A DNA stretch of 64,000 nt, taken from positions 372,001-436,000 of the forward strand of contig NZ_JARHTQ010000001.1 in the NCBI RefSeq assembly GCF_029223525.1, read 5' to 3'. Shown here in pieces: positions 1 through 64,000 of the stretch (position 1 is its first letter; every line of letters starts with the position of its first letter). Under the pieces are notes generated by a model, which did not search any database, had not been told where the DNA came from, and saw nothing but the letters and a program-made list of their open reading frames with translations. The stretch comes from Streptantibioticus ferralitis (lineage in GTDB: Bacteria; Actinomycetota; Actinomycetes; Streptomycetales; Streptomycetaceae). The position numbers and the translations under genes were made by a program.

Positions 1-207
1 CGGCCAGGCCACGACATGGCCGACGCCCGGCGGGATCTCCTGGTCGCAACCGGGGCAACGGTAGGTCTTGCCGACGCTCCCCGCGACCGGGCGCATCACC
101 CACTCCTCGCCCTGCCAACTCTCGGTGCGTTCAAGGCCGTGCCGGTCGCCCTCCGGCCGCGGATCGAGCTTGTCGGCCCGGTACGGGCGATTTCGGCGCG
201 GCGACAC
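1..207 (-). CDS. Conserved actinobacterial zinc-ribbon-like protein (C-terminus cut by window edge)
   Basis: Reading leftward from a GTG at 207, preceded by AGG about 8 nt upstream, gives 69 residues that run off the window. The visible part is basic at the N-terminus (SPRRNRPYRADK), followed by a segment ending in YRCPGCDQEIPPG. One CxxC knuckle is seen; a second metal-binding pair would be expected in the missing part. I recall this as a small conserved streptomycete protein, sometimes labelled ATP/GTP-binding without good reason; no nucleotide-binding motif is visible here. It is divergent from the downstream oxidoreductase gene. Function unknown. Confidence 0.7.
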   Translation of the reverse strand, partial: MSPRRNRPYRADKLDPRPEGDRHGLERTESWQGEEWVMRPVAGSVGKTYRCPGCDQEIPPGVGHVVAWP

Positions 208-412
208 GGGACACCTCACGGACAGGCGGCTTTCAACGGGTCCCCACCAGCGTACGCGGCACCGTCCCGCCCGGGTAACCAGCGGAATCCCGATCGACAC
301 CGGTCGGACAATCACGCAGTCACGAAATAACGGCGCTCACCCGTGCCTTCGGCACGTGTCGCGCGTTAATGCCACTGGGGAGCCTCGTCGGGCAGGGAAG
401 AGGTGAATCACA

Positions 413-1438
413 ATGCGCGTAGGGGTATTCGCGCTCTCGGCCCAGTTCCCGGGCCAGGGCCATCTGGAAGCGCTGCACCGCACGCTGCGGACCGCGGGTG
501 CCGCCGAAGCCGCCGGACTCGACGCCGTATGGCTGGCCGAACACCACTTCATGCCATACGGGGTGTGCCCACAAGCCGCCACGCTGGCCGCGATGCTGCT
601 GGGCCGTACCCGGCGGATCGGCGTCGGCACCGCGGTCAGCGTGCTGCCGACCGCACACCCGGTCACCCTCGGCGAGCAGGCGGCACTGCTGCATCTGACC
701 TCCGGCGGGCGGTTCACGCTGGGGATCGGTCGCGGCGGTCCATGGCAGGACCTGGAGGTCTTCGGCACCGGCGTCGGAGCGTACGAGGAGGGCTTCCCCG
801 AAGCACTTGACCTGCTGCTGCGCTGGCTGCGGGAACCGCGCGTCGGCGCGGACGGGCCGCGCTTCCGGTTCCGCGAGGTCCCGGTGGTGCCCCGCGCCGA
901 TGAGTTGGAGGAGTCATCGGGCCCGCCCGTGGTGATCGCCTGTACCTCGCCCGCGAGCGTGCGGCTCGCGGCGCAGCGGGGTCTGCCGATGCTGCTCGGC
1001 ATGCACTGCGGGGACGAGGAGAAGGCGGAGATGACCGCGCTGTGGCGCAACACCGCGCTGGCGCTGGGACGTTCACCCGAAGAGGTGGCACAGGTAGCGC
1101 ATGTCTCCGCCGGAGTCGTCCAGTTGGCGGACACCGAACGGGACGCCGTCGAGACGCTGAGCAAGGCGATGCCGGAGTGGCTGCGGCAGGGTCTGGCCGC
1201 TCATGTGACGGTGGACGGGCGGGTACGGCCGAAGCGTGACGCGGACGCGTACACGGAGTTGCTCTGCCGGCTGCACCCGGTGGGCACTCCCCGGCTGTGC
1301 GCCGACCGGCTCGCGGCGACCGCGGAGCGCACCGGAATCAGCCGTTTCGCGCTGCTCGCCGAGGGCTCCGGCGATCTGACCGGTACTGAGTTGAACGTCG
1401 CACGGCTGGGCAGTGAAGTGCTCCCGCTGCTGACGTAG
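413..1438 (+). CDS. LLM-class flavin-dependent oxidoreductase (luciferase-like monooxygenase)
   Basis: The 341-residue product has the bacterial luciferase-like TIM-barrel pattern: WLAEHHF at residues 40-46, then a run of the type SGGRFTLGIGRG near residue 95. Family members use reduced F420 or FMN to oxidise small substrates; the substrate here cannot be read from the sequence. The ATG at 413 follows GAGGTG by a good spacing. The gene ends inside a perfect 12-bp hairpin that contains its TAG stop and should terminate transcription towards the convergent gene at 1469-1861. F420 versus FMN use is undetermined. Confidence 0.85.
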   Translation: MRVGVFALSAQFPGQGHLEALHRTLRTAGAAEAAGLDAVWLAEHHFMPYGVCPQAATLAAMLLGRTRRIGVGTAVSVLPTAHPVTLGEQAALLHLTSGGRFTLGIGRGGPWQDLEVFGTGVGAYEEGFPEALDLLLRWLREPRVGADGPRFRFREVPVVPRADELEESSGPPVVIACTSPASVRLAAQRGLPMLLGMHCGDEEKAEMTALWRNTALALGRSPEEVAQVAHVSAGVVQLADTERDAVETLSKAMPEWLRQGLAAHVTVDGRVRPKRDADAYTELLCRLHPVGTPRLCADRLAATAERTGISRFALLAEGSGDLTGTELNVARLGSEVLPLLT

Positions 1439-1448
1439 CAGCGGGAGC
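1420..1448 (+). terminator. Bidirectional hairpin overlapping a stop codon
   Basis: GCTCCCGCTGCT and AGCAGCGGGAGC form a perfect 12-bp stem around a 5-nt loop (GACGT). The TAG stop of the flavin oxidoreductase gene (1436-1438) lies in the loop and right arm. It separates two convergent genes, so it probably serves both; there is no U-tract, as is common in streptomycetes. Confidence 0.75.
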
Positions 1449-1468
1449 GTCAAGAGTGCACAGGAGTC

Positions 1469-1861
1469 TCAGCAGTCCCTCAACTCCGGGGACTGGTTGA
1501 GCAGTTGTGCCCGCACCGAGGTGAAACGGGCATACGTCGGGTCGACGGAGGAGTCGAGCGGGAAGACGGCGACCCGATGGCAGTTCTGGAATGCGAGCCG
1601 GACCCCGAAGTGCCGCTGCAGAGCGCCTCGTATGGCGTCGCTGGCAAGCGCGCGCAGCAGCTGGCCACGCGCCTGCTCATCCGGCGGCGGAACCTGGTTG
1701 TCGGCGAACTCGCCGCCGTCCACCTTCAGTTGGGCCACCAGTGAGCTGATCATCTCCCATGCGAACGGCAGGGAGGTCCGGACGCAGTCGACGAATTGGG
1801 CTTCGTCGACCTCGCCTCGCTCGGCCTGTTCGAGGAGGGCCGGTGAGACGTCGAGCGACAT
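1469..1861 (-). CDS. Conserved streptomycete protein (SCO5389-type family)
   Basis: Starting at the ATG at 1861, with GAGAGGAG just upstream, the product is 130 residues. A longer in-frame extension upstream has no ribosome site and was not used. The sequence is mostly helical, acidic near the N-terminus ([20 protein letters not shown]) and ends NQSPELRDC, with no known catalytic motif. From memory this family is nearly invariant in Streptomyces and always near nucS. It is convergent with the flavin oxidoreductase gene and divergent from nucS. Function unknown. Confidence 0.8.
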
Positions 1862-2139
1862 GGGGTTCTCCTCTCGCGACCCCGCGCGGCGCACGGGGCC
1901 TAACGGGTGTCGGAGGGAAGCCGCCGAAAAATCTCCCGCACGGCGGACTCCCGCTACCCACCGTAGGGGGATCGGTACTGCCGCACCAGAAGCTTGCGCC
2001 CACAACCGGCCAACCTCGCATGCCCGCCCTGTCCCCGAATGCGCATCCTGTCGCCGGATCCGGAGCACCGGCCGCCGATGCCGCACGGCTGGAAGATCAG
2101 AATGCGCGCCAGGGGGAGGTTCGAGTAGCGTTGCGGACC

Positions 2140-2799
2140 GTGCGTCTCGTCATTGCTCGTTGCTCCGTGGACTACGCAGGTCGGCTTACCGCCCACCTGC
2201 CGTCGGCGCCGCGACTTCTGCTGATAAAAGCCGATGGCAGTGTGTCGATCCATGCGGATGACCGTGCCTACAAACCCCTCAACTGGATGTCGCCGCCGTG
2301 CACCCTCAAGGAGGGGGACGGCGTCTGGACAGTGGTCAACAAGGCGGGGGAACAGCTCATCATCACCTTGGAGGAGGTGCTGCACGACTCCTCCCACGAG
2401 TTGGGCGTAGACCCCGGCCTCATCAAGGACGGTGTGGAGGCACACCTCCAGGAACTCCTCGCCGACCGCATCGAAACCCTCGGCGAGGGCTGGACGCTTA
2501 TTCGGCGTGAATACCCCACGGCCATCGGCCCGGTCGACATCCTGTGCCGGGACGCCGACGGCGGAACGGTCGCGGTGGAGATCAAGCGGCGCGGCGAGAT
2601 CGACGGTGTGGAGCAGCTCACCCGCTATCTGGAACTGCTCAACCGCGATCCGCACCTGGCCCCGGTGAAGGGTGTCTTCGCCGCCCAGGAGATCAAGCCG
2701 CAGGCGCGGGTGCTCGCCACCGACCGCGGTATCTCCTGTGCCGTGCTCGACTACGACGGACTGCGCGGCATCGAGGACGACAAGCTGCGGCTGTTCTAG
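2140..2799 (+). CDS. nucS: Mismatch-specific endonuclease NucS/EndoMS
   Basis: NucS cleaves both strands at mismatches and substitutes for MutS/MutL in most actinobacteria. The 219-residue product has the N-terminal beta-sheet dimerisation domain ([15 protein letters not shown]...) and a C-terminal PD-(D/E)xK nuclease core with GPVDILCRD and [20 protein letters not shown]. Length and ends match the family. The GTG at 2140 gives the usual MRLVIARC start. A TTG at 2131 lies closer to GGGGGAGG (2112-2119) and would add three residues, so the exact start is open. The C-terminal DDKLRLF resembles the beta-clamp-binding tail of the family. A strong hairpin follows the gene. Confidence 0.93.
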
Positions 2800-2812
2800 T
2801 CCCGCGGGTACG

Positions 2813-2847
2813 GAAGAGCCCCGGCGCACCATGCGCCGGGGCTCTTC
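2813..2847 (+). terminator. Strong intrinsic-type terminator after nucS
   Basis: A perfect 16-bp stem (GAAGAGCCCCGGCGCA with its complement) closes a 3-nt loop, CCA. It sits 14 nt after the nucS stop and before the stop of the convergent ATPase gene, so it can act on both transcripts. Confidence 0.9.
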
Positions 2848-2874
2848 TGTTGGCCGGGGGCCGCTGGACAGGCG

Positions 2875-5325
2875 CTAGGCGGCGCTGCCGCTGAGGGCTG
2901 TGCTGGGAGTCGTCGTCCCGCGGCCGGAACCGGACTCGCTGGGAGCCGCACCGCTGGCCGTGGTCGACGTCCCCGAGCTCGGGGTGATCGGGGGCTTGGA
3001 CGTCGGCGGAGGGGGCGGGGTGGAACTCTGCGACGGCGAGGATGACTTGGTGGGGGGCGGCGGCGGGGGCGTCTGGGACGTCGGAGGCTGCGAGCTCGGC
3101 GGCTGGGTCGGCCCGGTGCCGCTCGGAGTGGTCGCGCCGCCGTCCGGCGATCCGGTGGACGGTGTCCCGGGCGCCGGGCCGGTGGAGGCACGGTGGCCCG
3201 GGGAGCCGGGCTGTGCGGAGTGCCGCGGTGTGTGGCCCGCGGGCGTGGGCTGGCCGGCGGGGAGGTCGCCGTCGCCGCCGATGTCCTGCGTGGCCGATTC
3301 CGAGGGGTTGACGTTCATCGGCGTGTTCTGCGTGGCCTTGTGGTCGGACGTGGCGCCGAGCGTGACGACCGTGCCGAGTACCGCGGCGAGCACCGCTCCC
3401 GCGCCCGCCGCGATCAGGTTCCGGCGCGATCCGGCGAGCAGCGCGATGCGCCGACGCGGCGGGGCGGCCACCGGTTGCCGGGTGACGACGGTCGGGGCGG
3501 TCTGCTCTACGGGATGCGGCGGCCGTAGGGTCAGCGGGGACTGCGATGCCTCGCTACGGGAGATGGGGATCTCCTCGGCGGCCTGGGTACGCACCGGCGT
3601 CGGCCCGGCCGCCCGGTCGGTGACCAGTGCGAGGGTGCGGCGGCCGACGATGGTGCCCTGCCGGTCGGCGAGCACGCCGCGCATGCCGATGGACGCCTCC
3701 AGCTCGGTGCGCGCCCGGTCCAGATTGCCGGTGCACAGCGCGAGGACGCCCAACTCGTGGTGGAAGTAGGCCTCTTCACCGACCTCACCGGCGAGTCGTG
3801 CGGCCTCCTGCCCGACCCGCAGCGCGCGCTCCCACGCGCTCCAGTTCAGCGCGGCGGCGAACGCCGGGGCGGCGGTGTGCGCCAGCAGCACCGCGGAGCT
3901 CGGGTGGCCGCCGTCGCGGCTGGCGGACATCGCGGCCAGGATGGCGTCCGCCTCGTCGGCGACCCGCTCCGCGTCGACCGACGGATGCCCGGCCCACCAT
4001 GCGTAGTGCTGGGCGGGCGCCTGCGCCCGTTCCCGCTGCCCGGCGTCGCCCGCCGCGGTGAGCTGCTGGAGCACCCCGGCGGCGAGCCGGAAGTGCGAGG
4101 CGACCGGAGTGGCCAGACCGCAGGCGACGAGTTCGGCGAGCGCGGAGTCGGCGTGTGTGTCACCGACCAGCGCGGGCAGATGCGACTGGTGGGGGCACTC
4201 ACCGCCGAGCGCGATGGCGAAGGACAGTACCTCGCTGGCGTTCGAGCTCAGCCGGGAGGCGAGCAGTTGGGCCGGGGCGGCGCTCTCCGCCAGTGACGGC
4301 AGTGGGGCTCGGCCGGGCACCGCGTCGGGATCGAACGGGTTGTCATCCACCTGGTCGTCGGACTGGTCCGCGCGCTGCCGCAGGGCGGCACGCTGCCGCA
4401 GCAGCGCTCCGGCCTGGACGAAGCGCAGCGGCAGGCCCTCGGACTCGAACCACAGGTCCGCCGCCCAGGCGCCCTCATCCTCGGTGAGCGGGCGTTCGAC
4501 GGCCCGCTCCAGCAGCTCCACACAGGCGGCCTTGGACAGGCCGGGGAGGAAGACCTCCTCGATCTGCGAGTCGGCGGAAGGGGCGGCGACCTCGGGGGTG
4601 GCGGAGATCAGGAAGGCGCATTCGGGCGCCGAGCCGAGGAGTTCCTCAAGGGCCGCGCCACCGAAGTCGATGTCGTCCAGGACGACGACGGCGCCGATGT
4701 CGCCCGCGAGTTCCCGCAGCCACGCCCGGTCGGGGAGGTGGTGGTTGGCGCGGTACACGGCCGCGTAGAGGTCGTGCAGCAGATCGCCGGGGGTACGGCG
4801 GTAGCCGGAAAGGCGTATGACGCCGTCGGGCGCCAGGCCGACACACCGGTCGGCTATGGCGGCGAGCAGTGCGGTGCGGCCGCAGCCCGAGGGCCCGGTG
4901 ACCCGTACCGAGCGGCCTCGGCCGAGCAGCCGTACCAGCCGCTCGCTCTCCTCCGACCGCTCCAGCAGCGGCGGTTCCGGCGCCGACGGACCGGCGGACG
5001 CCACCGGCCGGGCGGCGCGGTCGCGGGCCGCGCGCTCCTCGGGGGTGCGCCGGACCGCCGTGGGTATCCGGTCCGGCGGGCAGAGGACGACCTCGCTGCC
5101 GTCTATGGGGTTGACGGTGAGCAGGTAGTCGCCCGCCACGAGCTGGGCGACGCGGGCGGTGCCAGGACCGTTCCCCGCGCCGGGCTGCGCTCCGGCTGAC
5201 TCCCGCGACGGACGTGGTGGTCGCCGGGTCGACAGGGTGTCCTCACCGCCCGCCACCGGGTGGTCCCCGGGCATTGGCGATCCGAAGGCGTCATGGTCCT
5301 CGGGTCCACGGCTTTGTGGGTCCAT
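2875..5325 (-). CDS. Membrane-anchored STAND/AAA-like ATPase with Pro/Ser/Thr-rich C-terminal tail
   Basis: From the ATG at 5325 (GGAG seven bases upstream) the product is 816 residues. A low-complexity N-terminus precedes a P-loop ATPase region with GPSGCGRT at 144-151 and VVVLDD at 213-218, then helical repeats as in STAND regulators. One hydrophobic segment near 638-660 is followed by about 155 residues rich in Pro, Ser and Thr, presumably outside the cell. The Walker A lysine is replaced by Arg150, so hydrolysis may be weak or absent. There is no DNA-binding domain. It lies downstream of the STAS gene on the same strand, which may hint at a stress-signalling link, but that is inference. 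Function unknown. Confidence 0.8.
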   Translation of the reverse strand: MDPQSRGPEDHDAFGSPMPGDHPVAGGEDTLSTRRPPRPSRESAGAQPGAGNGPGTARVAQLVAGDYLLTVNPIDGSEVVLCPPDRIPTAVRRTPEERAARDRAARPVASAGPSAPEPPLLERSEESERLVRLLGRGRSVRVTGPSGCGRTALLAAIADRCVGLAPDGVIRLSGYRRTPGDLLHDLYAAVYRANHHLPDRAWLRELAGDIGAVVVLDDIDFGGAALEELLGSAPECAFLISATPEVAAPSADSQIEEVFLPGLSKAACVELLERAVERPLTEDEGAWAADLWFESEGLPLRFVQAGALLRQRAALRQRADQSDDQVDDNPFDPDAVPGRAPLPSLAESAAPAQLLASRLSSNASEVLSFAIALGGECPHQSHLPALVGDTHADSALAELVACGLATPVASHFRLAAGVLQQLTAAGDAGQRERAQAPAQHYAWWAGHPSVDAERVADEADAILAAMSASRDGGHPSSAVLLAHTAAPAFAAALNWSAWERALRVGQEAARLAGEVGEEAYFHHELGVLALCTGNLDRARTELEASIGMRGVLADRQGTIVGRRTLALVTDRAAGPTPVRTQAAEEIPISRSEASQSPLTLRPPHPVEQTAPTVVTRQPVAAPPRRRIALLAGSRRNLIAAGAGAVLAAVLGTVVTLGATSDHKATQNTPMNVNPSESATQDIGGDGDLPAGQPTPAGHTPRHSAQPGSPGHRASTGPAPGTPSTGSPDGGATTPSGTGPTQPPSSQPPTSQTPPPPPPTKSSSPSQSSTPPPPPTSKPPITPSSGTSTTASGAAPSESGSGRGTTTPSTALSGSAA

Positions 5326-5350
5326 CGTCTCCGCCCCCCAGAGCGATTCG

Positions 5351-5381
5351 CGTACGGGATGTCGTACCGGAAGCCCGTACG
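5351..5381 (-). promoter_or_regulatory. Inverted repeat in the leader of the STAND-like ATPase gene
   Basis: CGTACGGG (5351-5358) and CCCGTACG (5374-5381) are perfect 8-bp arms around 15 nt, some 26-56 bp before the start at 5325. A second hairpin, CGGCGTGCC/GGCACGCCG, lies further upstream. These could be operator or mRNA structure; no regulator is identifiable. Confidence 0.4.
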
Positions 5382-5444
5382 TCCGAACTTGGGACCGGCC
5401 CGGTTGCCTTGCAACGGCGTGCCGGGCGGCACGCCGGGAACCGA

Positions 5445-5473
5445 ACCCTACTGTGTTCTCCCAGGGACTGTTA
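5445..5473 (-). promoter_or_regulatory. Candidate promoter for the STAND-like ATPase gene
   Basis: Read on the minus strand, TAACAG, a 17-nt spacer, then TAGGGT. The -10 fits TAnnnT well; the -35 is poor. It would give a leader of about 110 nt. Confidence 0.35.
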
Positions 5474-5570
5474 CACCAGCGCCGGCACCGCGGGCCCCGG
5501 CCCCCCGGCCCGCACAGTATGGCCGCACAGCCGGGACGGCAGGCCCTGGGCGGCCCGCCCGTCCGCGGCA

Positions 5571-5894
5571 CTAGGGGCGCGTCGACGGGTCCGCCGTGAG
5601 CCCCCGCTCGATGGTGAGGATGCGGTGCAGTCGCGTCGCCACCAGCAGCCGTTCCATCTGCGGGGGCACACCGCGCAGCACCAGCCGTCGGTTCGCCCGT
5701 CCGGCGCGCCGGTGTGCCCCCATGATCACGCCAAGGCCCGTGGCATCCCACGAGTCCAGTTCGGTCAGATCCAGCACCAGGTCACCTTGGCCGGAGTCGA
5801 CAGCGGAATGCAGGACGGTACGGGCGTCCGCCGCGCTCCGGACATCGAGGCGGCCCCCGACGCTGAGCTGGGCGTGGTCGCCCCAGATGTGCAT
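5571..5894 (-). CDS. STAS-domain anti-sigma factor antagonist
   Basis: The ATG at 5894, preceded by GGGAG seven bases upstream, gives 107 residues spanning one STAS domain, which is the SpoIIAA/RsbV fold. Such proteins bind anti-sigma kinases in partner-switching systems and release the sigma factor when dephosphorylated. The switch region reads DSWDATGLGVIM, so the phosphorylatable position is Thr52 rather than the common Ser. An in-frame upstream extension lacks a ribosome site. No anti-sigma kinase or sigma gene is next to it, so the partner is encoded elsewhere. Confidence 0.85.
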   Translation of the reverse strand: MHIWGDHAQLSVGGRLDVRSAADARTVLHSAVDSGQGDLVLDLTELDSWDATGLGVIMGAHRRAGRANRRLVLRGVPPQMERLLVATRLHRILTIERGLTADPSTRP

Positions 5895-6083
5895 GCTCGC
5901 TCCCAAGGTGTGTGGATCCCCGTTGTCCGTGCCGATCGTCTCTCCAGTCTCACCGCAACTGACGATTCGTCGCATCCAAGGGTTGCCGTCCGTGAGCGAA
6001 CCGATACCGAATTCACTCTTCGGGGTGAAGGCGTAGGCCGCGACGCGGTCGCCCGCGCTGGTACTGGCGCGCCGTCCGCCGCT

Positions 6084-6932
6084 TCAGTAGCGGTAGAAGC
6101 CCTGGCCGCTCTTGCGACCGATGTCGCCCGCGTCAACCATGCGCCGCATCAGCTCCGGCGGGGCGAACTTCTCGTCCTGCGACTCGGTGTAGATGTTGCT
6201 GGTGGCGTGCAGCAGGATGTCGACACCGGTGAGGTCGGTGGTGGCCAGCGGACCCATGGCGTGTCCGAAGCCGAGCTTGCAGGCGGTGTCGATGTCCTCG
6301 GCCGAGGCGACGCCGGACTCGTAGAGCTTGACGGCCTCCACCACGAGGGCGGAGATCAGCCGGGTGGTGACGAAGCCCGCGACATCGCGGTTGACGACGA
6401 TGCAGGTCTTGCCGATCTCCTCGGCGAAGGTCCGGGCGGCGGCCAGCGTCTCGTCACTGGTCTTGTAGCCGCGGACCAGCTCGCACAGCTGCATCATCGG
6501 CACCGGCGAGAAGAAGTGCGTGCCGACCACCCGCTCCGGCCGCTCGGTCACCGCGGCGATCTTGGTGATCGGAATGGCCGAGGTGTTGGAGGCGAGGATC
6601 GCCTCCTCGCGGACGATCTTGTCGAGGGCGCGGAAGATGTCCTGCTTGACCTCGATCTTCTCGAAGACCGCCTCGACGACGATGTCGGCGTCGGCGACCG
6701 CGTCGAGGTCGGTGGTCGTGGTGATGCGGCCGAGCGCGGCCTCGGCGGTGGCGGCGTCCAGCTTGCCCTTGGCGACGAACTTCTCGTACGACGCCTGGAT
6801 GCCGCCCTTGCCCCGGGCCAGTGCCTCGTCGGTGACATCACGCAGCACGACCTCGTAGCCCGCCTGGGCCGATACCTGTGCGATGCCGGAGCCCATCAGA
6901 CCGGCTCCGATGACGGCGAGCTTCTTCGCCAC
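6084..6932 (-). CDS. 3-hydroxybutyryl-CoA (3-hydroxyacyl-CoA) dehydrogenase
   Basis: Soluble 282-residue NAD(P)-dependent dehydrogenase that interconverts acetoacetyl-CoA and 3-hydroxybutyryl-CoA, in fatty-acid/butyryl-CoA or ethylmalonyl-CoA metabolism. The Rossmann motif GAGLMGSGIAQ is at 9-19, SNTS at 115-118, and the catalytic His in VVGTHFFSP at 139. The full 3HCDH N and C domains are present at the usual length. The start is a GTG at 6932 with AGGGG eight bases upstream. It stands alone next to a TetR gene on the same strand; the 81-bp gap contains GGACGT/ACGTCC inverted arms. Confidence 0.93.
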   Translation of the reverse strand: MAKKLAVIGAGLMGSGIAQVSAQAGYEVVLRDVTDEALARGKGGIQASYEKFVAKGKLDAATAEAALGRITTTTDLDAVADADIVVEAVFEKIEVKQDIFRALDKIVREEAILASNTSAIPITKIAAVTERPERVVGTHFFSPVPMMQLCELVRGYKTSDETLAAARTFAEEIGKTCIVVNRDVAGFVTTRLISALVVEAVKLYESGVASAEDIDTACKLGFGHAMGPLATTDLTGVDILLHATSNIYTESQDEKFAPPELMRRMVDAGDIGRKSGQGFYRY

Positions 6933-7013
6933 GACACACCCCTCTATTGGACGTCTTTGGGCGGACCTTAACGTCCGTTCACCACTGCGCGCAGTATGAA
7001 GAGGCTCGCGTCA

Positions 7014-7655
7014 CTATGTGTTCTTCGCCGCATAGTTGAGAACCCGCTCGCCCAACAGGTCCTCCATCTCGTCGAGGAGGTCGAGTGCCTCCCTGGAGAC
7101 CTCCGCGGGCTTGCGGCCCGCCACCATCTCGCGGCCGACGTATCCCATGAGCGTGGTCTGCAACCAGGCGAGTTGGGAGCCGACAAGGAGCGGCAGCGGA
7201 TCGTCGGGGGCGGCCGCCATCTCCTCACGCAGGGTCCGCTCGACGGATTCGACGACCTCCTGCTGCAGGTACCACAGGCGCGCCTTGAGGGCGTGTGATT
7301 CCTCGATGACGCGCATGAAGCGGTCATATCCATCGAACAGCCCAACGGACGGCGACACTTCCTCCACCTGTCCGCGCAGCTCGCGCAGTACGGCCGCGGC
7401 GGCCGACTCCCCCTTGCCGCGGCCTCGCACATACCGGGGAAGGCGGTCGATCACGCCCTGGCTCCGATCGAAGAAGAGGTCCTCCTTCGCGGGGAAGTAG
7501 TTGTACACGGTGTTGACGGAGACATCGGCGGCGGCGGCGATCTCCGCGATGGTCACCGCGTCGAACCCGCGCCCCAGGAACAGCCCGGTCGCGATGTCCG
7601 AGATGTTCTGCCGGGTCCGCCGCTTCTTCCGCTCCCTGAGCCCCTCTTCCGCCAT
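7014..7655 (-). CDS. TetR-family regulator of the adjacent ABC exporter
   Basis: The 213-residue protein has a basic N-terminus and a canonical TetR helix-turn-helix (VTIAEIAAAADVSVNTVYNYF, about residues 34-54); the rest is a helical ligand-binding/dimer domain. The ATG at 7655 follows GGGGG. It is divergently transcribed from an ABC exporter, and the shared 79-bp gap carries a near-perfect AT-rich inverted repeat. This is the standard layout of a local drug-responsive repressor controlling its own gene and the pump. Ligand unknown. Confidence 0.9.
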   Translation of the reverse strand: MAEEGLRERKKRRTRQNISDIATGLFLGRGFDAVTIAEIAAAADVSVNTVYNYFPAKEDLFFDRSQGVIDRLPRYVRGRGKGESAAAAVLRELRGQVEEVSPSVGLFDGYDRFMRVIEESHALKARLWYLQQEVVESVERTLREEMAAAPDDPLPLLVGSQLAWLQTTLMGYVGREMVAGRKPAEVSREALDLLDEMEDLLGERVLNYAAKNT

Positions 7656-7685
7656 GCCCCCATCCTAGCTTTGCTGGGGCTGATG

Positions 7686-7710
7686 AAATTTTGGAGGCAT
7701 TGCAAAATTT
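7686..7710. promoter_or_regulatory. Putative TetR operator (AAATTTTG-N9-CAAAATTT)
   Basis: Perfect 8-bp arms separated by 9 nt, strikingly AT-rich for this genome and placed midway between the divergent tetR and ABC genes. The right arm overlaps a -35-like TTGCAA (7700-7705); an 18-nt spacer leads to TTTCTT (7724-7729), directly before the ATG at 7735, so bound repressor would cover the exporter promoter. Confidence 0.7.
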
Positions 7711-7734
7711 AAGAGACCCTGCTTTTCTTGCGCC

Positions 7735-8517
7735 ATGGCAGTCATCAGTACGTCCGGGCTCGCCCGGACCTTCCAGACCAGGAGCGGCCCGGTCCAGGCC
7801 GTACGCGGCATCGACCTCACCGTGCAGGCCGGCGAGATCCTGGGCTTCCTCGGCCCCAACGGCGCCGGAAAGACCACCACCTTGCGGATGCTCACCACGC
7901 TGCTCGCGCCGACCGGTGGAGCCGCCACCGTGGCGGGCTGCGACCTCGTCCGCGATCCGGCCGGGGTACGGCAGAAGACCGGGTATGTCGCCCAGTCAGG
8001 CGGCGTCGACCCGAGCATCTCCGTACGGGAGGAACTGGTCACCCAGGGACGGCTCTACCGGCTGTCCAAGGCCGAAGCCGAGGCGCGCGCCGAGGAGTTG
8101 GCCCGCGAGCTCGACCTGACCGAACTTCTGGAGCGCAAGTGCGCCGCATTGTCCGGCGGACAGCGGCGGCGGCTGGACATCGCCATGGGCCTCGCCCACC
8201 GGCCCGCGGTGCTCTTCCTGGACGAGCCGACCACCGGACTCGACCCGGGCAGCCGCTCCGACCTGTGGGACCTGGTCCGGCTCATCCGCGCGCAGTGGGG
8301 CACCACCGTCTTCCTCACCACGCACTACCTGGACGAGGCCGACGCGCTCTCCGACCGACTGGTCATCGTCGACCAGGGCCGGATCGTCGCGGACGGCACC
8401 CCGATCGCCCTCAAGAGGCGATACGCGGGCTCGCCCGACGCGACCTTGCAGGACACCTTCCTCGCCATCACCGGGCGCGGGGTCACGCCCCAGGACGCCA
8501 CCCCCGTCGCCGTCTAG
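7735..8517 (+). CDS. ABC transporter ATP-binding protein (DrrA-type exporter)
   Basis: A 260-residue ATPase subunit of an ABC-2 type multidrug/antibiotic exporter. Walker A GPNGAGKT is at 40-47, the Q-loop at YVAQ (84-87), signature LSGGQ at 139-143 and Walker B VLFLDEP at 159-165, followed by the D- and H-loops. It is shorter than DrrA (about 330 residues) because the C-terminal extension is reduced. No Shine-Dalgarno site precedes the ATG and the promoter-like hexamers end five bases before it, suggesting a leaderless mRNA. The permease gene follows after 9 bp. Confidence 0.92.
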   Translation: MAVISTSGLARTFQTRSGPVQAVRGIDLTVQAGEILGFLGPNGAGKTTTLRMLTTLLAPTGGAATVAGCDLVRDPAGVRQKTGYVAQSGGVDPSISVREELVTQGRLYRLSKAEAEARAEELARELDLTELLERKCAALSGGQRRRLDIAMGLAHRPAVLFLDEPTTGLDPGSRSDLWDLVRLIRAQWGTTVFLTTHYLDEADALSDRLVIVDQGRIVADGTPIALKRRYAGSPDATLQDTFLAITGRGVTPQDATPVAV

Positions 8518-8526
8518 GAGCCCTCG

Positions 8527-9282
8527 TTGACCACTTTCCTCGCCGACACCGCGCTGGTCTTCGGGCGTTACGCCCGTCAGACGCTGCGCTCCAAGATTCA
8601 GATCCTCTTCGGCGCCCTGATGCCGGTGCTCTACCTGCTGCTCTACGGACCGCTGCTGACCGGAATGCCGCTGGCCTCCCGCGGCAGTTCCTGGCAGGTG
8701 CTGGTCCCTGGTCTGCTGCTGCAACTCGGGCTGTTCGGCGCCGCGTTCTGTGGTTTCGCCATCATCATCGAGAAGCAGCACGGCGTCGTGGAGCGGATGC
8801 GGGTCACCCCGGTCAGCAGGCTCGCGCTGCTGCTGGGCAGGGTGCTGCGGGACGCGGCGCTGTTCGTCTTCCAGGCCGTGCTGGTGATCCTCGTCGCGTT
8901 GGCCATGGGTCTGCGCGCACCGCTGTTCGGCATCGTTCTCGGCTTCGCGTTCGTCGCCGCGATGGCGGTCTCGCTCGCCTCGCTGTCGTACTCGCTCGCG
9001 ATGCGGGTGTCCACCCCGCAGTCGTTCGGCCCGCTGGTCAACGCGGTCAACATGCCCGCGATGCTGTTGTCCGGCCTGATGCTGCCGATGTCGCTCGCGC
9101 CCGGCTGGCTGAACGTGCTCTCGCACCTCATGCCGTTCCGCTATCTGGTCGACGCGGTACGGGCCGCCTTCGTCGGCGACTACGGCGGCAGCACGATGCT
9201 CTACGGGGTGCTGGTGGCCGCGGCGCTCCTGGCCGTCTCGGTGACCACGGGGACGCGGCTGTTCCGTAAGGCCGAGGCCTGA
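8527..9282 (+). CDS. ABC-2 type transporter permease (DrrB-type)
   Basis: A 251-residue integral membrane protein with about six hydrophobic helices and the ABC-2 membrane architecture; it pairs with the preceding ATPase to form a dimeric exporter. It starts at TTG 8527 with GGAG eight bases upstream, 9 bp after the ATPase stop, so the two are co-transcribed. The substrate cannot be inferred; homologous pumps export anthracyclines and other hydrophobic compounds. Confidence 0.9.
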   Translation: MTTFLADTALVFGRYARQTLRSKIQILFGALMPVLYLLLYGPLLTGMPLASRGSSWQVLVPGLLLQLGLFGAAFCGFAIIIEKQHGVVERMRVTPVSRLALLLGRVLRDAALFVFQAVLVILVALAMGLRAPLFGIVLGFAFVAAMAVSLASLSYSLAMRVSTPQSFGPLVNAVNMPAMLLSGLMLPMSLAPGWLNVLSHLMPFRYLVDAVRAAFVGDYGGSTMLYGVLVAAALLAVSVTTGTRLFRKAEA

Positions 9283-9304
9283 CCATCGTCCGCCGGACAG
9301 GCCA

Positions 9305-9316
9305 TAGGCTCGTCTC
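9305..9316 (+). promoter_or_regulatory. -10 element for a leaderless pduO transcript
   Basis: TAGGCT at 9305-9310 is followed by six bases and the ATG at 9317, with no ribosome site between. This spacing places the transcription start at or next to the initiation codon. Confidence 0.5.
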
Positions 9317-9889
9317 ATGGTCAATCTGACGCGCATCTACACCAGGACCGGCGACAACGGCAGCACCGCCCTCGGCGACATGAGCCGGGCCCCCAAGACC
9401 GACCCGCGGATCGCGGCGTACGCCGACGCCAACGAGGCGAACGCCGCGATCGGCGTGGCGATCGCGCTGGGCGCACTGCCGGGGGAGGTCGCCAACGTCT
9501 TGGTCCGGGTGCAGAACGACCTGTTCGACGTCGGGGCGGACCTCGCCACACCGGTCGTGGAGAACCCCAAGTACCCGCCGCTGCGCGTCGAGCAGAGCTA
9601 CATCGACAAGCTGGAAGCCGACTGCGACCGCTTCCTGGCCGACCTGGAGAAGCTACGCAGTTTCATCCTGCCCGGCGGCACCCCGGGCGCCGCACTCCTC
9701 CACCAGGCCTGCACGGTGGTCCGCCGCGCCGAACGCACCACCTGGGCCGCCCTGGAGTCCCACGGCGAAACGATGAACCCGCTGACCGCGAAGTACCTGA
9801 ACCGCCTCTCCGACCTGCTGTTCATCCTGGCGCGGACAGCGAACAAGGAACGCGGCGACGTCCTGTGGGTACCCGGAGAAAACCGCTGA
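9317..9889 (+). CDS. Cob(I)yrinic acid a,c-diamide adenosyltransferase, PduO type
   Basis: Transfers the adenosyl group of ATP to cob(I)alamin to make coenzyme B12. The 190-residue length is normal for PduO-type enzymes. The ATP-binding motif TRTGDNGSTALGD lies at the N-terminus, and the conserved helix region ILPGGTPGAALLHQACTVVRRAER is present. The tail ILARTANKERGDVLWVPGENR is complete, but its DNA is the first copy of a 232-bp tandem repeat that continues downstream. The start appears leaderless. No cobalamin riboswitch is seen in the 34-bp upstream gap. Confidence 0.92.
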   Translation: MVNLTRIYTRTGDNGSTALGDMSRAPKTDPRIAAYADANEANAAIGVAIALGALPGEVANVLVRVQNDLFDVGADLATPVVENPKYPPLRVEQSYIDKLEADCDRFLADLEKLRSFILPGGTPGAALLHQACTVVRRAERTTWAALESHGETMNPLTAKYLNRLSDLLFILARTANKERGDVLWVPGENR

Positions 9890-10359
9890 CACCTGACAGC
9901 AGGACATCGCGTAAGGCCGGGGACCGCTTCCCTACCACCGGCCCCCAGCGCCGCGGCCACTCACCACCGCGGCAGCAGCATGACACACAGCCACAAACCC
10001 GAAACCCCTCTCCCACCCGGCCAGGGGTCCGGGGGTCGCCCCCGAAAAACACAGCATCCTGGCGCGGACAGCGAACAAGGAACGCGGCGACGTCCTGTGG
10101 GTACCCGGAGAAAACCGCTGACACCTGACAGCAGGGCATCGCGTAAGGCCGGGGACCGCTTCCCTACCGCCGGCCCCCAGCCCTGCGGCCACTCACCACC
10201 GCGGCAGCAGCATGACACACAGCCACAAACCCGAAACCCCTCTCCCACCCGGCCAGGGGTCCGGGGGTCGCCCCCGAAAAACACAGCATCCCGGCGCGGA
10301 CAGCGAACAAGGAACGCGGCGACGTCCTGTGGGTACCCGGAGAAAACCGCTGACACCTG
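9823..10359 (+). repeat. 232-bp tandem repeat (2.3 copies) containing the pduO 3' end
   Basis: Copy 1 is 9823-10054, copy 2 is 10055-10286, and a partial copy 3 is 10287-10359. Copies 1 and 2 differ at only four positions by eye. Each unit begins with the last 67 bases of pduO, stop included, followed by noncoding DNA holding a CGGGGG-TCG-CCCCCG hairpin and AAAAA. Copy 3 ends shortly after the repeated stop codon. Only copy 1 is joined to a full gene; the others are gene-tail duplicates. Confidence 0.95.
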
Positions 10360-10423
10360 GCGGGCCGGGTTCGGCGTGAGGTCGCGGCCGGTGCGGAACC
10401 CCCGGACCGCGCCGTCCTGGTTG

Positions 10424-10515
10424 CTCGCCGTCGCGGCGGAACAATCTTCGGGGCGTCCCAAAAGAAGATCGCCGGGGGGCGTTCCCCCCAAAAAGAAAAC
10501 CGCCGCGACGGCGAG
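10424..10515. repeat. Large inverted-repeat element with a 16-bp outer stem and two inner hairpins
   Basis: CTCGCCGTCGCGGCGG (10424-10439) and its exact complement (10500-10515) form a 16-bp outer stem. Inside are ATCTTC/GAAGAT (10444-10449 with 10464-10469) and GGGGGG-CGTT-CCCCCC (10474-10489), giving a three-way-junction shape. It lies between convergent genes, so bidirectional termination is the simplest role. The sequence 10405-10442 matches 52541-52578 at 33 of 38 positions. Apart from this, the interval 10360-10591 shows no gene. Confidence 0.75.
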
Positions 10516-10591
10516 AAGCCCCCACGGCGGGAAACCGGCGGTAGCCAACCAAGCGCACCCCAGAAGCGGATCCGCCGGGAGGGCGCCGACA

Positions 10592-11038
10592 CTACGCCAC
10601 GTTCACCCGTTGCCCCGGAGGCGCTGCCTCCAGCCAGGCGAGGAAGCCCGTCAGGGCGTCATCGCTCATCGCCAGTTCCAGACGGGTGCCCCGGTGCGTA
10701 CAAACCAGCACCACGGAGTCGGAGAGCAGCGCCAGCTCCTCCTCGCCCTGCGGGGTGCGGCGCTCGATGACCTCGATGGCGGAGCGTTCGAGAACGCGAC
10801 GCGGGCGCGGCGCGTAGGAGAAGACCCGGAACCACTCGACGCGGTCGCCGCTGTACCGGGCCACGCCGTACACCCAGCCCTTGCCGGTGGGCTCGACCGC
10901 CGTCTCCTCGACGGACCGCAGACTGCAGTCGAAGGTGCCGCCCGGCCGCTGGATCAGCCTGCGGCGCAGTCCGAAGACGAAAAGGCCGATCGCGGCCACC
11001 GCGACGGCCAGTCCGAACAGCTGCAAAGCGAGGACCAT
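10592..11038 (-). CDS. DUF2550 membrane protein
   Basis: The ATG at 11038 is preceded by AGGAGG nine bases upstream, giving 148 residues. An N-terminal transmembrane helix (LQLFGLAVAVAAIGLFVFGL) is followed by a basic stretch and a cytoplasmic domain beginning RPGGTFDCSLR, typical of DUF2550. The family is restricted to actinobacteria and sits just downstream of the ATP synthase operon, here separated from atpC by a hairpin. Function unknown. Confidence 0.88.
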   Translation of the reverse strand: MVLALQLFGLAVAVAAIGLFVFGLRRRLIQRPGGTFDCSLRSVEETAVEPTGKGWVYGVARYSGDRVEWFRVFSYAPRPRRVLERSAIEVIERRTPQGEEELALLSDSVVLVCTHRGTRLELAMSDDALTGFLAWLEAAPPGQRVNVA

Positions 11039-11108
11039 GCCCACTGACCTCCTCGCTTCACGTCCGGGGTGGCCGGACACCTGTTACAGACAGCTCCTGC
11101 TGCGGCCG

Positions 11109-11141
11109 GGCCGCGGATCGCCGGTCTGGCGGTCCGCGGCC
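11109..11141 (-). terminator. Terminator at the end of the atp operon
   Basis: GGCCGCGGA (11109-11117) pairs with TCCGCGGCC (11133-11141), extended by CGCC/GGCG around a short loop. It lies 13 bp beyond the atpC stop and before the DUF2550 gene. Confidence 0.75.
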
Positions 11142-11153
11142 TCAGGTCGCGTC

Positions 11154-11525
11154 TCAGTACGTGCCGGTAGCGACACGCAGTCGTGCGGCGGCCTTGAGCT
11201 CCGCCGCCGCGTCCGCCTCCGCCTTGGCGACCTCAAGCTCACGCTCGGCGCGCTCGACGTCGATCTCGTCCGCGAGCTCGGCGATCTCCGCGAGAATCGA
11301 GAGCTGGTTGTCCGCGAACGAGATGAACCCGCCGTGCACCAGCGCGACGACCGGGCCGTCGGCGGTACGGATGGTTACCGGACCGAACTCCAACACACTG
11401 AGCAGCGGCTGGTGGCCCGGCATGATGCCTACGTCGCCCGACACCGTGCGCGCGACGACGATGTTGGCTTCGCCGGTCCAGACCTTGCGGTCGGCGGCGA
11501 CCAGCTCGACGTGCAGCTCGGCCAA
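11154..11525 (-). CDS. atpC: ATP synthase F1 subunit epsilon
   Basis: The 123-residue epsilon subunit connects the c-ring to gamma and limits ATP hydrolysis. The N-terminal beta-sandwich includes SGDVGIMPGHQPLLSVLEFGP; the C-terminal helix AERELEVAKAEADAAAELKAAARLR is the regulatory arm. The start is taken as TTG 11525, five bases after GAGGAG; an ATG at 11546 would add seven residues but lies upstream of that site. It is the last gene of the operon and is separated from atpD by 118 bp containing a strong hairpin. Confidence 0.93.
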   Translation of the reverse strand: MAELHVELVAADRKVWTGEANIVVARTVSGDVGIMPGHQPLLSVLEFGPVTIRTADGPVVALVHGGFISFADNQLSILAEIAELADEIDVERAERELEVAKAEADAAAELKAAARLRVATGTY

Positions 11526-11594
11526 GATGGCTCCTCGGGTCTCCACCCACCGCTGCCGGCAGGTGTTGGGTCACAGAATAACGGGGTGCGAGAC

Positions 11595-11619
11595 GGGGGG
11601 CGGGACCAGCCCGCCCCCC
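11595..11619 (-). other. Intra-operon hairpin between atpD and atpC
   Basis: GGGGGGCGGG (11595-11604) and CCCGCCCCCC (11610-11619) form a perfect 10-bp GC stem around a 5-nt loop. It lies 24 bp after the atpD stop and 70 bp before the atpC start, so it may lower atpC expression or protect the upstream mRNA from 3' decay. Confidence 0.7.
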
Positions 11620-11643
11620 CATCACGCGTCGAGGCTCCGGGCG

Positions 11644-14018
<2,375 letters not shown>

Positions 14019-14020
14019 GC

Positions 14021-15592
14021 TCAGCCCTCACCCAGCAGCTTGCCGTCCGAGGTCTCGAACTGCTTCTTGAAGGTGTCGACCGCCTCGGAGATGGCCTCGA
14101 TGGTCGCGTCGGACATCTTGGCGCCCTCGCGGATGCTGGTCAGCAGGTCCTTCTTCTCGCGCTCCATCCAGTCCAGGAGTTCGCGCTCGAAGCGGCGGAT
14201 GTCCACCACCGGGACGTCGTCCAGCTTGCCGTTGGTACCGGCCCAGATGGAGACGACCTGCTCCTCGACCGGGTACGGCGAGTACTGGCCCTGCTTGAGC
14301 AGCTCGACCATGCGCTTACCGCGCTCCAGCGCCGCCTTGGAGGCCGCGTCCAGGTCGGAACCGAAGGCGGCGAACGCCTCCAGCTCGCGGTACTGGGCGA
14401 GGTCCACCCGCAGCCGGCCGGAGACCTGGCGCATCGCCTTGTGCTGGGCGGAGCCACCGACACGGGAGACCGAGATACCCACGTTCAGCGCCGGGCGCTG
14501 GCCCGCGTTGAACAGGTCGGACTCCAGGAAGCACTGGCCGTCGGTGATGGAGATGACGTTGGTCGGAATGAACGCCGAGACGTCGTTGGCCTTGGTCTCC
14601 ACGATCGGCAGACCGGTCATCGAACCGGCGCCCATGTCGTCGGAGAGCTTGGCGCAACGCTCCAGCAGACGGGAGTGCAGGTAGAAGACGTCACCCGGGT
14701 AGGCCTCACGGCCCGGCGGGCGGCGCAGCAGCAGGGACACCGCACGGTAGGCGTCGGCCTGCTTGGACAGGTCGTCGAAGACGATCAGGACGTGCTTGCC
14801 CTGGTACATCCAGTGCTGGCCGATGGCGGAACCGGTGTACGGGGCGAGGTACTTGAAGCCCGCCGGGTCGGACGCCGGGGCCGCGACGATCGTCGTGAAC
14901 TCCAGGCAGCCCGCCTCCTCCAGCGCACCGCGCACGGACGCGATGGTGGAGCCCTTCTGGCCGACGGCCACGTAGATGCAGCGGACCTGCTTGTTCGGGT
15001 CGCCGGAGCGCCAGTTGTCGCGCTGGTTGATGATCGTGTCGACGGCGAGCGCGGTCTTACCGGTCTGCCGGTCGCCGATGATCAGCTGGCGCTGGCCGCG
15101 GCCGATCGGGGTCATCGCGTCGACGGCCTTCAGACCGGTCTGCATCGGCTCGTGCACCGACTTGCGAACCATGACGCCCGGGGCCTGCAGTTCGAGGGCG
15201 CGGCGACTGTCGGTCTCGATCTCGCCGAGGCCGTCGATCGGGTTGCCCAGCGGGTCGACAACGCGGCCGAGGTAGCCCTCGCCCACGGCCACGGACAGCA
15301 CCTCGCCGGTACGACGGACGGTCTGCCCCTGCTCGATGCCGCTGAACTCACCGAGGACAACGGCGCCGATCTCCCGCTCCTCAAGGTTGAGGGCGAGGCC
15401 GAGGGTGCCGTCCTCGAACTTCAGCAGTTCGTTCGCCATGGCCGAGGGCAGGCCCTCGACGTGCGCGATGCCGTCGCCGGCATCGCTGACCGTTCCGACC
15501 TCCTCGCGCGAGGCCGCGTCCGGCTTGTACGACTGGACAAAGTTCTCCAGCGCGTCCCGGATCTCCTCCGGCCGGATCGTGAGCTCCGCCAT
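14021..15592 (-). CDS. atpA: ATP synthase F1 subunit alpha
   Basis: Non-catalytic nucleotide-binding alpha subunit, 523 residues. P-loop GDRQTGKT is at 173-180, and the conserved alpha-family segment near the end ([25 protein letters not shown]) contributes the arginine finger region. The C-terminus carries the short actinobacterial extension. The ATG at 15592 follows CTCCTT-complementary SD bases (AAGGAG). The 113-bp gap from atpH contains a perfect GTTGGGCC/GGCCCAAC hairpin. Confidence 0.98.
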
Positions 15593-15612
15593 CTGGGTTC
15601 CCTGCTCTCCTT

Positions 15613-15642
15613 GTTGGGCCCTAAGTATCTTTACGGCCCAAC
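15613..15642 (-). other. Hairpin in the atpH-atpA intergenic region
   Basis: GTTGGGCC (15613-15620) and GGCCCAAC (15635-15642) pair perfectly around a 14-nt AT-rich loop, ending about 20 bases before the atpA ATG and adjoining its ribosome site. It could adjust alpha-subunit translation or act as an mRNA processing point. Confidence 0.55.
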
Positions 15643-15705
15643 TCGGGCCGCTTCAGTGCTACGCGTGTTCTTCGGGGGCTGTCCCCAGTCCCCATCGGTG
15701 GCTGG

Positions 15706-16521
15706 TCAGCCGGTCAGCCGCCGGGTCGCCTCTTCGAGGCGGCTGGCGACCGTGCCGTCGATGACCTCGTCGCCGATCCGCACGCTGATCCCGCCGAGGA
15801 CCTCGGGGTCCACGTCCAGGTTCAGGTGCACCTGGCGGCCGTACAGCTTGGCCAGCGCCGCACCGAGACGCTGCTTTTGCTGGTCGGACAGCGGAACCGC
15901 CGAAGTGACCACCGCGACCATCCGACCGCGGCGCTCCGCGGCCAGCTTGGAGAGGGCGTCGAGCCCTGCCTCCAGGCTACGGCCCCGCGGATGTGCCACA
16001 AGGCGCGCGACAAGACGGACGGTGACGGGGTGCGCCCGGCCGCCCAGCAGCCTGGTGATCAACTCCGCCTTGGCCGAGCCGCTGGTCGCGCCACCGGTCA
16101 GCACGGCACGCAGCTCGGGGGTCGAGCCGATGATCCGCGCGATGCGGAACAGCTCGTCCTCCACGTCGTCGAGCGCATCGGCGCGCTCGGCGACGATGAG
16201 CTCCGCGACGTCCGAGAGGTTCTCCACCGCGTCGACCAGGTCGCGCGACGCCGACCAGCGCGACCGGACCATGCCGGCGACCAGGTCGACGGTCTCGCCG
16301 CTGACCTGCCCGCCCAGCAGCCGCTGTACGAGTTCGGCCTTGGCCTCGCCGCTCTGCGCCGGGTCGGTGAGGAGCCGGCGCAGCGACACCTCGCGGTCGA
16401 GCAGCGCCGTTACGGCAGCCAGTTCCTCGGCGAGCTGCGCCGCGTCGACGGCCGTGTTGTCCGTCAGCGCGTCGAGCCGCTCGCGTGCGGCGGCCAGTGC
16501 CTCGCGGCTTGCCCTGTTCAT
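15706..16521 (-). CDS. atpH: ATP synthase F1 subunit delta
   Basis: Peripheral-stalk delta subunit, 271 residues, joining F1 to the b subunit. The C-terminal OSCP/delta signature LSDQQKQRLGAALAKLYGRQVHLNLDVDPEVLGGISVRIGDEVIDGTVASRLEE is recognisable. The protein is about 90 residues longer than the E. coli subunit because of a helical N-terminal duplication usual in actinobacteria. The ATG at 16521 follows AAGGGGAG. It overlaps by ATGA a 21-codon reading frame that itself overlaps the atpF stop. Confidence 0.95.
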   Translation of the reverse strand: MNRASREALAAARERLDALTDNTAVDAAQLAEELAAVTALLDREVSLRRLLTDPAQSGEAKAELVQRLLGGQVSGETVDLVAGMVRSRWSASRDLVDAVENLSDVAELIVAERADALDDVEDELFRIARIIGSTPELRAVLTGGATSGSAKAELITRLLGGRAHPVTVRLVARLVAHPRGRSLEAGLDALSKLAAERRGRMVAVVTSAVPLSDQQKQRLGAALAKLYGRQVHLNLDVDPEVLGGISVRIGDEVIDGTVASRLEEATRRLTG

Positions 16522-16583
16522 CGGTCGCGCTCCCCTTCTCGCTCGCTGCGCTCGCTCGTCGGCTCGGCTGCTCCGGCGTTCAT
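16518..16583 (-). CDS. Putative 21-residue translational-coupling ORF between atpF and atpH
   Basis: An ATG at 16583 overlaps the atpF stop as ATGA. The frame reads 21 codons (MNAGAAEPTSERSEREGERDR) and its TGA overlaps the atpH ATG, again as ATGA. It has no strong ribosome site of its own and the peptide is low-complexity and charged. The likely use, if any, is to carry terminating ribosomes from atpF to atpH. The DNA contains the GAGCGAGCGCAGCGAGCGAG motif common in high-GC intergenic DNA, so chance is possible. Confidence 0.35.
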   Translation of the reverse strand: MNAGAAEPTSERSEREGERDR

Positions 16584-17122
16584 CGCGTGGCCTCGGCCTT
16601 CTCCGCAAGCTCGTCGAGGAAGCGGTCGATGACACGGCTCTGCCGGGCGTGCTCCTGGAGCGCCTCGTCGACCAGCTTGCTGGCCAGTTCGACGGCGAGC
16701 TTGCCCACGTCCTGGCGCAGGGCCAGCGCGGCCTGCTTGCGGTCGGCCTCGATCTGCGCGTGGGCAGCGGCGATGATCTCCTCGCGCTGGCGCTGGCCTT
16801 CGCTGCGCATCTCGGCGATGAGCGCGGCACCCTGCTCCTGCGCCTCCTGGCGCAGGCGGTTGGCCTCGTGGCGAGCCTCGGCGAGCTGCTGGCGGTACTG
16901 CTCGAGCAACGCCTGTGCCTCGGCCTGGGCGGCCTCGGCCTTCTCCATTCCGCCTTCGATGGCCTCGTGCCGCTGCTCGAGCACCTTGTTGATGCGCGGC
17001 AGCAGCATCTTGGCCAGGAAGCCGAAGACGATAAGGAAGGCGACCAGGCCGATGACCAGCTCCGGGAGCGGTGGGATGAGCGGATTCTCCGCCTCGTCCG
17101 CCGCAATCTGCAGGAGAGTCAC
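16580..17122 (-). CDS. atpF: ATP synthase Fo subunit b
   Basis: Peripheral-stalk b subunit, 180 residues: one N-terminal membrane helix (about residues 19-41, LPELVIGLVAFLIVFGFLAKM), then a long charged coiled coil (MEKAEAAQAEAQALLEQYRQQ onward) that binds delta. It starts at GTG 17122 with AAAGG seven bases upstream. It lies 41 bp from atpE in the operon. The reading frame is intact and of standard length. Confidence 0.96.
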   Translation of the reverse strand: MTLLQIAADEAENPLIPPLPELVIGLVAFLIVFGFLAKMLLPRINKVLEQRHEAIEGGMEKAEAAQAEAQALLEQYRQQLAEARHEANRLRQEAQEQGAALIAEMRSEGQRQREEIIAAAHAQIEADRKQAALALRQDVGKLAVELASKLVDEALQEHARQSRVIDRFLDELAEKAEATR

Positions 17123-17163
17123 ATCGGGACCTTTCGTCGGTTAAGGGCTGTCGGTCGGTTCGG

Positions 17164-17511
<348 letters not shown>

Positions 17512-18321
17512 TCAGTGACCGGCGATCGCGCCGCGGACGTAGTCCGAGGCAAGGACGACGAACACATAGGCCTGCAGAGCCTGGATGAACAGCTCGAAGA
17601 GGGTCAGCACGACGACCATCACGAACGCGACGGCCGAGTACGCGATGCCGATGCCGTTCAGCGTGTACCAGGCGCCGACCGTGAAGATCAGCAGCAGCAG
17701 GTGGCCGGCGAACATGTTCGCGAAGAGTCGCACCGTGTGCGTGAACGGCCGGATGATCGTGTTGGAGAGGAACTCCAGCGGGAACACCAGGAAGGCGACG
17801 GCACCGAGGCCCTTCTGGTAACCGCAGAGGCTCTTCATCCCTCCGACGAAGCCGTGTCGCTTGAAGGTCAGCGTCATCCACGTCAGGTAGACGATCGCCG
17901 CGAGACCGGCCGGGAAGGCGATGATCGAGGTCACCGGGAACTGGGCGATCGGGATGATCGCCCACAGGTTCATGATCCAGATGAAGAAGAACAGCGTGAC
18001 CATCAGGGGGACGAACTTCTCCCCCTCCTTGCGGCCCATCGTCTCGTGGACCACGCCGCGACGCACGAAGTCGTAGCCGGCCTCACCGACCATCTGCAGC
18101 TTGCCGGGCAGCAGCTTGGGCCTGGCGAAGGCCGCCCAGAAGAACCCGACCACAACGATCGTGGAGAGCACGGCGAGCAGCATCGGCTTGTTGAAGTGGA
18201 CGCCGCCGACCGTGAAGAGAGGCTTGAAGACGAAGGAGTTCAGGCCCGGAGACGGGAAGCCGCAACCGCTGAAGATGTGGCAGTTGGTCTCGAAGGCGAG
18301 CATCTGGGGGTCAGCACTCAC
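17512..18321 (-). CDS. atpB: ATP synthase Fo subunit a
   Basis: The a subunit, 269 residues, forms the two proton half-channels beside the c-ring. Five to six membrane helices are visible; the essential arginine lies in the conserved helix PFTHTVRLFANMFAGHLLLLIF. Two GTG codons are adjacent at 18324 and 18321; the second lies six bases after AAGGAG and is chosen. The gap to atpI (276 bp) is unusually wide for this operon and may hold a second promoter. Confidence 0.96.
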   Translation of the reverse strand: MSADPQMLAFETNCHIFSGCGFPSPGLNSFVFKPLFTVGGVHFNKPMLLAVLSTIVVVGFFWAAFARPKLLPGKLQMVGEAGYDFVRRGVVHETMGRKEGEKFVPLMVTLFFFIWIMNLWAIIPIAQFPVTSIIAFPAGLAAIVYLTWMTLTFKRHGFVGGMKSLCGYQKGLGAVAFLVFPLEFLSNTIIRPFTHTVRLFANMFAGHLLLLIFTVGAWYTLNGIGIAYSAVAFVMVVVLTLFELFIQALQAYVFVVLASDYVRGAIAGH

Positions 18322-18597
18322 CACGGGCTCCTTCGGCGGCTTGACGCATGGTTACGGCAACCTCGGTGTGTCGGCGTGACGCGTGGCCACGGTGCGGCAC
18401 TGGACTGGTCTCACTGATCGGGGGGTGGGACCGCAGCGGGCCAAGAGGACCGGCGGTCAGCGGCAGCGGGGGCTGTCGCACCGAGTGATGGCGCGACGTC
18501 GCCCGGATCCGCACATCCGCGTGCTGGCACGGACCATAGCAGGACGTGAGTACCGCATAAGCACGGGGGATCACCGTCCGGAAGCGGTTCGCCATGA
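18322..18597 (-). other. Wide atpI-atpB intergenic gap
   Basis: This 276-bp interval has no convincing gene. On the minus strand CTTATG, a 17-nt spacer and TATGGT make a weak candidate internal promoter. A perfect 12-bp palindrome, CCATGATCATGG (18592-18603), overlaps the atpI stop. A reading frame of 96 codons exists but has no ribosome site or family resemblance. Confidence 0.4.
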
Positions 18598-19008
18598 TCA
18601 TGGCTTGCGCTCCGCTACGGGCTGTACGTAAAAGGTCTTCGCCTTCATATGGCCGCGGGTCTGACCGACGAGCCAGACCACCGTGGCGGCGATCACGGTG
18701 AAGGCGAACGCCCGGGGGCTGAGAAAGCTGACGCGCTCGAAGACGGCGATCAGGATGGCCATGGCCAGCAGCTGAGTCATGTACATCACCAGTCCCGCGG
18801 CCATGAACATCTCCGGGAACTTCTCCGCCGCCTTGTTCAGGCCGATCACGGCGAGACCGAAGAACAGCCCGGCGACCGCGACTCCGATCACGGAGCCGAT
18901 CGCGCCTTTGCCGCCGGCGAGGACGGTGCTGAGGACGATCGCGATGACACCCACGGCGAGCGTGGGGATCGCGGCGCTCCGCAGGATCCGGGCGTCGTTG
19001 GACTGCAT
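18598..19008 (-). CDS. atpI: ATP synthase protein I (assembly factor)
   Basis: A 136-residue membrane protein with four hydrophobic helices, first gene of the atp operon; AtpI helps c-ring assembly and possibly ion uptake. The ATG at 19008 has GGAG nine bases upstream; a longer in-frame extension upstream has poor coding character. Sequence conservation is low in this family, so the assignment rests on topology and position directly upstream of atpB. Confidence 0.88.
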   Translation of the reverse strand: MQSNDARILRSAAIPTLAVGVIAIVLSTVLAGGKGAIGSVIGVAVAGLFFGLAVIGLNKAAEKFPEMFMAAGLVMYMTQLLAMAILIAVFERVSFLSPRAFAFTVIAATVVWLVGQTRGHMKAKTFYVQPVAERKP

Positions 19009-19128
19009 GGGGGCGGCTCCGAGCTGGAGTCGGGGGCGGGGATTGGGGCGATCGTACAACCGGGCGGAAGGCATTCTTCCGGCCGGAAGACCGTCTCGGT
19101 GGGGTCTTTCGGCTGTGGTCCCTGGTTT

Positions 19129-19144
19129 CGTGAACCGTATCACA
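19129..19144. promoter_or_regulatory. Rex/Crp-like inverted repeat upstream of atpI (site 1)
   Basis: CGTGA-ACCGTA-TCACA, centred about 129 bp upstream of the atpI start. It matches the streptomycete Rex operator consensus TGTGAACGCGTTCACA at 11 of 16 positions, with both half-sites nearly intact. Rex senses NADH/NAD balance and is reported to control respiratory genes in S. coelicolor; a Crp-type protein is the alternative. Confidence 0.55.
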
Positions 19145-19174
19145 AACTATTTGATGAGGTCTTTACCTACATCG

Positions 19175-19190
19175 TGTGCTCACTGTCACA
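19175..19190. promoter_or_regulatory. Second TGTG-N8-CACA site upstream of atpI
   Basis: TGTGC-TCACTG-TCACA, 46 bp centre to centre from the first site; the arms GTGTG/CACAC are perfect. On the minus strand a TTGGTG and a TAGGTA, 19 nt apart, flank this area, so the sites may overlap the atp promoter. Confidence 0.45.
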
Positions 19191-19277
19191 CCAATGGGCG
19201 ACAGATGAGCGCATGCGGCTGACAGCCACCCCAGCCGCCTGGTATGCGGTAAAACAAGTAGTTCTGTCGGGTGGAAA

Positions 19278-20609
19278 TCAGCGCGCGCTGCTGACTCGGC
19301 GACGATCGGGCAGTCGCGAGCGGTCGCCGATCGCGGTGGCGCCGTGCAGCCCTGCGCCGGACAGCTGCTGCTCCGCGCTGGTCGCGGCGAGCGCCGCCTC
19401 GGCTTCGGCGGCCGCCTTCGCCGCGGCCACCGCCCGCCGCCGACTGCTGCGGTAGCGCGGCGGAACGAAGGACTCCGCCCAGCGCGGCGCGCGCGGCTTG
19501 AAGCGCGGCAGCAGCAGGACGACCAGGCCGACCGCGCTGAGCGCGACGACCACCAGCACGATCCACAGGCTGGACGAACGCGCCGAGAACGCGACCGTGC
19601 CGAAGGCGATCAGCGCCGACCAGAAGTACATGATCAGCACCGCCCGGCTGTGCGAGTGCCCGATCTCCAGCAGCCGGTGGTGCAGATGGCCGCGGTCGGC
19701 GGCGAACGGCGACTGGCCGTTCCAGGTGCGCCGAACGATCGCCAGCACCAGGTCGGCGGCCGGAATCGCGATCAGCGTCAGCGGCAGCAGCAGAGGGATG
19801 TAGACCGGCACCATCGCGTGCACGGCCTCCCGCACCGAACCCGCGTTGCTGGTGATCACATCCGGGTCCACCTGGCCGGTGATCGAGATCGCTGACGCGG
19901 CCATCACCAGGCCGATCAGCATGGATCCCGAGTCCCCCATGAAGATCCGCGCCGGGTGGATGTTGTGCGGCAGGAAGCCCATGCAGATGCCGATGAGGAT
20001 GGCGCTGAACAGGGTCGCGGGCGCGGCGTTCTCCACCCCGTACCCGAACCACAGCCGGTACGCGTACATGAAGAACGCGATGGCGGCGATGCCCACCATG
20101 CCCGCGGCCAAGCCATCAAGCCCGTCAACGAAGTTGACGGCGTTGATGGTGATGACGACCAGCGCCACGGTCAGCAGCGTCGACTGCATCGGGCTGAGCG
20201 ACACCGGCCCGATGCCCGGCACCGGCAGGTACAGGATCGTCAGGCCCTGCATCACCATCACGCCCGCGGCGATCATCTGCCCGCCGAGCTTGATCAGCGC
20301 GTCCACGCCCCACTTGTCGTCCAACACGCCGAGCAGCCAGATCAGCCCGGCTCCCGACAGCAGTGCGCGCGGCTCGTTGGAGAGTTTGAACACATCACCG
20401 AGATTGGGCAGCGCGGAGGCCACCAGCAGTCCCGCGCACAGACCCCCGAACAGCGCGATCCCGCCCAGTCGCGGAGTGGGCTCACGGTGCACGTCACGTG
20501 CCCGGATCTCCGGCATCGCGCCCGCGGCAATGGCGAACTTCCGCACCGGGCCGGTCAGCAGATACGTGACGGCCGCTGCGACGCAGAGTGTCAGGAGGTA
20601 TTCGCGCAC
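19278..20609 (-). CDS. Undecaprenyl-phosphate GlcNAc-1-phosphate transferase family (WecA/TagO/MraY-like)
   Basis: Membrane enzyme, 443 residues, that transfers a sugar-1-phosphate from a UDP-sugar to undecaprenyl phosphate, the first step of many wall polymers. Family motifs are all present: LDDKW at 96-100, NFVDGLDG at 159-166, GDSGS at 225-229 and the HLHH loop at 309-312, among roughly ten to eleven membrane helices. The C-terminus has a basic, alanine-rich tail. The start is GTG 20609 with AAGGTG upstream. It lies directly upstream of atpI on the same strand, separated by the presumed atp promoter. Confidence 0.92.
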   Translation of the reverse strand: MREYLLTLCVAAAVTYLLTGPVRKFAIAAGAMPEIRARDVHREPTPRLGGIALFGGLCAGLLVASALPNLGDVFKLSNEPRALLSGAGLIWLLGVLDDKWGVDALIKLGGQMIAAGVMVMQGLTILYLPVPGIGPVSLSPMQSTLLTVALVVITINAVNFVDGLDGLAAGMVGIAAIAFFMYAYRLWFGYGVENAAPATLFSAILIGICMGFLPHNIHPARIFMGDSGSMLIGLVMAASAISITGQVDPDVITSNAGSVREAVHAMVPVYIPLLLPLTLIAIPAADLVLAIVRRTWNGQSPFAADRGHLHHRLLEIGHSHSRAVLIMYFWSALIAFGTVAFSARSSSLWIVLVVVALSAVGLVVLLLPRFKPRAPRWAESFVPPRYRSSRRRAVAAAKAAAEAEAALAATSAEQQLSGAGLHGATAIGDRSRLPDRRRVSSAR

Positions 20610-20666
20610 AGCGTCACACCTTATTCGCCTCCGAGCCAGGAGCGTGAACAAAGATGAGGACACACA

Positions 20667-20684
20667 GGAACCCCGAACGGTTCC
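20667..20684. promoter_or_regulatory. GGAACC-N6-GGTTCC inverted repeat upstream of the WecA-like gene
   Basis: Perfect 6-bp arms 58-75 bp upstream of the start at 20609. A direct repeat TTCACA-ATG-TTCACA (20693-20707) lies just beyond. GGAAC is also a common ECF sigma -35 motif, but no matching -10 at 16-18 bp was found. Confidence 0.4.
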
Positions 20685-20738
20685 ATCGCGTCTTCACAAT
20701 GTTCACAGTGGTGATCAGGCGAGCCGCCAAAGGGCACG

Positions 20739-22034
20739 TCACAGCCGGGTGTACGGCGGGAACGCGGCTGCCAGCTCGGCGACCTCCACCGCCACTCCTC
20801 CCTCTCCCCGCAACGCCCGTCCCACCAGTTTCGCGATCCGCTCCATCTCCGATTCCCGCATGCCCTGCGTGGTGACCGCCGCCGTCCCGAGCCGTATCCC
20901 GGAGACCGAACCGGTCGGTACCGGGTCGGACGGCAGGGCGCACTTGTCCAGCGAGATGCGGGCCGCGGCGCACCGCCCGCGCGCCAGCAGGCCGGTGAGG
21001 TCGAGCGCCGAGACGTCCGCGGTGATCAGATGGGTGTCGGTACCGCCGGTCTGCGGGGGCAGCTCCTGGGCGGCCAGCGCCCCGGCGAGCACCTGGGCGT
21101 TGGTGACGACCTGGTGCGCGTACTCGGCGAAGGCGGGCGTGGCGGCCTCGCCGAGGGCGACGCCGGTGGCCGCCACGGTGTGCATCTGCGGGCCGCCCTG
21201 GGTGAACGGGAAGACCGCGCGGTCGATACGGGCGGCGAGCTCGGAGCCGCACAGGATGATGCCGCCGCGCGGGCCGCGCAGCGTCTTGTGCGTGGTGGCG
21301 CACACCACGTCCGCGTACGGCACCGGGCTGGGCGCGGCGCCGCCCGCGACCAGGCCGAGGGTGTGCGCGGCGTCCACGATCAGATACGCCTCCACCTCGT
21401 CGGCGATCTCGCGGAAGGCCGCGTAGTCGATGTGCCGCGGGTACGAGGTGGAGCCCGCCACGATCGCCTTGGGGTGGCGGGTGAGCGCGAGGTCGCGCAG
21501 CTGGTCGTAGTCGATCAGTCCGGTACCGGGACGCACCCCGTACCCGGCGAAGTCGAACCACCGGCCGGAGAAGTTCGCCGGGCTGCCGTGCGTGAGGTGG
21601 CCGCCGTGCGGCAGCGACATCGCCAGAACGGTGTCGCCGGGCACCAGCAGGGCCGCGTACGCCGCCAGGACGGCTGAGGAGCCGGAGTAGGGCTGCACAT
21701 TGGCGTGCGCGCAGCCGAAGAGCGCACAGGCCCGCTCGATGGCCAGCCGCTCCGCGAGGTCCACCAGTTCGCAGCCGCCGTGGTGGCGCTGGCCCGGATA
21801 GCCCTCCGCGTACTTGTTGGTGAGCGGCGAGCCGAGCGCCGCGAGTACGGCGGGAGAGGCGAAGTTCTCGGCCGCTATCAGCTGCAGTCCGGCCGTCTGG
21901 CGCTCGTACTCGGCGAGCAGTACGCCGGCCAGCTCCGGATCCTGGCGGCGCAGTGCGTCGAAGTCGGCGGCGTGCGCGGCGGCGTACGGCGCCGTGCGCG
22001 CGTCCGTCTCAGGGGTGGTTCCGGCAACCGCCAT
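20739..22034 (-). CDS. glyA: Serine hydroxymethyltransferase (PLP enzyme)
   Basis: Interconverts serine and glycine with tetrahydrofolate, supplying one-carbon units. The 431-residue sequence has the SHMT hallmarks IAAENFASPAVLAALGSPLTNKYAEGYPG (residues 53-81), SLPHGGHLTHG and the PLP-binding lysine in CATTHKTLRGPRGG (Lys250). ATG 22034 follows GGGAG. Streptomycetes often carry two glyA paralogues; the residues seen give no reason to doubt SHMT activity, but an SHMT-like paralogue with another role cannot be excluded. It stands between tyrosine phosphatase and WecA-like genes on the same strand. Confidence 0.93.
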   Translation of the reverse strand: MAVAGTTPETDARTAPYAAAHAADFDALRRQDPELAGVLLAEYERQTAGLQLIAAENFASPAVLAALGSPLTNKYAEGYPGQRHHGGCELVDLAERLAIERACALFGCAHANVQPYSGSSAVLAAYAALLVPGDTVLAMSLPHGGHLTHGSPANFSGRWFDFAGYGVRPGTGLIDYDQLRDLALTRHPKAIVAGSTSYPRHIDYAAFREIADEVEAYLIVDAAHTLGLVAGGAAPSPVPYADVVCATTHKTLRGPRGGIILCGSELAARIDRAVFPFTQGGPQMHTVAATGVALGEAATPAFAEYAHQVVTNAQVLAGALAAQELPPQTGGTDTHLITADVSALDLTGLLARGRCAAARISLDKCALPSDPVPTGSVSGIRLGTAAVTTQGMRESEMERIAKLVGRALRGEGGVAVEVAELAAAFPPYTRL

Positions 22035-22199
22035 GGCGCCCGCTCCCGGCCTGTCTCAGGTGACCTGCCAACCACTCTAGGCGCGGCGCCCCCGCACCGC
22101 GCCCTGACGGCGCCGTTGCGCGTCCGCCACCAGACGGTACCGGGGCTCTCCCCGCGCGTCGGGAGGAACCGGAACCGGCGGCCGGCCCCGGACCGGTGC

Positions 22200-22847
22200 T
22201 CAGCTCACCCGTGACGGGACGCCCGTGAGGGCGGTGACCACGGGATCCAGCGCGCTGTGGATCTCCGCGCCGATGTGCCGGAACACCGTCACCGGCGCGC
22301 CGTAGGGGTCGTAGACCTCGTCGGCTTCCGCGTTGGGCGCCAGTAGCCAGCCGCGCAGCGCCGCCGCGGCGCGGACCAGCGCGCGGGCCCGGTCGATCAC
22401 GCAGCCGTCGGGCAGCGTCGCCGGGTCTATGGCCCGGACCAGCCGGGTGAACTCCTTGAGCGTGAAGGTGCGCAGACCCGCCGCATGGCCCATCGACACC
22501 ACCTGGGCGCGGTGGTCACGGGTGGCGGTGAGCACCAGGTCGGCCTCGATGACATGGTCGTCGATGAGCTCCCGGCCGTGGAAACCGTCGGGGTCGGCGC
22601 CGTACTCGGCCAGTACGGTGGCGGCGTGCGCCTCCATGGGCGCGCCGACATGGCCCCAGGTGCCCGCGCTGCGCACCGCGATCTGCGCGGCGCCGTCGCC
22701 GAGCCTGCGGTCGAGTTCCAGGCGGGTCAGCCGTTCGGCCATGGGAGAGCGGCAGACGCTTCCGGTGCACACGTAGAGCACACGGAAACGGTCCTCCCCC
22801 ACTGCGCCGCCCGTTATGCCCCGCTCGTCGGGGCTGGTCAGCACCAT
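22200..22847 (-). CDS. Low-molecular-weight protein-tyrosine-phosphatase
   Basis: Soluble cysteine-based phosphatase, 215 residues. The catalytic P-loop CTGSVCRS (nucleophile Cys27, Arg33) and the general-acid loop DPYGA near residue 180 are intact. It is longer than the typical 155 residues because of an N-terminal 20-residue lead and an insertion before the acid loop (DPATLPDGCVIDRARALVRAAAALRGW), seen in actinobacterial members. It is 37 bp downstream of the tsaC-like gene, so probably co-transcribed; substrates may include wall-polymer enzymes, which is inference. Confidence 0.9.
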   Translation of the reverse strand: MVLTSPDERGITGGAVGEDRFRVLYVCTGSVCRSPMAERLTRLELDRRLGDGAAQIAVRSAGTWGHVGAPMEAHAATVLAEYGADPDGFHGRELIDDHVIEADLVLTATRDHRAQVVSMGHAAGLRTFTLKEFTRLVRAIDPATLPDGCVIDRARALVRAAAALRGWLLAPNAEADEVYDPYGAPVTVFRHIGAEIHSALDPVVTALTGVPSRVS

Positions 22848-22884
22848 GGGTCCGCCCCGACGCGATAGCAGCTGTCGGTGCCGC

Positions 22885-23532
22885 TCACGCCACTTCCTCC
22901 AGGTCGGGTACGACCTCGCGGAGCTGCTCGGCGCTCAGCGCGCCGGCCCGCAGCAGCACCGGGACCTTGCCGGTGACGTCCACGATCGAGGACGGTACCG
23001 CGTCCGGGGTCGGACCCCCGTCGAGGTAGACGGAGACCGAGTCGCCGAGCATGTTCTGCGCGGCCTCGCAGGTCTGCGGAGACGGGTGTCCCGTCAGGTT
23101 GGCGCTGGAGACCGCCATCGGGCCGGTCTCGGTGAGCAGTTCGATGGCGACCGGATGCAGCGGCATTCGGATCGCGACCGTGCCGCGGGTGTCGCCCAGG
23201 TCCCACTGGAGCGACGGCTGGTGGCGGGCGACCAGGGTCAGCGCACCGGGCCAGAACGCGTCCACCAGTTCCCAGGCCTGCTCGGAGAAGTCGGTGACCA
23301 GACCGTGCAGGGTGTTCGGGGAGCCGACGAGCACCGGCGAGGGCATGTTGCGGCCCCGGCCCTTGGCCTGCAGCAGATCGCCGACGGCCTCGCCGTTGAA
23401 GGCGTCCGCGCCGATGCCGTACACGGTGTCGGTGGGCAGCACCACGAGCTCACCGCGGCGCACCGCCGAGGCGGCCTCGCGCAGCCCGGTGGCGCGGTCG
23501 GACGCGTCGGAGCAGTCGTAACGCCGAGCCAT
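22885..23532 (-). CDS. tsaC: L-threonylcarbamoyladenylate synthase (Sua5/YrdC/TsaC family)
   Basis: Makes threonylcarbamoyl-AMP from threonine, bicarbonate and ATP for the t6A37 modification of ANN-decoding tRNAs. The 215-residue protein has the YrdC core: LPTDTVYGIGADAFNGEAV, KGRGRNMPSPVLV, WPGALTLV, VAIRMPLHP and SSANLTGHPSP. The Sua5 C-terminal domain is absent, as in TsaC. ATG 23532 follows GGAGG. It is downstream of prmC on the same strand, the usual actinobacterial order prfA-prmC-tsaC. Confidence 0.95.
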   Translation of the reverse strand: MARRYDCSDASDRATGLREAASAVRRGELVVLPTDTVYGIGADAFNGEAVGDLLQAKGRGRNMPSPVLVGSPNTLHGLVTDFSEQAWELVDAFWPGALTLVARHQPSLQWDLGDTRGTVAIRMPLHPVAIELLTETGPMAVSSANLTGHPSPQTCEAAQNMLGDSVSVYLDGGPTPDAVPSSIVDVTGKVPVLLRAGALSAEQLREVVPDLEEVA

Positions 23533-23581
23533 TAGCTGTCCTCCATCTGATGGGCCTGGGTGTCGAGGGTGGAGACCGGGT

Positions 23582-23609
23582 TCACGGTGTCGCCTTGCGG
23601 GCCGAGGTG
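23582..23609 (-). repeat. Second, diverged copy of the prmC 3' end
   Basis: Read on the minus strand this encodes TSARKATP-stop, the same peptide that ends PrmC (23641-23668). The two 28-bp segments differ at four positions, all third codon bases. The copy lies in the 108-bp gap between prmC and tsaC and is not attached to a start codon. Confidence 0.7.
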
Positions 23610-23640
23610 GTCCGACGTCCCGGGAGGCGACCGGGCGCGA

Positions 23641-24486
23641 TCATGGGGTGGCCTTTCGGGCCGAGGTGAAGCGGGGTCGGTTGTTCAGGTCGCGGTGGTC
23701 GGCCGCGTCGGCCCAGCCGGTCTCCTCGTTGAAGATCCACGGGACCTGGCCGCCCTGGGTGTCGGCGTGTTCCACCACCACGCAACCGCCGGGCCGCAGC
23801 AGCCGGTGCGCGGTGCGCTCCAGGCCGCGGATGGTCTCCAGACCGTCCTCGCCGGAGAAGAGGGCGAGCTGCGGATCGTGGTCCCTGGCCTCGGGCGCCA
23901 CGAACTCCCACTCGGTCAGCGGGATGTAGGGCGGGTTGCTGATCACCAGGTCGACCTGGCCGTTCAGTTCCGGCAACGCGGTCAGCGCGTCCCCCTGGTG
24001 CAGCGTCACCCGGGAGCCCTCGACGTTCTTGCGCGTCCAGTACAGCGCGCCCTCGTCCAGCTCGACCGCGTGCACCCGGGAGCGCGGCACCTCTTGGGCC
24101 AGCGCCAGCGCGATCGCGCCGGAGCCGGTGCACAGGTCCACGATGAGCGGCTCCGCGACATCCATGGCCCGCACCGCGTCTATGGCCCAGCCGACCACCG
24201 ACTCGGTCTCCGGACGGGGCACGAACACCCCCGGGCCCACCTGGAGTTCCAGGTACCGGAAGAAGGCGCGACCGGTGATGTGCTGCAGCGGCTCGCGGTT
24301 CTCCCTGCGGGCCACCGCTTCCCAGTACCGGGCGTCGAAGTCGGCGTCGGCGACGTTGTGCAGCTCACCGCGCTTGACCCCGTGCACGTACGCGGCCAAC
24401 TCCTCCGCGTCGAAACGGGGCGAGGGCACACCGGCATCGGCCAACCGCTGGGTGGCCTGGGCCACCTCCGCGAGCAGCAGGTTCAC
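23641..24486 (-). CDS. prmC: Release-factor glutamine methyltransferase PrmC (HemK)
   Basis: Methylates the glutamine of the GGQ motif of release factors using S-adenosylmethionine. The 281-residue protein shows the N-terminal helical RF-binding domain, PRPETE at 90-95, the SAM loop DLCTGSGAIA at 117-126 and the catalytic NPPY at 184-187. It starts at GTG 24486. It follows prfA, its substrate's gene, by 39 bp. Its last nine codons, stop included, are repeated with synonymous changes 59 bp downstream. Confidence 0.97.
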   Translation of the reverse strand: MNLLLAEVAQATQRLADAGVPSPRFDAEELAAYVHGVKRGELHNVADADFDARYWEAVARRENREPLQHITGRAFFRYLELQVGPGVFVPRPETESVVGWAIDAVRAMDVAEPLIVDLCTGSGAIALALAQEVPRSRVHAVELDEGALYWTRKNVEGSRVTLHQGDALTALPELNGQVDLVISNPPYIPLTEWEFVAPEARDHDPQLALFSGEDGLETIRGLERTAHRLLRPGGCVVVEHADTQGGQVPWIFNEETGWADAADHRDLNNRPRFTSARKATP

Positions 24487-24525
24487 GCGCGATCCGTCCT
24501 TCTCGGTGAGCCGTGGTAGGCGGGC

Positions 24526-25596
24526 TTACTGGGCCGCGGCCAGCTTCGCCGCGGAGTCGGCGTCGACGCACGCCTGGATGACGACGTCGAGGTCCCCGTC
24601 GAGTACCTGGTCCAAGTTGTACGCCTTGAAGCCCACCCGGTGGTCGGAGATCCGGTTCTCCGGGAAGTTGTACGTCCGGATCCGCTCCGAGCGGTCCACC
24701 GTGCGGACCTGGCTGCGGCGCGCGTCCGACGCCTCCCGCTCGGCCTCCTCCTGGGCGGCGGCCAGCAGCCGGGAGCGCAGGATGCGCAGCGCCTGCTCCT
24801 TGTTCTGGAGCTGGCTCTTCTCGTTCTGGCAGGAGACGACGATGCCGGTCGGCAGGTGCGTGATGCGGACCGCGGAGTCGGTGGTGTTGACGGACTGGCC
24901 GCCGGGGCCCGACGAGCGGTACACGTCGATGCGCAGGTCGTTGGCGTTGATCTCCACCTCGACCTCCTCGGCCTCCGGGGTGACCAGCACGCCCGCGGCC
25001 GAGGTGTGGATACGGCCCTGGGACTCGGTGGCCGGCACCCGCTGTACGCGGTGCACCCCGCCCTCGTACTTCAGCCGGGCCCACACGCCCTGGCCGGGCT
25101 CGGCGTTGCCCTTGGCCTTGACCGCCACCTGTACGTCCTTGTAACCGCCGAGGTCGGACTCGTTGGCGTCGAGGATCTCGGTCTTCCAGCCGACCCGCTC
25201 CGCGTACCGCAGGTACATCCGCAGCAGGTCACCGGCGAACAGCGCGGACTCCTCGCCGCCCTCGCCCGCCTTGACCTCAAGGATCACGTCCTTGTCGTCG
25301 CTGGGGTCGCGCGGCACGAGCAGCAGCCGGAGGCGGTCCGTGATCTCCTCACGGTGCTGCTCCAGCTGCTTGACCTCCGCGGCGAACTCCGGGTCGTCCT
25401 GACCGAGTTCGCGAGCGGTCTCGATGTCGTCGCCGGTCTGCTTCCATTCCCGGTACGTGCCGACAATGGGCGTGAGCTCGGCGTAACGCTTGTTGAGCTT
25501 GCGCGCCTCGGCCTGGTCGGCGTGGACCGCCGGGTCGGCAAGCCGCTTTTCGAGGTCGGCGTGCTCGCCGATCAGTTCCTCGACCGCCTCGAACAT
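24526..25596 (-). CDS. prfA: Peptide chain release factor 1
   Basis: RF1, 356 residues, terminates translation at UAA and UAG. The stop-codon reading motif is Pro-Ala-Thr (PAT, 188-190), which marks RF1 rather than RF2, and the peptidyl-transfer GGQ lies at 232-234 inside [20 protein letters not shown]. The N-terminal coiled coil is normal. It is followed immediately by prmC and preceded by rpmE, whose terminator lies between them. Confidence 0.98.
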
Positions 25597-25643
25597 CTTC
25601 GGTTCCCTTGGTACGTACGGGACTGGGGGACGAACGCCAAAAA

Positions 25644-25685
25644 GCCGGTCCGGCCGCCCCCGTGGCAGGGGCGGCGAGGACCGGC
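25644..25685 (-). terminator. Intrinsic terminator after rpmE
   Basis: On the minus strand GCCGGTCC pairs with GGACCGGC, with an inner CCGCCCC/GGGGCGG stem, and the hairpin is followed by TTTTT. This is a classical rho-independent terminator with a U-tract, uncommon in this genome. Confidence 0.88.
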
Positions 25686-25695
25686 GTGCGAACCG

Positions 25696-25920
25696 CTACT
25701 TCTTGGCGGAACCGGCGTTCTTGCCGAAGCGGGCCTCGAAGCGGGCGACACGGCCGCCGGTGTCGAGGATCTTCTGCTTGCCGGTGTAGAAGGGGTGGCA
25801 CGCCGAGCAGACGTCCGCACGGATGGCGCCGTCAGTCTTGGTGCTCCGGGTGCTGAACGAGGCGCCGCAGGTGCAGGTGACCTCGGTGACCACGTACTCC
25901 GGGTGAATCTCGCGCTTCAA
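25696..25920 (-). CDS. rpmE: 50S ribosomal protein L31, zinc-binding form
   Basis: L31 of 74 residues with all four zinc ligands: Cys16 and Cys18 (CTC), Cys38 and Cys41 (CSAC). This is the zinc-containing type that is replaced by a ligand-free paralogue in zinc shortage. The start is TTG 25920 preceded by AGGAG. The lysine-rich C-terminal extension [10 protein letters not shown] is actinobacterial. A terminator with a U-tract follows. Confidence 0.97.
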
Positions 25921-26062
25921 GGGGTTCTCCTAGGTTCGGGAGGGCACCGGGTCGTACCGCGGGATTGCGGGACGTGAACCGGGGCCGACGTACCAGTCTG
26001 CCAGGACCGGCCCGTACTCCCAAAACCGGGCCCCGGGCGATGCTATTCCCCGGGCCGACCCA

Positions 26063-26082
26063 GGCCCCCGGAAACGGGGGCC
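26063..26082 (-). terminator. Hairpin after the LytR-CpsA-Psr gene
   Basis: GGCCCCCG-GAAA-CGGGGGCC, a perfect 8-bp stem closed by a GAAA loop, 27 bp past the stop codon of the gene at 26110-27213. Confidence 0.7.
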
Positions 26083-26109
26083 GGGGGGCTCCGCCCCGAG
26101 ATGAAGCCC

Positions 26110-27213
26110 TTACTTCACCCAGCCGCGCGCCAGCGCACCATCCCCGGCGGAACCGTGCTTCGCCGCAGCCGGGACCGGGCGGTCACCCCGCAGGGCCGAC
26201 CAGACCAGCGCGGACTTGCTCTCCATCGGGACGACCCGGTTCGGGTCGGCCTGGTCGTACTGGACCGGCATGGTCACCATGTCGAGGTCGCCGGACTTGA
26301 TGTTCCTCAGCCCCTCCGCGAAGCCGACCAGCGCGTTGACCGACGCCAGTTCGGAGTCGGTGGTGAGCGCCTTGGTCGCGGTGTCGGCGACCTTGTACAG
26401 CTTGGCCGGGTTGGTCAGCGTGCCCACGCTGTGCGCCTGGGCCAGCAGCGCCTTCATGAATGCCTGTTGGAGCTGGATGCGGCCCAGGTCGCTGCCGTCG
26501 CCGACGCCGTGCCGGGTGCGGACCAGGCCGAGCGCCTGCTCGCCGCCCAGCGTGTGGGTACCGGCGGGCAGGTCGAGGTGGCTGTCGCGGTCGTTGATCG
26601 GCTTGGTGGTGGTGATCGGAACGCCGCCCATGGCGTCGATCAGGTTCTTGAAGCCGGTGAAGTCGACCTCGATGTAGTGGTCCATGCGGATGCCGGTCAT
26701 CGACTCGACGGTCTTGACCGCACAGGCCGGGCCGCCGACCGAGTAGGCGTCGTTGAACATGTCGCTGCTCGACGCGGGGACGGAGGTCCCGTCGGAGCTC
26801 GTACAGGCCGGGCGGTGCACCAGGGTGTCTCGCGGAATGCTGACCACGGTGGCCTTCTGGTGGCCCTTGTACAGGTGCACGATCATCGCGGTGTCGGAGC
26901 GGGCGCCGCCCTCGTCCCGGCCGTACTGCCCGTTCTTCCCGGCCCGTGAGTCCGAGCCGAGTACGAGGATGTCCATCGAGCCGTTGTCGATGTTCTTCGG
27001 GCGGTCCTTGCCCAGCTGGGCGTTGATGTCGACGCCGGTGATGTTGCCGTTCAGCCGGAGGTAGACGTATCCCAGGCCCAGGCCGCCGAGTGCGACGGCC
27101 CCGGCGAGCGTCCAGGCGGTGATCCGCAGGGCCTTGCTCCGGGGCCTGCGGCGGCGTCCGGGGCCGCGCAGCGCGGCCATCCGGCCGGTCGTCGGCCTGT
27201 CGTTCTCGCCCAT
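26110..27213 (-). CDS. LytR-CpsA-Psr (LCP) family wall-polymer ligase
   Basis: Enzymes of this family move glycopolymers from undecaprenyl pyrophosphate to peptidoglycan outside the membrane. The 367-residue protein has a basic cytoplasmic N-terminus, one membrane helix (about 32-52), then the LCP domain with LVLGSDSRAG, SDTAMIVHL, VSIPRDTLV and LVRTRHGVGDGSDLGRIQLQQ, where the arginines and aspartates bind the lipid pyrophosphate. Two Cys in the middle of the domain may form a disulphide. The ATG at 27213 follows GAGG. It is downstream of rho but isolated by a strong terminator. Confidence 0.93.
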   Translation of the reverse strand: MGENDRPTTGRMAALRGPGRRRRPRSKALRITAWTLAGAVALGGLGLGYVYLRLNGNITGVDINAQLGKDRPKNIDNGSMDILVLGSDSRAGKNGQYGRDEGGARSDTAMIVHLYKGHQKATVVSIPRDTLVHRPACTSSDGTSVPASSSDMFNDAYSVGGPACAVKTVESMTGIRMDHYIEVDFTGFKNLIDAMGGVPITTTKPINDRDSHLDLPAGTHTLGGEQALGLVRTRHGVGDGSDLGRIQLQQAFMKALLAQAHSVGTLTNPAKLYKVADTATKALTTDSELASVNALVGFAEGLRNIKSGDLDMVTMPVQYDQADPNRVVPMESKSALVWSALRGDRPVPAAAKHGSAGDGALARGWVK

Positions 27214-27390
27214 CAATCCTCGCTTCTTCCTTCGGCTACCCCCTGCCGCCCGCAAGAAATGCAGTGGGAACGGTCTGTTCCGCAGTGTCAGACGTCTGCT
27301 CGCGCCACCCGGGTTCCAGTCCCAGAAGTGGTGAACGTCTCCTATGCCGCCATTGCGCTCACGCACAGCCGCGGCACAGCCGACACAGAC

Positions 27391-27432
27391 AAGGGGCCGC
27401 CCCCGGCACCGAAGTGACGGGGGCGGCCCCTT
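27391..27432 (-). terminator. Terminator after rho
   Basis: AAGGGGCCGCCCCCG (27391-27405) and its exact complement (27418-27432) form a 15-bp stem with a 12-nt loop, 17 bp beyond the rho stop. Confidence 0.88.
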
Positions 27433-27448
27433 GACGGCAACTCGCCTG

Positions 27449-29461
27449 TCAGTCGCCGCCGTTGCCCGGCGTCGTCTTGGCGATCTGCATCAGGAACTCG
27501 GCGTTGGACTTGGTCTGCTTCATCTTGTCCAGCAGCAGCTCGATGGCCTGCTGCGAGTCCAGGGCGTGCAGCACCCGGCGCAGCTTCCAGACGATGCTGA
27601 GCTCCTCCGGCGCAAGCAGGATCTCCTCCTTGCGGGTGCTGGACGCGTCGACGTCCACCGCCGGGAAGATGCGCTTGTCGGAGAGCTTGCGGTCCAGGCG
27701 CAGCTCCATGTTGCCGGTGCCCTTGAACTCCTCGAAGATCACCTCGTCCATCCGCGAGCCGGTCTCGACCAGCGCGGTGGCCAGGATGGTCAGCGAACCG
27801 CCGTCCTCGATGTTGCGCGCGGCGCCGAAGAACTTCTTCGGCGGGTAGAGCGCGGTGGAGTCCACACCACCGGACAGGATGCGGCCGGAGGCAGGCGCCG
27901 CGAGGTTGTACGCGCGGCCCAGACGGGTGATGGAGTCCAGCAGCACGACCACGTCATGGCCCAGCTCCACCAGGCGCTTGGCGCGCTCGATGGCCAGCTC
28001 CGCGACCGTGGTGTGGTCCTCCGCCGGGCGGTCGAAGGTCGAGGAGATGACCTCGCCCTTGACCGACCGCTGCATGTCGGTGACCTCTTCCGGACGCTCG
28101 TCGACCAGGACGACCATCAGGTGGCACTCGGGGCTGTTGTGGGTGATCGCGTTGGCGATCGCCTGCATGATCATGGTCTTACCGGTCTTCGGCGGGGCCA
28201 CGATCAGACCACGCTGGCCCTTGCCGATCGGCGCGACCAGGTCGATGATCCGCGGGGTCAGCTGGTTCGGCTCGTTCTCCAGCCGCAGCCGCTCCTGCGG
28301 GTACAGCGGGGTGAGCTTGCCGAACTCCGGCCGCCCACGGCCGGTTTCGGGCGCCATGCCGTTCACCGAGTCAAGCCGGACAAGGGCGTTGAACTTCTCG
28401 CGCCGCTCGCCGTCCTTGGGCTGCCGCACCGCACCGGTGACGTGGTCGCCCTTGCGCAGGCCGTTCTTGCGGACCTGGGCGAGCGAGACGTACACGTCGT
28501 TCGGGCCCGGCAGATAGCCGGAGGTGCGGATGAACGCGTAGTTGTCCAGGATGTCGAGGATGCCGGCGACCGGGATCAGGACGTCGTCCTCGGCGAGCTG
28601 CGGCTCGCCCGCGGCGAAGTCGTCACGGCCACGGCGGCCACGGCGGTCGCGGTAGCGGCCGCGACGGCCGCGGCGGCCGCCCTCGAAGTCGTCATCGACC
28701 TGGCCCTGACCCTGGCCCTGGCCCTGGCGGTCGCCGCCGCCCTGGCTGGCGGCGCCCTCCTCGCCACGGCGGCGGTCACGCTGGCGGTCCCGGCGGCCGC
28801 CCTCACGGTCACCGCGGTCGCCCCGCTCCTGGCGGTCGCCCTTCTGGCCGCGCTCGCCCTGGCGGTCCCGGCGGCCCTCACGGTCGCCCTGGCCCTGCTC
28901 GGCACCGGCCTCGCCCTTGGCCGGCTCCTCGGCCTTGGCGGCCTTCGGCTCGGCGGTGGCGGTGGCCGTGGCGGCGGGCTGCTCGGCGGCCTTCGGCTCG
29001 GCCTTCTCGGTGACGGTCTTGTCGGCGGCGGCCGTACGGCGGCCACGGCGCTCGGCGACCGGCTTGTCGCCGGCGGGCTGGCCCGGAATGTCAATCTGCT
29101 GCTGGCCCTCGGCGGACGCGGCGGCCGCGGGCTCCGCGGCGGCCTCGCCGGTACGCGCTCGCGAGGTCGTGCGGCGCTTGGGCTTCTCGGCGGCGGGGGC
29201 GGCGGTGGTCGAGCCGCCGCCCGCCTGCCGCTCCTTGATGACCTCGATCAACTGGCCCTTGCGCATCCGCGCGGTGCCCTTGATTCCGAGTGCCGAGGCC
29301 ACCTGCTGGAGCTCAGCCAGAACCATGCCCTCAAGGCCGGTGCCAGACCGGCGACGCCTGGGGGCACTACCGGTGGCAGTACCGGTGGCAGGCGCGGCGG
29401 CATCGGATGCGGCGGCAGCGCTGTCTGCGCGTACGCCCATCAGATCGGTGGTGTCGCTCAC
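27449..29461 (-). CDS. rho: Transcription termination factor Rho with a large charged insertion
   Basis: Hexameric RNA helicase that ends transcription at C-rich unstructured RNA. The protein is 670 residues, against about 420 in E. coli. The N-terminal Rho_N helices ([21 protein letters not shown]) are followed, roughly from 80 to 260, by a low-complexity Arg/Gly/Asp/Glu/Gln-rich insertion typical of actinobacterial Rho, then the RNA-binding domain ([20 protein letters not shown]) and the ATPase with PPKTGKT. The start is GTG 29461 with GGAAGGA upstream. The gene has a 507-bp upstream gap with an inverted repeat. Confidence 0.97.
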
Positions 29462-29968
29462 GAAGGGTCCTTCCCTGGAGCGGGCGTCGGCCTGATCGGC
29501 TCGGCGACCGGTTGTGCTGTCCGGATTCCGGGCTTTCATTGCGGTGCCCGGATCCGGGGCGGTGGTCCGCCTGACGGCGGGAGAAATACTGCATGGTGGT
29601 TCGGTGCGATGAGGTCACACGGAGGTGGCCGGTCCTTCGCACCGACTCCGGAGCGTGCTCGGCACTGCAAAGGCAGGCTGCTCAGGCAGTGAGGGAGGCT
29701 CCCGGAAGAATGGCGATCCCGCTACGGAACACCCCGATACGGGACACACAACACCGCGGCACCATACACAGGTATGGTCCGTCGAGTGCAGACTTGAGGT
29801 TAACACTACCTGATCCAACAAATATTCCCCCTCTCCGCGCCCGGCAATCGTGCTTCGGGACTGTGCCGGTCGTACCGCCGGTCCGGCCGGCACGGGGCGC
29901 GGTGCTGCCGCGCGCAGTTCTTCCCTTGTCGCCCATTGGCTCAAACCCCCGCCTCGTCCCCCGGGTCA
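29462..29968 (-). promoter_or_regulatory. Rho upstream region / long leader
   Basis: No convincing gene is present in these 507 bp. The interval around 29790-29830 is unusually AT-rich (GAATATTTGTTGGATC on the minus strand) and probably contains the promoter, though no clean -35/-10 pair was found. A long leader would suit autoregulation by Rho-dependent attenuation, as known for E. coli rho. Confidence 0.4.
29761..29778. promoter_or_regulatory. ACCATAC-N4-GTATGGT inverted repeat in the rho leader
   Basis: Perfect 7-bp arms around ACAG. It lies downstream of the AT-rich presumed promoter and about 300 bp upstream of the rho start, so it may be either an operator or an mRNA hairpin. Confidence 0.5.
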
Positions 29969-30916
29969 TCAGACGGCCGCTCCCGAGCTGTCCGCCCCAA
30001 CACTGGCCAGCGGGAGCACCGTGGCCCCCGACGCGTCCATCGTCAGCCGATTGGCCGCCCAGCCCGCTCCGGCCACCGCGGCGACCTTGTCGGCCGTGCC
30101 GTCCTCCGTCAGCGCCAGCACGGTCGGCCCCGCGCCGGAGATGACCGCGGGGACCCCGTCGGCGCGCAACCGGTTGACCAGCGCCACGCTTTCCGGCATC
30201 GCCGGTGCCCGGTACTCCTGGTGGAGCCGGTCCTCGGTGGCGGCGAGCAGCAGTTCCGGGCGCCGGGTCAGCGCCTCCACCAGCAGCGCCGCGCGCCCGG
30301 CGTTGACCGCCGCGTCCACGTGCGGGACGGTGCGCGGCAGCAGGCCCCGTGCGGTTTCGGTCAGCACCGGCTTGGCGGGCACGAAGACCACCGGGACGAC
30401 GGACGGCGCCGGGTCCATCCGGATCGCTCTGGCCGCCCCGGACTCGGTCCAGGCCAGGGTGAATCCGCCGAGCAGACAGGCCGCCACGTTGTCGGGATGG
30501 CCCTCGATCTCGGTGGCCAGTTCCAGCATCGCCGTGTCGTCCAGCTTCTCCGGGCCGCCTATGGTCACCGCGCGGGCGGCCATGATGCCCGCGCAGATGG
30601 CGGCGGAGGAGGAGCCGAGGCCGCGGCCGTGCGGGATGCGGTTGGCGCAGACCACCTCAAGGCCGCGCGGTTGGCCGCCGAGCAGGTCGAACGTGGTGCG
30701 CAGGGACCGTACGACCAGGTGCTTCTCGTCACGGGCCAGGGTGTCGGCGCCTTCACCCGCGATGTCGACGTGCAGGCCGCAGTCGGCGACCCGGACCACG
30801 ACGTCGTCGTACAGCCCCAGGGCCAGGCCGAGGGCGTCGAAGCCGGGTCCGAGGTTGGCGCTGGTGGCGGGGGTGCGCACTCGGACGGCGGCTGCGCGGA
30901 AGGCTGGACCGGCCAT
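29969..30916 (-). CDS. thrB: Homoserine kinase
   Basis: GHMP-family kinase, 315 residues, making O-phosphohomoserine for threonine synthesis. RTPATSANLGPGFDALGLAL is the N-terminal signature and PHGRGLGSSSAAI the phosphate-binding loop; the third GHMP motif is VISGAGPTVLAL. The ATG at 30916 is used; AAGGAG lies about 12 bases upstream, slightly far. A TTG at 30943 upstream is unlikely. The gene is 335 bp downstream of thrC, a wide gap containing a hairpin, so its expression may be partly independent. Confidence 0.96.
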   Translation of the reverse strand: MAGPAFRAAAVRVRTPATSANLGPGFDALGLALGLYDDVVVRVADCGLHVDIAGEGADTLARDEKHLVVRSLRTTFDLLGGQPRGLEVVCANRIPHGRGLGSSSAAICAGIMAARAVTIGGPEKLDDTAMLELATEIEGHPDNVAACLLGGFTLAWTESGAARAIRMDPAPSVVPVVFVPAKPVLTETARGLLPRTVPHVDAAVNAGRAALLVEALTRRPELLLAATEDRLHQEYRAPAMPESVALVNRLRADGVPAVISGAGPTVLALTEDGTADKVAAVAGAGWAANRLTMDASGATVLPLASVGADSSGAAV

Positions 30917-31251
30917 CGGTCGAAGAGTCTCCTTGTGTGGCAAGTGCAGTGCTGCCTTGGGGCCTTGGCGTCATCAGCCGGTGGCAACGCGAGGGCTTGT
31001 CCGTCGCCCGGGGGCGACGACGGTGGCGACACGGGCCAATGCCAACGGCATGGGCCGAAGCGGCACACGACGGCGCCGATGGGTGCCAGCCTATCGAAGG
31101 AAGGTTCTGCTGCGACATAGGGCGCACGAACGGCGCGCGATGCGTGTCGCACGCCGTGCCATGCGCTCCCCGCAGGTCGGGCGGTCCTTCGCCGGGTCGC
31201 GGTGCCCCCGGCCGGGGCCGCTGACAGCTGCTGCGACACCGCCGGAGAGGC
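30917..31251 (-). other. thrC-thrB intergenic interval
   Basis: 335 bp with no supported gene. It holds one perfect palindromic hairpin (31002-31019) and GC-rich DNA without a clear promoter. Confidence 0.4.
31002..31019. terminator. Hairpin between thrC and thrB
   Basis: CGTCGCCC-GG-GGGCGACG, 8-bp arms with a 2-nt centre. Possible partial terminator or operator between thrC and thrB. Confidence 0.4.
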
Positions 31252-32370
31252 TTACGCCAGGCCCAGCCGTTCCGCGGCCGCGTCGGCGTCCACCGGAACG
31301 GTGATCGGCTGCGGGGCGCCCGCGACGGCCCAGTCCGGGTCCTTCAGGCCGTTTCCGGTCACCGTGCAGACGATCCGCTGGCCCGGGTCGACCTTGCCCT
31401 CCTCCGCGGCCTTGAGCAGACCGGCCACCGAGGCGGCCGAGGCAGGTTCCACGAAGACGCCCTCACGCGAGGCCAACAGTCGGTAGGCGGAGAGGATTTG
31501 ACGGTCCGTCACCGCCTCGATGAGGCCGCCGGACTCGTCCCGGGCCGCCTCCGCGAACTTCCAGGAGGCGGGGTTGCCGATCCGGATCGCGGTGGCGATG
31601 GTCTGCGGCTGGCGTACCGGCGCGCCGTTCACGATCGGCGCCGAACCGGCCGCCTGGAAGCCCCACATCCGCGGAGCGCGGGTGGAGATACCGTCAGCGG
31701 CGTACTCCTGGTAGCCCTTCCAGTAGGCCGTGATGTTCCCCGCGTTGCCCACCGGGAGGACGTGGATGTCCGGCGCGTCGCCGAGCGCGTCCACGATCTC
31801 GAAGGCGGCGGTCTTCTGCCCCTCGATACGTGCCGGGTTGACGGAATTGACCAGCGCCACCGGGTACTTCTCGGACAGTCCACGCGCGAGGTCCAGGCAG
31901 TCGTCGAAGTTGCCGTCGACCTGCAGGATCCGCGAACCGTGCACCAGCGCCTGGCCCATCTTGCCGAGCGCGATCTTGCCCTGCGGCACCAGCACGGCGC
32001 AGACCATCCCGGCCCGTACCGCGTAAGCCGCCGCGGAAGCGGAGGTGTTGCCGGTGGACGCGCAGATGACCGCCTGTGCGCCCGCCTCCTTGGCCTTGGA
32101 GATGGCCATGGTCATGCCGCGGTCCTTGAACGAGCCGGTGGGGTTGGCCCCCTCGACCTTCAAGTAGACGTCGCAGCCGGTGCGTTCGGAGAGCAACTGT
32201 GCGGGAACGAGCGGGGTGCCGCCCTCCAGCAGCGTGACCACGGGGGTCACGGCGGTCACCGGGAGGCGGTCCCGGTACTCCTCGATGATGCCGCGCCACT
32301 GGTGGGTGCCGGACATTCGCCCGGCGACGGAGCCGCCCGGACCGGCAGGGTGATCGACAACGGCGTTCAT
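31252..32370 (-). CDS. thrC: Threonine synthase
   Basis: PLP-dependent enzyme, 372 residues, converting O-phosphohomoserine to threonine. The PLP lysine lies in [15 protein letters not shown]; the glycine loop is PVGNAGN. The ATG at 32370 follows GGGGAG by ten bases and starts only 7 bp after the hom stop, indicating a hom-thrC operon. It is of the short class I-like type common in actinobacteria. The C-terminus ends normally. Confidence 0.97.
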
Positions 32371-32377
32371 GACTGGA

Positions 32378-33670
32378 TTACTCCCCTTCCACACGCATGA
32401 TGCTCGCGACGCCGCGTACGGTGTCGAGTTTCCGCAGGGCCTCGACGGTTGCCGACAAAGCGGCGTCGGGCGCGCGGTGGGTGACGACGACGAGGGAGGC
32501 TTCCCCGTCCTTGCCCTGCTGCCGAACGGTGTCAATGGACACCTGGTGCTCGGCGAAGACCGTGGCGACCTGGGCCAGCACACCGGGTTTGTCGGCCACG
32601 TCCAGGCTGATGTGGTAGCGCGTGACCACCTCGCCCATCGGGCTCACCGGCAGCCGGGTGTACGCGGACTCACCCACTCCGGTGGTCTTCGCCAGCTTGT
32701 TGCGGCAGGCCGCGACCAGGTCACCGAGGACCGCGGAGGCGGTGGGCGCACCGCCCGCGCCGGGCCCGTAGAACATCAACTGCCCGGCGGCGTCCGCCTC
32801 GACGAAGACCGCGTTGTACGCCTCGCGGACGCTCGCCAGCGGGTGGCTGAGCGGAATCATCGCCGGGTGCACGCGTGCGGTCACCGACCGGCCGTCCGCG
32901 CTGCGCTCGCAGATCGCCAGCAGCTTGACCGTGCAGCCCATCCGCTTGGCGGAGGCGATGTCGGCGGCGGTGACCTCGGTGAGGCCCTCGCGGTGCACAT
33001 CGTCGATGGTGACCCGGGTGTGGAAGGCGATTCCGGCGAGGATCGCGGCCTTGGCGGCGGCGTCGAACCCCTCGACGTCGGCGGTCGGGTCGGCCTCCGC
33101 GTAACCGAGCGCGGTGGCCTCGTCGAGCGCCTCGGAGTAACCGGCGCCGGTGGAGTCCATCCGGTCCAGGATGAAGTTGGTGGTGCCGTTGACGATGCCG
33201 AGCACCCGGTTGACCTTGTCACCGGCGAGCGACTCGCGCAGCGGCCGGATCAGCGGGATGGCACCGGCCACCGCGGCCTCGTAGTACAGGTCCACACCGT
33301 TTTGGACGGCGGCGGCGTGCAGCGTGGCACCGTCGGCGGCGAGCAGCGCCTTGTTGGCGGAGACCACGCTGGCGCCGTGCTCGAACGCGGTGGTGATGAG
33401 GGTGCGTACCGGCTCGATGCCGCCGATTACCTCCACGACGACGTCCACGTCCCCGCGTTTGACCAGGGCGGTCGCATCAGTGGTGATCAGCTCGGCGGGC
33501 ACGCCCTTGCGCACCCGGTCCGGGCGGCGCACCGCGATTCCGGCGAGCTCGACCGGGGCGCCGATCCGGGCCGTGAGGTCGTCCGCGTGCGTCGTCATGA
33601 TGCGCGCCACCTCGGAGCCGACCACCCCACAGCCCAGCAGCGCCACCTTCAGCGGACGCGTACGCATCAT
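32378..33670 (-). CDS. hom: Homoserine dehydrogenase
   Basis: Reduces aspartate semialdehyde to homoserine with NAD(P)H. The 430-residue enzyme has an N-terminal Rossmann fold ([14 protein letters not shown]), the catalytic block [23 protein letters not shown] and NGTTNFIL, and a C-terminal ACT domain ([21 protein letters not shown]) which in this family gives threonine feedback inhibition. Two ATG codons are adjacent at 33670 and 33667; GAGG lies close upstream. A 10-bp palindrome ACCAATTGGT (33697-33706) precedes it. It is downstream of lysA by 104 bp. Confidence 0.97.
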
Positions 33671-33774
33671 CCGACCTCGTTTCTGAACAACTCTTTACCA
33701 ATTGGTGTGGAACCAGTCTCACCCACCGGACGCGAGTTTCTATGCTCCGTCCAGCATCCGAGACCAAGATCTTG

Positions 33775-35166
33775 CTAGCCGATATCGAGACGCAGGAGAT
33801 CCTCCTCCGTCTCGCGCCGGACGATCACCCGCGCCTGCCCGTCGTCGACCACCACGACCGGCGGGCGCAGCGCGTGGTTGTAGTTGCTCGCCATGGAGCG
33901 GCAGTACGCACCGGTGGCGGGCACCGCGAGCAGGTCGCCGGTCGCGAGGTCCGCGGGCAGGAACGCGTCCCGCACCACGATGTCGCCGGACTCGCAGTGC
34001 TTGCCGACCACCCGGGTGAGCATCGGCTTGGCCTCGGAGGACCGCGAGACCAACGCCACGGTGTACTCGGCGTCGTAGAGGGCGGTACGGATGTTGTCCG
34101 ACATGCCGCCGTCGACGCTGACGTAGGTCCGCAGACCCTCCAGCGGCTTGATGTTCCCCACCTCGTAGAGCGTGAACGCCGTCGGGCCGACGATCGCCCG
34201 GCCGGGCTCGACCGACAGCCGGGGCACGGAAAGCCCCGCCGCGGCGCACTCGCGGGTGACGATCTCGGAGAGCGCCTCGGCGATCTCGTGCGGCTCACGC
34301 GGATCGTCGTCCGAGGTGTACGCGATACCGAGACCGCCGCCGAGGTCGATCTCGGGCAGCTCCACCCCGTGCTCGTCCCGGATCTGCTTCAGCAGCCCGA
34401 CGACACGGTGGGCAGCCACCTCGAATCCGGAGGTGTCGAAGATCTGCGACCCGATGTGCGAGTGGATGCCGATGAGTTCGAGGCTGTCGAGCTTGAGCGC
34501 ACGGCGTACCGCCTCGGCGGCCTGGCCGTCGGCGAGCCCGATGCCGAACTTCTGGTCCTCGTGCGCGGTCGCGATGAACTCATGGGTGTGCGCCTCGACG
34601 CCGACGGTCACCCGGATCTGCACCCGCTGCCGCCTGCCGAGCCGCTCGGCGATACCGGCGACCCGGACGATCTCCTGGAAGGAGTCGAGGACGATCCGCC
34701 CGACACCGGCCTCGACGGCCCGCTCGATCTCCCGAACGCTCTTGTTGTTGCCGTGCAGGGCGATGCGCTCGGCGGGCATGCCCGCCGACAGCGCCGTCGC
34801 CAGCTCGCCCTCCGAGCACACGTCGAGGTTGAGCCCCTCCTCGTGCAGCCAGCGCACCACGGCGCGGGAGAGGAAGGCCTTGCCCGCGTAGAAGACATCG
34901 GCGTCCGTGCCGAACGCCTCACGCCAGGCGCGGCAGCGGGCCCGGAAGTCCGCCTCATCGAGTACGTATGCCGGAGTGCCGAACTCCGCGGCCAGCGCCC
35001 GGACATCGATCCCGCCGACCTCGACCGCGCCATCGGCGTTGCGGGCGACGGTACGGGACCAGACCTTCGGGTCCAGCGCGTTGAGGTCGGCGGGCGGCGC
35101 CGTGTAGTGGCCTTCGGGCAGTACGTCGGCGTAGCGGGGCCCAGCGGGGTGTGCGGAACGGGACAT
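33775..35166 (-). CDS. lysA: Diaminopimelate decarboxylase
   Basis: PLP enzyme of fold type III, 463 residues, making lysine from meso-diaminopimelate. The PLP lysine is Lys96 in [17 protein letters not shown], the glycine-rich phosphate loop [18 protein letters not shown] and the catalytic KHCESGDIV are all present. It begins 16 bp after the nrtL stop and leads into hom-thrC, so the aspartate-family genes form a cluster. Confidence 0.97.
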
Positions 35167-35182
35167 GGTGCTCTGAAACTCC

Positions 35183-36208
35183 TCAGAGGTGTTCGGGCGC
35201 GGAGATGCCGAGCAGGGTCAGGCCGCCCGCGAGCACCGTCCCGGCCGCGTCGGCAAGCGACAGCCGGGCCCGGTGGGCGGCCGAGGGTTTCTCGTCACCG
35301 CGGGGCAGCTGCGGACACATGTCATGACAGGCGAAGAAGGCGTCGGCCGTGAGCTCCAGATGCCGGGCGATCCGGTCGGGGGAACGGTGCCGGGCGGCAG
35401 CCTCGACGATGCGCGGGAAGTCGGCGAGCACGCCGAGCAGCCGGTGTTCCGCCGGATGTGCGTAACGGCCGTCGGGGTCCGGCTCGATGCCCAGGTCATG
35501 GGCGTTGCGCAGCAGGGCTCGGGCGCGGGCGTGTGCGTACTGGACGCGGAAGAGGGGGTTCGACTCGCGCTGCGCGAGCAGTTCGCCGGGGTCCAGCCGG
35601 GGGGCGTCGCCCGGCGGCGGGCGCAGGAGGCCCCAGCGGGCGGCGTCGGGGGTGAGACCGGGGATGAGGTCTGGGGCGCGGCCGGGGGCGCGGGAGTCGC
35701 CGGGGGGCATGTCGGGCGCGGGCCGGGCCGCGCGTACCCGTACCGGCTCGGGCGGCCCCTCCTCGGCGCCGCAGGCCCGCAGCAGCCGGTTCCCCGCCTC
35801 GGCGACGGCGGCGGCACGCGGCTCGCCGTCGTGGGTGAGGGTGGTGCGGGTACCGGCCAGCGAACGGTTGTGGCCGTAGGCCGCCCCTCGTGCGAGAACC
35901 TCGCGCACCAACCCGGCCTGCGCGGTGGCTTCCAGCGTGATGTTCAGGAATCCGGGGTCCGTGATCTCCACCCGGGCGATGCCGGGGCAGTCCGCGAGGC
36001 GCCCGGCCAGTATCTCGGCGACCTGCCGTGGCTGCCGCCCCGCCGACTTGGCGAGCCGCAGCGCGACGTTGGTGGCGTAGTCCCCCTGCCGTGACCCGCG
36101 CGGACGCTCGACGATGACCCGCTCCGGCACGGGCACGCGCAGTTCGTCAGCCTCGACGGCATGACGAACCGCGCTCAGCACGGTACGGGAGAGCTCGGCG
36201 GGGGTCAC
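35183..36208 (-). CDS. nrtL: ArgS-related anticodon-binding protein lacking the catalytic domain (NrtL-type)
   Basis: A 341-residue protein with an N-terminal arginyl-tRNA synthetase additional domain ([23 protein letters not shown]) and a C-terminal DALR anticodon-binding domain ([22 protein letters not shown]). The Rossmann catalytic domain with the HIGH and KMSK motifs is missing, making it much shorter than the about 590-residue ArgS; a Pro/Asp-rich linker stands in its place. It probably cannot aminoacylate. I recall the name NrtL for this streptomycete family; its role is unclear. GTG 36208 has no SD but TACGCT ends six bases upstream, suggesting a leaderless start. Confidence 0.85.
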
Positions 36209-36322
36209 AGGGAAAGCGTAGGCGAGGTGGGGGGTGATCCCGCGAATGGGTTTCGAGTAGTGGGCACCCGACACCCAGGCCCCAGGAGCACCACTCGCCC
36301 CACAGGACCACCACTTGAGCCC

Positions 36323-36406
36323 GGAGCACTGCGGGCTGGCCCAGGAGCACTGCGGGTTGACCTAGGAGCACTGCGGGCTGGCCTAGGAGCACTGCGGGCT
36401 GGAGGC
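36323..36406 (-). repeat. 21-bp minisatellite (4 copies) over the response regulator 3' end
   Basis: Units begin at 36323, 36344, 36365 and 36386 (GGAGCACTGCGGGCTGGCCT type), differing at a few bases. The copy joined to the gene encodes SPQCS-stop; the next ones repeat that peptide and, in one case, its stop in the same frame. The 175-bp gap to nrtL holds nothing else apart from further GGA(G/C)CACCAC fragments. Confidence 0.9.
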
Positions 36407-36817
36407 GGGAAGCTCCTCCGCCTCCTCAGGGACGGCCGCCGGACCAGCGTGCATCAGCCGTCGCACCAACCGCACCAGCTCGGCCGGTTCGAACGGCTTG
36501 GCGAGGAAAGCATCCACCGCGGCCCGCTCCCCGTCCTCAACCTCCGGCCGGCTACAGGCACTGATGATGGCGATCCGCAGATGCCGGGTCCGCGGATCCG
36601 CCCGCAACCGCTCCGCTGCCCGCAGCCCGTCGACCCGCGGCATCACGACGTCCAGCGTGACCACGTCGGGCCGCACCTGATGCACGATGTCCAGGCACTC
36701 CGCACCATCAGCCGCGGTCACGACCTCGAAACCCTCCAGTTCGAGGTTGACCCTGATCAGCTGTCGGATGACCTTGTTGTCGTCGACAACAAGAACCCGC
36801 CCGGGCGCGCCCTGCAC
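36383..36817 (-). CDS. Stand-alone response regulator (CheY-like receiver)
   Basis: A 144-residue single receiver domain: acidic pair Asp12-Asp13 in VLVVDDN, phosphoacceptor Asp56 in TLDVVMPRVDG, Lys107 in FLAKPFEP. There is no output domain. GTG 36817 has no convincing ribosome site, but TAGTCT lies seven bases upstream, suggesting a leaderless start; longer in-frame forms read through low-complexity DNA. The C-terminal tail beyond the domain is Glu/Ala-rich and ends in a 21-bp repeat array. No histidine kinase is adjacent. Confidence 0.88.
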   Translation of the reverse strand: MQGAPGRVLVVDDNKVIRQLIRVNLELEGFEVVTAADGAECLDIVHQVRPDVVTLDVVMPRVDGLRAAERLRADPRTRHLRIAIISACSRPEVEDGERAAVDAFLAKPFEPAELVRLVRRLMHAGPAAVPEEAEELPASSPQCS

Positions 36818-37017
36818 ACCCTGAAGACTAGGCGTGCGCCACCGGTTGCGTCCGCGTTTTACCCACTTCTTCCCCGTGCGGGGGAGGTTTCCCGGACGAT
36901 GGGACGCACCCCCGGCGGATGGGGTAGTCCCCCTCCATCCCCCCGCAAAAACCCTGTACACGTGCACCCTCCCAAAGCTGGTAGGGTTCTACCCGTCGCC
37001 GCCACCAAGGTCGACAC

Positions 37018-37089
37018 GCCCCCGTAGCTCAGGGGATAGAGCAACGGCCTCCGGAGCCGTGTGCGCAGGTTCGAATCCTGCCGGGGGCA
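37018..37089 (+). tRNA. tRNA-Arg (anticodon CCG)
   Basis: A complete cloverleaf can be folded: acceptor GCCCCCG/CGGGGGC, D arm GCTC...GAGC, anticodon stem ACGGC/GCCGT with loop CTCCGGA giving anticodon CCG, and T arm with GGTTCGAATCC. The discriminator is A and CCA is not encoded. It reads CGG, a frequent arginine codon here. TAGGGT at 36982-36987 may be its -10. A terminator follows. Confidence 0.95.
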
Positions 37090-37107
37090 CCCCTTATGGA
37101 GTGCCTA

Positions 37108-37147
37108 AAGACCCCGTGACCAGCGAGAACGCTGGCGGCGGGGTCTT
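37108..37147 (+). terminator. Terminator after tRNA-Arg
   Basis: AAGACCCCG (37108-37116) pairs with CGGGGTCTT (37139-37147), with an inner CCAGCG-AGAA-CGCTGG stem, giving a long extended hairpin 19 bp after the tRNA. Confidence 0.88.
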
Positions 37148-37323
37148 CGCGTATGTGCAGGCGAATGCCGCCCGATGCAGACCTATGACAGTGATCACGT
37201 TGCAATAGCGTGATGACCTTGGAAGGTCTTCCTGCGGGCCGGTGAGGGATTCGCGGCACCCCTAGCGCAGCGTGCGGACTCCTGCATGCCGGGGGGCAGC
37301 CACGCTGTGGCACCTCCCAGCGG

Positions 37324-37461
37324 TCAACCCCCAGGGCTGATCAACTTCCCCCATCCTCGGTCCACCAACAACCTCTTGAACTCGGAGCGTTGTTCATCGT
37401 CGAGCGCCCGCATCGGGAGAAGGACGAACTGTTCTGCCCGCCGCTTCCGGATGCCAGCCAC
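37324..37461 (-). pseudogene. Possible small gene or gene remnant near tRNA-Arg
   Basis: A minus-strand frame from GTG 37461 encodes 45 residues with protein-like character in the middle (FVLLPMRALDDEQRSEFKRLL). There is no ribosome site, and an in-frame open region continues upstream without a start. It could be the C-terminus of a lost gene. The rest of 37148-37503 shows nothing convincing. Confidence 0.25.
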
Positions 37462-37503
37462 AGGGCAGCGGACAGCCCAGTGACTCCCGGTGAGGAAGCA
37501 CCT

Positions 37504-37878
37504 ATGTCCCACAGTGGCACAGAACCTTCTGCCGAACCGAGCACTCCGGCAAACAGCCAGCAACCGCCGCACAAAAGGGAACCCCCCGCCCGGCGGGCCG
37601 CCGCACCTGTCCAGGGGTCTCAACCGGCCCATGAGCCGGGCCCCCAGTCACCGGCCGAATGCCGCCACGACCGCTGGATACGCCTGGCCCGCCGCGCACT
37701 GACCGCCATGTTCATCATCGGCTGCTGCATCCTTGTCGTGCTCTTCTTCGGCGCCGCCTGCATCGCCACGTACGACGGCGCATACCCGCGTGCGGTCGCC
37801 TGCACCGGACTTGGCGCGTTGTGCACGAGTGTGCTCGCCTTGACCATCAATGTGATCGCCAGGAGGAGCCCTCGATAG
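37504..37878 (+). CDS. Small two-TM membrane protein, unknown function
   Basis: A 124-residue product from ATG 37504 with GAGGAAG upstream. The first 55 residues are hydrophilic, Pro/Ser/Gln-rich and probably disordered; two hydrophobic helices follow (ALTAMFIIGCCILVVLFFG and ALCTSVLALTINVIA). No family is recognised. It is 37 bp upstream of the TmrB-like gene, but that gene seems to have its own promoter. Confidence 0.6.
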   Translation: MSHSGTEPSAEPSTPANSQQPPHKREPPARRAAAPVQGSQPAHEPGPQSPAECRHDRWIRLARRALTAMFIIGCCILVVLFFGAACIATYDGAYPRAVACTGLGALCTSVLALTINVIARRSPR

Positions 37879-37915
37879 CAACAGGCGGCACGCGCCTCGT
37901 GGGTATCGTCGTCGC

Positions 37916-38518
37916 ATGCTGCTGTGGATCAACGGGCCGTTCGGAGGCGGTAAGACGCAGACCGCTTATGAGCTCCAGCGGCGGTTGCCGGGGAGCGTGG
38001 TGTGCGATCCGGAACATGTGGGTTACGGGCTGCATCGCATGCTGCCGGTCGGGATGCGCGGGGACTTCCAGGACCTGGTGAGCTGGCGGCGTGGGGTGCG
38101 GGAGGTGCTGGACCTGGTTCTGCGCGGGTATGACGGGCCGGTCATCGCGCCGATGACGCTTGTCGACCCTGGGTACTTCGCGGAGATCGTCGGTGAGTTG
38201 CGTGCTGACGGTCATGACGTACGGCACTTCGCTCTTCTCGCTGAGCGCGACACCGTGCTGCAGCGGCTGAAGGAACGCGGGCTGGGCCGGGGGCTGAAGC
38301 GGGAGAGCTTCGCCGTGGCCCGGCTCGACGACTGCCTGCGGCGGCTGCGGGGCGAGGAGTTCGCCGAGCACATCCACACAGACCGGTTGACGGTGCCGAA
38401 GGTCGCCGACCGTATCGCCCGCTCGGCCGGGCTGCCGATCACCGAGAACACCGACGGTCCGCTACGGGCGCGACTGCGGCGGTACGCGATCGGTGTTCGC
38501 CACATCCGCTTCCACTGA
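37916..38518 (+). CDS. TmrB-like P-loop ATPase / kinase-like protein
   Basis: A 200-residue protein beginning LLWINGPFGGGKTQTA with Walker A GPFGGGKT at 7-14. Its layout (VVCDPEHVGYGLHRML, VIAPMTLVDPGYFAEIVGEL, ERGLGRGLKRESF) is that of the TmrB/AAA_33 group; Bacillus TmrB gives tunicamycin resistance, though many relatives are small-molecule kinases. No ribosome site precedes ATG 37916; TATCGT ends six bases before it, suggesting a leaderless mRNA. Its last 57 bp overlap the convergent gene at 38462-38938. Confidence 0.8.
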   Translation: MLLWINGPFGGGKTQTAYELQRRLPGSVVCDPEHVGYGLHRMLPVGMRGDFQDLVSWRRGVREVLDLVLRGYDGPVIAPMTLVDPGYFAEIVGELRADGHDVRHFALLAERDTVLQRLKERGLGRGLKRESFAVARLDDCLRRLRGEEFAEHIHTDRLTVPKVADRIARSAGLPITENTDGPLRARLRRYAIGVRHIRFH

Positions 38519-38938
38519 CGCCACCGGCTGCGAAGGAGGCCAACCGCCCCCCGGATGGGCCAGCTTGGACGTGTCGACGAACAGGCCGGCGAACGCCAGA
38601 ACCGCCGCCGTGAGCGCGGGCACGCTGTTCGGATGGTTGCCGTGCACCGTGACCGCGACACCGGTGGCGATCACTCCGGCCAGGCCCGCGACGGTCAGGG
38701 CGATCCAGATCCAGCCCTCGGCGTTGCGCCAAGGCCCCTGCTGGGTCTTCCCGTTGGGGTTGATCACCGCTCCGAACAGTGCCGTCGCCACGATGGAGAG
38801 GTCCCTGGTGAGTGTCGACAGATCGGCGTTCGCCGTCTTCCAGGCGGTCACGCTGAGGAAGGCCATCAGGGCGAGGAAGCCCAGGGCCAGCACGACCGCC
38901 GTGACTCCCCGCTGCACCGCGTTGAGTGCCGCCGTCAC
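38462..38938 (-). CDS. Multi-TM membrane protein, third gene of the hydrolase/oxidase operon
   Basis: A 158-residue protein with three to four hydrophobic helices (TAVVLALGFLALMAFLSV, IWIALTVAGLAGVIATGVAV, PALTAAVLAFAGLFVD) and a short hydrophilic tail. GTG 38938 overlaps the TGA of the DAO-like gene as GTGA and follows GGGAGG by seven bases, so the two are translationally coupled. No family is recognised. The 3' end overlaps the convergent TmrB-like gene by 57 bp. Confidence 0.7.
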   Translation of the reverse strand: MTAALNAVQRGVTAVVLALGFLALMAFLSVTAWKTANADLSTLTRDLSIVATALFGAVINPNGKTQQGPWRNAEGWIWIALTVAGLAGVIATGVAVTVHGNHPNSVPALTAAVLAFAGLFVDTSKLAHPGGGWPPSQPVASVEADVANTDRVPPQSRP

Positions 38939-39915
38939 TTCCACACCTCCCCCGCCGCCTCGTCCGCACAGCCCCAGGAGACGGTGATGCCCGCGCCGCC
39001 GTGGCCGTAGTTGTGGACGCACACCGCCCCCTTCGGGGTCGCCAACTCCTCGCGCTCCAGCCGGACTTCGTCGCGCACCGGGCGTAGGCCCACCCGATGC
39101 CGTAGCACCCGGGCGGTGGAGATCCGGGGGTCGATCAGGGCGCAGCGGGCGATGATCGCGTCGGCCGTGGCGGGGTCGGGGGCGGTGTCCCACACGCCCT
39201 CGTGGGCGGTGCCGCCCAGCAGGAGGCCGTAGGGCTGGGGAAAGAGGTAGACCGCCTCGGCGTCCTCCTCGCCCGCGCGGACGAACCACTCGGTCAGCCC
39301 TGGGTTCTCGACGACGACGATCTGTCCCCGAACCGGGCGCACCCGCGGATCGGGGACCAGGTCGCGGGCCGCCAGTCCGGTGCAGTTGGCGATGCGAGGG
39401 GCGTGCCGGGCGGCCTCGTCGAGGCTGATGGCCGTGCGCTGTTCCAGCGTGCCGCCCGCCGCGATCAGGCGTCGGGACAGGTAGTCCAGGTGCGTGGGCA
39501 TGTCGACCAGCGGGAGTCGGGCGCGGAAGCCCGACTTGTAGCCCGGCGGCAGTTCGTCCGGTTCCGCGGGCCGCAGGCCGGGGACGGTGTCCGCCCAGTA
39601 GGGCAGCGGAAGGTCGCCGTCCAGCGCCTGGACGCCCGCCACCAGGCGGACGCCCGTCTCCTCGGGCCGCTCCGCGAGCTCGGTGAGGACCTCGAAGGTG
39701 CGGCGCGACCAGGCGGCGACCCGGTGCCGCGGCTCGATGCGGTACGGCTCCCACAGCGCCCCGGCGATCGCGGACGTGGTGCGGTCCACCGGGTCGCGGC
39801 TCCACACCCGTACCCGCGCGCCCGACTCCGCGAGGCGGATGGCCGTGGTCAGTCCGATGACCCCGCTACCGATCACGATCACATCGCATGGCATGTTCCG
39901 GACGCTACCGTTCAT
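38935..39915 (-). CDS. D-amino-acid-oxidase-family FAD-dependent oxidoreductase
   Basis: A 326-residue flavoprotein. The dinucleotide fold reads VIVIGSGVIGLTTAIRLAESG (13-33); the DAO family regions GALWEPYR, RPVRGQIVVVENPG and the C-terminal HNYGHGGAGITVSWG are present, as in true D-amino acid oxidases. It would oxidise a D-amino acid to an imino acid with peroxide release in the cytoplasm. ATG 39915 overlaps the preceding TGA as ATGA; a second ATG at 39894 is possible. Substrate unknown. Confidence 0.88.
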   Translation of the reverse strand: MNGSVRNMPCDVIVIGSGVIGLTTAIRLAESGARVRVWSRDPVDRTTSAIAGALWEPYRIEPRHRVAAWSRRTFEVLTELAERPEETGVRLVAGVQALDGDLPLPYWADTVPGLRPAEPDELPPGYKSGFRARLPLVDMPTHLDYLSRRLIAAGGTLEQRTAISLDEAARHAPRIANCTGLAARDLVPDPRVRPVRGQIVVVENPGLTEWFVRAGEEDAEAVYLFPQPYGLLLGGTAHEGVWDTAPDPATADAIIARCALIDPRISTARVLRHRVGLRPVRDEVRLEREELATPKGAVCVHNYGHGGAGITVSWGCADEAAGEVWK

Positions 39916-41390
39916 CGACCGTACACGGCGATGGTTTTCCGCTCGCCGGGCCGCCCGCCGACCGGCAACACCCTGGCCACTCCCGGCCGTTGCCGCGTCG
40001 GCTGCTCGATCCGGATCACCGCTTTCGCGGACACGACCACCCGGACGCCGTTCGGGAAGGCGGTGTTCGGAAGGGTGATCTCCGTTTCCGCCGGGCCGCC
40101 GGCGCGTCGGAGCGCCATCGTCAGGCGGTAGACGCGCCGCGCCGGATCGTACGACTCCGCCGCCGGGGCTCCCGCCACCGTCGTCGCGTACGGCCAGAAC
40201 GCGGGCTCCTTGCCCGGTGCCGGGCGGCCGTCGGCGCCGTAGGCGCAGTAGCCCGCGCCGCGGGCGGCGCGGCAGTCGTACCACATGGTCCAGCCGGTCG
40301 CGAAGGCCCGCATGGAGGCGACCTGGCGGGCCACCAGCTCCGCGTTGCCGGGTGTGGCGGCGGACGGCGGGCCCCACTCGCCGACCACCACCGGTAGCCG
40401 GTGCGCGGCGGGGTAGCGGCCGATGGCGGACTCGTAGGCGGCGATGAAGCCGTCCTTGGGGTTCCAGTCGGCGCCGGACTCGACCGCGGTGTCGTAGTAG
40501 TGCGGTGCGTAGCCGAGACGCGCCGGTCCCGGCCGCGGGTCGGTGAAGCCGGGCAGCCTGGTCGGTACGCCCTCGCCGACCAGGACGGTCGGCTCGACGA
40601 ACAGCCAGGCGCGCTGGTCCGCGCCGCGGACGGCGGCGACCACCCTGCGGTACATAGCGGCGAGACGGCCGCGTTCCAGCGCGGCGGAGGCCGCGAGCTG
40701 GACCTTCGGGTCGGTGGGGTCGCCGGGGAACGGCCCGCTCGGCTCGTTGAACAGGTCGTATCCGAGCAGTGAGCGGTGGCCGCGCAGCGCCCGGGCCACC
40801 GTCCGGTACGCGGCCGACTGGGCGGTACGCAGATCCGCGTCGTCGTACAGGTGCCGGAAGGCGGCCTGCACCGCGGGCTGGAAGTAGTCGGCGAACCAGT
40901 CGCCGGGGTTGTGCTGGAACGGCAGGCCATCGGTGCGGGTGGCCCAGCGCGGCAGCCCGTCGCCGCCGAACCGCGGCCCGTACACATCCTGGTGCCAGTC
41001 GACCAGCACCAGCACCCGGTAGTGGTCGGCCCAGCCCAGGACGTGGTCGAGGTAGCGGAGATACCCGGTGTCGTAGTGGCCGCGCCGCGGTTCCACATGG
41101 CTCCACTGGATGTCCAGACGCATCAGGTTGAAGCCGCCGGCGGCCAGATCGGCGACGCTGGATTCGGTAACCGCGTCGGATTTGCCCAGGTTGAGACCGT
41201 GGAGTTGCAGGGCGCGGCCGCGCGCGTCCGCCAGATAGGTGTGGCCACCGATGGTGACGGTGCCCACCGGTGGCGGCGCGGAAGGCGCGGCTCCCGCGGG
41301 CACGGCGGACGCTCCCAGCAGACCCAGGGCCGCGGCGCACGCCACCGCGATCCGACCCGGCCATCTACCCCGCCACAGACCCAGGCGCAT
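39912..41390 (-). CDS. Secreted GH5 hydrolase, endoglycoceramidase-like
   Basis: A 492-residue exported protein: basic N-terminus, hydrophobic core and AGAA-like cleavage near residue 35. The GH5 barrel has LQLHGLNLGKSD, VLVDWHQDVYG, acid/base Glu216 in GYDLFNEPSG and nucleophile Glu338 in VVVGEWG. GDWFADYF and the loop order resemble endoglycosylceramidases, which release glycans from glycosphingolipids, more than cellulases. The C-terminal beta domain matches that subfamily's accessory domain. The ATG at 41390 is chosen because it begins the signal peptide; its SD is weak. First gene of a three-gene overlapping operon. Confidence 0.85.
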   Translation of the reverse strand: MRLGLWRGRWPGRIAVACAAALGLLGASAVPAGAAPSAPPPVGTVTIGGHTYLADARGRALQLHGLNLGKSDAVTESSVADLAAGGFNLMRLDIQWSHVEPRRGHYDTGYLRYLDHVLGWADHYRVLVLVDWHQDVYGPRFGGDGLPRWATRTDGLPFQHNPGDWFADYFQPAVQAAFRHLYDDADLRTAQSAAYRTVARALRGHRSLLGYDLFNEPSGPFPGDPTDPKVQLAASAALERGRLAAMYRRVVAAVRGADQRAWLFVEPTVLVGEGVPTRLPGFTDPRPGPARLGYAPHYYDTAVESGADWNPKDGFIAAYESAIGRYPAAHRLPVVVGEWGPPSAATPGNAELVARQVASMRAFATGWTMWYDCRAARGAGYCAYGADGRPAPGKEPAFWPYATTVAGAPAAESYDPARRVYRLTMALRRAGGPAETEITLPNTAFPNGVRVVVSAKAVIRIEQPTRQRPGVARVLPVGGRPGERKTIAVYGR

Positions 41391-41480
41391 GGCCCATGAG
41401 CATGACGGCCAATCATGCTCACGACAAGGTGCCGGGCACAAGGACTTCGCCTGGCCTTCACGCCGCCTCCCACCCGACGT

Positions 41481-41494
41481 CTACAACCGTGTAG
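41481..41494. promoter_or_regulatory. CTACA-N4-TGTAG palindrome upstream of the hydrolase operon
   Basis: Perfect 5-bp arms flanked by AT-richer DNA, about 100 bp upstream of the start at 41390. The core resembles BlaI/CopY-type operators (TACTACA...TGTAGTA). No BlaI gene is in the window. Confidence 0.45.
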
Positions 41495-41644
41495 TAGATT
41501 GATCGCACTCGGTCCGGGCGCGGCAGCACCCCCCGGATGCGCCCGGGCCGAGTCGCAAGGCTCCGCCTGACGATGCCGCCCCGGGCGGCGCGGCGGGCCC
41601 GCGGTTCGGCCGGGGCCCTAGGGTCGGCCTTCCGGGACACCCAG

Positions 41645-42298
41645 TCAGCGGTCCTCCACCACGATGCCCAGCGCGCCCGCCAACCCCGGTGCCAGCTGGA
41701 CGAGTTGGGAACTGTTGATCATCGCACCGCTCAGGGCTTCGTAGCCGTCGGCCAGATCGAGCAGGCTGGCGCCCCGCAGATCAACCCGCTTCAGCGCGGC
41801 CCGCCCGAGCCGGAGCCGCTCCAGGGCCGAGCCGGGGAACGACACATCGGCCAGCCGGGCGCCGCCCAGATCGACATCGCGCAGCACACAGTCCTCGAAG
41901 ACGACCTCGTGCAGCGCGGCGGACCGCAGGTTGACCGAGTCGAACTTGCACCGGCGGAAGGACACCCTCCGCAGCTGCGCGCCGAACGCCTCGACACCCG
42001 CCAGCACGCACGAATCGGCGGTGGAATCCAGCCAGTTGGTCTCCGCGCAGCCGGTGCCGACGAGGCGGGTGCCCTGTATCCAGACCTCGTTGAAGCGGGC
42101 GGCGCGCAGCGAGCCACCGGTTATCGCGCACTCCGTGACGGCGCATTCGAGGAACTGCGCGTCATCGGCCCGCTCCTCCTCCAGGGTGAGGCCGTCGAAA
42201 TGCACCGTGTCATACCGCTGCCGCGCCGCCAGGCCGCCCGCGTGCGGCTGGAGCAGATCGGCGTACGGCAGGTGGGACAGTTCCCCGGGCACGTTCAT
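41645..42298 (-). CDS. Pentapeptide-repeat protein
   Basis: A 217-residue protein with consecutive five-residue coils that build a right-handed quadrilateral beta-helix (for example FLECA, VTECA, ITGGS, LRAAR, then VDLRG, ASLLD). Some family members mimic DNA and protect gyrase, but most have no known role. No SD precedes ATG 42298; TAGCGT lies seven bases upstream, suggesting a leaderless transcript. It is divergent from the ftsW-like gene. Confidence 0.88.
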   Translation of the reverse strand: MNVPGELSHLPYADLLQPHAGGLAARQRYDTVHFDGLTLEEERADDAQFLECAVTECAITGGSLRAARFNEVWIQGTRLVGTGCAETNWLDSTADSCVLAGVEAFGAQLRRVSFRRCKFDSVNLRSAALHEVVFEDCVLRDVDLGGARLADVSFPGSALERLRLGRAALKRVDLRGASLLDLADGYEALSGAMINSSQLVQLAPGLAGALGIVVEDR

Positions 42299-42483
42299 AC
42301 AGACCACGCTAGCGAGGGGGTCTGACAACGCCCGATGCCTGTCGGCGGATCCGCGGATGCGCACATGGGTGCCGCTGGTTCGGCACCGCGGGGTTGCACG
42401 GTAGGGCCATCACCCCGACGGCCCCGAGCGAACACCTCTGGATATAAGCCGCATAACGCCCAGCGCTTGCTAGGTTGCCAGCC

Positions 42484-44070
42484 ATGAGCCACTTCCTCCT
42501 TCCTGTCGCCGCCTTCGGCTCGGGAGGGGCCGGACGTCCCGGACGCGGACGCGCTGGCGACACCGGACGATCCGGAGGTGCCGCCTCCGGGACGGGAGGC
42601 GCGGGACGCGCGGGAGAGCCGGGAGGCGCGGGAGAGCCGGGAGGCGCGGGAGGCCCGGGAGACCCGGGACGCACGGGAGGCACAGGAGGCTCCCGGCCCG
42701 CTCCGCTGCCCGCCGTACGACTGCCCAGGCGGCGCGGTGTCGAGCTCTCGCTGCTGGCCGTGGCCGTACTGATCAGCGTGTACGGCTATGTCGCCGTCGG
42801 ACTCGCCAAGCACGGCGCGGTACCGCGGGGCGCGGGGGGCTACGGCGCCGCCCTGGCGGTACTGGCCGTACTCGCCCACCTCGCCGTGCGGTGGCGGGCC
42901 CCGTACGCCGACCCGCTGCTGCTGCCGATCGCGGTGCTGCTCAACGGGCTCGGCCTGGTCCTCATCTACCGGCTCGACCTGGAGACGCCGGGGAACCCGG
43001 CGGCCCCGACGCAGATGGTGTGGTCAGCGCTCGGCGTCGGACTGTTCGTCGCCGTCGTGGTGCTGCTCCGGGACCACCGGACCCTGGCGCGCTACGGATA
43101 TGTGTCGATGGCCGCCGCGCTCGTCCTGATGGCCGTTCCGATCTTCTTTCCGGCGATCAACGGGGCCAGGATCTGGATCCGGTTGGGCCCGCTCTCCTTC
43201 CAGCCGGGCGAGTTCGCCAAGATCCTGCTCGCGGTGTTCTTCGCCGCGTACCTCGCGGCCAACCGCCATGCGCTCGCGTACACCGAACGCACCCTCTTCG
43301 GCAGGCTTCAACTGCCCACCGGCCGGGTGCTCGGGCCCATCCTGGTGGTCTGGACGCTGAGCATCGGCGTGCTGGTCCTGGAGACCGACCTGGGGACCTC
43401 GCTGCTGTTCTTCGGGGTCTTCGTCGTCATGCTCTACGTGGCCACCGGCCGCACCGGCTGGATCGTCATCGGTCTGCTGCTCGCCGCCGCGGGCGCCTAC
43501 GGCGTCAGCACCGTGGAGACGCACGTGCACAGCCGCATCGACAACTGGCTGCACCCGTTCGCCAGCATCGCCGCGGGCCAAGGGGCGGGGCAACTCGCGC
43601 AGTCGCTCTTCGCCTTCGGCGCGGGCGGGCTGCTGGGCACCGGACTCGGCCGGGGCCACTCGATCCTGATCGGCTTCGCCGTGAAGTCCGACTTCATCCT
43701 GGCCACCGCGGGCGAGGAGTTGGGGCTCACCGGCCTGCTCGTGCTCTTCCTGCTGTACGCGCTGCTGGTGGAGCGCGGCTACCGCGCCGGGCTCGCCGTC
43801 CGCGACTCCTTCGGGCGGCTGCTGGCGGTCGGGCTGGCATCGATCCTGGCGCTCCAGGTCTTCGTGATCGCGGGCGGGGTGATGGATCTGATCCCGCTCA
43901 CCGGCATGGCGATGCCGTTCCTGGCGCAGGGCGGCTCGTCCGTCGTCACCAACTGGATCATCATCGCGCTGCTGATCCGGCTCAGCGACTCGGCCCGCAG
44001 GCCACGCCCGCTGACCGCGGAGACCGGCGAGATCGCCACCGTACGGCCCGTGGAGGACGACGAACGGTGA
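42484..44070 (+). CDS. FtsW/RodA/SpoVE-family SEDS glycosyltransferase
   Basis: Membrane peptidoglycan polymerase, 528 residues, with about ten helices. Conserved segments include INGARIWIRLGPLSFQPGEFAKI, the SEDS aspartate region VLETDLGTSLLFFGVF, and GMAMPFLAQGGSS near the end. An unusual 60-residue Gly/Arg/Pro-rich N-terminal extension (residues about 12-72) is encoded by short tandem repeats. TAGGTT lies seven bases before ATG 42484, so a leaderless start is likely. Its stop overlaps the start of the PBP gene. Confidence 0.92.
   Translation: MSHFLLPVAAFGSGGAGRPGRGRAGDTGRSGGAASGTGGAGRAGEPGGAGEPGGAGGPGDPGRTGGTGGSRPAPLPAVRLPRRRGVELSLLAVAVLISVYGYVAVGLAKHGAVPRGAGGYGAALAVLAVLAHLAVRWRAPYADPLLLPIAVLLNGLGLVLIYRLDLETPGNPAAPTQMVWSALGVGLFVAVVVLLRDHRTLARYGYVSMAAALVLMAVPIFFPAINGARIWIRLGPLSFQPGEFAKILLAVFFAAYLAANRHALAYTERTLFGRLQLPTGRVLGPILVVWTLSIGVLVLETDLGTSLLFFGVFVVMLYVATGRTGWIVIGLLLAAAGAYGVSTVETHVHSRIDNWLHPFASIAAGQGAGQLAQSLFAFGAGGLLGTGLGRGHSILIGFAVKSDFILATAGEELGLTGLLVLFLLYALLVERGYRAGLAVRDSFGRLLAVGLASILALQVFVIAGGVMDLIPLTGMAMPFLAQGGSSVVTNWIIIALLIRLSDSARRPRPLTAETGEIATVRPVEDDER
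42590..42690 (+). repeat. Short GGGAGGCGC-type tandem repeats coding a collagen-like tract
   Basis: Nine- and eighteen-base units such as GGGAGAGCCGGGAGGCGC recur in register with the reading frame, encoding GAGEPGGAGEPGGAGGPGDPG. They lie within the N-terminal extension of the FtsW-like protein and may be length-variable. Confidence 0.75.
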
Positions 44071-45524
44071 TCCGCTACATCCGGCATGCCGCCGTCCTCT
44101 GCCTGCTGATGCTCGTCGCACTGCTGGTCAACGCCACCCGGGTGCAGGTCGTCAACTCCGACTCGTACGCCGCCAACCCGGCCAACCGGCGCACGGTGCT
44201 GCTCCGCTACGGCCAACCCCGCGGGAACGTCTACGCGGGTGCGACGGCCGTCACCGGCTCCAAGGACACCGGCGGATCGCTGCGTTACCAGCGCACCTAC
44301 CCAAACGGCCCGCTGTACGCGCCCGTTACCGGCTATGCCTCGCAGACCTACGGCAGCACGCTGCTGGAGAACGCCGCGGACGGCATCCTGTCCGGCACCG
44401 ATCCGCGGCTCGCCGCGTTCCCGCTGTGGAACGCGATCGCCCGCGAGCAGAACCCGGGCGGGCAGGTGCGCTCGACCATCCTCCCGGCCGCGCAGCAGGC
44501 CGCGTTCAGCGGTCTCGGCGGCAGCAAGGGCGCGGTCGCCGCGGTCGAACCAGCCACCGGCAGGATCCTGGCGCTGGTCTCCTCGCCCTCCTACGACCCG
44601 GGAAGCTTCGCCGGAACGAGCCGCTCCGACGTCGCGGCCTGGCAGCGATTGACCTCCTCCGCCGACCAGCCGCTGCTCAACCGGGCGATCCGGCAGACCT
44701 ATCCGCCCGGCTCCGCCTTCAAGGTCGTCACAGCCGCCGCGGGCCTGGACAGCGGCCGGATCACCGACATCAACGCGGCCACCACCTCCCCCGACCCGTA
44801 CCCCCTGCCGAACACCGCGACCCAGCTGACCAACGAGGCCGGCGGCTGCGCCAACGCCACGCTGCTCTACGCCTTCCAGGTCTCCTGCAACACCGTCTTC
44901 GCCGAGCTCGGCGATGACGTCGGACTGTCGCGCATGGTGAGCACCGCGCAGGCCTTCGGCTTCAACGACAAGAACCTGGGCATCCCGTCCCGGGTCAGCG
45001 AAAGCGTCTTCGACACCGACATGAACGCCGCACAGCTCGCCCTGTCGTCCATCGGCCAGTACGACACCCGCGCGACGCCCCTGCAGATGGCGATGGTGGC
45101 GGCCGCGGTGGCCGACGGGGGCCAGGTGATGCGGCCCTATCTGATCGACAGGGAGACCCGGGCGAACGGCTCGGCCGTCGCCGTGACCCGCCCCAAGGCG
45201 CTTCGCCGCGCGATGAGTTCACACACGGCGTCGCTGCTGCAGCAGATGATGGTGAACGTGGTGACCCAGGGCACCGGTACGAACGCCCGGATTCCCGGGG
45301 TGGACGTGGGCGGCAAGACGGGCACCGCGCAACACGGTGTGGGCAACGCGGGGACGCCCTACGCCTGGTTCATCTCCTGGGCACGGCCCAAGGGGTCGGG
45401 CACCGCACCGGTCGCGGTGGCGGTGGTGGTCGAGGACGCGGCGGCCAACCGCGCCGACATCTCCGGCGGCGGCAACGCGGCGCCGATCGCACAGGCGGTG
45501 ATGCGGGCGGTGCTGGGCCTGTGA
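44067..45524 (+). CDS. Class B penicillin-binding protein (transpeptidase)
   Basis: Membrane-anchored peptidoglycan transpeptidase, 485 residues, partner of the FtsW-like polymerase. One N-terminal helix (about 6-24) is followed by the dimerisation region and the transpeptidase domain: SxxK at Ser216 (PPGSAFK), SxN at 273-275 (SCN) and KTGT in GGKTGTAQ. GTG 44067 overlaps the ftsW-like TGA as GTGA, implying coupled synthesis. It is the short PbpA type found in actinobacteria. Confidence 0.95.
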   Translation: MIRYIRHAAVLCLLMLVALLVNATRVQVVNSDSYAANPANRRTVLLRYGQPRGNVYAGATAVTGSKDTGGSLRYQRTYPNGPLYAPVTGYASQTYGSTLLENAADGILSGTDPRLAAFPLWNAIAREQNPGGQVRSTILPAAQQAAFSGLGGSKGAVAAVEPATGRILALVSSPSYDPGSFAGTSRSDVAAWQRLTSSADQPLLNRAIRQTYPPGSAFKVVTAAAGLDSGRITDINAATTSPDPYPLPNTATQLTNEAGGCANATLLYAFQVSCNTVFAELGDDVGLSRMVSTAQAFGFNDKNLGIPSRVSESVFDTDMNAAQLALSSIGQYDTRATPLQMAMVAAAVADGGQVMRPYLIDRETRANGSAVAVTRPKALRRAMSSHTASLLQQMMVNVVTQGTGTNARIPGVDVGGKTGTAQHGVGNAGTPYAWFISWARPKGSGTAPVAVAVVVEDAAANRADISGGGNAAPIAQAVMRAVLGL

Positions 45525-45544
45525 GCGGGCCGCCGGGCCGCGCC

Positions 45545-46717
45545 TCACAGGGTTCCGGTCGGAGTCTGCGCCAGCAGGAAGTCGACCACGTCGGTCAGCA
45601 GACCGCGATGCGCGTACGCGGCGCGCTGCCGGACCGCCCCCGGGCCGACCGCGCGCAACCGCCGCAGCCCGACGGTCACCGCCTGTACGTCGCCGAGTTC
45701 CTCCAGCGCCGGACGGATGTGGCGCAGCAGGGCGTCGACGAGGCTGCCCGGTTCGGTGGCCCGCCCGGTACGCGGATCGATGCCCACGGCGGTCAACTCG
45801 TCGCGCGCCGCCCGCCAGCAGGCGGCGCGCAGCAGCGGTGTGGGCAGGTCGGGGCCGGGGTCGCCGCGCTCCACGGACCGCAGCGCGGTGACCACCAGCG
45901 CCCTGACCACGGCGGCGAGCAGGGCGCTCTCCTCGGCGGTCACCGGCATGTCGCAGGCCCGTACCTCCAGGGTGGGGTAGCGCGTGGAGAGCCGGACGTC
46001 CCAGAAGATCGTCCGCCGGTCCACCAGCGCCCCGCCCTCCTCCAGCGCGTTGACCAACTCGTCGTGCTCGCGCAGCGAGTGGAAGTACGGCGGCGGCCCG
46101 GACACCGGCCACCGCTGCCAGTGCAGCCAGCGCCAGCTGGCGTACCGGGTGTCCCGGCCCTCGTGGAACGGCGAGTTGGCGGACATCGCGATCAGCGCCG
46201 GAAGCCATGGCCGCAGATGGTTGCCGACCAGTACCGCCTGCTCCCGGTCGGGTACGCAGGTGTGCACCTGGCTGGCGCAGATCACATGCTCGTCCACCAG
46301 TGCGCGGTAGGCCTCCAACTGGGCCCGGTAGCGCGGCTTCTGGGTGATCTGCTGGGGGACCGCCCCGCCGAGCACCGACGCACCGGTGGCCACCGCGCCC
46401 AGCCCTTCGATGGCCGCCGCCGCGGCGACCGCCGCCCGCGACTCGCGCAGATGCCGCAGCAGGTCGGCGTGTTCGACACACGGCGGGGTGTGCGTCTCCA
46501 GCTGGACCAGGCCCAGCTCCGAGGTCACGGCGTCACCCAGATCCACCGCTGCCCGCTTCACCACCATCGCCGAGGTCGCGGCGACATCGCGCGTCGCGGG
46601 GTCCACGAGGAGGTACTCCTCCTCCACGCCCATCAGCGGCTTGCCCGTGAGGGGTTCTCCCGTAGCGGGTGTGCAGGGCCCGGTCTCGCGCTCCTCGCGG
46701 TCTGTCTGGTCTGTCAT
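45545..46717 (-). CDS. Carboxylate-amine ligase, YbdK / glutamate-cysteine ligase 2 family
   Basis: ATP-dependent ligase of 390 residues. The N-terminal GVEEEYLLVDP and later LETHTPP, SANSPFHEGRDTRYASWR and TLEVRACDMPVTAEE are family signatures. YbdK has weak glutamate-cysteine ligase activity, and the physiological substrate is uncertain in most bacteria. ATG 46717 is chosen because GGAG lies five bases upstream; a GTG at 46723 overlaps that site. It starts 21 bp after the ClpB-like stop, so the two are likely co-transcribed. Confidence 0.9.
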   Translation of the reverse strand: MTDQTDREERETGPCTPATGEPLTGKPLMGVEEEYLLVDPATRDVAATSAMVVKRAAVDLGDAVTSELGLVQLETHTPPCVEHADLLRHLRESRAAVAAAAAIEGLGAVATGASVLGGAVPQQITQKPRYRAQLEAYRALVDEHVICASQVHTCVPDREQAVLVGNHLRPWLPALIAMSANSPFHEGRDTRYASWRWLHWQRWPVSGPPPYFHSLREHDELVNALEEGGALVDRRTIFWDVRLSTRYPTLEVRACDMPVTAEESALLAAVVRALVVTALRSVERGDPGPDLPTPLLRAACWRAARDELTAVGIDPRTGRATEPGSLVDALLRHIRPALEELGDVQAVTVGLRRLRAVGPGAVRQRAAYAHRGLLTDVVDFLLAQTPTGTL

Positions 46718-46738
46718 CGCCACTCCGCCCAGTGAAGG

Positions 46739-49213
46739 TCATGACGTCTTCTCGGGCCGACGGACCGCACAGCTGAGTGTGCCGTCGACGACGGCGACGA
46801 TTACCGTGTCGCCGGGTTCCGCGACGCCGGACAGCAGCAACGAGGCGACCCGGTTGTCCAGTTCGGTCTGGATGACGCGGCGTAGCGGCCGGGCGCCGGC
46901 CTCCGGCTGGTAGCCGGTGCCGGCCAGCCACTGCCTGGCTGCCTCGGTCACCTCCAGTTCCAGGTCCTGGGCGCGCAGTCGTCGGCGGCTGCGTTCCAGC
47001 ATCATGTCGAGGATCACCGCGATGTGGTCCCGGCTGAGTGGATGGAAGACCACGATGTCGTCGATGCGGTTGAGGAACTCCGGGCGGAACTGCGACTCCA
47101 GCTCCGGCTGGATCACGTCCCGGATCGCGGCGATCGGCCGATCGGCCAGGTCCTGGATGCGGCGCGCGCCGACGTAGCTGGTCATGATGACGACCGTGGT
47201 GCGGAATTCGACGGTGCCGCCCTGGGCGTCGGTCAGCCGCCCGTCCTCCAGGATGCGCAGCAGCACGTTGAAGGCGTCCGGGTGCGCCTTCTCGATCTCG
47301 TCGAACAGCAGGACGCAGTACGGTTTGCGGCGCACCGCGTCGGTCAGCAGGCCGGCCTCCTCGTGGTCGGTGTATCCGGGCGGGGCGCCGACCAGGCGGC
47401 TGACGGTCTGCCGCTCCTGGTACTCGTTCATGTCGATGCGGATCAGGCGGTCCTCGTCGCCGAACAGCACCTCGGCCAGCGCTTTGGCCAGTTCGGTCCT
47501 GCCGACGCCGGTCGGCCCGAGGAACAGGAACGAGCCCACCGGCCGGTCCGGGTCGCCCAGTCCGGAACGGCTGCGCCGTACCGCCTCGCAGACCGCGGTG
47601 ATCGCCTCGTCCTGGCCGACGACCCGGGCGTGCAGCGCCTCCTCCAGCTTGAGCAGGCGCTCGCGTTCGGTGGCGGCGAGCTTCTCGACGGGGATGCCGG
47701 TACGGGACGAGACGAGGGCGGCGATGTCGTCGGCGGTGACGGCGGCCACGCCCGCGCGCTTCTCCGCGAGCTTGGACAGTTCCTCCTCGGCCTTGAAGAT
47801 CTCCGCCTTCAGCTCCTCGGCGCGCCCGTAGTCCTCGTCGGCGACGGCCTGGTCCTTCTCACGGCGCACCTTGTCGACCCGTGCCTCGGCGGCCGTGAGT
47901 TCGGCGCCGCGGGCGAGTGAGCGCAGCCGGACCCGGGCGCCCGCCTGGTCGGTGAGGTCGATGGCCTTCTCGGGCAGGAACCGGTCGCTGATGTAGCGGT
48001 CGGTCAGTTCGGCCGCCGCGACCAGCGCGTCATCGTAGTAGCGGACCTGGTGATGGGCCTCGTACACGTCGCGCAGCCCCTCCAGGATCCGCACGGTCTC
48101 CTCGACAGTGGGCTCGCGGACCAGCACCGGCTGGATCAGGCGCTCCACCGCCGGATCCTTCTCCAGGTGCCTGCGGTACTTATCGACGGTGGTCGCGCCC
48201 ACCAGGTGGAGTTCGCCGCGGACCAGCGCCCGCTTGAGGGTGTTCCCCGCGTCCATCGCGCCCTCGCGGCCGCTGCCCGCGCCGACCGCGGTGTGCACCT
48301 CGTCAATGAACAGGATCAGACCGCCCGTGGTGGCCTTGCCCTCGTCCAGCACCTTCTTGATCCGCTCCTCGAACTCCCCCCGGTGCTTCGCTCCGGCCGC
48401 CAGGCCGACCAGGTCGAGCTGGACGACGGGCTTGTTCGCCAGCGACTCGGGCACGTCGCCGTCCGCGATCCGCTGCGCGAGCCCCTCGACGACGGCCGTC
48501 TTGCCCACGCCCGGCTCGCCGATCAGCACCGGGTTGTTCCGGGAGCGGCGGGAGAGGATCTCGACGGTCTGCTCGATCTCGTCCGCCCGGCCGACCACGG
48601 GGTCGAGGCGGCCCGCCCGCGCCTCCTCGGTCAGATCGCACCCGTACTCGTCCAGCGTCGGGGCCTTGGCGCCGCGGTCCGTGGGTTCCGCGGTGGTCCG
48701 CAGGGCGTCGGGGGTGGTGGCGTGCGAGGTCAGTGCCCGGATGGCGGCGCTGCCGGGTTGTTCGACCAGGGCGCTGAGGATGTGCTGCGGCCCGATGTAC
48801 GAGGCGCCGCTGGACCGGGCCAGGGTGTGCGCGGTGCTCAGGGCGCGTTTGGCGGCCGGGGTGAGCTGCGGCCGCTCGCCTTCGGCGAGCTCGCCGATGG
48901 GCAGCGCCTCGGCGAGTTCCGCGGCGAGCCGGTCGGGTTCGACGCCCGCCTTGGCCAGCAGGCTACGGGACGGTTCGACCCGGGTGGCGGCCCACAGCAG
49001 GTGGTCGGTGTCCAGGTCGGCGCTGCCGTCGTCCGCGGCCCGCCGGGCGGCCGAGGATGTCAGCTCTCGGGCGGAGTCGCTGAGCAGTCGGCCGATCGGT
49101 GCGCGCTCCGTGGCGGAAGCCGCAGTTCGAGGGCTCAGCCCCAGGAATCTCTCCAGCAGATCGAACGGGTCGAGCCGGTCGCGGCGGGGCCCGCGAGAGG
49201 TACCTGGCAGCAT
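46739..49213 (-). CDS. ClpB/ClpC-like AAA+ protein with degenerate second ATPase domain
   Basis: An 824-residue double-AAA+ protein: Clp_N repeats (about 45-170), NBD1 with GEPGVGKT (232-239) and LILFIDEVHT, a short ClpC-like middle coiled coil, and NBD2. In NBD2 the Walker A lysine is Arg (GPTGVGRT, Arg572) and the sensor-1 Asn is Tyr (MTSYVG, Tyr680), while Walker B FDEIEK and the arginine finger FLNRID remain. In NBD1 one of the paired ERR fingers is lost (ERL, Leu359). No ClpP-binding LGF loop is evident. ATG 49213 is nine bases from GGAG. Probably a remodelling factor rather than a protease partner. Confidence 0.9.
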   Translation of the reverse strand: MLPGTSRGPRRDRLDPFDLLERFLGLSPRTAASATERAPIGRLLSDSARELTSSAARRAADDGSADLDTDHLLWAATRVEPSRSLLAKAGVEPDRLAAELAEALPIGELAEGERPQLTPAAKRALSTAHTLARSSGASYIGPQHILSALVEQPGSAAIRALTSHATTPDALRTTAEPTDRGAKAPTLDEYGCDLTEEARAGRLDPVVGRADEIEQTVEILSRRSRNNPVLIGEPGVGKTAVVEGLAQRIADGDVPESLANKPVVQLDLVGLAAGAKHRGEFEERIKKVLDEGKATTGGLILFIDEVHTAVGAGSGREGAMDAGNTLKRALVRGELHLVGATTVDKYRRHLEKDPAVERLIQPVLVREPTVEETVRILEGLRDVYEAHHQVRYYDDALVAAAELTDRYISDRFLPEKAIDLTDQAGARVRLRSLARGAELTAAEARVDKVRREKDQAVADEDYGRAEELKAEIFKAEEELSKLAEKRAGVAAVTADDIAALVSSRTGIPVEKLAATERERLLKLEEALHARVVGQDEAITAVCEAVRRSRSGLGDPDRPVGSFLFLGPTGVGRTELAKALAEVLFGDEDRLIRIDMNEYQERQTVSRLVGAPPGYTDHEEAGLLTDAVRRKPYCVLLFDEIEKAHPDAFNVLLRILEDGRLTDAQGGTVEFRTTVVIMTSYVGARRIQDLADRPIAAIRDVIQPELESQFRPEFLNRIDDIVVFHPLSRDHIAVILDMMLERSRRRLRAQDLELEVTEAARQWLAGTGYQPEAGARPLRRVIQTELDNRVASLLLSGVAEPGDTVIVAVVDGTLSCAVRRPEKTS

Positions 49214-49426
49214 GGGCGTCATCTCCTTCGGCCCTGCGGCGGAAGGCGCGGCGAGCCGCACGGAAGCACGTCGTGCGCACGTACGATTCCCAGTCTCACC
49301 CGGCGGCCGTCAGCCCGCTAGGCGGGCGCCCGCGGGGGCCGGGGGGCCTGATCCCGGCACCCTGGCGGTACGAGAGGATGCGGGCCGGCGTTCGTCCGTC
49401 ATTCACCGCAGGGGGGACCTGTCACC

Positions 49427-50230
49427 GTGAGCACACCACCGGGCCCGTACGTGCAGCACCCGTACGGCCAGAGCCCGTACGGGCAGCCCTACCCGCAACC
49501 GCAGACCTATCCGCAGGGGCCGCCGAGCCCGTACGGCCCGTACGGCCAGGCGCCGCAGGCCGGTTGGGGCGTCCAGCCCCCGCTGCCGCCGCTGCCGCCG
49601 CAGCGGAACACCGGCAAAGTGATCGCCGTCGTCGTGGGCGCGATCGCGTTCTTCGCCGTCGGCGGTGCGGGACTGCTGGTGACGCTGGGCGGTGGGGGCG
49701 GCGGTACCAAGGCCGATTACAAGTTGACGGTCCCGCGGTCCCTGGAGAGCGGCAAGTACACGCTGCAGCAGGACATCTCGCAGAAGCTGGACAGCGACAT
49801 GGCGGGCCAGCGCAGCGGCTACGGGGCGCACGACATGAGGGGCGCCGCCGGTGAGTACCAGTCGGCGTCCGGCAGCTCGCTCGACCGGATGTCCGTGACG
49901 GGGCTTTACGGCACGATCGACGACCCCGATGTGGCCAAGGACCACTTCCTCCACGGCATGGAGACCAGCGGCACCACCACCGTCGCCGTCCCCTCGAAGG
50001 TGATCACCCCGAGCGGCTCCACCGAACCGCTGACCTGCGAGGTCCTGAACGCCCAGGTGGGGGTGCGCACCCTGCCGACACCGGTCTGCGTATGGGCCGA
50101 CAACGGCACGCTCGCCGCCGTGATGAAGCTGAGCGCCACGAACCTGACGACGAGCGCCGACTCCATCGACCTCAACGCCTTCGCCGAGGAGGCCAACACG
50201 ATCCGCGAAGAGGTACGGGTCAGGCTCTAG
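49427..50230 (+). CDS. Membrane-anchored protein with Tyr/Pro/Gln-rich N-terminus, unknown function
   Basis: A 267-residue protein: a PYGQ/PYPQ-rich low-complexity cytoplasmic N-terminus (1-60), one membrane helix (GKVIAVVVGAIAFFAVGGAGLLVTLG) and a soluble extracytoplasmic domain with two cysteines that could pair. GTG 49427 follows GGGGGGA. Similar architecture is common in streptomycetes but no function is assigned. It is divergent from the ClpB-like gene and convergent with the ferritin-like gene. Confidence 0.75.
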   Translation: MSTPPGPYVQHPYGQSPYGQPYPQPQTYPQGPPSPYGPYGQAPQAGWGVQPPLPPLPPQRNTGKVIAVVVGAIAFFAVGGAGLLVTLGGGGGGTKADYKLTVPRSLESGKYTLQQDISQKLDSDMAGQRSGYGAHDMRGAAGEYQSASGSSLDRMSVTGLYGTIDDPDVAKDHFLHGMETSGTTTVAVPSKVITPSGSTEPLTCEVLNAQVGVRTLPTPVCVWADNGTLAAVMKLSATNLTTSADSIDLNAFAEEANTIREEVRVRL

Positions 50231-50251
50231 GCCCCCCGCGGCGGCGCTCCG

Positions 50252-51379
50252 TCAGGACGCCTCCGCGCCCTGGCGGATCGTTTCGGCCACCTCCTGGGTG
50301 CGGGCCGATTCCTCGGCGGAGAAACGTTCCGCGTCCAGCTTTTCGGCGATCTCCTCGTCCTGGGCCATCAGCAGGTCCAGGTTGGAGTCGCCCAGCTCGA
50401 AGACGCCCATGTCCACGTACGCCTGCTGCAGGCGTTCGCCCCACAGTCCGATGTCCTTGACGCAGGGGACGATACGGCTGAACAGCAGTTTGCGGAACAA
50501 CTGCAGGTATTCGGACTGCTCGCTCAGTTCGTCGGCCTCCTTCGCGGGTACGCCGAAGTTCTCCAGGACTTCGGCGCCGCGCAGGCGGTCGCGCATCAGA
50601 TAGCAGCCCTCGATGACGAATTCCTCGCGCTCCCGCAGTTCGGCGTCGGTGAGCTGCTTGTAGTAGTCACGCAGCGCCATTCTGCCGAAGGCCACATGCC
50701 GGGCCTCGTCCTGCATGACGTAGGCGAGGATCTGCTTGGGCAGCGGCTTGTCCGTGGTGTCGCGCAGCATGCCGAAGGCGGCCAGCGCCAGTCCTTCGAT
50801 GAGGACCTGCATTCCCAGATAGGGCATGTCCCAGCGCGAGTCGCGCAGTGTGTCGCCGAGCAGGGCCTGCAAATTGTCGTTGATCGGGTAGAGCATCCCG
50901 ACCTTTTCATGGAGGAACCGGGCGTATATCTCGGCGTGCCGGGCCTCGTCCATGGTCTGGGTCGCGGAGTAGAACTTCGCGTCGAGATCGGGGGCGGATT
51001 CCACGATACGGGCCGCGCAGACCATCGCGCCCTGTTCGCCGTGCAGGAACTGGCTGAACTGCCAGGAGGCGTAATGGCGGCGCAGATCCCGCTTGTTCTG
51101 CTCGCTCATCTTGTCCCAGTACGGGGTGCCGTAGAGCATCAGGTTCTGGTCCGGGACGCCCAGCGGGTCGTACGGGTCGACCTCAAGGTCCCAGTCGATG
51201 CGCTTGGCGCCGTCCCACTGCTTGTCCTTGCCCTTCTGGTAGAGGGCGAGCAGGCGGTCCCGCCCGTCGTCGTACTCCCAGGCGAAGCGGGCCTGCCCGG
51301 TGGACTGGACGGACCAGTCGGTCGGAGCGGAGGCGCCGGACCGACCGGGGCGTTGGGCGTACAGCTCGTGCGTCGACAC
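50252..51379 (-). CDS. Ferritin-like di-iron protein
   Basis: A 375-residue helical protein with carboxylate/histidine ligands of a di-iron four-helix bundle: FLHGEQGAMVCAARIVE, MDEARHAEIYARF, LIEGLALAAFG and MQDEARHVAFGRM. The two DEARH motifs are diagnostic of ribonucleotide-reductase-R2/oxygenase-like folds; neither a radical tyrosine nor a substrate can be assigned safely. GTG 51379 follows GAGGAG. It is divergently transcribed from a second di-iron gene, 182 bp apart, suggesting shared control. Confidence 0.87.
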   Translation of the reverse strand: MSTHELYAQRPGRSGASAPTDWSVQSTGQARFAWEYDDGRDRLLALYQKGKDKQWDGAKRIDWDLEVDPYDPLGVPDQNLMLYGTPYWDKMSEQNKRDLRRHYASWQFSQFLHGEQGAMVCAARIVESAPDLDAKFYSATQTMDEARHAEIYARFLHEKVGMLYPINDNLQALLGDTLRDSRWDMPYLGMQVLIEGLALAAFGMLRDTTDKPLPKQILAYVMQDEARHVAFGRMALRDYYKQLTDAELREREEFVIEGCYLMRDRLRGAEVLENFGVPAKEADELSEQSEYLQLFRKLLFSRIVPCVKDIGLWGERLQQAYVDMGVFELGDSNLDLLMAQDEEIAEKLDAERFSAEESARTQEVAETIRQGAEAS

Positions 51380-51446
51380 CGACGTCTCCTCCTCTTGCGG
51401 GATGACTCTGCACCAGGACGGCTCTTGGGGCAGCGTCACATGCGGG

Positions 51447-51460
51447 TTACCAAAGGGTCA
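51447..51460. promoter_or_regulatory. TTACC-AAAG-GGTCA imperfect palindrome (site A)
   Basis: Lies between the divergent di-iron genes, 68 bp from the ferritin-like start. Mirror-related to site B at 51516-51528 and a plausible operator for the TetR regulator encoded at 52633. Confidence 0.4.
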
Positions 51461-51515
51461 ACAACTTCGGCCCGAGGTATTGACGACCTTGCTGACAACG
51501 CGTCTCATAAGGATG

Positions 51516-51528
51516 TGACCGCCGGTAA
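51516..51528. promoter_or_regulatory. TGACC-GCC-GGTAA imperfect palindrome (site B)
   Basis: The same half-sites as site A in opposite orientation, about 68 bp away and 33 bp before the AurF-like start; TTGACG at 51480-51485 lies between the two and may be a -35 for the plus-strand gene. Confidence 0.4.
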
Positions 51529-51561
51529 CCACAAGTCCGACCCGCCAGAGGTGGCAGCCAC

Positions 51562-52494
51562 ATGACCGTGACCAATGGAACGCCCAGCGGCCCACACGAC
51601 GGGATCGGGGTGCTCAAGGAGCGCGAGCAGGTGGCCGAGCGGCTGCTGGACGCATCCGCCAAGCACTCCTTCGACCCGGACCGGGAGTTGGACTGGGACG
51701 CCCCCTTCGAAGAGGGCAAGTGGTTCTGGCCGCCCGAGCTGTGCTCGCTCTATGACACCCCGCTGTGGCGGAACATGTCCGAGGAACAGCGGATCGAGCT
51801 GAGCAAGCACGAGTCAGCATCGCTTGCCTGCGTGGGCATCTGGTTCGAGGTCATCTTGATGCAGCTGCTGATGCGGCACATATACGACATCGATCCGACC
51901 AGCCGCCATGTCCGCTACGCGCTCACCGAGACCGCCGACGAGTGCCGCCATTCGATGATGTTCGCCCGGCTGGTGAAGAAGTACGGCACGCCGGTCTACC
52001 GGCCGAGCAGGCTGCACCACAATCTGGCCCGGCTGATGAAGTCGGTCTCCACGACGCCCGGTTCGTTCACCGCGACGCTGCTGGTCGAGGAGATCCTGGA
52101 CTGGATGCAGCGCCAGACCTTTCCGGACGGGCGCGTCCAGCCGCTGGTGCGTGGGGTGACCCGGATCCATGTGGTCGAGGAGGCGCGCCATGTGCGGTAC
52201 GCGCGCGAGGAGTTGCGCCGCCAGATGGTCTCCGCGCCACGCTGGGAGACCGGGCTGACCCGCCTGATGTCGGGCGAGACCGCGCGGGTGGTCGCCATGT
52301 CGCTGATCGGCCCGAAGGTGTACGAATCGGTGGGCCTCAACCCCCGGTACGCGATGGAGCAGGCACACAACAGCCCGCACCGCCGCGAGGTCATGCGCCG
52401 CTCGGCCGTACGGCTCACCGATTTCCTGGAGGAGATCGGCGTCCTACGCGGGCCGGGGCGTCGGCTGTGGGTCAGCTCGGGGCTGTTGGGGTGA
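51562..52494 (+). CDS. AurF-like di-iron oxygenase
   Basis: A 310-residue protein with AurF-type metal ligands: ETADECRHSMMFARL, LLVEEILDWMQRQ and VVEEARHVRYAREEL. AurF itself oxidises an aryl amine to a nitro group; most family members have unknown substrates. ATG 51562 has GAGG about 11 bases upstream. It diverges from the ferritin-like gene, and a TetR gene follows on the same strand. The group could be a small redox or detoxification unit; no biosynthetic genes are nearby. Confidence 0.87.
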   Translation: MTVTNGTPSGPHDGIGVLKEREQVAERLLDASAKHSFDPDRELDWDAPFEEGKWFWPPELCSLYDTPLWRNMSEEQRIELSKHESASLACVGIWFEVILMQLLMRHIYDIDPTSRHVRYALTETADECRHSMMFARLVKKYGTPVYRPSRLHHNLARLMKSVSTTPGSFTATLLVEEILDWMQRQTFPDGRVQPLVRGVTRIHVVEEARHVRYAREELRRQMVSAPRWETGLTRLMSGETARVVAMSLIGPKVYESVGLNPRYAMEQAHNSPHRREVMRRSAVRLTDFLEEIGVLRGPGRRLWVSSGLLG

Positions 52495-52540
52495 GGCGGT
52501 AGGCGGCTTTCGTCGGGGTACGGCAGGTTTGGCACCACTG

Positions 52541-52597
52541 GTCCGCGCCGTCGTGGTCACGCGCCGTCGCGGCGGAACTTCTTGGGGGCAAGCCCCC
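52541..52597 (+). repeat. Partial copy of the 10.4-kb dispersed element plus hairpin
   Basis: 52541-52578 matches 10405-10442 at 33 of 38 positions, including the exact GCCGTCGCGGCGGAAC. Instead of the second long arm it is followed by GGGGGC-AA-GCCCCC (52584-52597), likely a terminator after the AurF-like gene. Confidence 0.65.
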
Positions 52598-52632
52598 GAA
52601 CCCCACGGTTGCCCGGCCGTTAAGCTGCCGGT

Positions 52633-53370
52633 ATGGGCAGCGGTGCGGAAGGGCGCGGGACGGGCACCTACCGGCGGCTGCCGGTCGCGGAGCGGCGGCG
52701 CGAACTGCTCGTCGCGGCACTGGACCTGTTCAGCCACCGCGCTCCCGAGCAGGTGTCCATAGACGACATCGCGGCCGCCGCGGGCGCCTCCCGCCCGCTG
52801 GTCTACCGCTACTTCCCCGGCGGCAGGCAGCAGATCTACGAGGCGGCGCTGCGCAGTGCCGCCGAGCAGTTGGTGGGGTGCTTCGCGGAACCGCCGGTGG
52901 GCACGCCCACCCAGCGCCTGTCCAACGCCCTGGACCGCTACCTGGCGTTCGTCGCCGAGCATGACGCCGGGTTCTCCGCCCTGGTGCGCGGCGGCTGTGT
53001 CACCGAGACCAGCCGTACGACGGCGATCATCGACGAGGTGCGGCGGGGCGCGGCGGAACAGGTCTTCGTCCACCTCGGTGTGCCCGAGCCGGGGTTGATG
53101 CTGCGGATGGCCGTACGGTCCTGGATCGCCGCGGCCGAGACGGTCTCGCTGATCTGGCTGGACGAGGGACGGCAGCCGCCCGCCGACGAGCTGCGCGGCT
53201 GGCTGATCGACCAGTTCGTCGCGATACTCGCCGCCACGGCGGCGGGCGATCCGCAGTCTGCCGCGATCATGTCGGCGTTCCTGGCCCACGAGCGCGCGGA
53301 CAGCCCGGCGGGCGGCCTCGCTCGGCGGGCACTGCCGCTGACCGGGGCGGCGGCACACCTGCTCCGGTAG
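52633..53370 (+). CDS. TetR/AcrR-family regulator
   Basis: A 245-residue protein with a TetR DNA-binding domain (VSIDDIAAAAGASRPLVYRYF, about residues 40-60) and a long helical C-terminal domain. TAAGCT lies six bases before ATG 52633 and there is no ribosome site, so a leaderless transcript is likely. It follows the di-iron gene on the same strand after a hairpin. Whether it regulates that pair is inference, supported only by paired palindromes in their shared promoter region. Confidence 0.88.
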   Translation: MGSGAEGRGTGTYRRLPVAERRRELLVAALDLFSHRAPEQVSIDDIAAAAGASRPLVYRYFPGGRQQIYEAALRSAAEQLVGCFAEPPVGTPTQRLSNALDRYLAFVAEHDAGFSALVRGGCVTETSRTTAIIDEVRRGAAEQVFVHLGVPEPGLMLRMAVRSWIAAAETVSLIWLDEGRQPPADELRGWLIDQFVAILAATAAGDPQSAAIMSAFLAHERADSPAGGLARRALPLTGAAAHLLR

Positions 53371-53401
53371 CGCCCGCGGGTGCGGGTGCGATCCTGAAGA
53401 C

Positions 53402-53653
53402 GTGCGAAGCGAGGAGACCGAGTTCAGCGGCGGGCCGCTGGACGGACGGGTCATGGCGGTACTGGTGGGCCCCACCGGAAGACCACCGAAGGTGTACACG
53501 GTCCCGGTGCCCGGCGAGGACGGCGCGCCGGAGACCGTACTGGTGTACCGGCTGGCGCCCGCGGCCAGGCCGCGGCGGACCCGCTGGCGGTACGAGTACG
53601 ACCCCGAGGGGCGTCGGCACACGGGGCTGAAGTGGCCCTGGAGCAAGCGGTGA
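53402..53653 (+). CDS. Small conserved protein of 83 residues
   Basis: Starts at GTG 53402, 31 bp after the TetR stop. The product is beta-rich in prediction by eye (GGPLDGRVMAVLVGPTGRPPKVYTVPVP...VLVYRLAP) with a basic C-terminus ending in KWPWSKR. I recall similar streptomycete hypotheticals but no function. No transmembrane or metal motif is seen. Confidence 0.6.
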   Translation: MRSEETEFSGGPLDGRVMAVLVGPTGRPPKVYTVPVPGEDGAPETVLVYRLAPAARPRRTRWRYEYDPEGRRHTGLKWPWSKR

Positions 53654-53729
53654 CGGCGGCACGCGGGTCTGCCGTGCCCCGCATCCGCCGCCCGAAACCG
53701 GCCGGTCGCTCCGGTATCCGTCCAGACCG

Positions 53730-53758
53730 TTGACAGCGGTGGCCGGGGCCGATTGGCT
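53730..53758 (+). promoter_or_regulatory. Promoter of the pseudokinase/propeller gene
   Basis: A perfect -35 TTGACA (53730-53735), 17-nt spacer and TTGGCT (53753-53758). It would give a leader of about 140 nt before the ATG at 53907. Confidence 0.6.
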
Positions 53759-53906
53759 TCTGCGAGCGGGCGCGCGGCCGGTCCGCCTCCCACGCCCTGG
53801 CGGTCCGCCGGGACCGGCACGCCGCCCGCCCCTTAGCCCCGCGCCGGCGCACCTGGCAGTGGCCGGTCGGGGAAGACGGCCCGTACGCGACCCGTGGGGG
53901 GAGCGG

Positions 53907-55931
53907 ATGATCCCGGCGCACCTCCAACCGCTCGCCGCCGACGACCCTGCCCGCGTAGGCGGCTTCGAGCTGCTGGGACGGCTCGGCGACGCCGATCCCG
54001 ACGGGATGGTGGTCAGCTACCTGGCCCGCGCCGCGGAAGGCGGTACGGCCGCGCTCTCGGTGGCGCGGGAGCACTGTCCGCCCGAACGGTTCGCCGCGGC
54101 GGTGCGGGCCGCGCGCGCGATCGGCGGCCGGTACGCGCCCGAGGTGCTGGCCGCACAGGTGTCCGGCGGCCGGTCATGGCTGGCCACCGAGTACCTCCCC
54201 GGCCTTGCGCTCGCCGACGCGGTCGCCGGGTACGGGCCGCTGTCCGGCCGCGCCACGCTGGCGCTTGCGGCGCCGCTGGCACGGGCGTTGAGCCGCGCAC
54301 GCCGCGCCGGGACCGCGCGACTGCGCCTGACGCCCGCCTCCGTCACGCTCACCGCGTCCGGTCCGAGGATCACGGGGGTGGACATCGCCACCGGTCCGGC
54401 GGACGACGTCCAAGCGCTCGGTGCGGTACTGGTCTTCGCCGCCACCGGCCGGCCGCCCCGCCCCGCCGACCTGCCCGGCCTGACCGCCGTACCGCCCGAG
54501 GTGCGGCCACTCGCCGCCCGGCTGCTGGCCGCCGAACCGCACCGGCGGCCGGACCCGGCGGAGCTGGCCGAGGAGATCGAGGCGCCGGTGGAGCTCTCCC
54601 GCGAGCTGCCGCCCGCGCTGGTCGCCGAGATCGTCCGCCGGACCCGCGGCCACGGCGAGCCACGTCCGGCGGGCACCCGGCCGTCGGACGCGTCCGAGCG
54701 CGGTCCGTCCCGCCGGGCGACGGTCGTCGCGGCGGCGGGCTCCGTGGCGGGCGCCGCCATAGCGGGCATCGTGTCGGCACTGGTGCACGGACGGCCGCCG
54801 ACCGCTGCCGGGGTCGGCGTCAACCCGTCAAGTCCGGTGCCGCTGACGCCGACCGCGACCCGCCCGCCCGGTGTCGCGCCGCGCCCGCTGTGGACGTACG
54901 ACACGGTGCCGCTCGCCGACGCCCCGCCGTTGCCGGTGGACCAGCGCACGGTGGTGCTCGCGGGCGCCGACGGCTCGCTGGTCGGCGTCGACTGCGCGAG
55001 CGGTCAACGGCGTTGGCACACCGGCGGGTTCAACCCGGCGGCAGCCGCGCAGATCACCGGTGACGGGCTGGTGGCCGGGCGGTCCCAGGGCGCCGGGCCG
55101 CCGACCCTGGCCGCGCTCGCCCCGGCCAACGGCCACCGCCGCTGGGAACTGCCGGTCCCCCGCGGCCTCGCCCTGATCGGCGGCGGGCTCGTCGCCTCGG
55201 ACACCGAGGCCTGCTACCTGGCGGCAACGGCCGGCGGGCCGGGCCGACATGGCGCGGCGCCACAAGGCCCCGGCCAGACCTGTCTGGTCCGCTACGACCT
55301 GGGCACCCGCGAGGAGCGCTGGCGCACCCCGCTGGCGCACGCCGACCGTACCGCCACCCCGCAGGCCACCGTCGACCGGGCCCGGCTCGTCGTGGTCGAC
55401 GGCGGGTACCTCACCTCGTACGACACCCGCGACGGCCGCCAGCAGTCGCGGACCCGGCTGCCCGGCGGGCGGGACGGCCGTCCGGCCGCCGACGGCACCC
55501 GGGCGTACGCGGCGACCGGCGGCGAGGTCGCGGCCGTCGACCTGGGCACTGGACGCATCGCGTGGCGCACCTCCGGCACATCGCGCAGACCCGCGTACGG
55601 CGATCCGGCGGTGCTCGGCGGTGTCGTGTACGTGGCGGAGCGGACGGCCGGGTTGGTGGCGCTGGACGCCGGCTCCGGTCGCAGGCTGTGGAGTTGTGCC
55701 TCGCCGGTACCGCTGCTGACCGCCGACGCTCCGGTGGTCCACCGCGACCGGGTGTACGCGGCCACCGGCGACAGCCGGGTCTGGGTCAGCGTCTTCGAGC
55801 TCTCCGGCCGCCGGATCGCCTGGACTTACCGTTCACCCAGGGCCGGGTCAGGGCGCACCCGGATCGCCTTCCTCGGCGACCAGTTGTACGTCCGCAACGG
55901 AGACATCCTGCAAGCCCTGCCCATGGACTGA
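53907..55931 (+). CDS. Pseudokinase-like membrane protein with PQQ-type beta-propeller
   Basis: A 674-residue protein. The first 270 residues resemble a Ser/Thr kinase fold (VGGFELLGRLGDADPDG at the glycine-loop position) but lack the catalytic elements: no VAIK lysine, RLTPASVTLTASGPRITGVDIA replaces HRD...N...DFG. A membrane helix (about 272-292) leads to an extracellular series of PQQ/WD-like blades (VDCASGQRRWHTGG, LDAGSGRRLWS). ATG 53907 follows GGGGGAG. The arrangement is a sensor-like variant of actinobacterial kinase-PQQ proteins that has lost kinase chemistry. Confidence 0.82.
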   Translation: MIPAHLQPLAADDPARVGGFELLGRLGDADPDGMVVSYLARAAEGGTAALSVAREHCPPERFAAAVRAARAIGGRYAPEVLAAQVSGGRSWLATEYLPGLALADAVAGYGPLSGRATLALAAPLARALSRARRAGTARLRLTPASVTLTASGPRITGVDIATGPADDVQALGAVLVFAATGRPPRPADLPGLTAVPPEVRPLAARLLAAEPHRRPDPAELAEEIEAPVELSRELPPALVAEIVRRTRGHGEPRPAGTRPSDASERGPSRRATVVAAAGSVAGAAIAGIVSALVHGRPPTAAGVGVNPSSPVPLTPTATRPPGVAPRPLWTYDTVPLADAPPLPVDQRTVVLAGADGSLVGVDCASGQRRWHTGGFNPAAAAQITGDGLVAGRSQGAGPPTLAALAPANGHRRWELPVPRGLALIGGGLVASDTEACYLAATAGGPGRHGAAPQGPGQTCLVRYDLGTREERWRTPLAHADRTATPQATVDRARLVVVDGGYLTSYDTRDGRQQSRTRLPGGRDGRPAADGTRAYAATGGEVAAVDLGTGRIAWRTSGTSRRPAYGDPAVLGGVVYVAERTAGLVALDAGSGRRLWSCASPVPLLTADAPVVHRDRVYAATGDSRVWVSVFELSGRRIAWTYRSPRAGSGRTRIAFLGDQLYVRNGDILQALPMD

Positions 55932-56035
55932 CCCCACGGCGTCGTCTGCTGCGTGCGTGCGACCCTGAATCCAACCAATGAGTGATGGCGCACGTCCGAT
56001 TCGCACGTACGAATTCCGCTTTCTCTAACGAAGTT

Positions 56036-56047
56036 ATGACGAGTCAT
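56036..56047. promoter_or_regulatory. ATGAC-GA-GTCAT palindrome upstream of the NlpC/P60 gene
   Basis: A perfect 12-bp palindrome 57 bp upstream of the start codon, within AT-richer DNA (CTAACGAAGTTATGACGAGT) likely to contain the promoter. Confidence 0.4.
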
Positions 56048-56103
56048 GACAGGATCGGACGCGCCCGACGAAAGGTGATTCATTCGCACCCGGAGGTGAT
56101 GGG

Positions 56104-57183
56104 ATGTCAGCGGTACGTCGGCCCAGTAGGTGGGTGCGATCCGCGCTGCTGTGTGCCGGGATAGCCTGCTCCGCCGCACTCGTACTGCCCGCCGCGCCGG
56201 CGATCGCCGCGCCGCCACCCGACGACCCAGCACAGGGCCCAGCACAGTCCCCTTCGCTCATCGATCTGCTGACCCGGCTGCAGACGCTCTACCAGCAGGC
56301 TGAGCAGGCCACGGAGACATACAACGGTACACAGGAGCGGCTCGGCAAGGAGCGCGCGCGGGTCGACATGTTGAACAAGCAGCTCGCCGACCAGCGTTCG
56401 GCGGTCCAGTCGGGCCGCGACATCGCCGGAGCGCTCGCCCGCAGGCAGTACCAGGACGGCGGAATCTCCGCCTACACGCGGCTGTTGCTCACCGACGATC
56501 CGGCGACGGCCCTCTCCCAGGCCCATGTCCTCCGCCAGCTGATGAGCAGCCAGGCATCGCTGGTGGGCAGGCTGCAGGCCGGAGAGCGCAGGCTGGACGA
56601 GCTGACGACCAAGGAGCGGGCCTCGCTCGCATCGGTGCGCCAACTCGCCGACCAGCAGCGGAAGGACCGCGACGACGTCAAGGGCAGGCTGGGTGATGTG
56701 GAGAAGCTGGTCTCCTCGTTGACCGGCACCCAACTCGACCAGCTGCACCAGCTGGAGCAGCAGGGCATCGACCAGGCGCAGCAGGCGCTGCTCTCCTCCG
56801 GAAGGCTCGGCTCGGACAGCAGGCCGCCGTCCGTCCGCGCCCAGCAGGCCGTCTCCTACGCGTACGCGCAGCTGGGCAAACCGTATATGTGGGGCGCGCA
56901 GGGCCCGAACGCGTTCGACTGCTCCGGGCTCACCTCGCAGGCCTGGGCGCACGCCGGGCGGCCGATCCCGCGCACCAGCCAGGAGCAGTGGGCGCAACTG
57001 CGGCACGTACCGCTGAACCTGCTGCGCCCTGGTGACCTGATCGTCTACTTCTCGCGCGCCACGCATGTGGCGCTTTATGTGGGCAACGGGAAGGTGATTC
57101 AGGCGCCTCGGCCGGGCGAGGCGGTGAAGATGACGGCCGTTGCGGCGAATCCGATTCTCGGCGCGGTCCGGCCGGACGCGTAG
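56104..57183 (+). CDS. Secreted NlpC/P60 peptidoglycan endopeptidase
   Basis: A 359-residue exported hydrolase cutting peptide stems in the wall. A signal peptide (cleavage near AIAAPPP, residue 35) precedes a long coiled-coil region (about 48-230) and the C-terminal NlpC/P60 domain with catalytic Cys in FDCSGLT, His in THVALYVGNGK and a polar third residue in APRPG. GGAGG lies seven bases before ATG 56104. The coiled coil suggests control by a partner such as FtsX-like or Mce-type helices. The 172-bp leader does not show the ydaO riboswitch core. Confidence 0.93.
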   Translation: MSAVRRPSRWVRSALLCAGIACSAALVLPAAPAIAAPPPDDPAQGPAQSPSLIDLLTRLQTLYQQAEQATETYNGTQERLGKERARVDMLNKQLADQRSAVQSGRDIAGALARRQYQDGGISAYTRLLLTDDPATALSQAHVLRQLMSSQASLVGRLQAGERRLDELTTKERASLASVRQLADQQRKDRDDVKGRLGDVEKLVSSLTGTQLDQLHQLEQQGIDQAQQALLSSGRLGSDSRPPSVRAQQAVSYAYAQLGKPYMWGAQGPNAFDCSGLTSQAWAHAGRPIPRTSQEQWAQLRHVPLNLLRPGDLIVYFSRATHVALYVGNGKVIQAPRPGEAVKMTAVAANPILGAVRPDA

Positions 57184-57189
57184 CGTCCG

Positions 57190-57483
57190 GCCGGTTTTCG
57201 GGTTCAGCTTCGGGGGCTGCGCCCCCAAGCCCCGCCGGTGGCTCCGCCCCCAGACCCCCGGGGGGCTGGCCTGGCGCTCCCAGGTCCCGCCCGGGCGGTT
57301 CGCTGGCTACGCCCTCAGGTTCTGCTGGGGCCGCGCCCCCGCACCCCGCCGGGGGCTCCGCCCCCGAACCCCCAGGGGGCTGCGTCCCCAAGCCCGTTGG
57401 GGGCTCCGCCCCGACCCCCGCGGGGCCGTGCCACCCCACCCCGCCGGGGGCCGTGGGGGCTGTGCCCCGCGCCTCCCGGGGGG
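57190..57483. repeat. Array of GC-rich hairpin repeats between convergent genes
   Basis: About 300 bp of repeated GGGGGCTCCGCCCC-type units separated by CCCCGAACCCC-type spacers, for example GGGGGC-TGC-GCCCCC at 57212-57226 and a related unit at 57351. It is noncoding and separates convergent genes, so it probably terminates both; such arrays are a known habit of streptomycete intergenic DNA. Confidence 0.75.
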
Positions 57484-58713
57484 TTAGCTCGCCTCGGAGA
57501 GGTAGGCCTCGGCCAGGGTGGGGTCGAAGAACCAGGATTCGAAGTCGGCTGGGTTGTCGAAGCCGTTGGCGAAACGGTTGGCTACCGGCGGCAGTTGGCC
57601 CGCCGCGCCGATCAGGTTCAGCACGTGCTCGGGCGGCGGGGCCAGCATCGCGTTGGTCCACTTGGTGACGTGCTGGGCGTACTCCCAGTAGCGGTCGAAG
57701 GTGGCCTGCATCCAGTCGCGGTCGAAGGGCTTGTCGCCCTGCGCGACGATGCTGTCGAGGTACGAGGCCGCGCACTTGGCAGCGTTGTTCGAACCCTGGC
57801 CGGTGATCGGGTCGTTGGCGACGACGACGTCGGCGACGCCCAGCACCAGCCCGCCGGACGGCAGTTCGCCGATCGGGTTGCGGACCGTCGGGGCGTAGCG
57901 CCCGGCCAGGGTGCCGTTGGCGTCGGTGAGTTCGACCTTCCGCGCCCGGTCGTACTCCCAGGGCAGGAAGCGCTCCATCAGCTCAAGGGTGATCCGCAGG
58001 TGCTCACGCGGGTCCTTGACGCCCTCGAAGACATCGAGCGGACCGCCGGGGATGCCCTCCCAGAACAGGATGTCGGCCGGGCCCGAGGTGGTCAGGGTCG
58101 GCATGATGAACATCTCGCCGACGCCCGGCACCAGGTTGCAGCGCACCGCGTGGTAGTCCGGGTGCTCGGGGCGCGGGCCCAGCCCGTGCACGTAGGCGAC
58201 GGCCAGCGCGCGCTGCGGGCTGTCGTACGGCGAGCGGGAGGCGTCGCGGCCGAACATCGACACCAACTCGCCCTTGCCCGCGGCGACCAGCACCAGGTCG
58301 TAGCGGCGGGAGAAGTAGTCGAGGTCGGAGACGGCGGCACCGTGGATGACGAGCTGGCCACCGCGCTGGGCGAAGGCCTCCATCCAACCGGCCATCTTCA
58401 CCCGCTGGTCGACGGACTGGGCGTAGCCGTCGAGTCGGCCGACCCAGTCGATCGGGCGCGACCCGTCGGGCCCGGCGACGGAGACGCCGAGTCCCTCGAT
58501 GCGCGGGGCCTGGCTCTCCCAGAAGTTCAGCTCCAGGTCACGCTCGTGCTGCAGCGCGGTGGTGAACATGCACTGGGTGGACATGACCCTGCCGTCGCGG
58601 ATCTCGTCCGCGGTGCGGTTGGTCATCAAGGTGACCTCGTAACCGCGGGACTGCAGACCAAGGGCCAGTTGCAGGCCGGACTGCCCGGCTCCGACGATGA
58701 GTATCTTGCGCAT
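57484..58713 (-). CDS. Styrene/indole monooxygenase-family flavoprotein (StyA-like)
   Basis: A 409-residue FAD-binding protein with GAGQSGLQLALGLQSRG at the N-terminus and StyA-type segments (STQCMFTTALQHERDLELNFWE, LVVAAGKGELVSMFGRD-like, GVADVVVANDPITGQGSNNAAKCA). StyA epoxidises styrene using FADH2 from a reductase, StyB; no reductase gene is nearby. ATG 58713 follows GAGG. It lies downstream of the conservon on the same strand, 139 bp from cvnD, with a GC-rich hairpin between. Natural substrate unknown. Confidence 0.88.
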   Translation of the reverse strand: MRKILIVGAGQSGLQLALGLQSRGYEVTLMTNRTADEIRDGRVMSTQCMFTTALQHERDLELNFWESQAPRIEGLGVSVAGPDGSRPIDWVGRLDGYAQSVDQRVKMAGWMEAFAQRGGQLVIHGAAVSDLDYFSRRYDLVLVAAGKGELVSMFGRDASRSPYDSPQRALAVAYVHGLGPRPEHPDYHAVRCNLVPGVGEMFIMPTLTTSGPADILFWEGIPGGPLDVFEGVKDPREHLRITLELMERFLPWEYDRARKVELTDANGTLAGRYAPTVRNPIGELPSGGLVLGVADVVVANDPITGQGSNNAAKCAASYLDSIVAQGDKPFDRDWMQATFDRYWEYAQHVTKWTNAMLAPPPEHVLNLIGAAGQLPPVANRFANGFDNPADFESWFFDPTLAEAYLSEAS

Positions 58714-58791
58714 CGCGAAATCCTCGCAAATAGGTGTTCCGGGACCAAGCCCCCGGGAGTGGGGGGCTCAGGGGCCTGGCCCCAGGCGGGT

Positions 58792-58809
58792 CCGGGGGCT
58801 CGCCCCCGG
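58792..58809 (-). terminator. GC-rich hairpin between cvnD and the StyA-like gene
   Basis: CCGGGGGC-TC-GCCCCCGG, perfect 8-bp arms, in a stretch of several similar GC-rich repeats (58741-58850). Confidence 0.6.
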
Positions 58810-58852
58810 GGGTCGATCTGGGTGGGCCCGAGGGCCCGCCCCCGGAGAACGG

Positions 58853-59491
58853 CTACTCCGGAAGCACCGTCAAAGCGTGTCCGCACAGGGCGAGAAGTGC
58901 CTCGACAACCGTGTCCCGCTTCCGGGCGTCGCACACCACGACCGGTATCTCCGCCGGTACGGACAGCGCATCGCGGACATCCTCCGCCCCGTACTCCGGC
59001 GAGCCCTCGAAGTGGTTCACCGCCACCACGAACGGCAGTCCGCAGGTCTCGAAGTAGTCGAGTGCGGGAAAGCAGTCGGCCAGTCGCCGGGTGTCGGCCA
59101 GCACGATTCCGCCGATGGCGCCGCGGGCGAGGTCGTCCCACATGAACCAGAAGCGCTGCTGGCCCGGTGTGCCGAACAGGTAGAGGACCAGGTCCTCGTC
59201 GAGAGTGATCCGGCCGAAGTCCATGGCGACCGTGGTCGTGGTCTTCTCCGGCGTCGCCTCCAGATCGTCAACGTCCTCACTGGCCCTGGTCATCAGGGCC
59301 TCGGTGGTGAGCGGGGTGATCTCGGAGACGGACGAGACGAAGGTGGTCTTGCCCACGCCGAAGCCGCCCGCGATGACGATCTTGGCGCTGGAGGGGGCCC
59401 GGCTGGTGTCCTTCTGCCAGGCCTGGATGCCCTCCTCCGCTTCCGGGAGCGCGGACAGCACCGGCGCCGCCTCAGAGCTTGCGAAGTCCAC
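58853..59491 (-). CDS. cvnD: Conservon GTPase CvnD
   Basis: A 212-residue small GTPase-like protein, last member of the conservon. The P-loop is GGFGVGKTTF, switch regions contain TTTTVAMDFGRI, G3 is GTPGQQRF and the G4 site reads AVNHFEG (Asn-His rather than NKxD). It works with CvnA-C at the membrane as a G-protein-coupled-like switch in streptomycetes. GTG 59491 overlaps the cvnC end by 20 bp. Confidence 0.93.
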   Translation of the reverse strand: MDFASSEAAPVLSALPEAEEGIQAWQKDTSRAPSSAKIVIAGGFGVGKTTFVSSVSEITPLTTEALMTRASEDVDDLEATPEKTTTTVAMDFGRITLDEDLVLYLFGTPGQQRFWFMWDDLARGAIGGIVLADTRRLADCFPALDYFETCGLPFVVAVNHFEGSPEYGAEDVRDALSVPAEIPVVVCDARKRDTVVEALLALCGHALTVLPE

Positions 59492-59873
59492 TGAGCACCC
59501 TTTCCACCAACGCGCGGTTGGGCTGTACCGGTCCCTGGCCGGCGCCGTAGACGCGGATCTTTCCCTGGTCCGCGAGGTCACTGAGCAGTACCCGGACCAC
59601 CCCGAGCGGGATGCGCAGCAGCGCCGAGATCTCGGCGACCGACCGCATCCTGCGGCACAGTTCGACGATGGCCCGCAGCTCGGGCATCACCCCGGCGGCC
59701 ACCCCGCCGGAGGTCAGCTCAAGACGCTCTTCGGGTCCGTCGATCGTCGCGACGAACGTCTCCACCAGCAGTACGTGCCCGAAGCGGGTCCGTCCGCCGG
59801 TAAGGGCGTAGGGACGTACGCGGGAGGGTTTGCGGTCCGCGCCGCGGACCGGTAGCGGGGACGCGGGCATCAC
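59472..59873 (-). CDS. cvnC: Conservon protein CvnC (DUF742)
   Basis: A 133-residue DUF742 protein with a winged-helix-like core: RPYALTGGRTRFGHVLLVET, then LCRRMRSVAEISALLRIPLGVVRVLLSDLADQG. It binds CvnD/CvnA in the complex as studied for cvn9 of S. coelicolor. GTG 59873 overlaps the cvnB TGA as GTGA; an ATG follows directly. Confidence 0.93.
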   Translation of the reverse strand: MMPASPLPVRGADRKPSRVRPYALTGGRTRFGHVLLVETFVATIDGPEERLELTSGGVAAGVMPELRAIVELCRRMRSVAEISALLRIPLGVVRVLLSDLADQGKIRVYGAGQGPVQPNRALVERVLSGLRKL

Positions 59874-60403
59874 TGCTCGCTTTCGGTCTGGGTAGCCGCC
59901 GGATCGGCGGTACGGGCCTTGCTGAGCTCGCTGCGCAGCTCAGGGGTGAGGACGTGTCCGGCACGGCCGACGAACAGGGCCATGTGGTACGCGACCACGC
60001 TCATGTCGCACTCGGGCGAGGCGTGCACGCCGAGCAGCGAGCCGTCGCTGATCGACATGATGAACAGGCAGCCGTTGTCCATCGCGACCACCGACTGCTT
60101 GACGATGCCCGCCTCCATCAGCCGGGCCGCGCCGTCGGTGAGCGAGGCGAGCCCCGAGACGACCGTCGCCAGGTCGCCGGAGGCCTTGGCCGGTCCCGAA
60201 CCGGGTTCCCGCCGCGCTGGTTCGGCGCCCACTACGGTCCCGCCGTCCGCGTCGGAGGAGCACAGCAGCAGTCCGTCGGAGGAGATGACGGCGACCGAAC
60301 GGACGCCTGGCACCTCCTCGACCAGGTTGCCCAGCAGCCACTGGAGGCTGCGCGCCTCGTGGCTGAGCGGGACGGTGCTGGATCCGGTACTCGACTGGTT
60401 CAC
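59870..60403 (-). CDS. cvnB: Conservon protein CvnB (roadblock/LC7)
   Basis: A 177-residue roadblock/LC7-domain protein, related to GTPase regulators such as MglB. The domain begins WLLGNLVEEVPGVRSVAVISSDGLLL and ends ILTPELRSELSKA-like. An insertion rich in Gly/Ser/Glu (residues about 55-75) is present. GTG 60403 overlaps the cvnA TGA as GTGA, so the four genes are translationally chained. Confidence 0.93.
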   Translation of the reverse strand: MNQSSTGSSTVPLSHEARSLQWLLGNLVEEVPGVRSVAVISSDGLLLCSSDADGGTVVGAEPARREPGSGPAKASGDLATVVSGLASLTDGAARLMEAGIVKQSVVAMDNGCLFIMSISDGSLLGVHASPECDMSVVAYHMALFVGRAGHVLTPELRSELSKARTADPAATQTESEQ

Positions 60404-63114
60404 CCGCGTGCCTCCTCGGAGGGTTCCCCGTTTTGTGACTGCCGGTGCTGGGATGTCTGCTGGGCCTGCTGGGCCTGCTGGGCAGCGGGCCGCGGGACCG
60501 CCGCGGCGGGCGGCACGGGCAGCTCCACGGTGCCGGTCGCCTCGGCCTCGGCGTCCCGCCGTCCCTCGCGCAGCCCCTGCGCGAAGCCGCCGAGCCGCCG
60601 CCGCAGGGCGTCGGCGTCAACCGGCCCGCCCTGCCCTCGGGTGGCTGGTTCCCCGGTGAGCCCACTGGCCTTGGGCACCCGCTTGGGCAGTCCCTTTCCG
60701 GTCAACCCGCCCTGGTCCTGGGCGGTTTGTTCGGTCTCTTCGGTACGGGCGTGCCGCGGCCGGGCAGTGGGCTCGGCCTCGACCGTGTGGGCCCGGGCCC
60801 GGGTGTGCTCGTCCGGCTCGGGGGCGAGGCGTCCGGCCGCGGCGGCCGGGCCCTGTCCGAGCGGCGCACGGGACGGCGCGGGCCCGCCGTACAGCGCCTG
60901 GCGGGCGCGGGCCGCCTCCGCCGGGCTGGCCTCCTCGACGCGGGGCGGGCCCGGGACGGACCTGACGCTGGCGTCCGCGGTCTGCGGGGTGCCGACCGTC
61001 GGCGTGGGACGGCCGTCCTCCGGCGACGGCAGGCTCTCCGCCGGTTGGACGATGAGCGTGCGCGGCAGGACGACGACCGCCGTCACACCGCCCTGCTTCT
61101 GCTCGCGCAGCTGCACCCGGATCCCGTGGCGTCCGGCGAGCCGTGCCACCACGTACAGACCGAGTCCGGCGGTCGCGTGCGACTCGTCCGGGTGCGGGTC
61201 GGCGAGCAGCTGGTTCAACTCGGTCAGCCGGGGGTCCGGGATCCCGATCCCGGCGTCCTCGACCGAGAGCATCGCCTCGCCGTTCTCCAGCAGCCAGCCG
61301 TTGACCTGGACATCGGCGTGCGGCGGGGAGAACGCGGTGGCGTTCTCCATCAGTTCGGCCACCAGGTGGGCGGTGTCGTCGGCGGCGAACCCGGCGACCT
61401 GGGCGCGCGGCAGGAACGAGATCTGCACCCGCTCGTACCGTTCGACCTCGGAGACACCGGCCCTTACCACATCGAGCAGCGGTACCGGCTTGGCGAGCGC
61501 GCCACCGCTGGTGTCGGCACCGGCCAGCACCAGCAGGCTCTCGCTGTTGCGGCGCATCCGGGTGGCCAGGTGGTCCAGGCGGAACAGCGTCTGCAGCTCG
61601 TCCGGGTCGTGTTCGCGGTCCTCCAGTCCCTCGATCAGGGCGAGCTGCCGCTCGATCAGGGCCAGGGTGCGCAGGCTGAGGTTGACGAAGGTGCCGTGTA
61701 CGGCGCCGTGCAACGCTCCGACTCGGGCGGCGAGTTCGTCCTTCTCGGCGATGAGGGCCGCCTGCTGGCCTTGCAGTTCGCCCTGCTGGCTGCGCAGTTC
61801 GTCGCGCTCGGCGGCCACCTTCTGGCGTTCGCCGACCAGCCGGACCCGCTCCTTCTCCTGCTCCGCGGTCTCCGTGCGCAGCCGGGCGGTGTCCTCGCCG
61901 AGCCGTTCGATGGCCAGCGCGATCGCCGCGAACTCGTCCCTGCTGGCGGTCGGCACCGGCGGCTGCTGGTCGCCCGCGTAGCGGCGGAGCCTGGCGAGCG
62001 GGTGGGTGATGGAGCGCGTGGTGCGGACCCCGACGCCGAGCGCCAGCAGCGCGCACAGGCCCACCAGGGTGATCCGCAGCTCCAGCGCGGTCACGTCGTC
62101 GTCGCGCAGCGAGGTCAGCCGGGTGGTGTCCGCGCCCGCCAGCGAGGCCTGAACGGCGCGCATCCGGTCGGTCCTGGCGGACAGCGCGGTGTCGACGTCC
62201 GCCGTCTTGAGCGTGTTGTCGGCTGTGCTCAGGTACGGCTTCGCGGTGAGCCGCCGCAGGTACGACTCGGCGGTGGCCACATCGGTGCCGGTGACGGTCT
62301 GCGCGTACTGCGTCTGGGCGGGGGTGGTGGCGGTGGCGGTGAAGTCGGCCAGCTCGGACTGCTCCCGCAGCCGGGCCTGCTGGGCCTCGCCGACCAGGGC
62401 CGAGGAGCTGCCGCCCGCGGTGAGCGCGGCGACCAGCAGGCCGTGTTCTGACGAGGCCTGGGTGACGGCGTGGGCGAGAGCGGGTCCGGCGCCGGTGTCG
62501 GCGGCGGAGGCCCGGGCGGGCAGCGCGCGGGCGAGTGCGGCGCTGATGCCGTCGAGGGCGTCGATGACCGGGCCGTAGGCGTCGAAGGCGTCCTTCGCGG
62601 AGCCGGGCCCGGACAGTGCGCTCTGCCGGATGTGCCCGAGGTCGCCCAGTGCCGAGCGCACCGTCCGGGTGGTGCGGGCGAGGTCGGCCGAGCCCGCGGT
62701 GTCGAGCCCGGCGACGGCCTGGGTCACATCGGTGACCTGGCGGTCGACGCGGGCGCGTTCGTCCTCGGTGAGCCCGTGCCCGGAGGCGGTGCTGCGCCCG
62801 GCTGCGACATAGGCGGTCATGTCGTCGCGCTCGTCGGCGAGCGAGTGGGACAGGGCTATCGCCGAGGTGTTCAACTCGGTGAGCCGCAGGAGCCGTTGGG
62901 ACTCGGAGAGGTCGCTGATGGCGGCGGCCAGCCCCGGGGTGCCGGCGGCGAGTACCGCGATGACGGACACCAGCAGGGCACCGAGCAGCCGCTGGCGCAC
63001 CCGGCTCCTGGGCGGCGGGGTCCGGGTGGGCGTGCCGCCCTCCGTGGCCGCGACCGCGGTTTCCGTGCGCGCTTGAGAGCGCCCTCTCCTCAGTGTCCGC
63101 ACCGGTTCTCGCAT
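60400..63114 (-). CDS. cvnA: Conservon histidine-kinase-like sensor CvnA
   Basis: A 904-residue membrane protein: short cytoplasmic N-terminus, membrane helix, extracellular nitrate-sensor-like helical domain (about 65-335), second helix, HAMP/coiled coil, then a HATPase domain with N-box ELMENATAFSPP, VEDAGIGIPD and TAGLGLYVVARLAGRHG. The long Pro/Ala/Glu-rich tail is unstructured. No typical phosphoacceptor-His box is seen. ATG 63114 is chosen with moderate certainty (AGGA is very close); a GTG at 63147 is an alternative. It heads the cvnABCD operon. Confidence 0.9.
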   Translation of the reverse strand: MREPVRTLRRGRSQARTETAVAATEGGTPTRTPPPRSRVRQRLLGALLVSVIAVLAAGTPGLAAAISDLSESQRLLRLTELNTSAIALSHSLADERDDMTAYVAAGRSTASGHGLTEDERARVDRQVTDVTQAVAGLDTAGSADLARTTRTVRSALGDLGHIRQSALSGPGSAKDAFDAYGPVIDALDGISAALARALPARASAADTGAGPALAHAVTQASSEHGLLVAALTAGGSSSALVGEAQQARLREQSELADFTATATTPAQTQYAQTVTGTDVATAESYLRRLTAKPYLSTADNTLKTADVDTALSARTDRMRAVQASLAGADTTRLTSLRDDDVTALELRITLVGLCALLALGVGVRTTRSITHPLARLRRYAGDQQPPVPTASRDEFAAIALAIERLGEDTARLRTETAEQEKERVRLVGERQKVAAERDELRSQQGELQGQQAALIAEKDELAARVGALHGAVHGTFVNLSLRTLALIERQLALIEGLEDREHDPDELQTLFRLDHLATRMRRNSESLLVLAGADTSGGALAKPVPLLDVVRAGVSEVERYERVQISFLPRAQVAGFAADDTAHLVAELMENATAFSPPHADVQVNGWLLENGEAMLSVEDAGIGIPDPRLTELNQLLADPHPDESHATAGLGLYVVARLAGRHGIRVQLREQKQGGVTAVVVLPRTLIVQPAESLPSPEDGRPTPTVGTPQTADASVRSVPGPPRVEEASPAEAARARQALYGGPAPSRAPLGQGPAAAAGRLAPEPDEHTRARAHTVEAEPTARPRHARTEETEQTAQDQGGLTGKGLPKRVPKASGLTGEPATRGQGGPVDADALRRRLGGFAQGLREGRRDAEAEATGTVELPVPPAAAVPRPAAQQAQQAQQTSQHRQSQNGEPSEEARG

Positions 63115-63521
63115 TCCTGTCTCGTACGTCGGTACGGCCGTGGGCACAGCCGAAATGACGCCAAATCAGTTGGGCATCCGACGCCCGGAACGACCGTATG
63201 GCCGTCCTTGGCGCTTTCCCCCGATGCGTGTGGTGTTACGGCAGAGCTGTCGCGATCCTTACGCGCCGCCTGAGCGCGGACCCCCCGCACACCTGCCGTG
63301 CCGCCTGAAGGAGTGAACAGCAACCGGAAGTTGACCTTCAACTCCCCGCGCCGGTCCACACCCGTTCTTCACGCGTGGCGGTTTGGAGAAGCGGCAGGGT
63401 CCTGGAAGGATGCCCACCCACACCGGCACTGGCCGGCTCATCACCCGGTAGTCCCGTGATCCCGGCCCGCTCAGGGCCCACATCACCGGCATTCGAACGG
63501 GCACTCAGGCAGACTTGCGGC
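63115..63521. other. Divergent intergenic region between cvnA and the PP2C-like gene
   Basis: About 407 bp. It contains AGTTGA-CCT-TCAACT (63329-63343), a perfect 6-bp inverted repeat, and a 48-codon GTG frame at 63314 whose GAAGGA abuts the start, so it is not called. The two promoters were not located. Confidence 0.4.
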
Positions 63522-64000
63522 ATGCGCATCGAGACCGCCACGGAGCCCGGCGACCCGGAACGCCCCAACGAGGACTTCGTCGCTGTCGCCCTGCCCGCCT
63601 CCGGGCAGGGCGGAGTGCTGGTGCTGCTGGATGGCGTGACGCCGCATCCGGAAGGCACCGGCTGTGTCCATGGCGTGCCGTGGTTCGTGGCGCGGCTCGG
63701 TGGTGCACTGCTCGAACTGTCCGGTTCGCGACGGGATATGACGCTGCGGGAGTGCCTTGCCGAGGCCATCTCCCGCGCGGCGCGACAGCACGGCGAAACC
63801 TGTGAGCTTTCTCACTTGCACACACCGCAGACAACCGTCGTGGCGGTCCGGTGGAATCGGGACGCGGTGGAGCATCTGGTGCTTTCCGACTCGGTGTTGC
63901 TCATTGAGGGCGCCGGGGCACGAACGGGGCACGGCTCAGGGGACATCCGGGCCGTCCTCGACGACCGCCTTGACCATCTGCCGGAACCCGTCCCCTCGTT
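63522..64000 (+). CDS. PP2C-family protein phosphatase-like protein (3' end outside window)
   Basis: From ATG 63522 the frame stays open to the window edge (159 complete codons). PP2C-like metal-site motifs are visible: NEDF near residue 16 and VLLDGV near 40, in the expected order. Later segments (TTVVAVRWNRDAVEHLVLSDSVLLI) match the fold. No ribosome site; CAGACT lies six bases before the ATG, so a leaderless start is possible. Divergent from cvnA. It may act on Ser/Thr phosphoproteins, but the C-terminus is missing. Confidence 0.75.
   Translation, partial: MRIETATEPGDPERPNEDFVAVALPASGQGGVLVLLDGVTPHPEGTGCVHGVPWFVARLGGALLELSGSRRDMTLRECLAEAISRAARQHGETCELSHLHTPQTTVVAVRWNRDAVEHLVLSDSVLLIEGAGARTGHGSGDIRAVLDDRLDHLPEPVPS

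Follow-up and report, generated by a model that had tools for sequence, protein, structure and literature searches.

A dispersed gene-end repeat of Streptantibioticus ferralitis and its probable role as a bidirectional transcription terminator

A perfect 16-bp stem enclosing two smaller hairpins lies between two convergent genes of Streptantibioticus ferralitis, which raises the question of whether it belongs to a mobile repeat, a structured RNA or a bidirectional transcription terminator, the three possibilities offered in a preliminary description of this DNA. The stretch analysed (hereafter the window) comprises 64,000 nucleotides of contig NZ_JARHTQ010000001.1, and all positions are counted from its first letter. 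Genes were called with a codon-score script and the calls were not curated.

Composition of the element and of the arm family

The stem pairs positions 10424–10439 (CTCGCCGTCGCGGCGG) with positions 10500–10515 (CCGCCGCGACGGCGAG) and encloses one hairpin of ATCTTC (10444–10449) with GAAGAT (10464–10469) and another of GGGGGG (10474–10479) with CCCCCC (10484–10489), all exactly where they had been placed before; perfect pairing stops at the end of the stem and does not extend outward. The predicted RNA fold of the 92 nt (10424–10515, no strand assigned) has an energy of -56.6 kcal/mol on the plus strand and -62.6 kcal/mol on the minus strand (z = -6.7 and -7.1), and none of 200 shuffled sequences folded as well. 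Perfect inverted repeats of at least 16 bp with arms no more than 150 bp apart are found three times in the window, compared with one in all in 15 order-1 Markov windows, 14 of which had none. The other two such repeats of the window, at 2813–2847 and 27390–27433, have loops of 3 and 12 bases. The structure described for the 92-nt element is thus confirmed but its extent is not: matches to the arm profile go beyond 10424–10515, and the 92 nt were ruled out as the unit because the arms reach further outward on both sides.

The window element lies between convergent genes and consists of two dispersed arms of 62–73 bp in a head-to-head arrangement. The left arm (10368–10440, plus strand; 51.7 bits and E = 2.9e-14 with profile R1) is in sense orientation to the cobalamin adenosyltransferase gene upstream (PF01923; 9317–9889, plus strand) and carries the core CGCCGTCGCGGCGG at 10426–10439. 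The right arm (10568–10500, minus strand; 42.4 bits, E = 2.3e-11 with R1) is in sense orientation to the convergent DUF2550 gene on the other side (PF10739; 10592–11080, minus strand), with its core at 10513–10500. Each strand of the 16-bp stem is the inner end of one arm, the stem is where the two inner ends meet, and the spacer lies inside it. Within this spacer the ATCTTC hairpin (10444–10469, plus strand), which is also present in the fold, adjoins the left arm, and the G-run hairpin (10472–10491) is terminator-like on the minus strand, with the tail CGATCTTCTT. An outer block of the right arm (10569–10584, minus strand), which reads GCCCTCCCGGCGGATC from the side of the DUF2550 gene, matches the family outer motif at 15 of 16 positions. 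ATP synthase genes lie upstream of the DUF2550 gene on the same strand, and just upstream of the adenosyltransferase gene (7014–9282) a TetR-type regulator gene and the genes for an ABC transporter ATPase/permease pair point away from each other.

The window holds a third arm, a single one at 52504–52576 (plus strand; 55.4 bits, E = 2e-15), which sits between two genes called on the plus strand, about 10 nt past a stop codon, and is followed on its 3' side by a G-run hairpin GGGGGC-AA-GCCCCC (52584–52597, plus strand). Part of it had been noticed earlier as a recurrence of the left portion of the element, and the segment 52541–52578 indeed agrees with 10405–10442 at 33 of 38 positions.

The exact core CGCCGTCGCGGCGG has 65 copies in the genome, about 50 of which share about 60 more bases upstream (consensus GGGTTGCGGTnGGTTCGGCACCGCCGGTCCnCGCCGTnGTGGTTGCTCGCCGTCGCGGCGG); exact-core loci without an arm were left out (15 of the 65, then four more before alignment A2). 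Conservation sets in sharply at the outer edge of the arm, GGGTTGCGG, and in a subset of arms this edge is preceded by a looser outer block, GCCCTTCCGGCGGATC, which is often directly 3' of a stop codon. A sequence-only profile built from 46 arms gave at least 154 matches (E ≤ 0.01) in the S. ferralitis genome, a lower bound because scoring covered 150 of the 26,259 first-look candidates. The dispersal of the arms is certain. With single, tandem and head-to-head arrangements among them, the element is dispersed and modular as had been suspected, and the search for further copies that had been proposed as a check, carried out here with the arm profile, found many in the same genome and in relatives. 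The own-genome elements analysed below are a subset of these arms, drawn from the exact-core loci, 20 further regions and contig C22, which was scanned in full. A total of 253 unique arms were collected, of which 167 carry the exact core by selection and 86 lie outside that selection.

In a survey of 61 genomes, two congeners contained at least 79 arm matches each, other genera of the Streptomycetaceae contained 0–10, and a single weak match was found outside the family. Among 297 Streptomycetaceae genomes, 33 within four of 17 genera have a match at E ≤ 1e-5, and most of the family does without the arm, given so patchy a range. Several genomes outside the genus (G017, G129, G141, G164, G175 and G295) have at least 10 matches each, and most genomes have none. 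A 21-mer scan of named genomes gave 79 stretches, chiefly in Streptantibioticus rubrisoli, Streptomyces hiroshimensis, Streptomyces roseoverticillatus, Streptomyces klenkii, Actinacidiphila oryziradicis and a genome labelled Streptosporangium nondiastaticum; a few single 21-mer hits in Chloroflexia and Chthoniobacteraceae MAGs and in Nocardia may be due to chance. No published description of the arm family was found in the literature searched, mostly papers outside subscription, and the arm is a genuine dispersed gene-end repeat of a family not previously described in the searchable literature.

The arrangement of arms varies between genera. The complete genome G141 carries tandem arrays of three to four arms in the same orientation (L218, L222, L223, L228 and L230), spaced about 100–300 bp from start to start and with no head-to-head pairing there. 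At four loci of G175 (L227, L231, L232 and L237) the arm is followed on its 3' side by about 60 bp of conserved sequence, which includes CCGTTTCCC and then a GGGGC...GCCCC hairpin; these copies are 78–82% identical over 110–120 bp and represent a more uniform subfamily.

Position behind genes and predicted termination

None of 93 arms of the own genome lies inside a called gene, and 46 of them have the 5' gene in sense orientation and the 3' gene opposed. A total of 68 own elements were examined, after removal of three duplicate loci (L241, L242 and L256; 36 of 60 were convergent before the removal), and nine at edges were dropped from the neighbor count. Of the remaining 59, which have both neighbors called, 36 lie between convergent genes, 22 between tandem genes and one between divergent genes. 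The expectation by intergenic length on contig C22 is 14.5% convergent, 61% co-oriented and 24.3% divergent, so that convergent gaps are in excess (P = 3e-16) and divergent gaps in deficit (P = 1.5e-6). All 22 elements in tandem gaps are nearer to the upstream stop than to the next start (medians of 21 and 186 nt), and one-orientation elements in such gaps are in sense in eight cases and antisense in one. The distance from stop codon to arm peaks at 20–30 nt. Of the 37 own-genome genes that have an arm no more than 35 nt away, 25 end in TAG, compared with 117 out of 506 C22 genes; among convergent C22 genes the number is 50 out of 150.

The make-up of the 68 elements follows the same orientation: 27 are plain “+-” pairs, 15 are other mixtures (“++-”, “+--” and the like) and 26 contain arms of a single orientation. 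Adjacent own arms are “+-” in 31 cases, “++” or “--” in 24 and “-+” in none, counts that include sites fetched twice (28 of the “+-” pairs are unique). The arrangement in other species is less strict than in the own genome: 54 out of 102 elements are convergent and seven divergent, “-+” pairs do occur, and 31 of 41 tandem-gap elements are nearer to the stop.

From its sequence and setting, the window element is on balance most likely a bidirectional transcription terminator, and the relatives of the arm behind gene ends across the genome probably stop transcription there as well. Among the functions proposed in the preliminary description, this predicted one is the best supported, by position, by orientation and by the T-tract. 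Arms were found to share the orientation of the gene that they closely follow, and an intrinsic terminator is the likeliest function because the arm combines a GC-rich core hairpin with a T-rich tract and, often, a G-run hairpin. The core is followed on its 3' side by a brief stretch rich in A and T: arms with at least four T among these nine bases number 44 of 117 in the own genome, 20 of 38 in genus mates and 38 of 160 in others, set against 4.7% of intergenic 9-mers as background. Hairpins of at least 5 bp within the next 50 nt were identified in 56 of 123 own arms (16.6 in shuffled sequences, sd 3.0) and in 97 of 170 other arms (31.6, sd 4.3). Between positions 9800 and 11000 of the window there are six terminator-like sites, all on the minus strand, compared with 2.1 (sd 1.2) in shuffles; the minus-strand arm contributes a core hairpin TCGCCG-TCG-CGGCGG followed by TTTTCTTTTT (10490–10514, minus strand), with the G-run hairpin (10491–10472) next. 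Several observations count against a terminator: the plus-strand arm of the window element is without a T-tract, in most arms of the own genome (73 of 117) the nine bases contain at most three T, and the patchy range, together with the uncompensated stem mutations and the slight stability of single arms described below, points the same way. A plain terminator, moreover, needs no conserved sequence of about 60 nt.

If the terminator reading is correct, each arm would act as the intrinsic terminator of its upstream gene through the core hairpin and the U-rich tract, the second, G-run hairpin would back up the first, and a head-to-head pair would halt both convergent transcripts. The 16-bp stem would then be incidental to the opposed arrangement of two identical cores, although it would strengthen either hairpin, and arms would have dispersed and subsequently been kept at gene ends. 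Transcript 3' ends of Streptomyces avermitilis are described as carrying GC-rich palindromes, about 25% of the ends having a U-rich motif and most being without a classical U-rich terminator (PMC8780764); by analogy, the arm pattern is the one to be expected of terminators in such genomes, here apparently built from a recurrent module.

Sequence conservation, turnover and alternative explanations

The arm is conserved as sequence, without compensation in its stems. In the 86 arms outside the core selection, columns 34–40, 54–55, 63–64 and 68–74 are conserved at 91–100%, and the commonest base of the most variable columns stays below 60%. Four orthologous arm pairs (two of which share one G000 arm) are identical in 106 of 113 high-conservation columns compared with 20 of 42 low-conservation columns. 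Three candidate stems within the arm were scored for two-sided changes in 131 own-genome matches (128 distinct), giving zero cells for the core hairpin, one for CCGCCG/CGGCGG and zero for GCGG/CCGC, and mutual information peaks between neighboring columns. Single arms fold at -29.1 compared with -27.4 (sd 4.4) for mononucleotide shuffles, a slight difference, and their highest mean base-pair probability is at most 0.22. In 28 own-genome pairs the arms of one element agree at 0.688 of positions, compared with 0.680 when partners are shuffled (z = 0.9; z = -0.7 for core columns); among 27 pairs taken from named genomes the values are 0.700 and 0.672 (z = 2.9), and among the 57 pairs pooled across species they are 0.694 and 0.670 (z = 3.6). 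This weak pooled excess could stem from subfamilies particular to species, or the effect could be real but weak. A search of Rfam gave four weak matches, all far below the gathering scores, and no family was reached.

These data bear on three alternatives. A conserved structured RNA with functional stems (a riboswitch, a small RNA or a 3' UTR RNA) would account for the high fold stability of the 92 nt in either strand, with transcription coming from either side, and for the weak pooled excess in arm–arm agreement. However, that excess vanishes within the own genome and compensatory pairs are absent within the arm, so that the covariation anticipated as a sign of conserved structure is missing where the element was found, and this explanation, already weakened, has become very improbable. 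Some room is left for RNA structure, because G–C stems with near-invariant sides are uninformative on pairing. The near-invariant, uncompensated columns would suit a site for a sequence-specific protein, such as a termination, chromosome-organizing or DNA-processing factor, with the hairpins secondary; but there is no candidate protein, and the sense orientation behind genes together with the T-tract points to transcript ends, which makes such a site improbable. It is somewhat less far-fetched, though still unlikely, that the arms form a lineage-restricted, sequence-specific termination system. In it a dedicated protein would recognize, as DNA or as RNA, about 60 nt of gene-end sequence whose letters and not whose structure are conserved, convergent polymerases would be stopped in a few Streptomycetaceae lineages, and conversion or recombination, not ordinary transposition, would carry the arms to new gene ends.

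Arm sites turn over fast between congeners. G001, G002, G017 and G028 have no element in the gap orthologous to the window site; three of ten syntenic C22 elements have an arm in G001, two of them weak, and one of five in the reverse direction. One C22 element absent from G001 is common to Streptantibioticus rubrisoli (L079 with C22:348226-348482), and an element of G002 is identical to one of that species. Such lineage-specific sites, the patchy range with high-copy and zero-copy genomes within genera, the sharp outer edge and the inverted arms flanking variable spacers are what would be produced by a selfish, MITE-like element that is non-autonomous and bounded by long terminal inverted repeats. 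Such an element would insert widely, survive only at harmless places beside stop codons of convergent gene pairs, and terminate transcription incidentally. This is a possibility to be taken seriously, but not a likely one. The closest complete copies within a genome are about 70% identical over 200 bp, the window element has short partial matches only to the rest of its genome, and no recent copies above about 82% over 110–120 bp were identified in the own genome or in other species; since the nearest paralogues are so distant, none of the elements seen was the recent source of the species-specific sites. The best flank match in 20 pairs (two of which, L029/L030 and L090/L233, are repeated sites) was 3.35 compared with 3.55 (sd 0.28) after permutation, giving no sign of target duplication. 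Single and tandem arms are common, and random survival does not predict the 20–30 nt spacing behind stop codons. No arm-bounded transposase was seen among the genes called at the spacings L218, L219, L238 and L239 (for the latter two with opening residues), and no arm match was found in PLSDB plasmids, INPHARED phages or, by 21-mer search, IMG/VR viral contigs. The mobile repeat of the preliminary description is therefore borne out in its turnover between species, but not in target duplication or near-identical copies. A TA target, an idea taken from the excess of TAG stops, was rejected, as perfect outer-motif junctions without TA exist and the permutation was negative.

Comparison with known repeats and local context of the element

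REP, BIME and REPIN repeats, which are associated with RAYT transposases, consist of extragenic palindromic units that occur singly or as inverted pairs, as the arms do. The arm is much longer, and the Y1 transposase (PF01797) has no match in G000 or in six of nine high-copy genomes (it is present in the other three), nor in any of six genomes of a separate set; mobilization of the RAYT/REP type was rejected, the transposase not being required. MITEs such as RUP are described as likewise intergenic, patchy and with inverted repeats (PMC2229807), whereas the arms show neither target duplication nor a conserved length, and no autonomous partner was found at the loci read.

The uptake-signal terminators of Neisseria and the Pasteurellaceae are also a dispersed motif whose close inverted copies are described as gene-end terminator hairpins, with motifs of about 9–11 nt in about 1,000 or more copies in competent bacteria (PMC1852404); the arm, in contrast, measures 62–73 bp, has at least 154 matches and has no known link to uptake. 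ERIC (IRU, RU-1) is a similarly small intergenic palindromic family, copies of which are described as transcribed with neighboring genes in Yersinia, and is tabulated at 127 bp with a 7-bp terminal inverted repeat, target duplication and TA termini (PMC2229807). Compared with that description, which concerns a different phylum, arms are about 70 bp long, target duplication was not found and single arms are common. SPRITE of Streptococcus pneumoniae is reported as a dispersed repeat resembling rho-independent terminators (PMC10969869), a likeness that rests on its description, the phylum and the sequence being different. Overall, the arm repeat behaves like uptake-signal terminators and repeats of the ERIC/SPRITE type and lacks the MITE feature tested (target duplication) and those of REP/RAYT.

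The arms bear on how convergent genes are insulated in genomes of this kind. Their presence at dozens of gene ends in a single genome and their absence from most relatives offer natural comparisons of orthologous gene pairs with and without an arm. If the arms terminate transcription, a dispersed repeat supplies gene ends and could provide small terminator parts that work in both directions, for use in antibiotic producers; otherwise, the 20–30 nt spacing behind stop codons needs another cause.

The left arm of the window element abuts a 232-bp tandem repeat (9823–10359, plus strand; 2.3 copies, 98% matches) that consists of the duplicated last codons and 3' region of the adenosyltransferase gene. 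No comparable array is present in the orthologous gaps of two genus mates. On contig C22, arrays with a period of at least 30 occur in four of 14 element-bearing gaps (one of the four being a tandem of arms) compared with three of 277 other gaps of at least 100 bp, and this enrichment suggests that the palindromes may promote local duplication.
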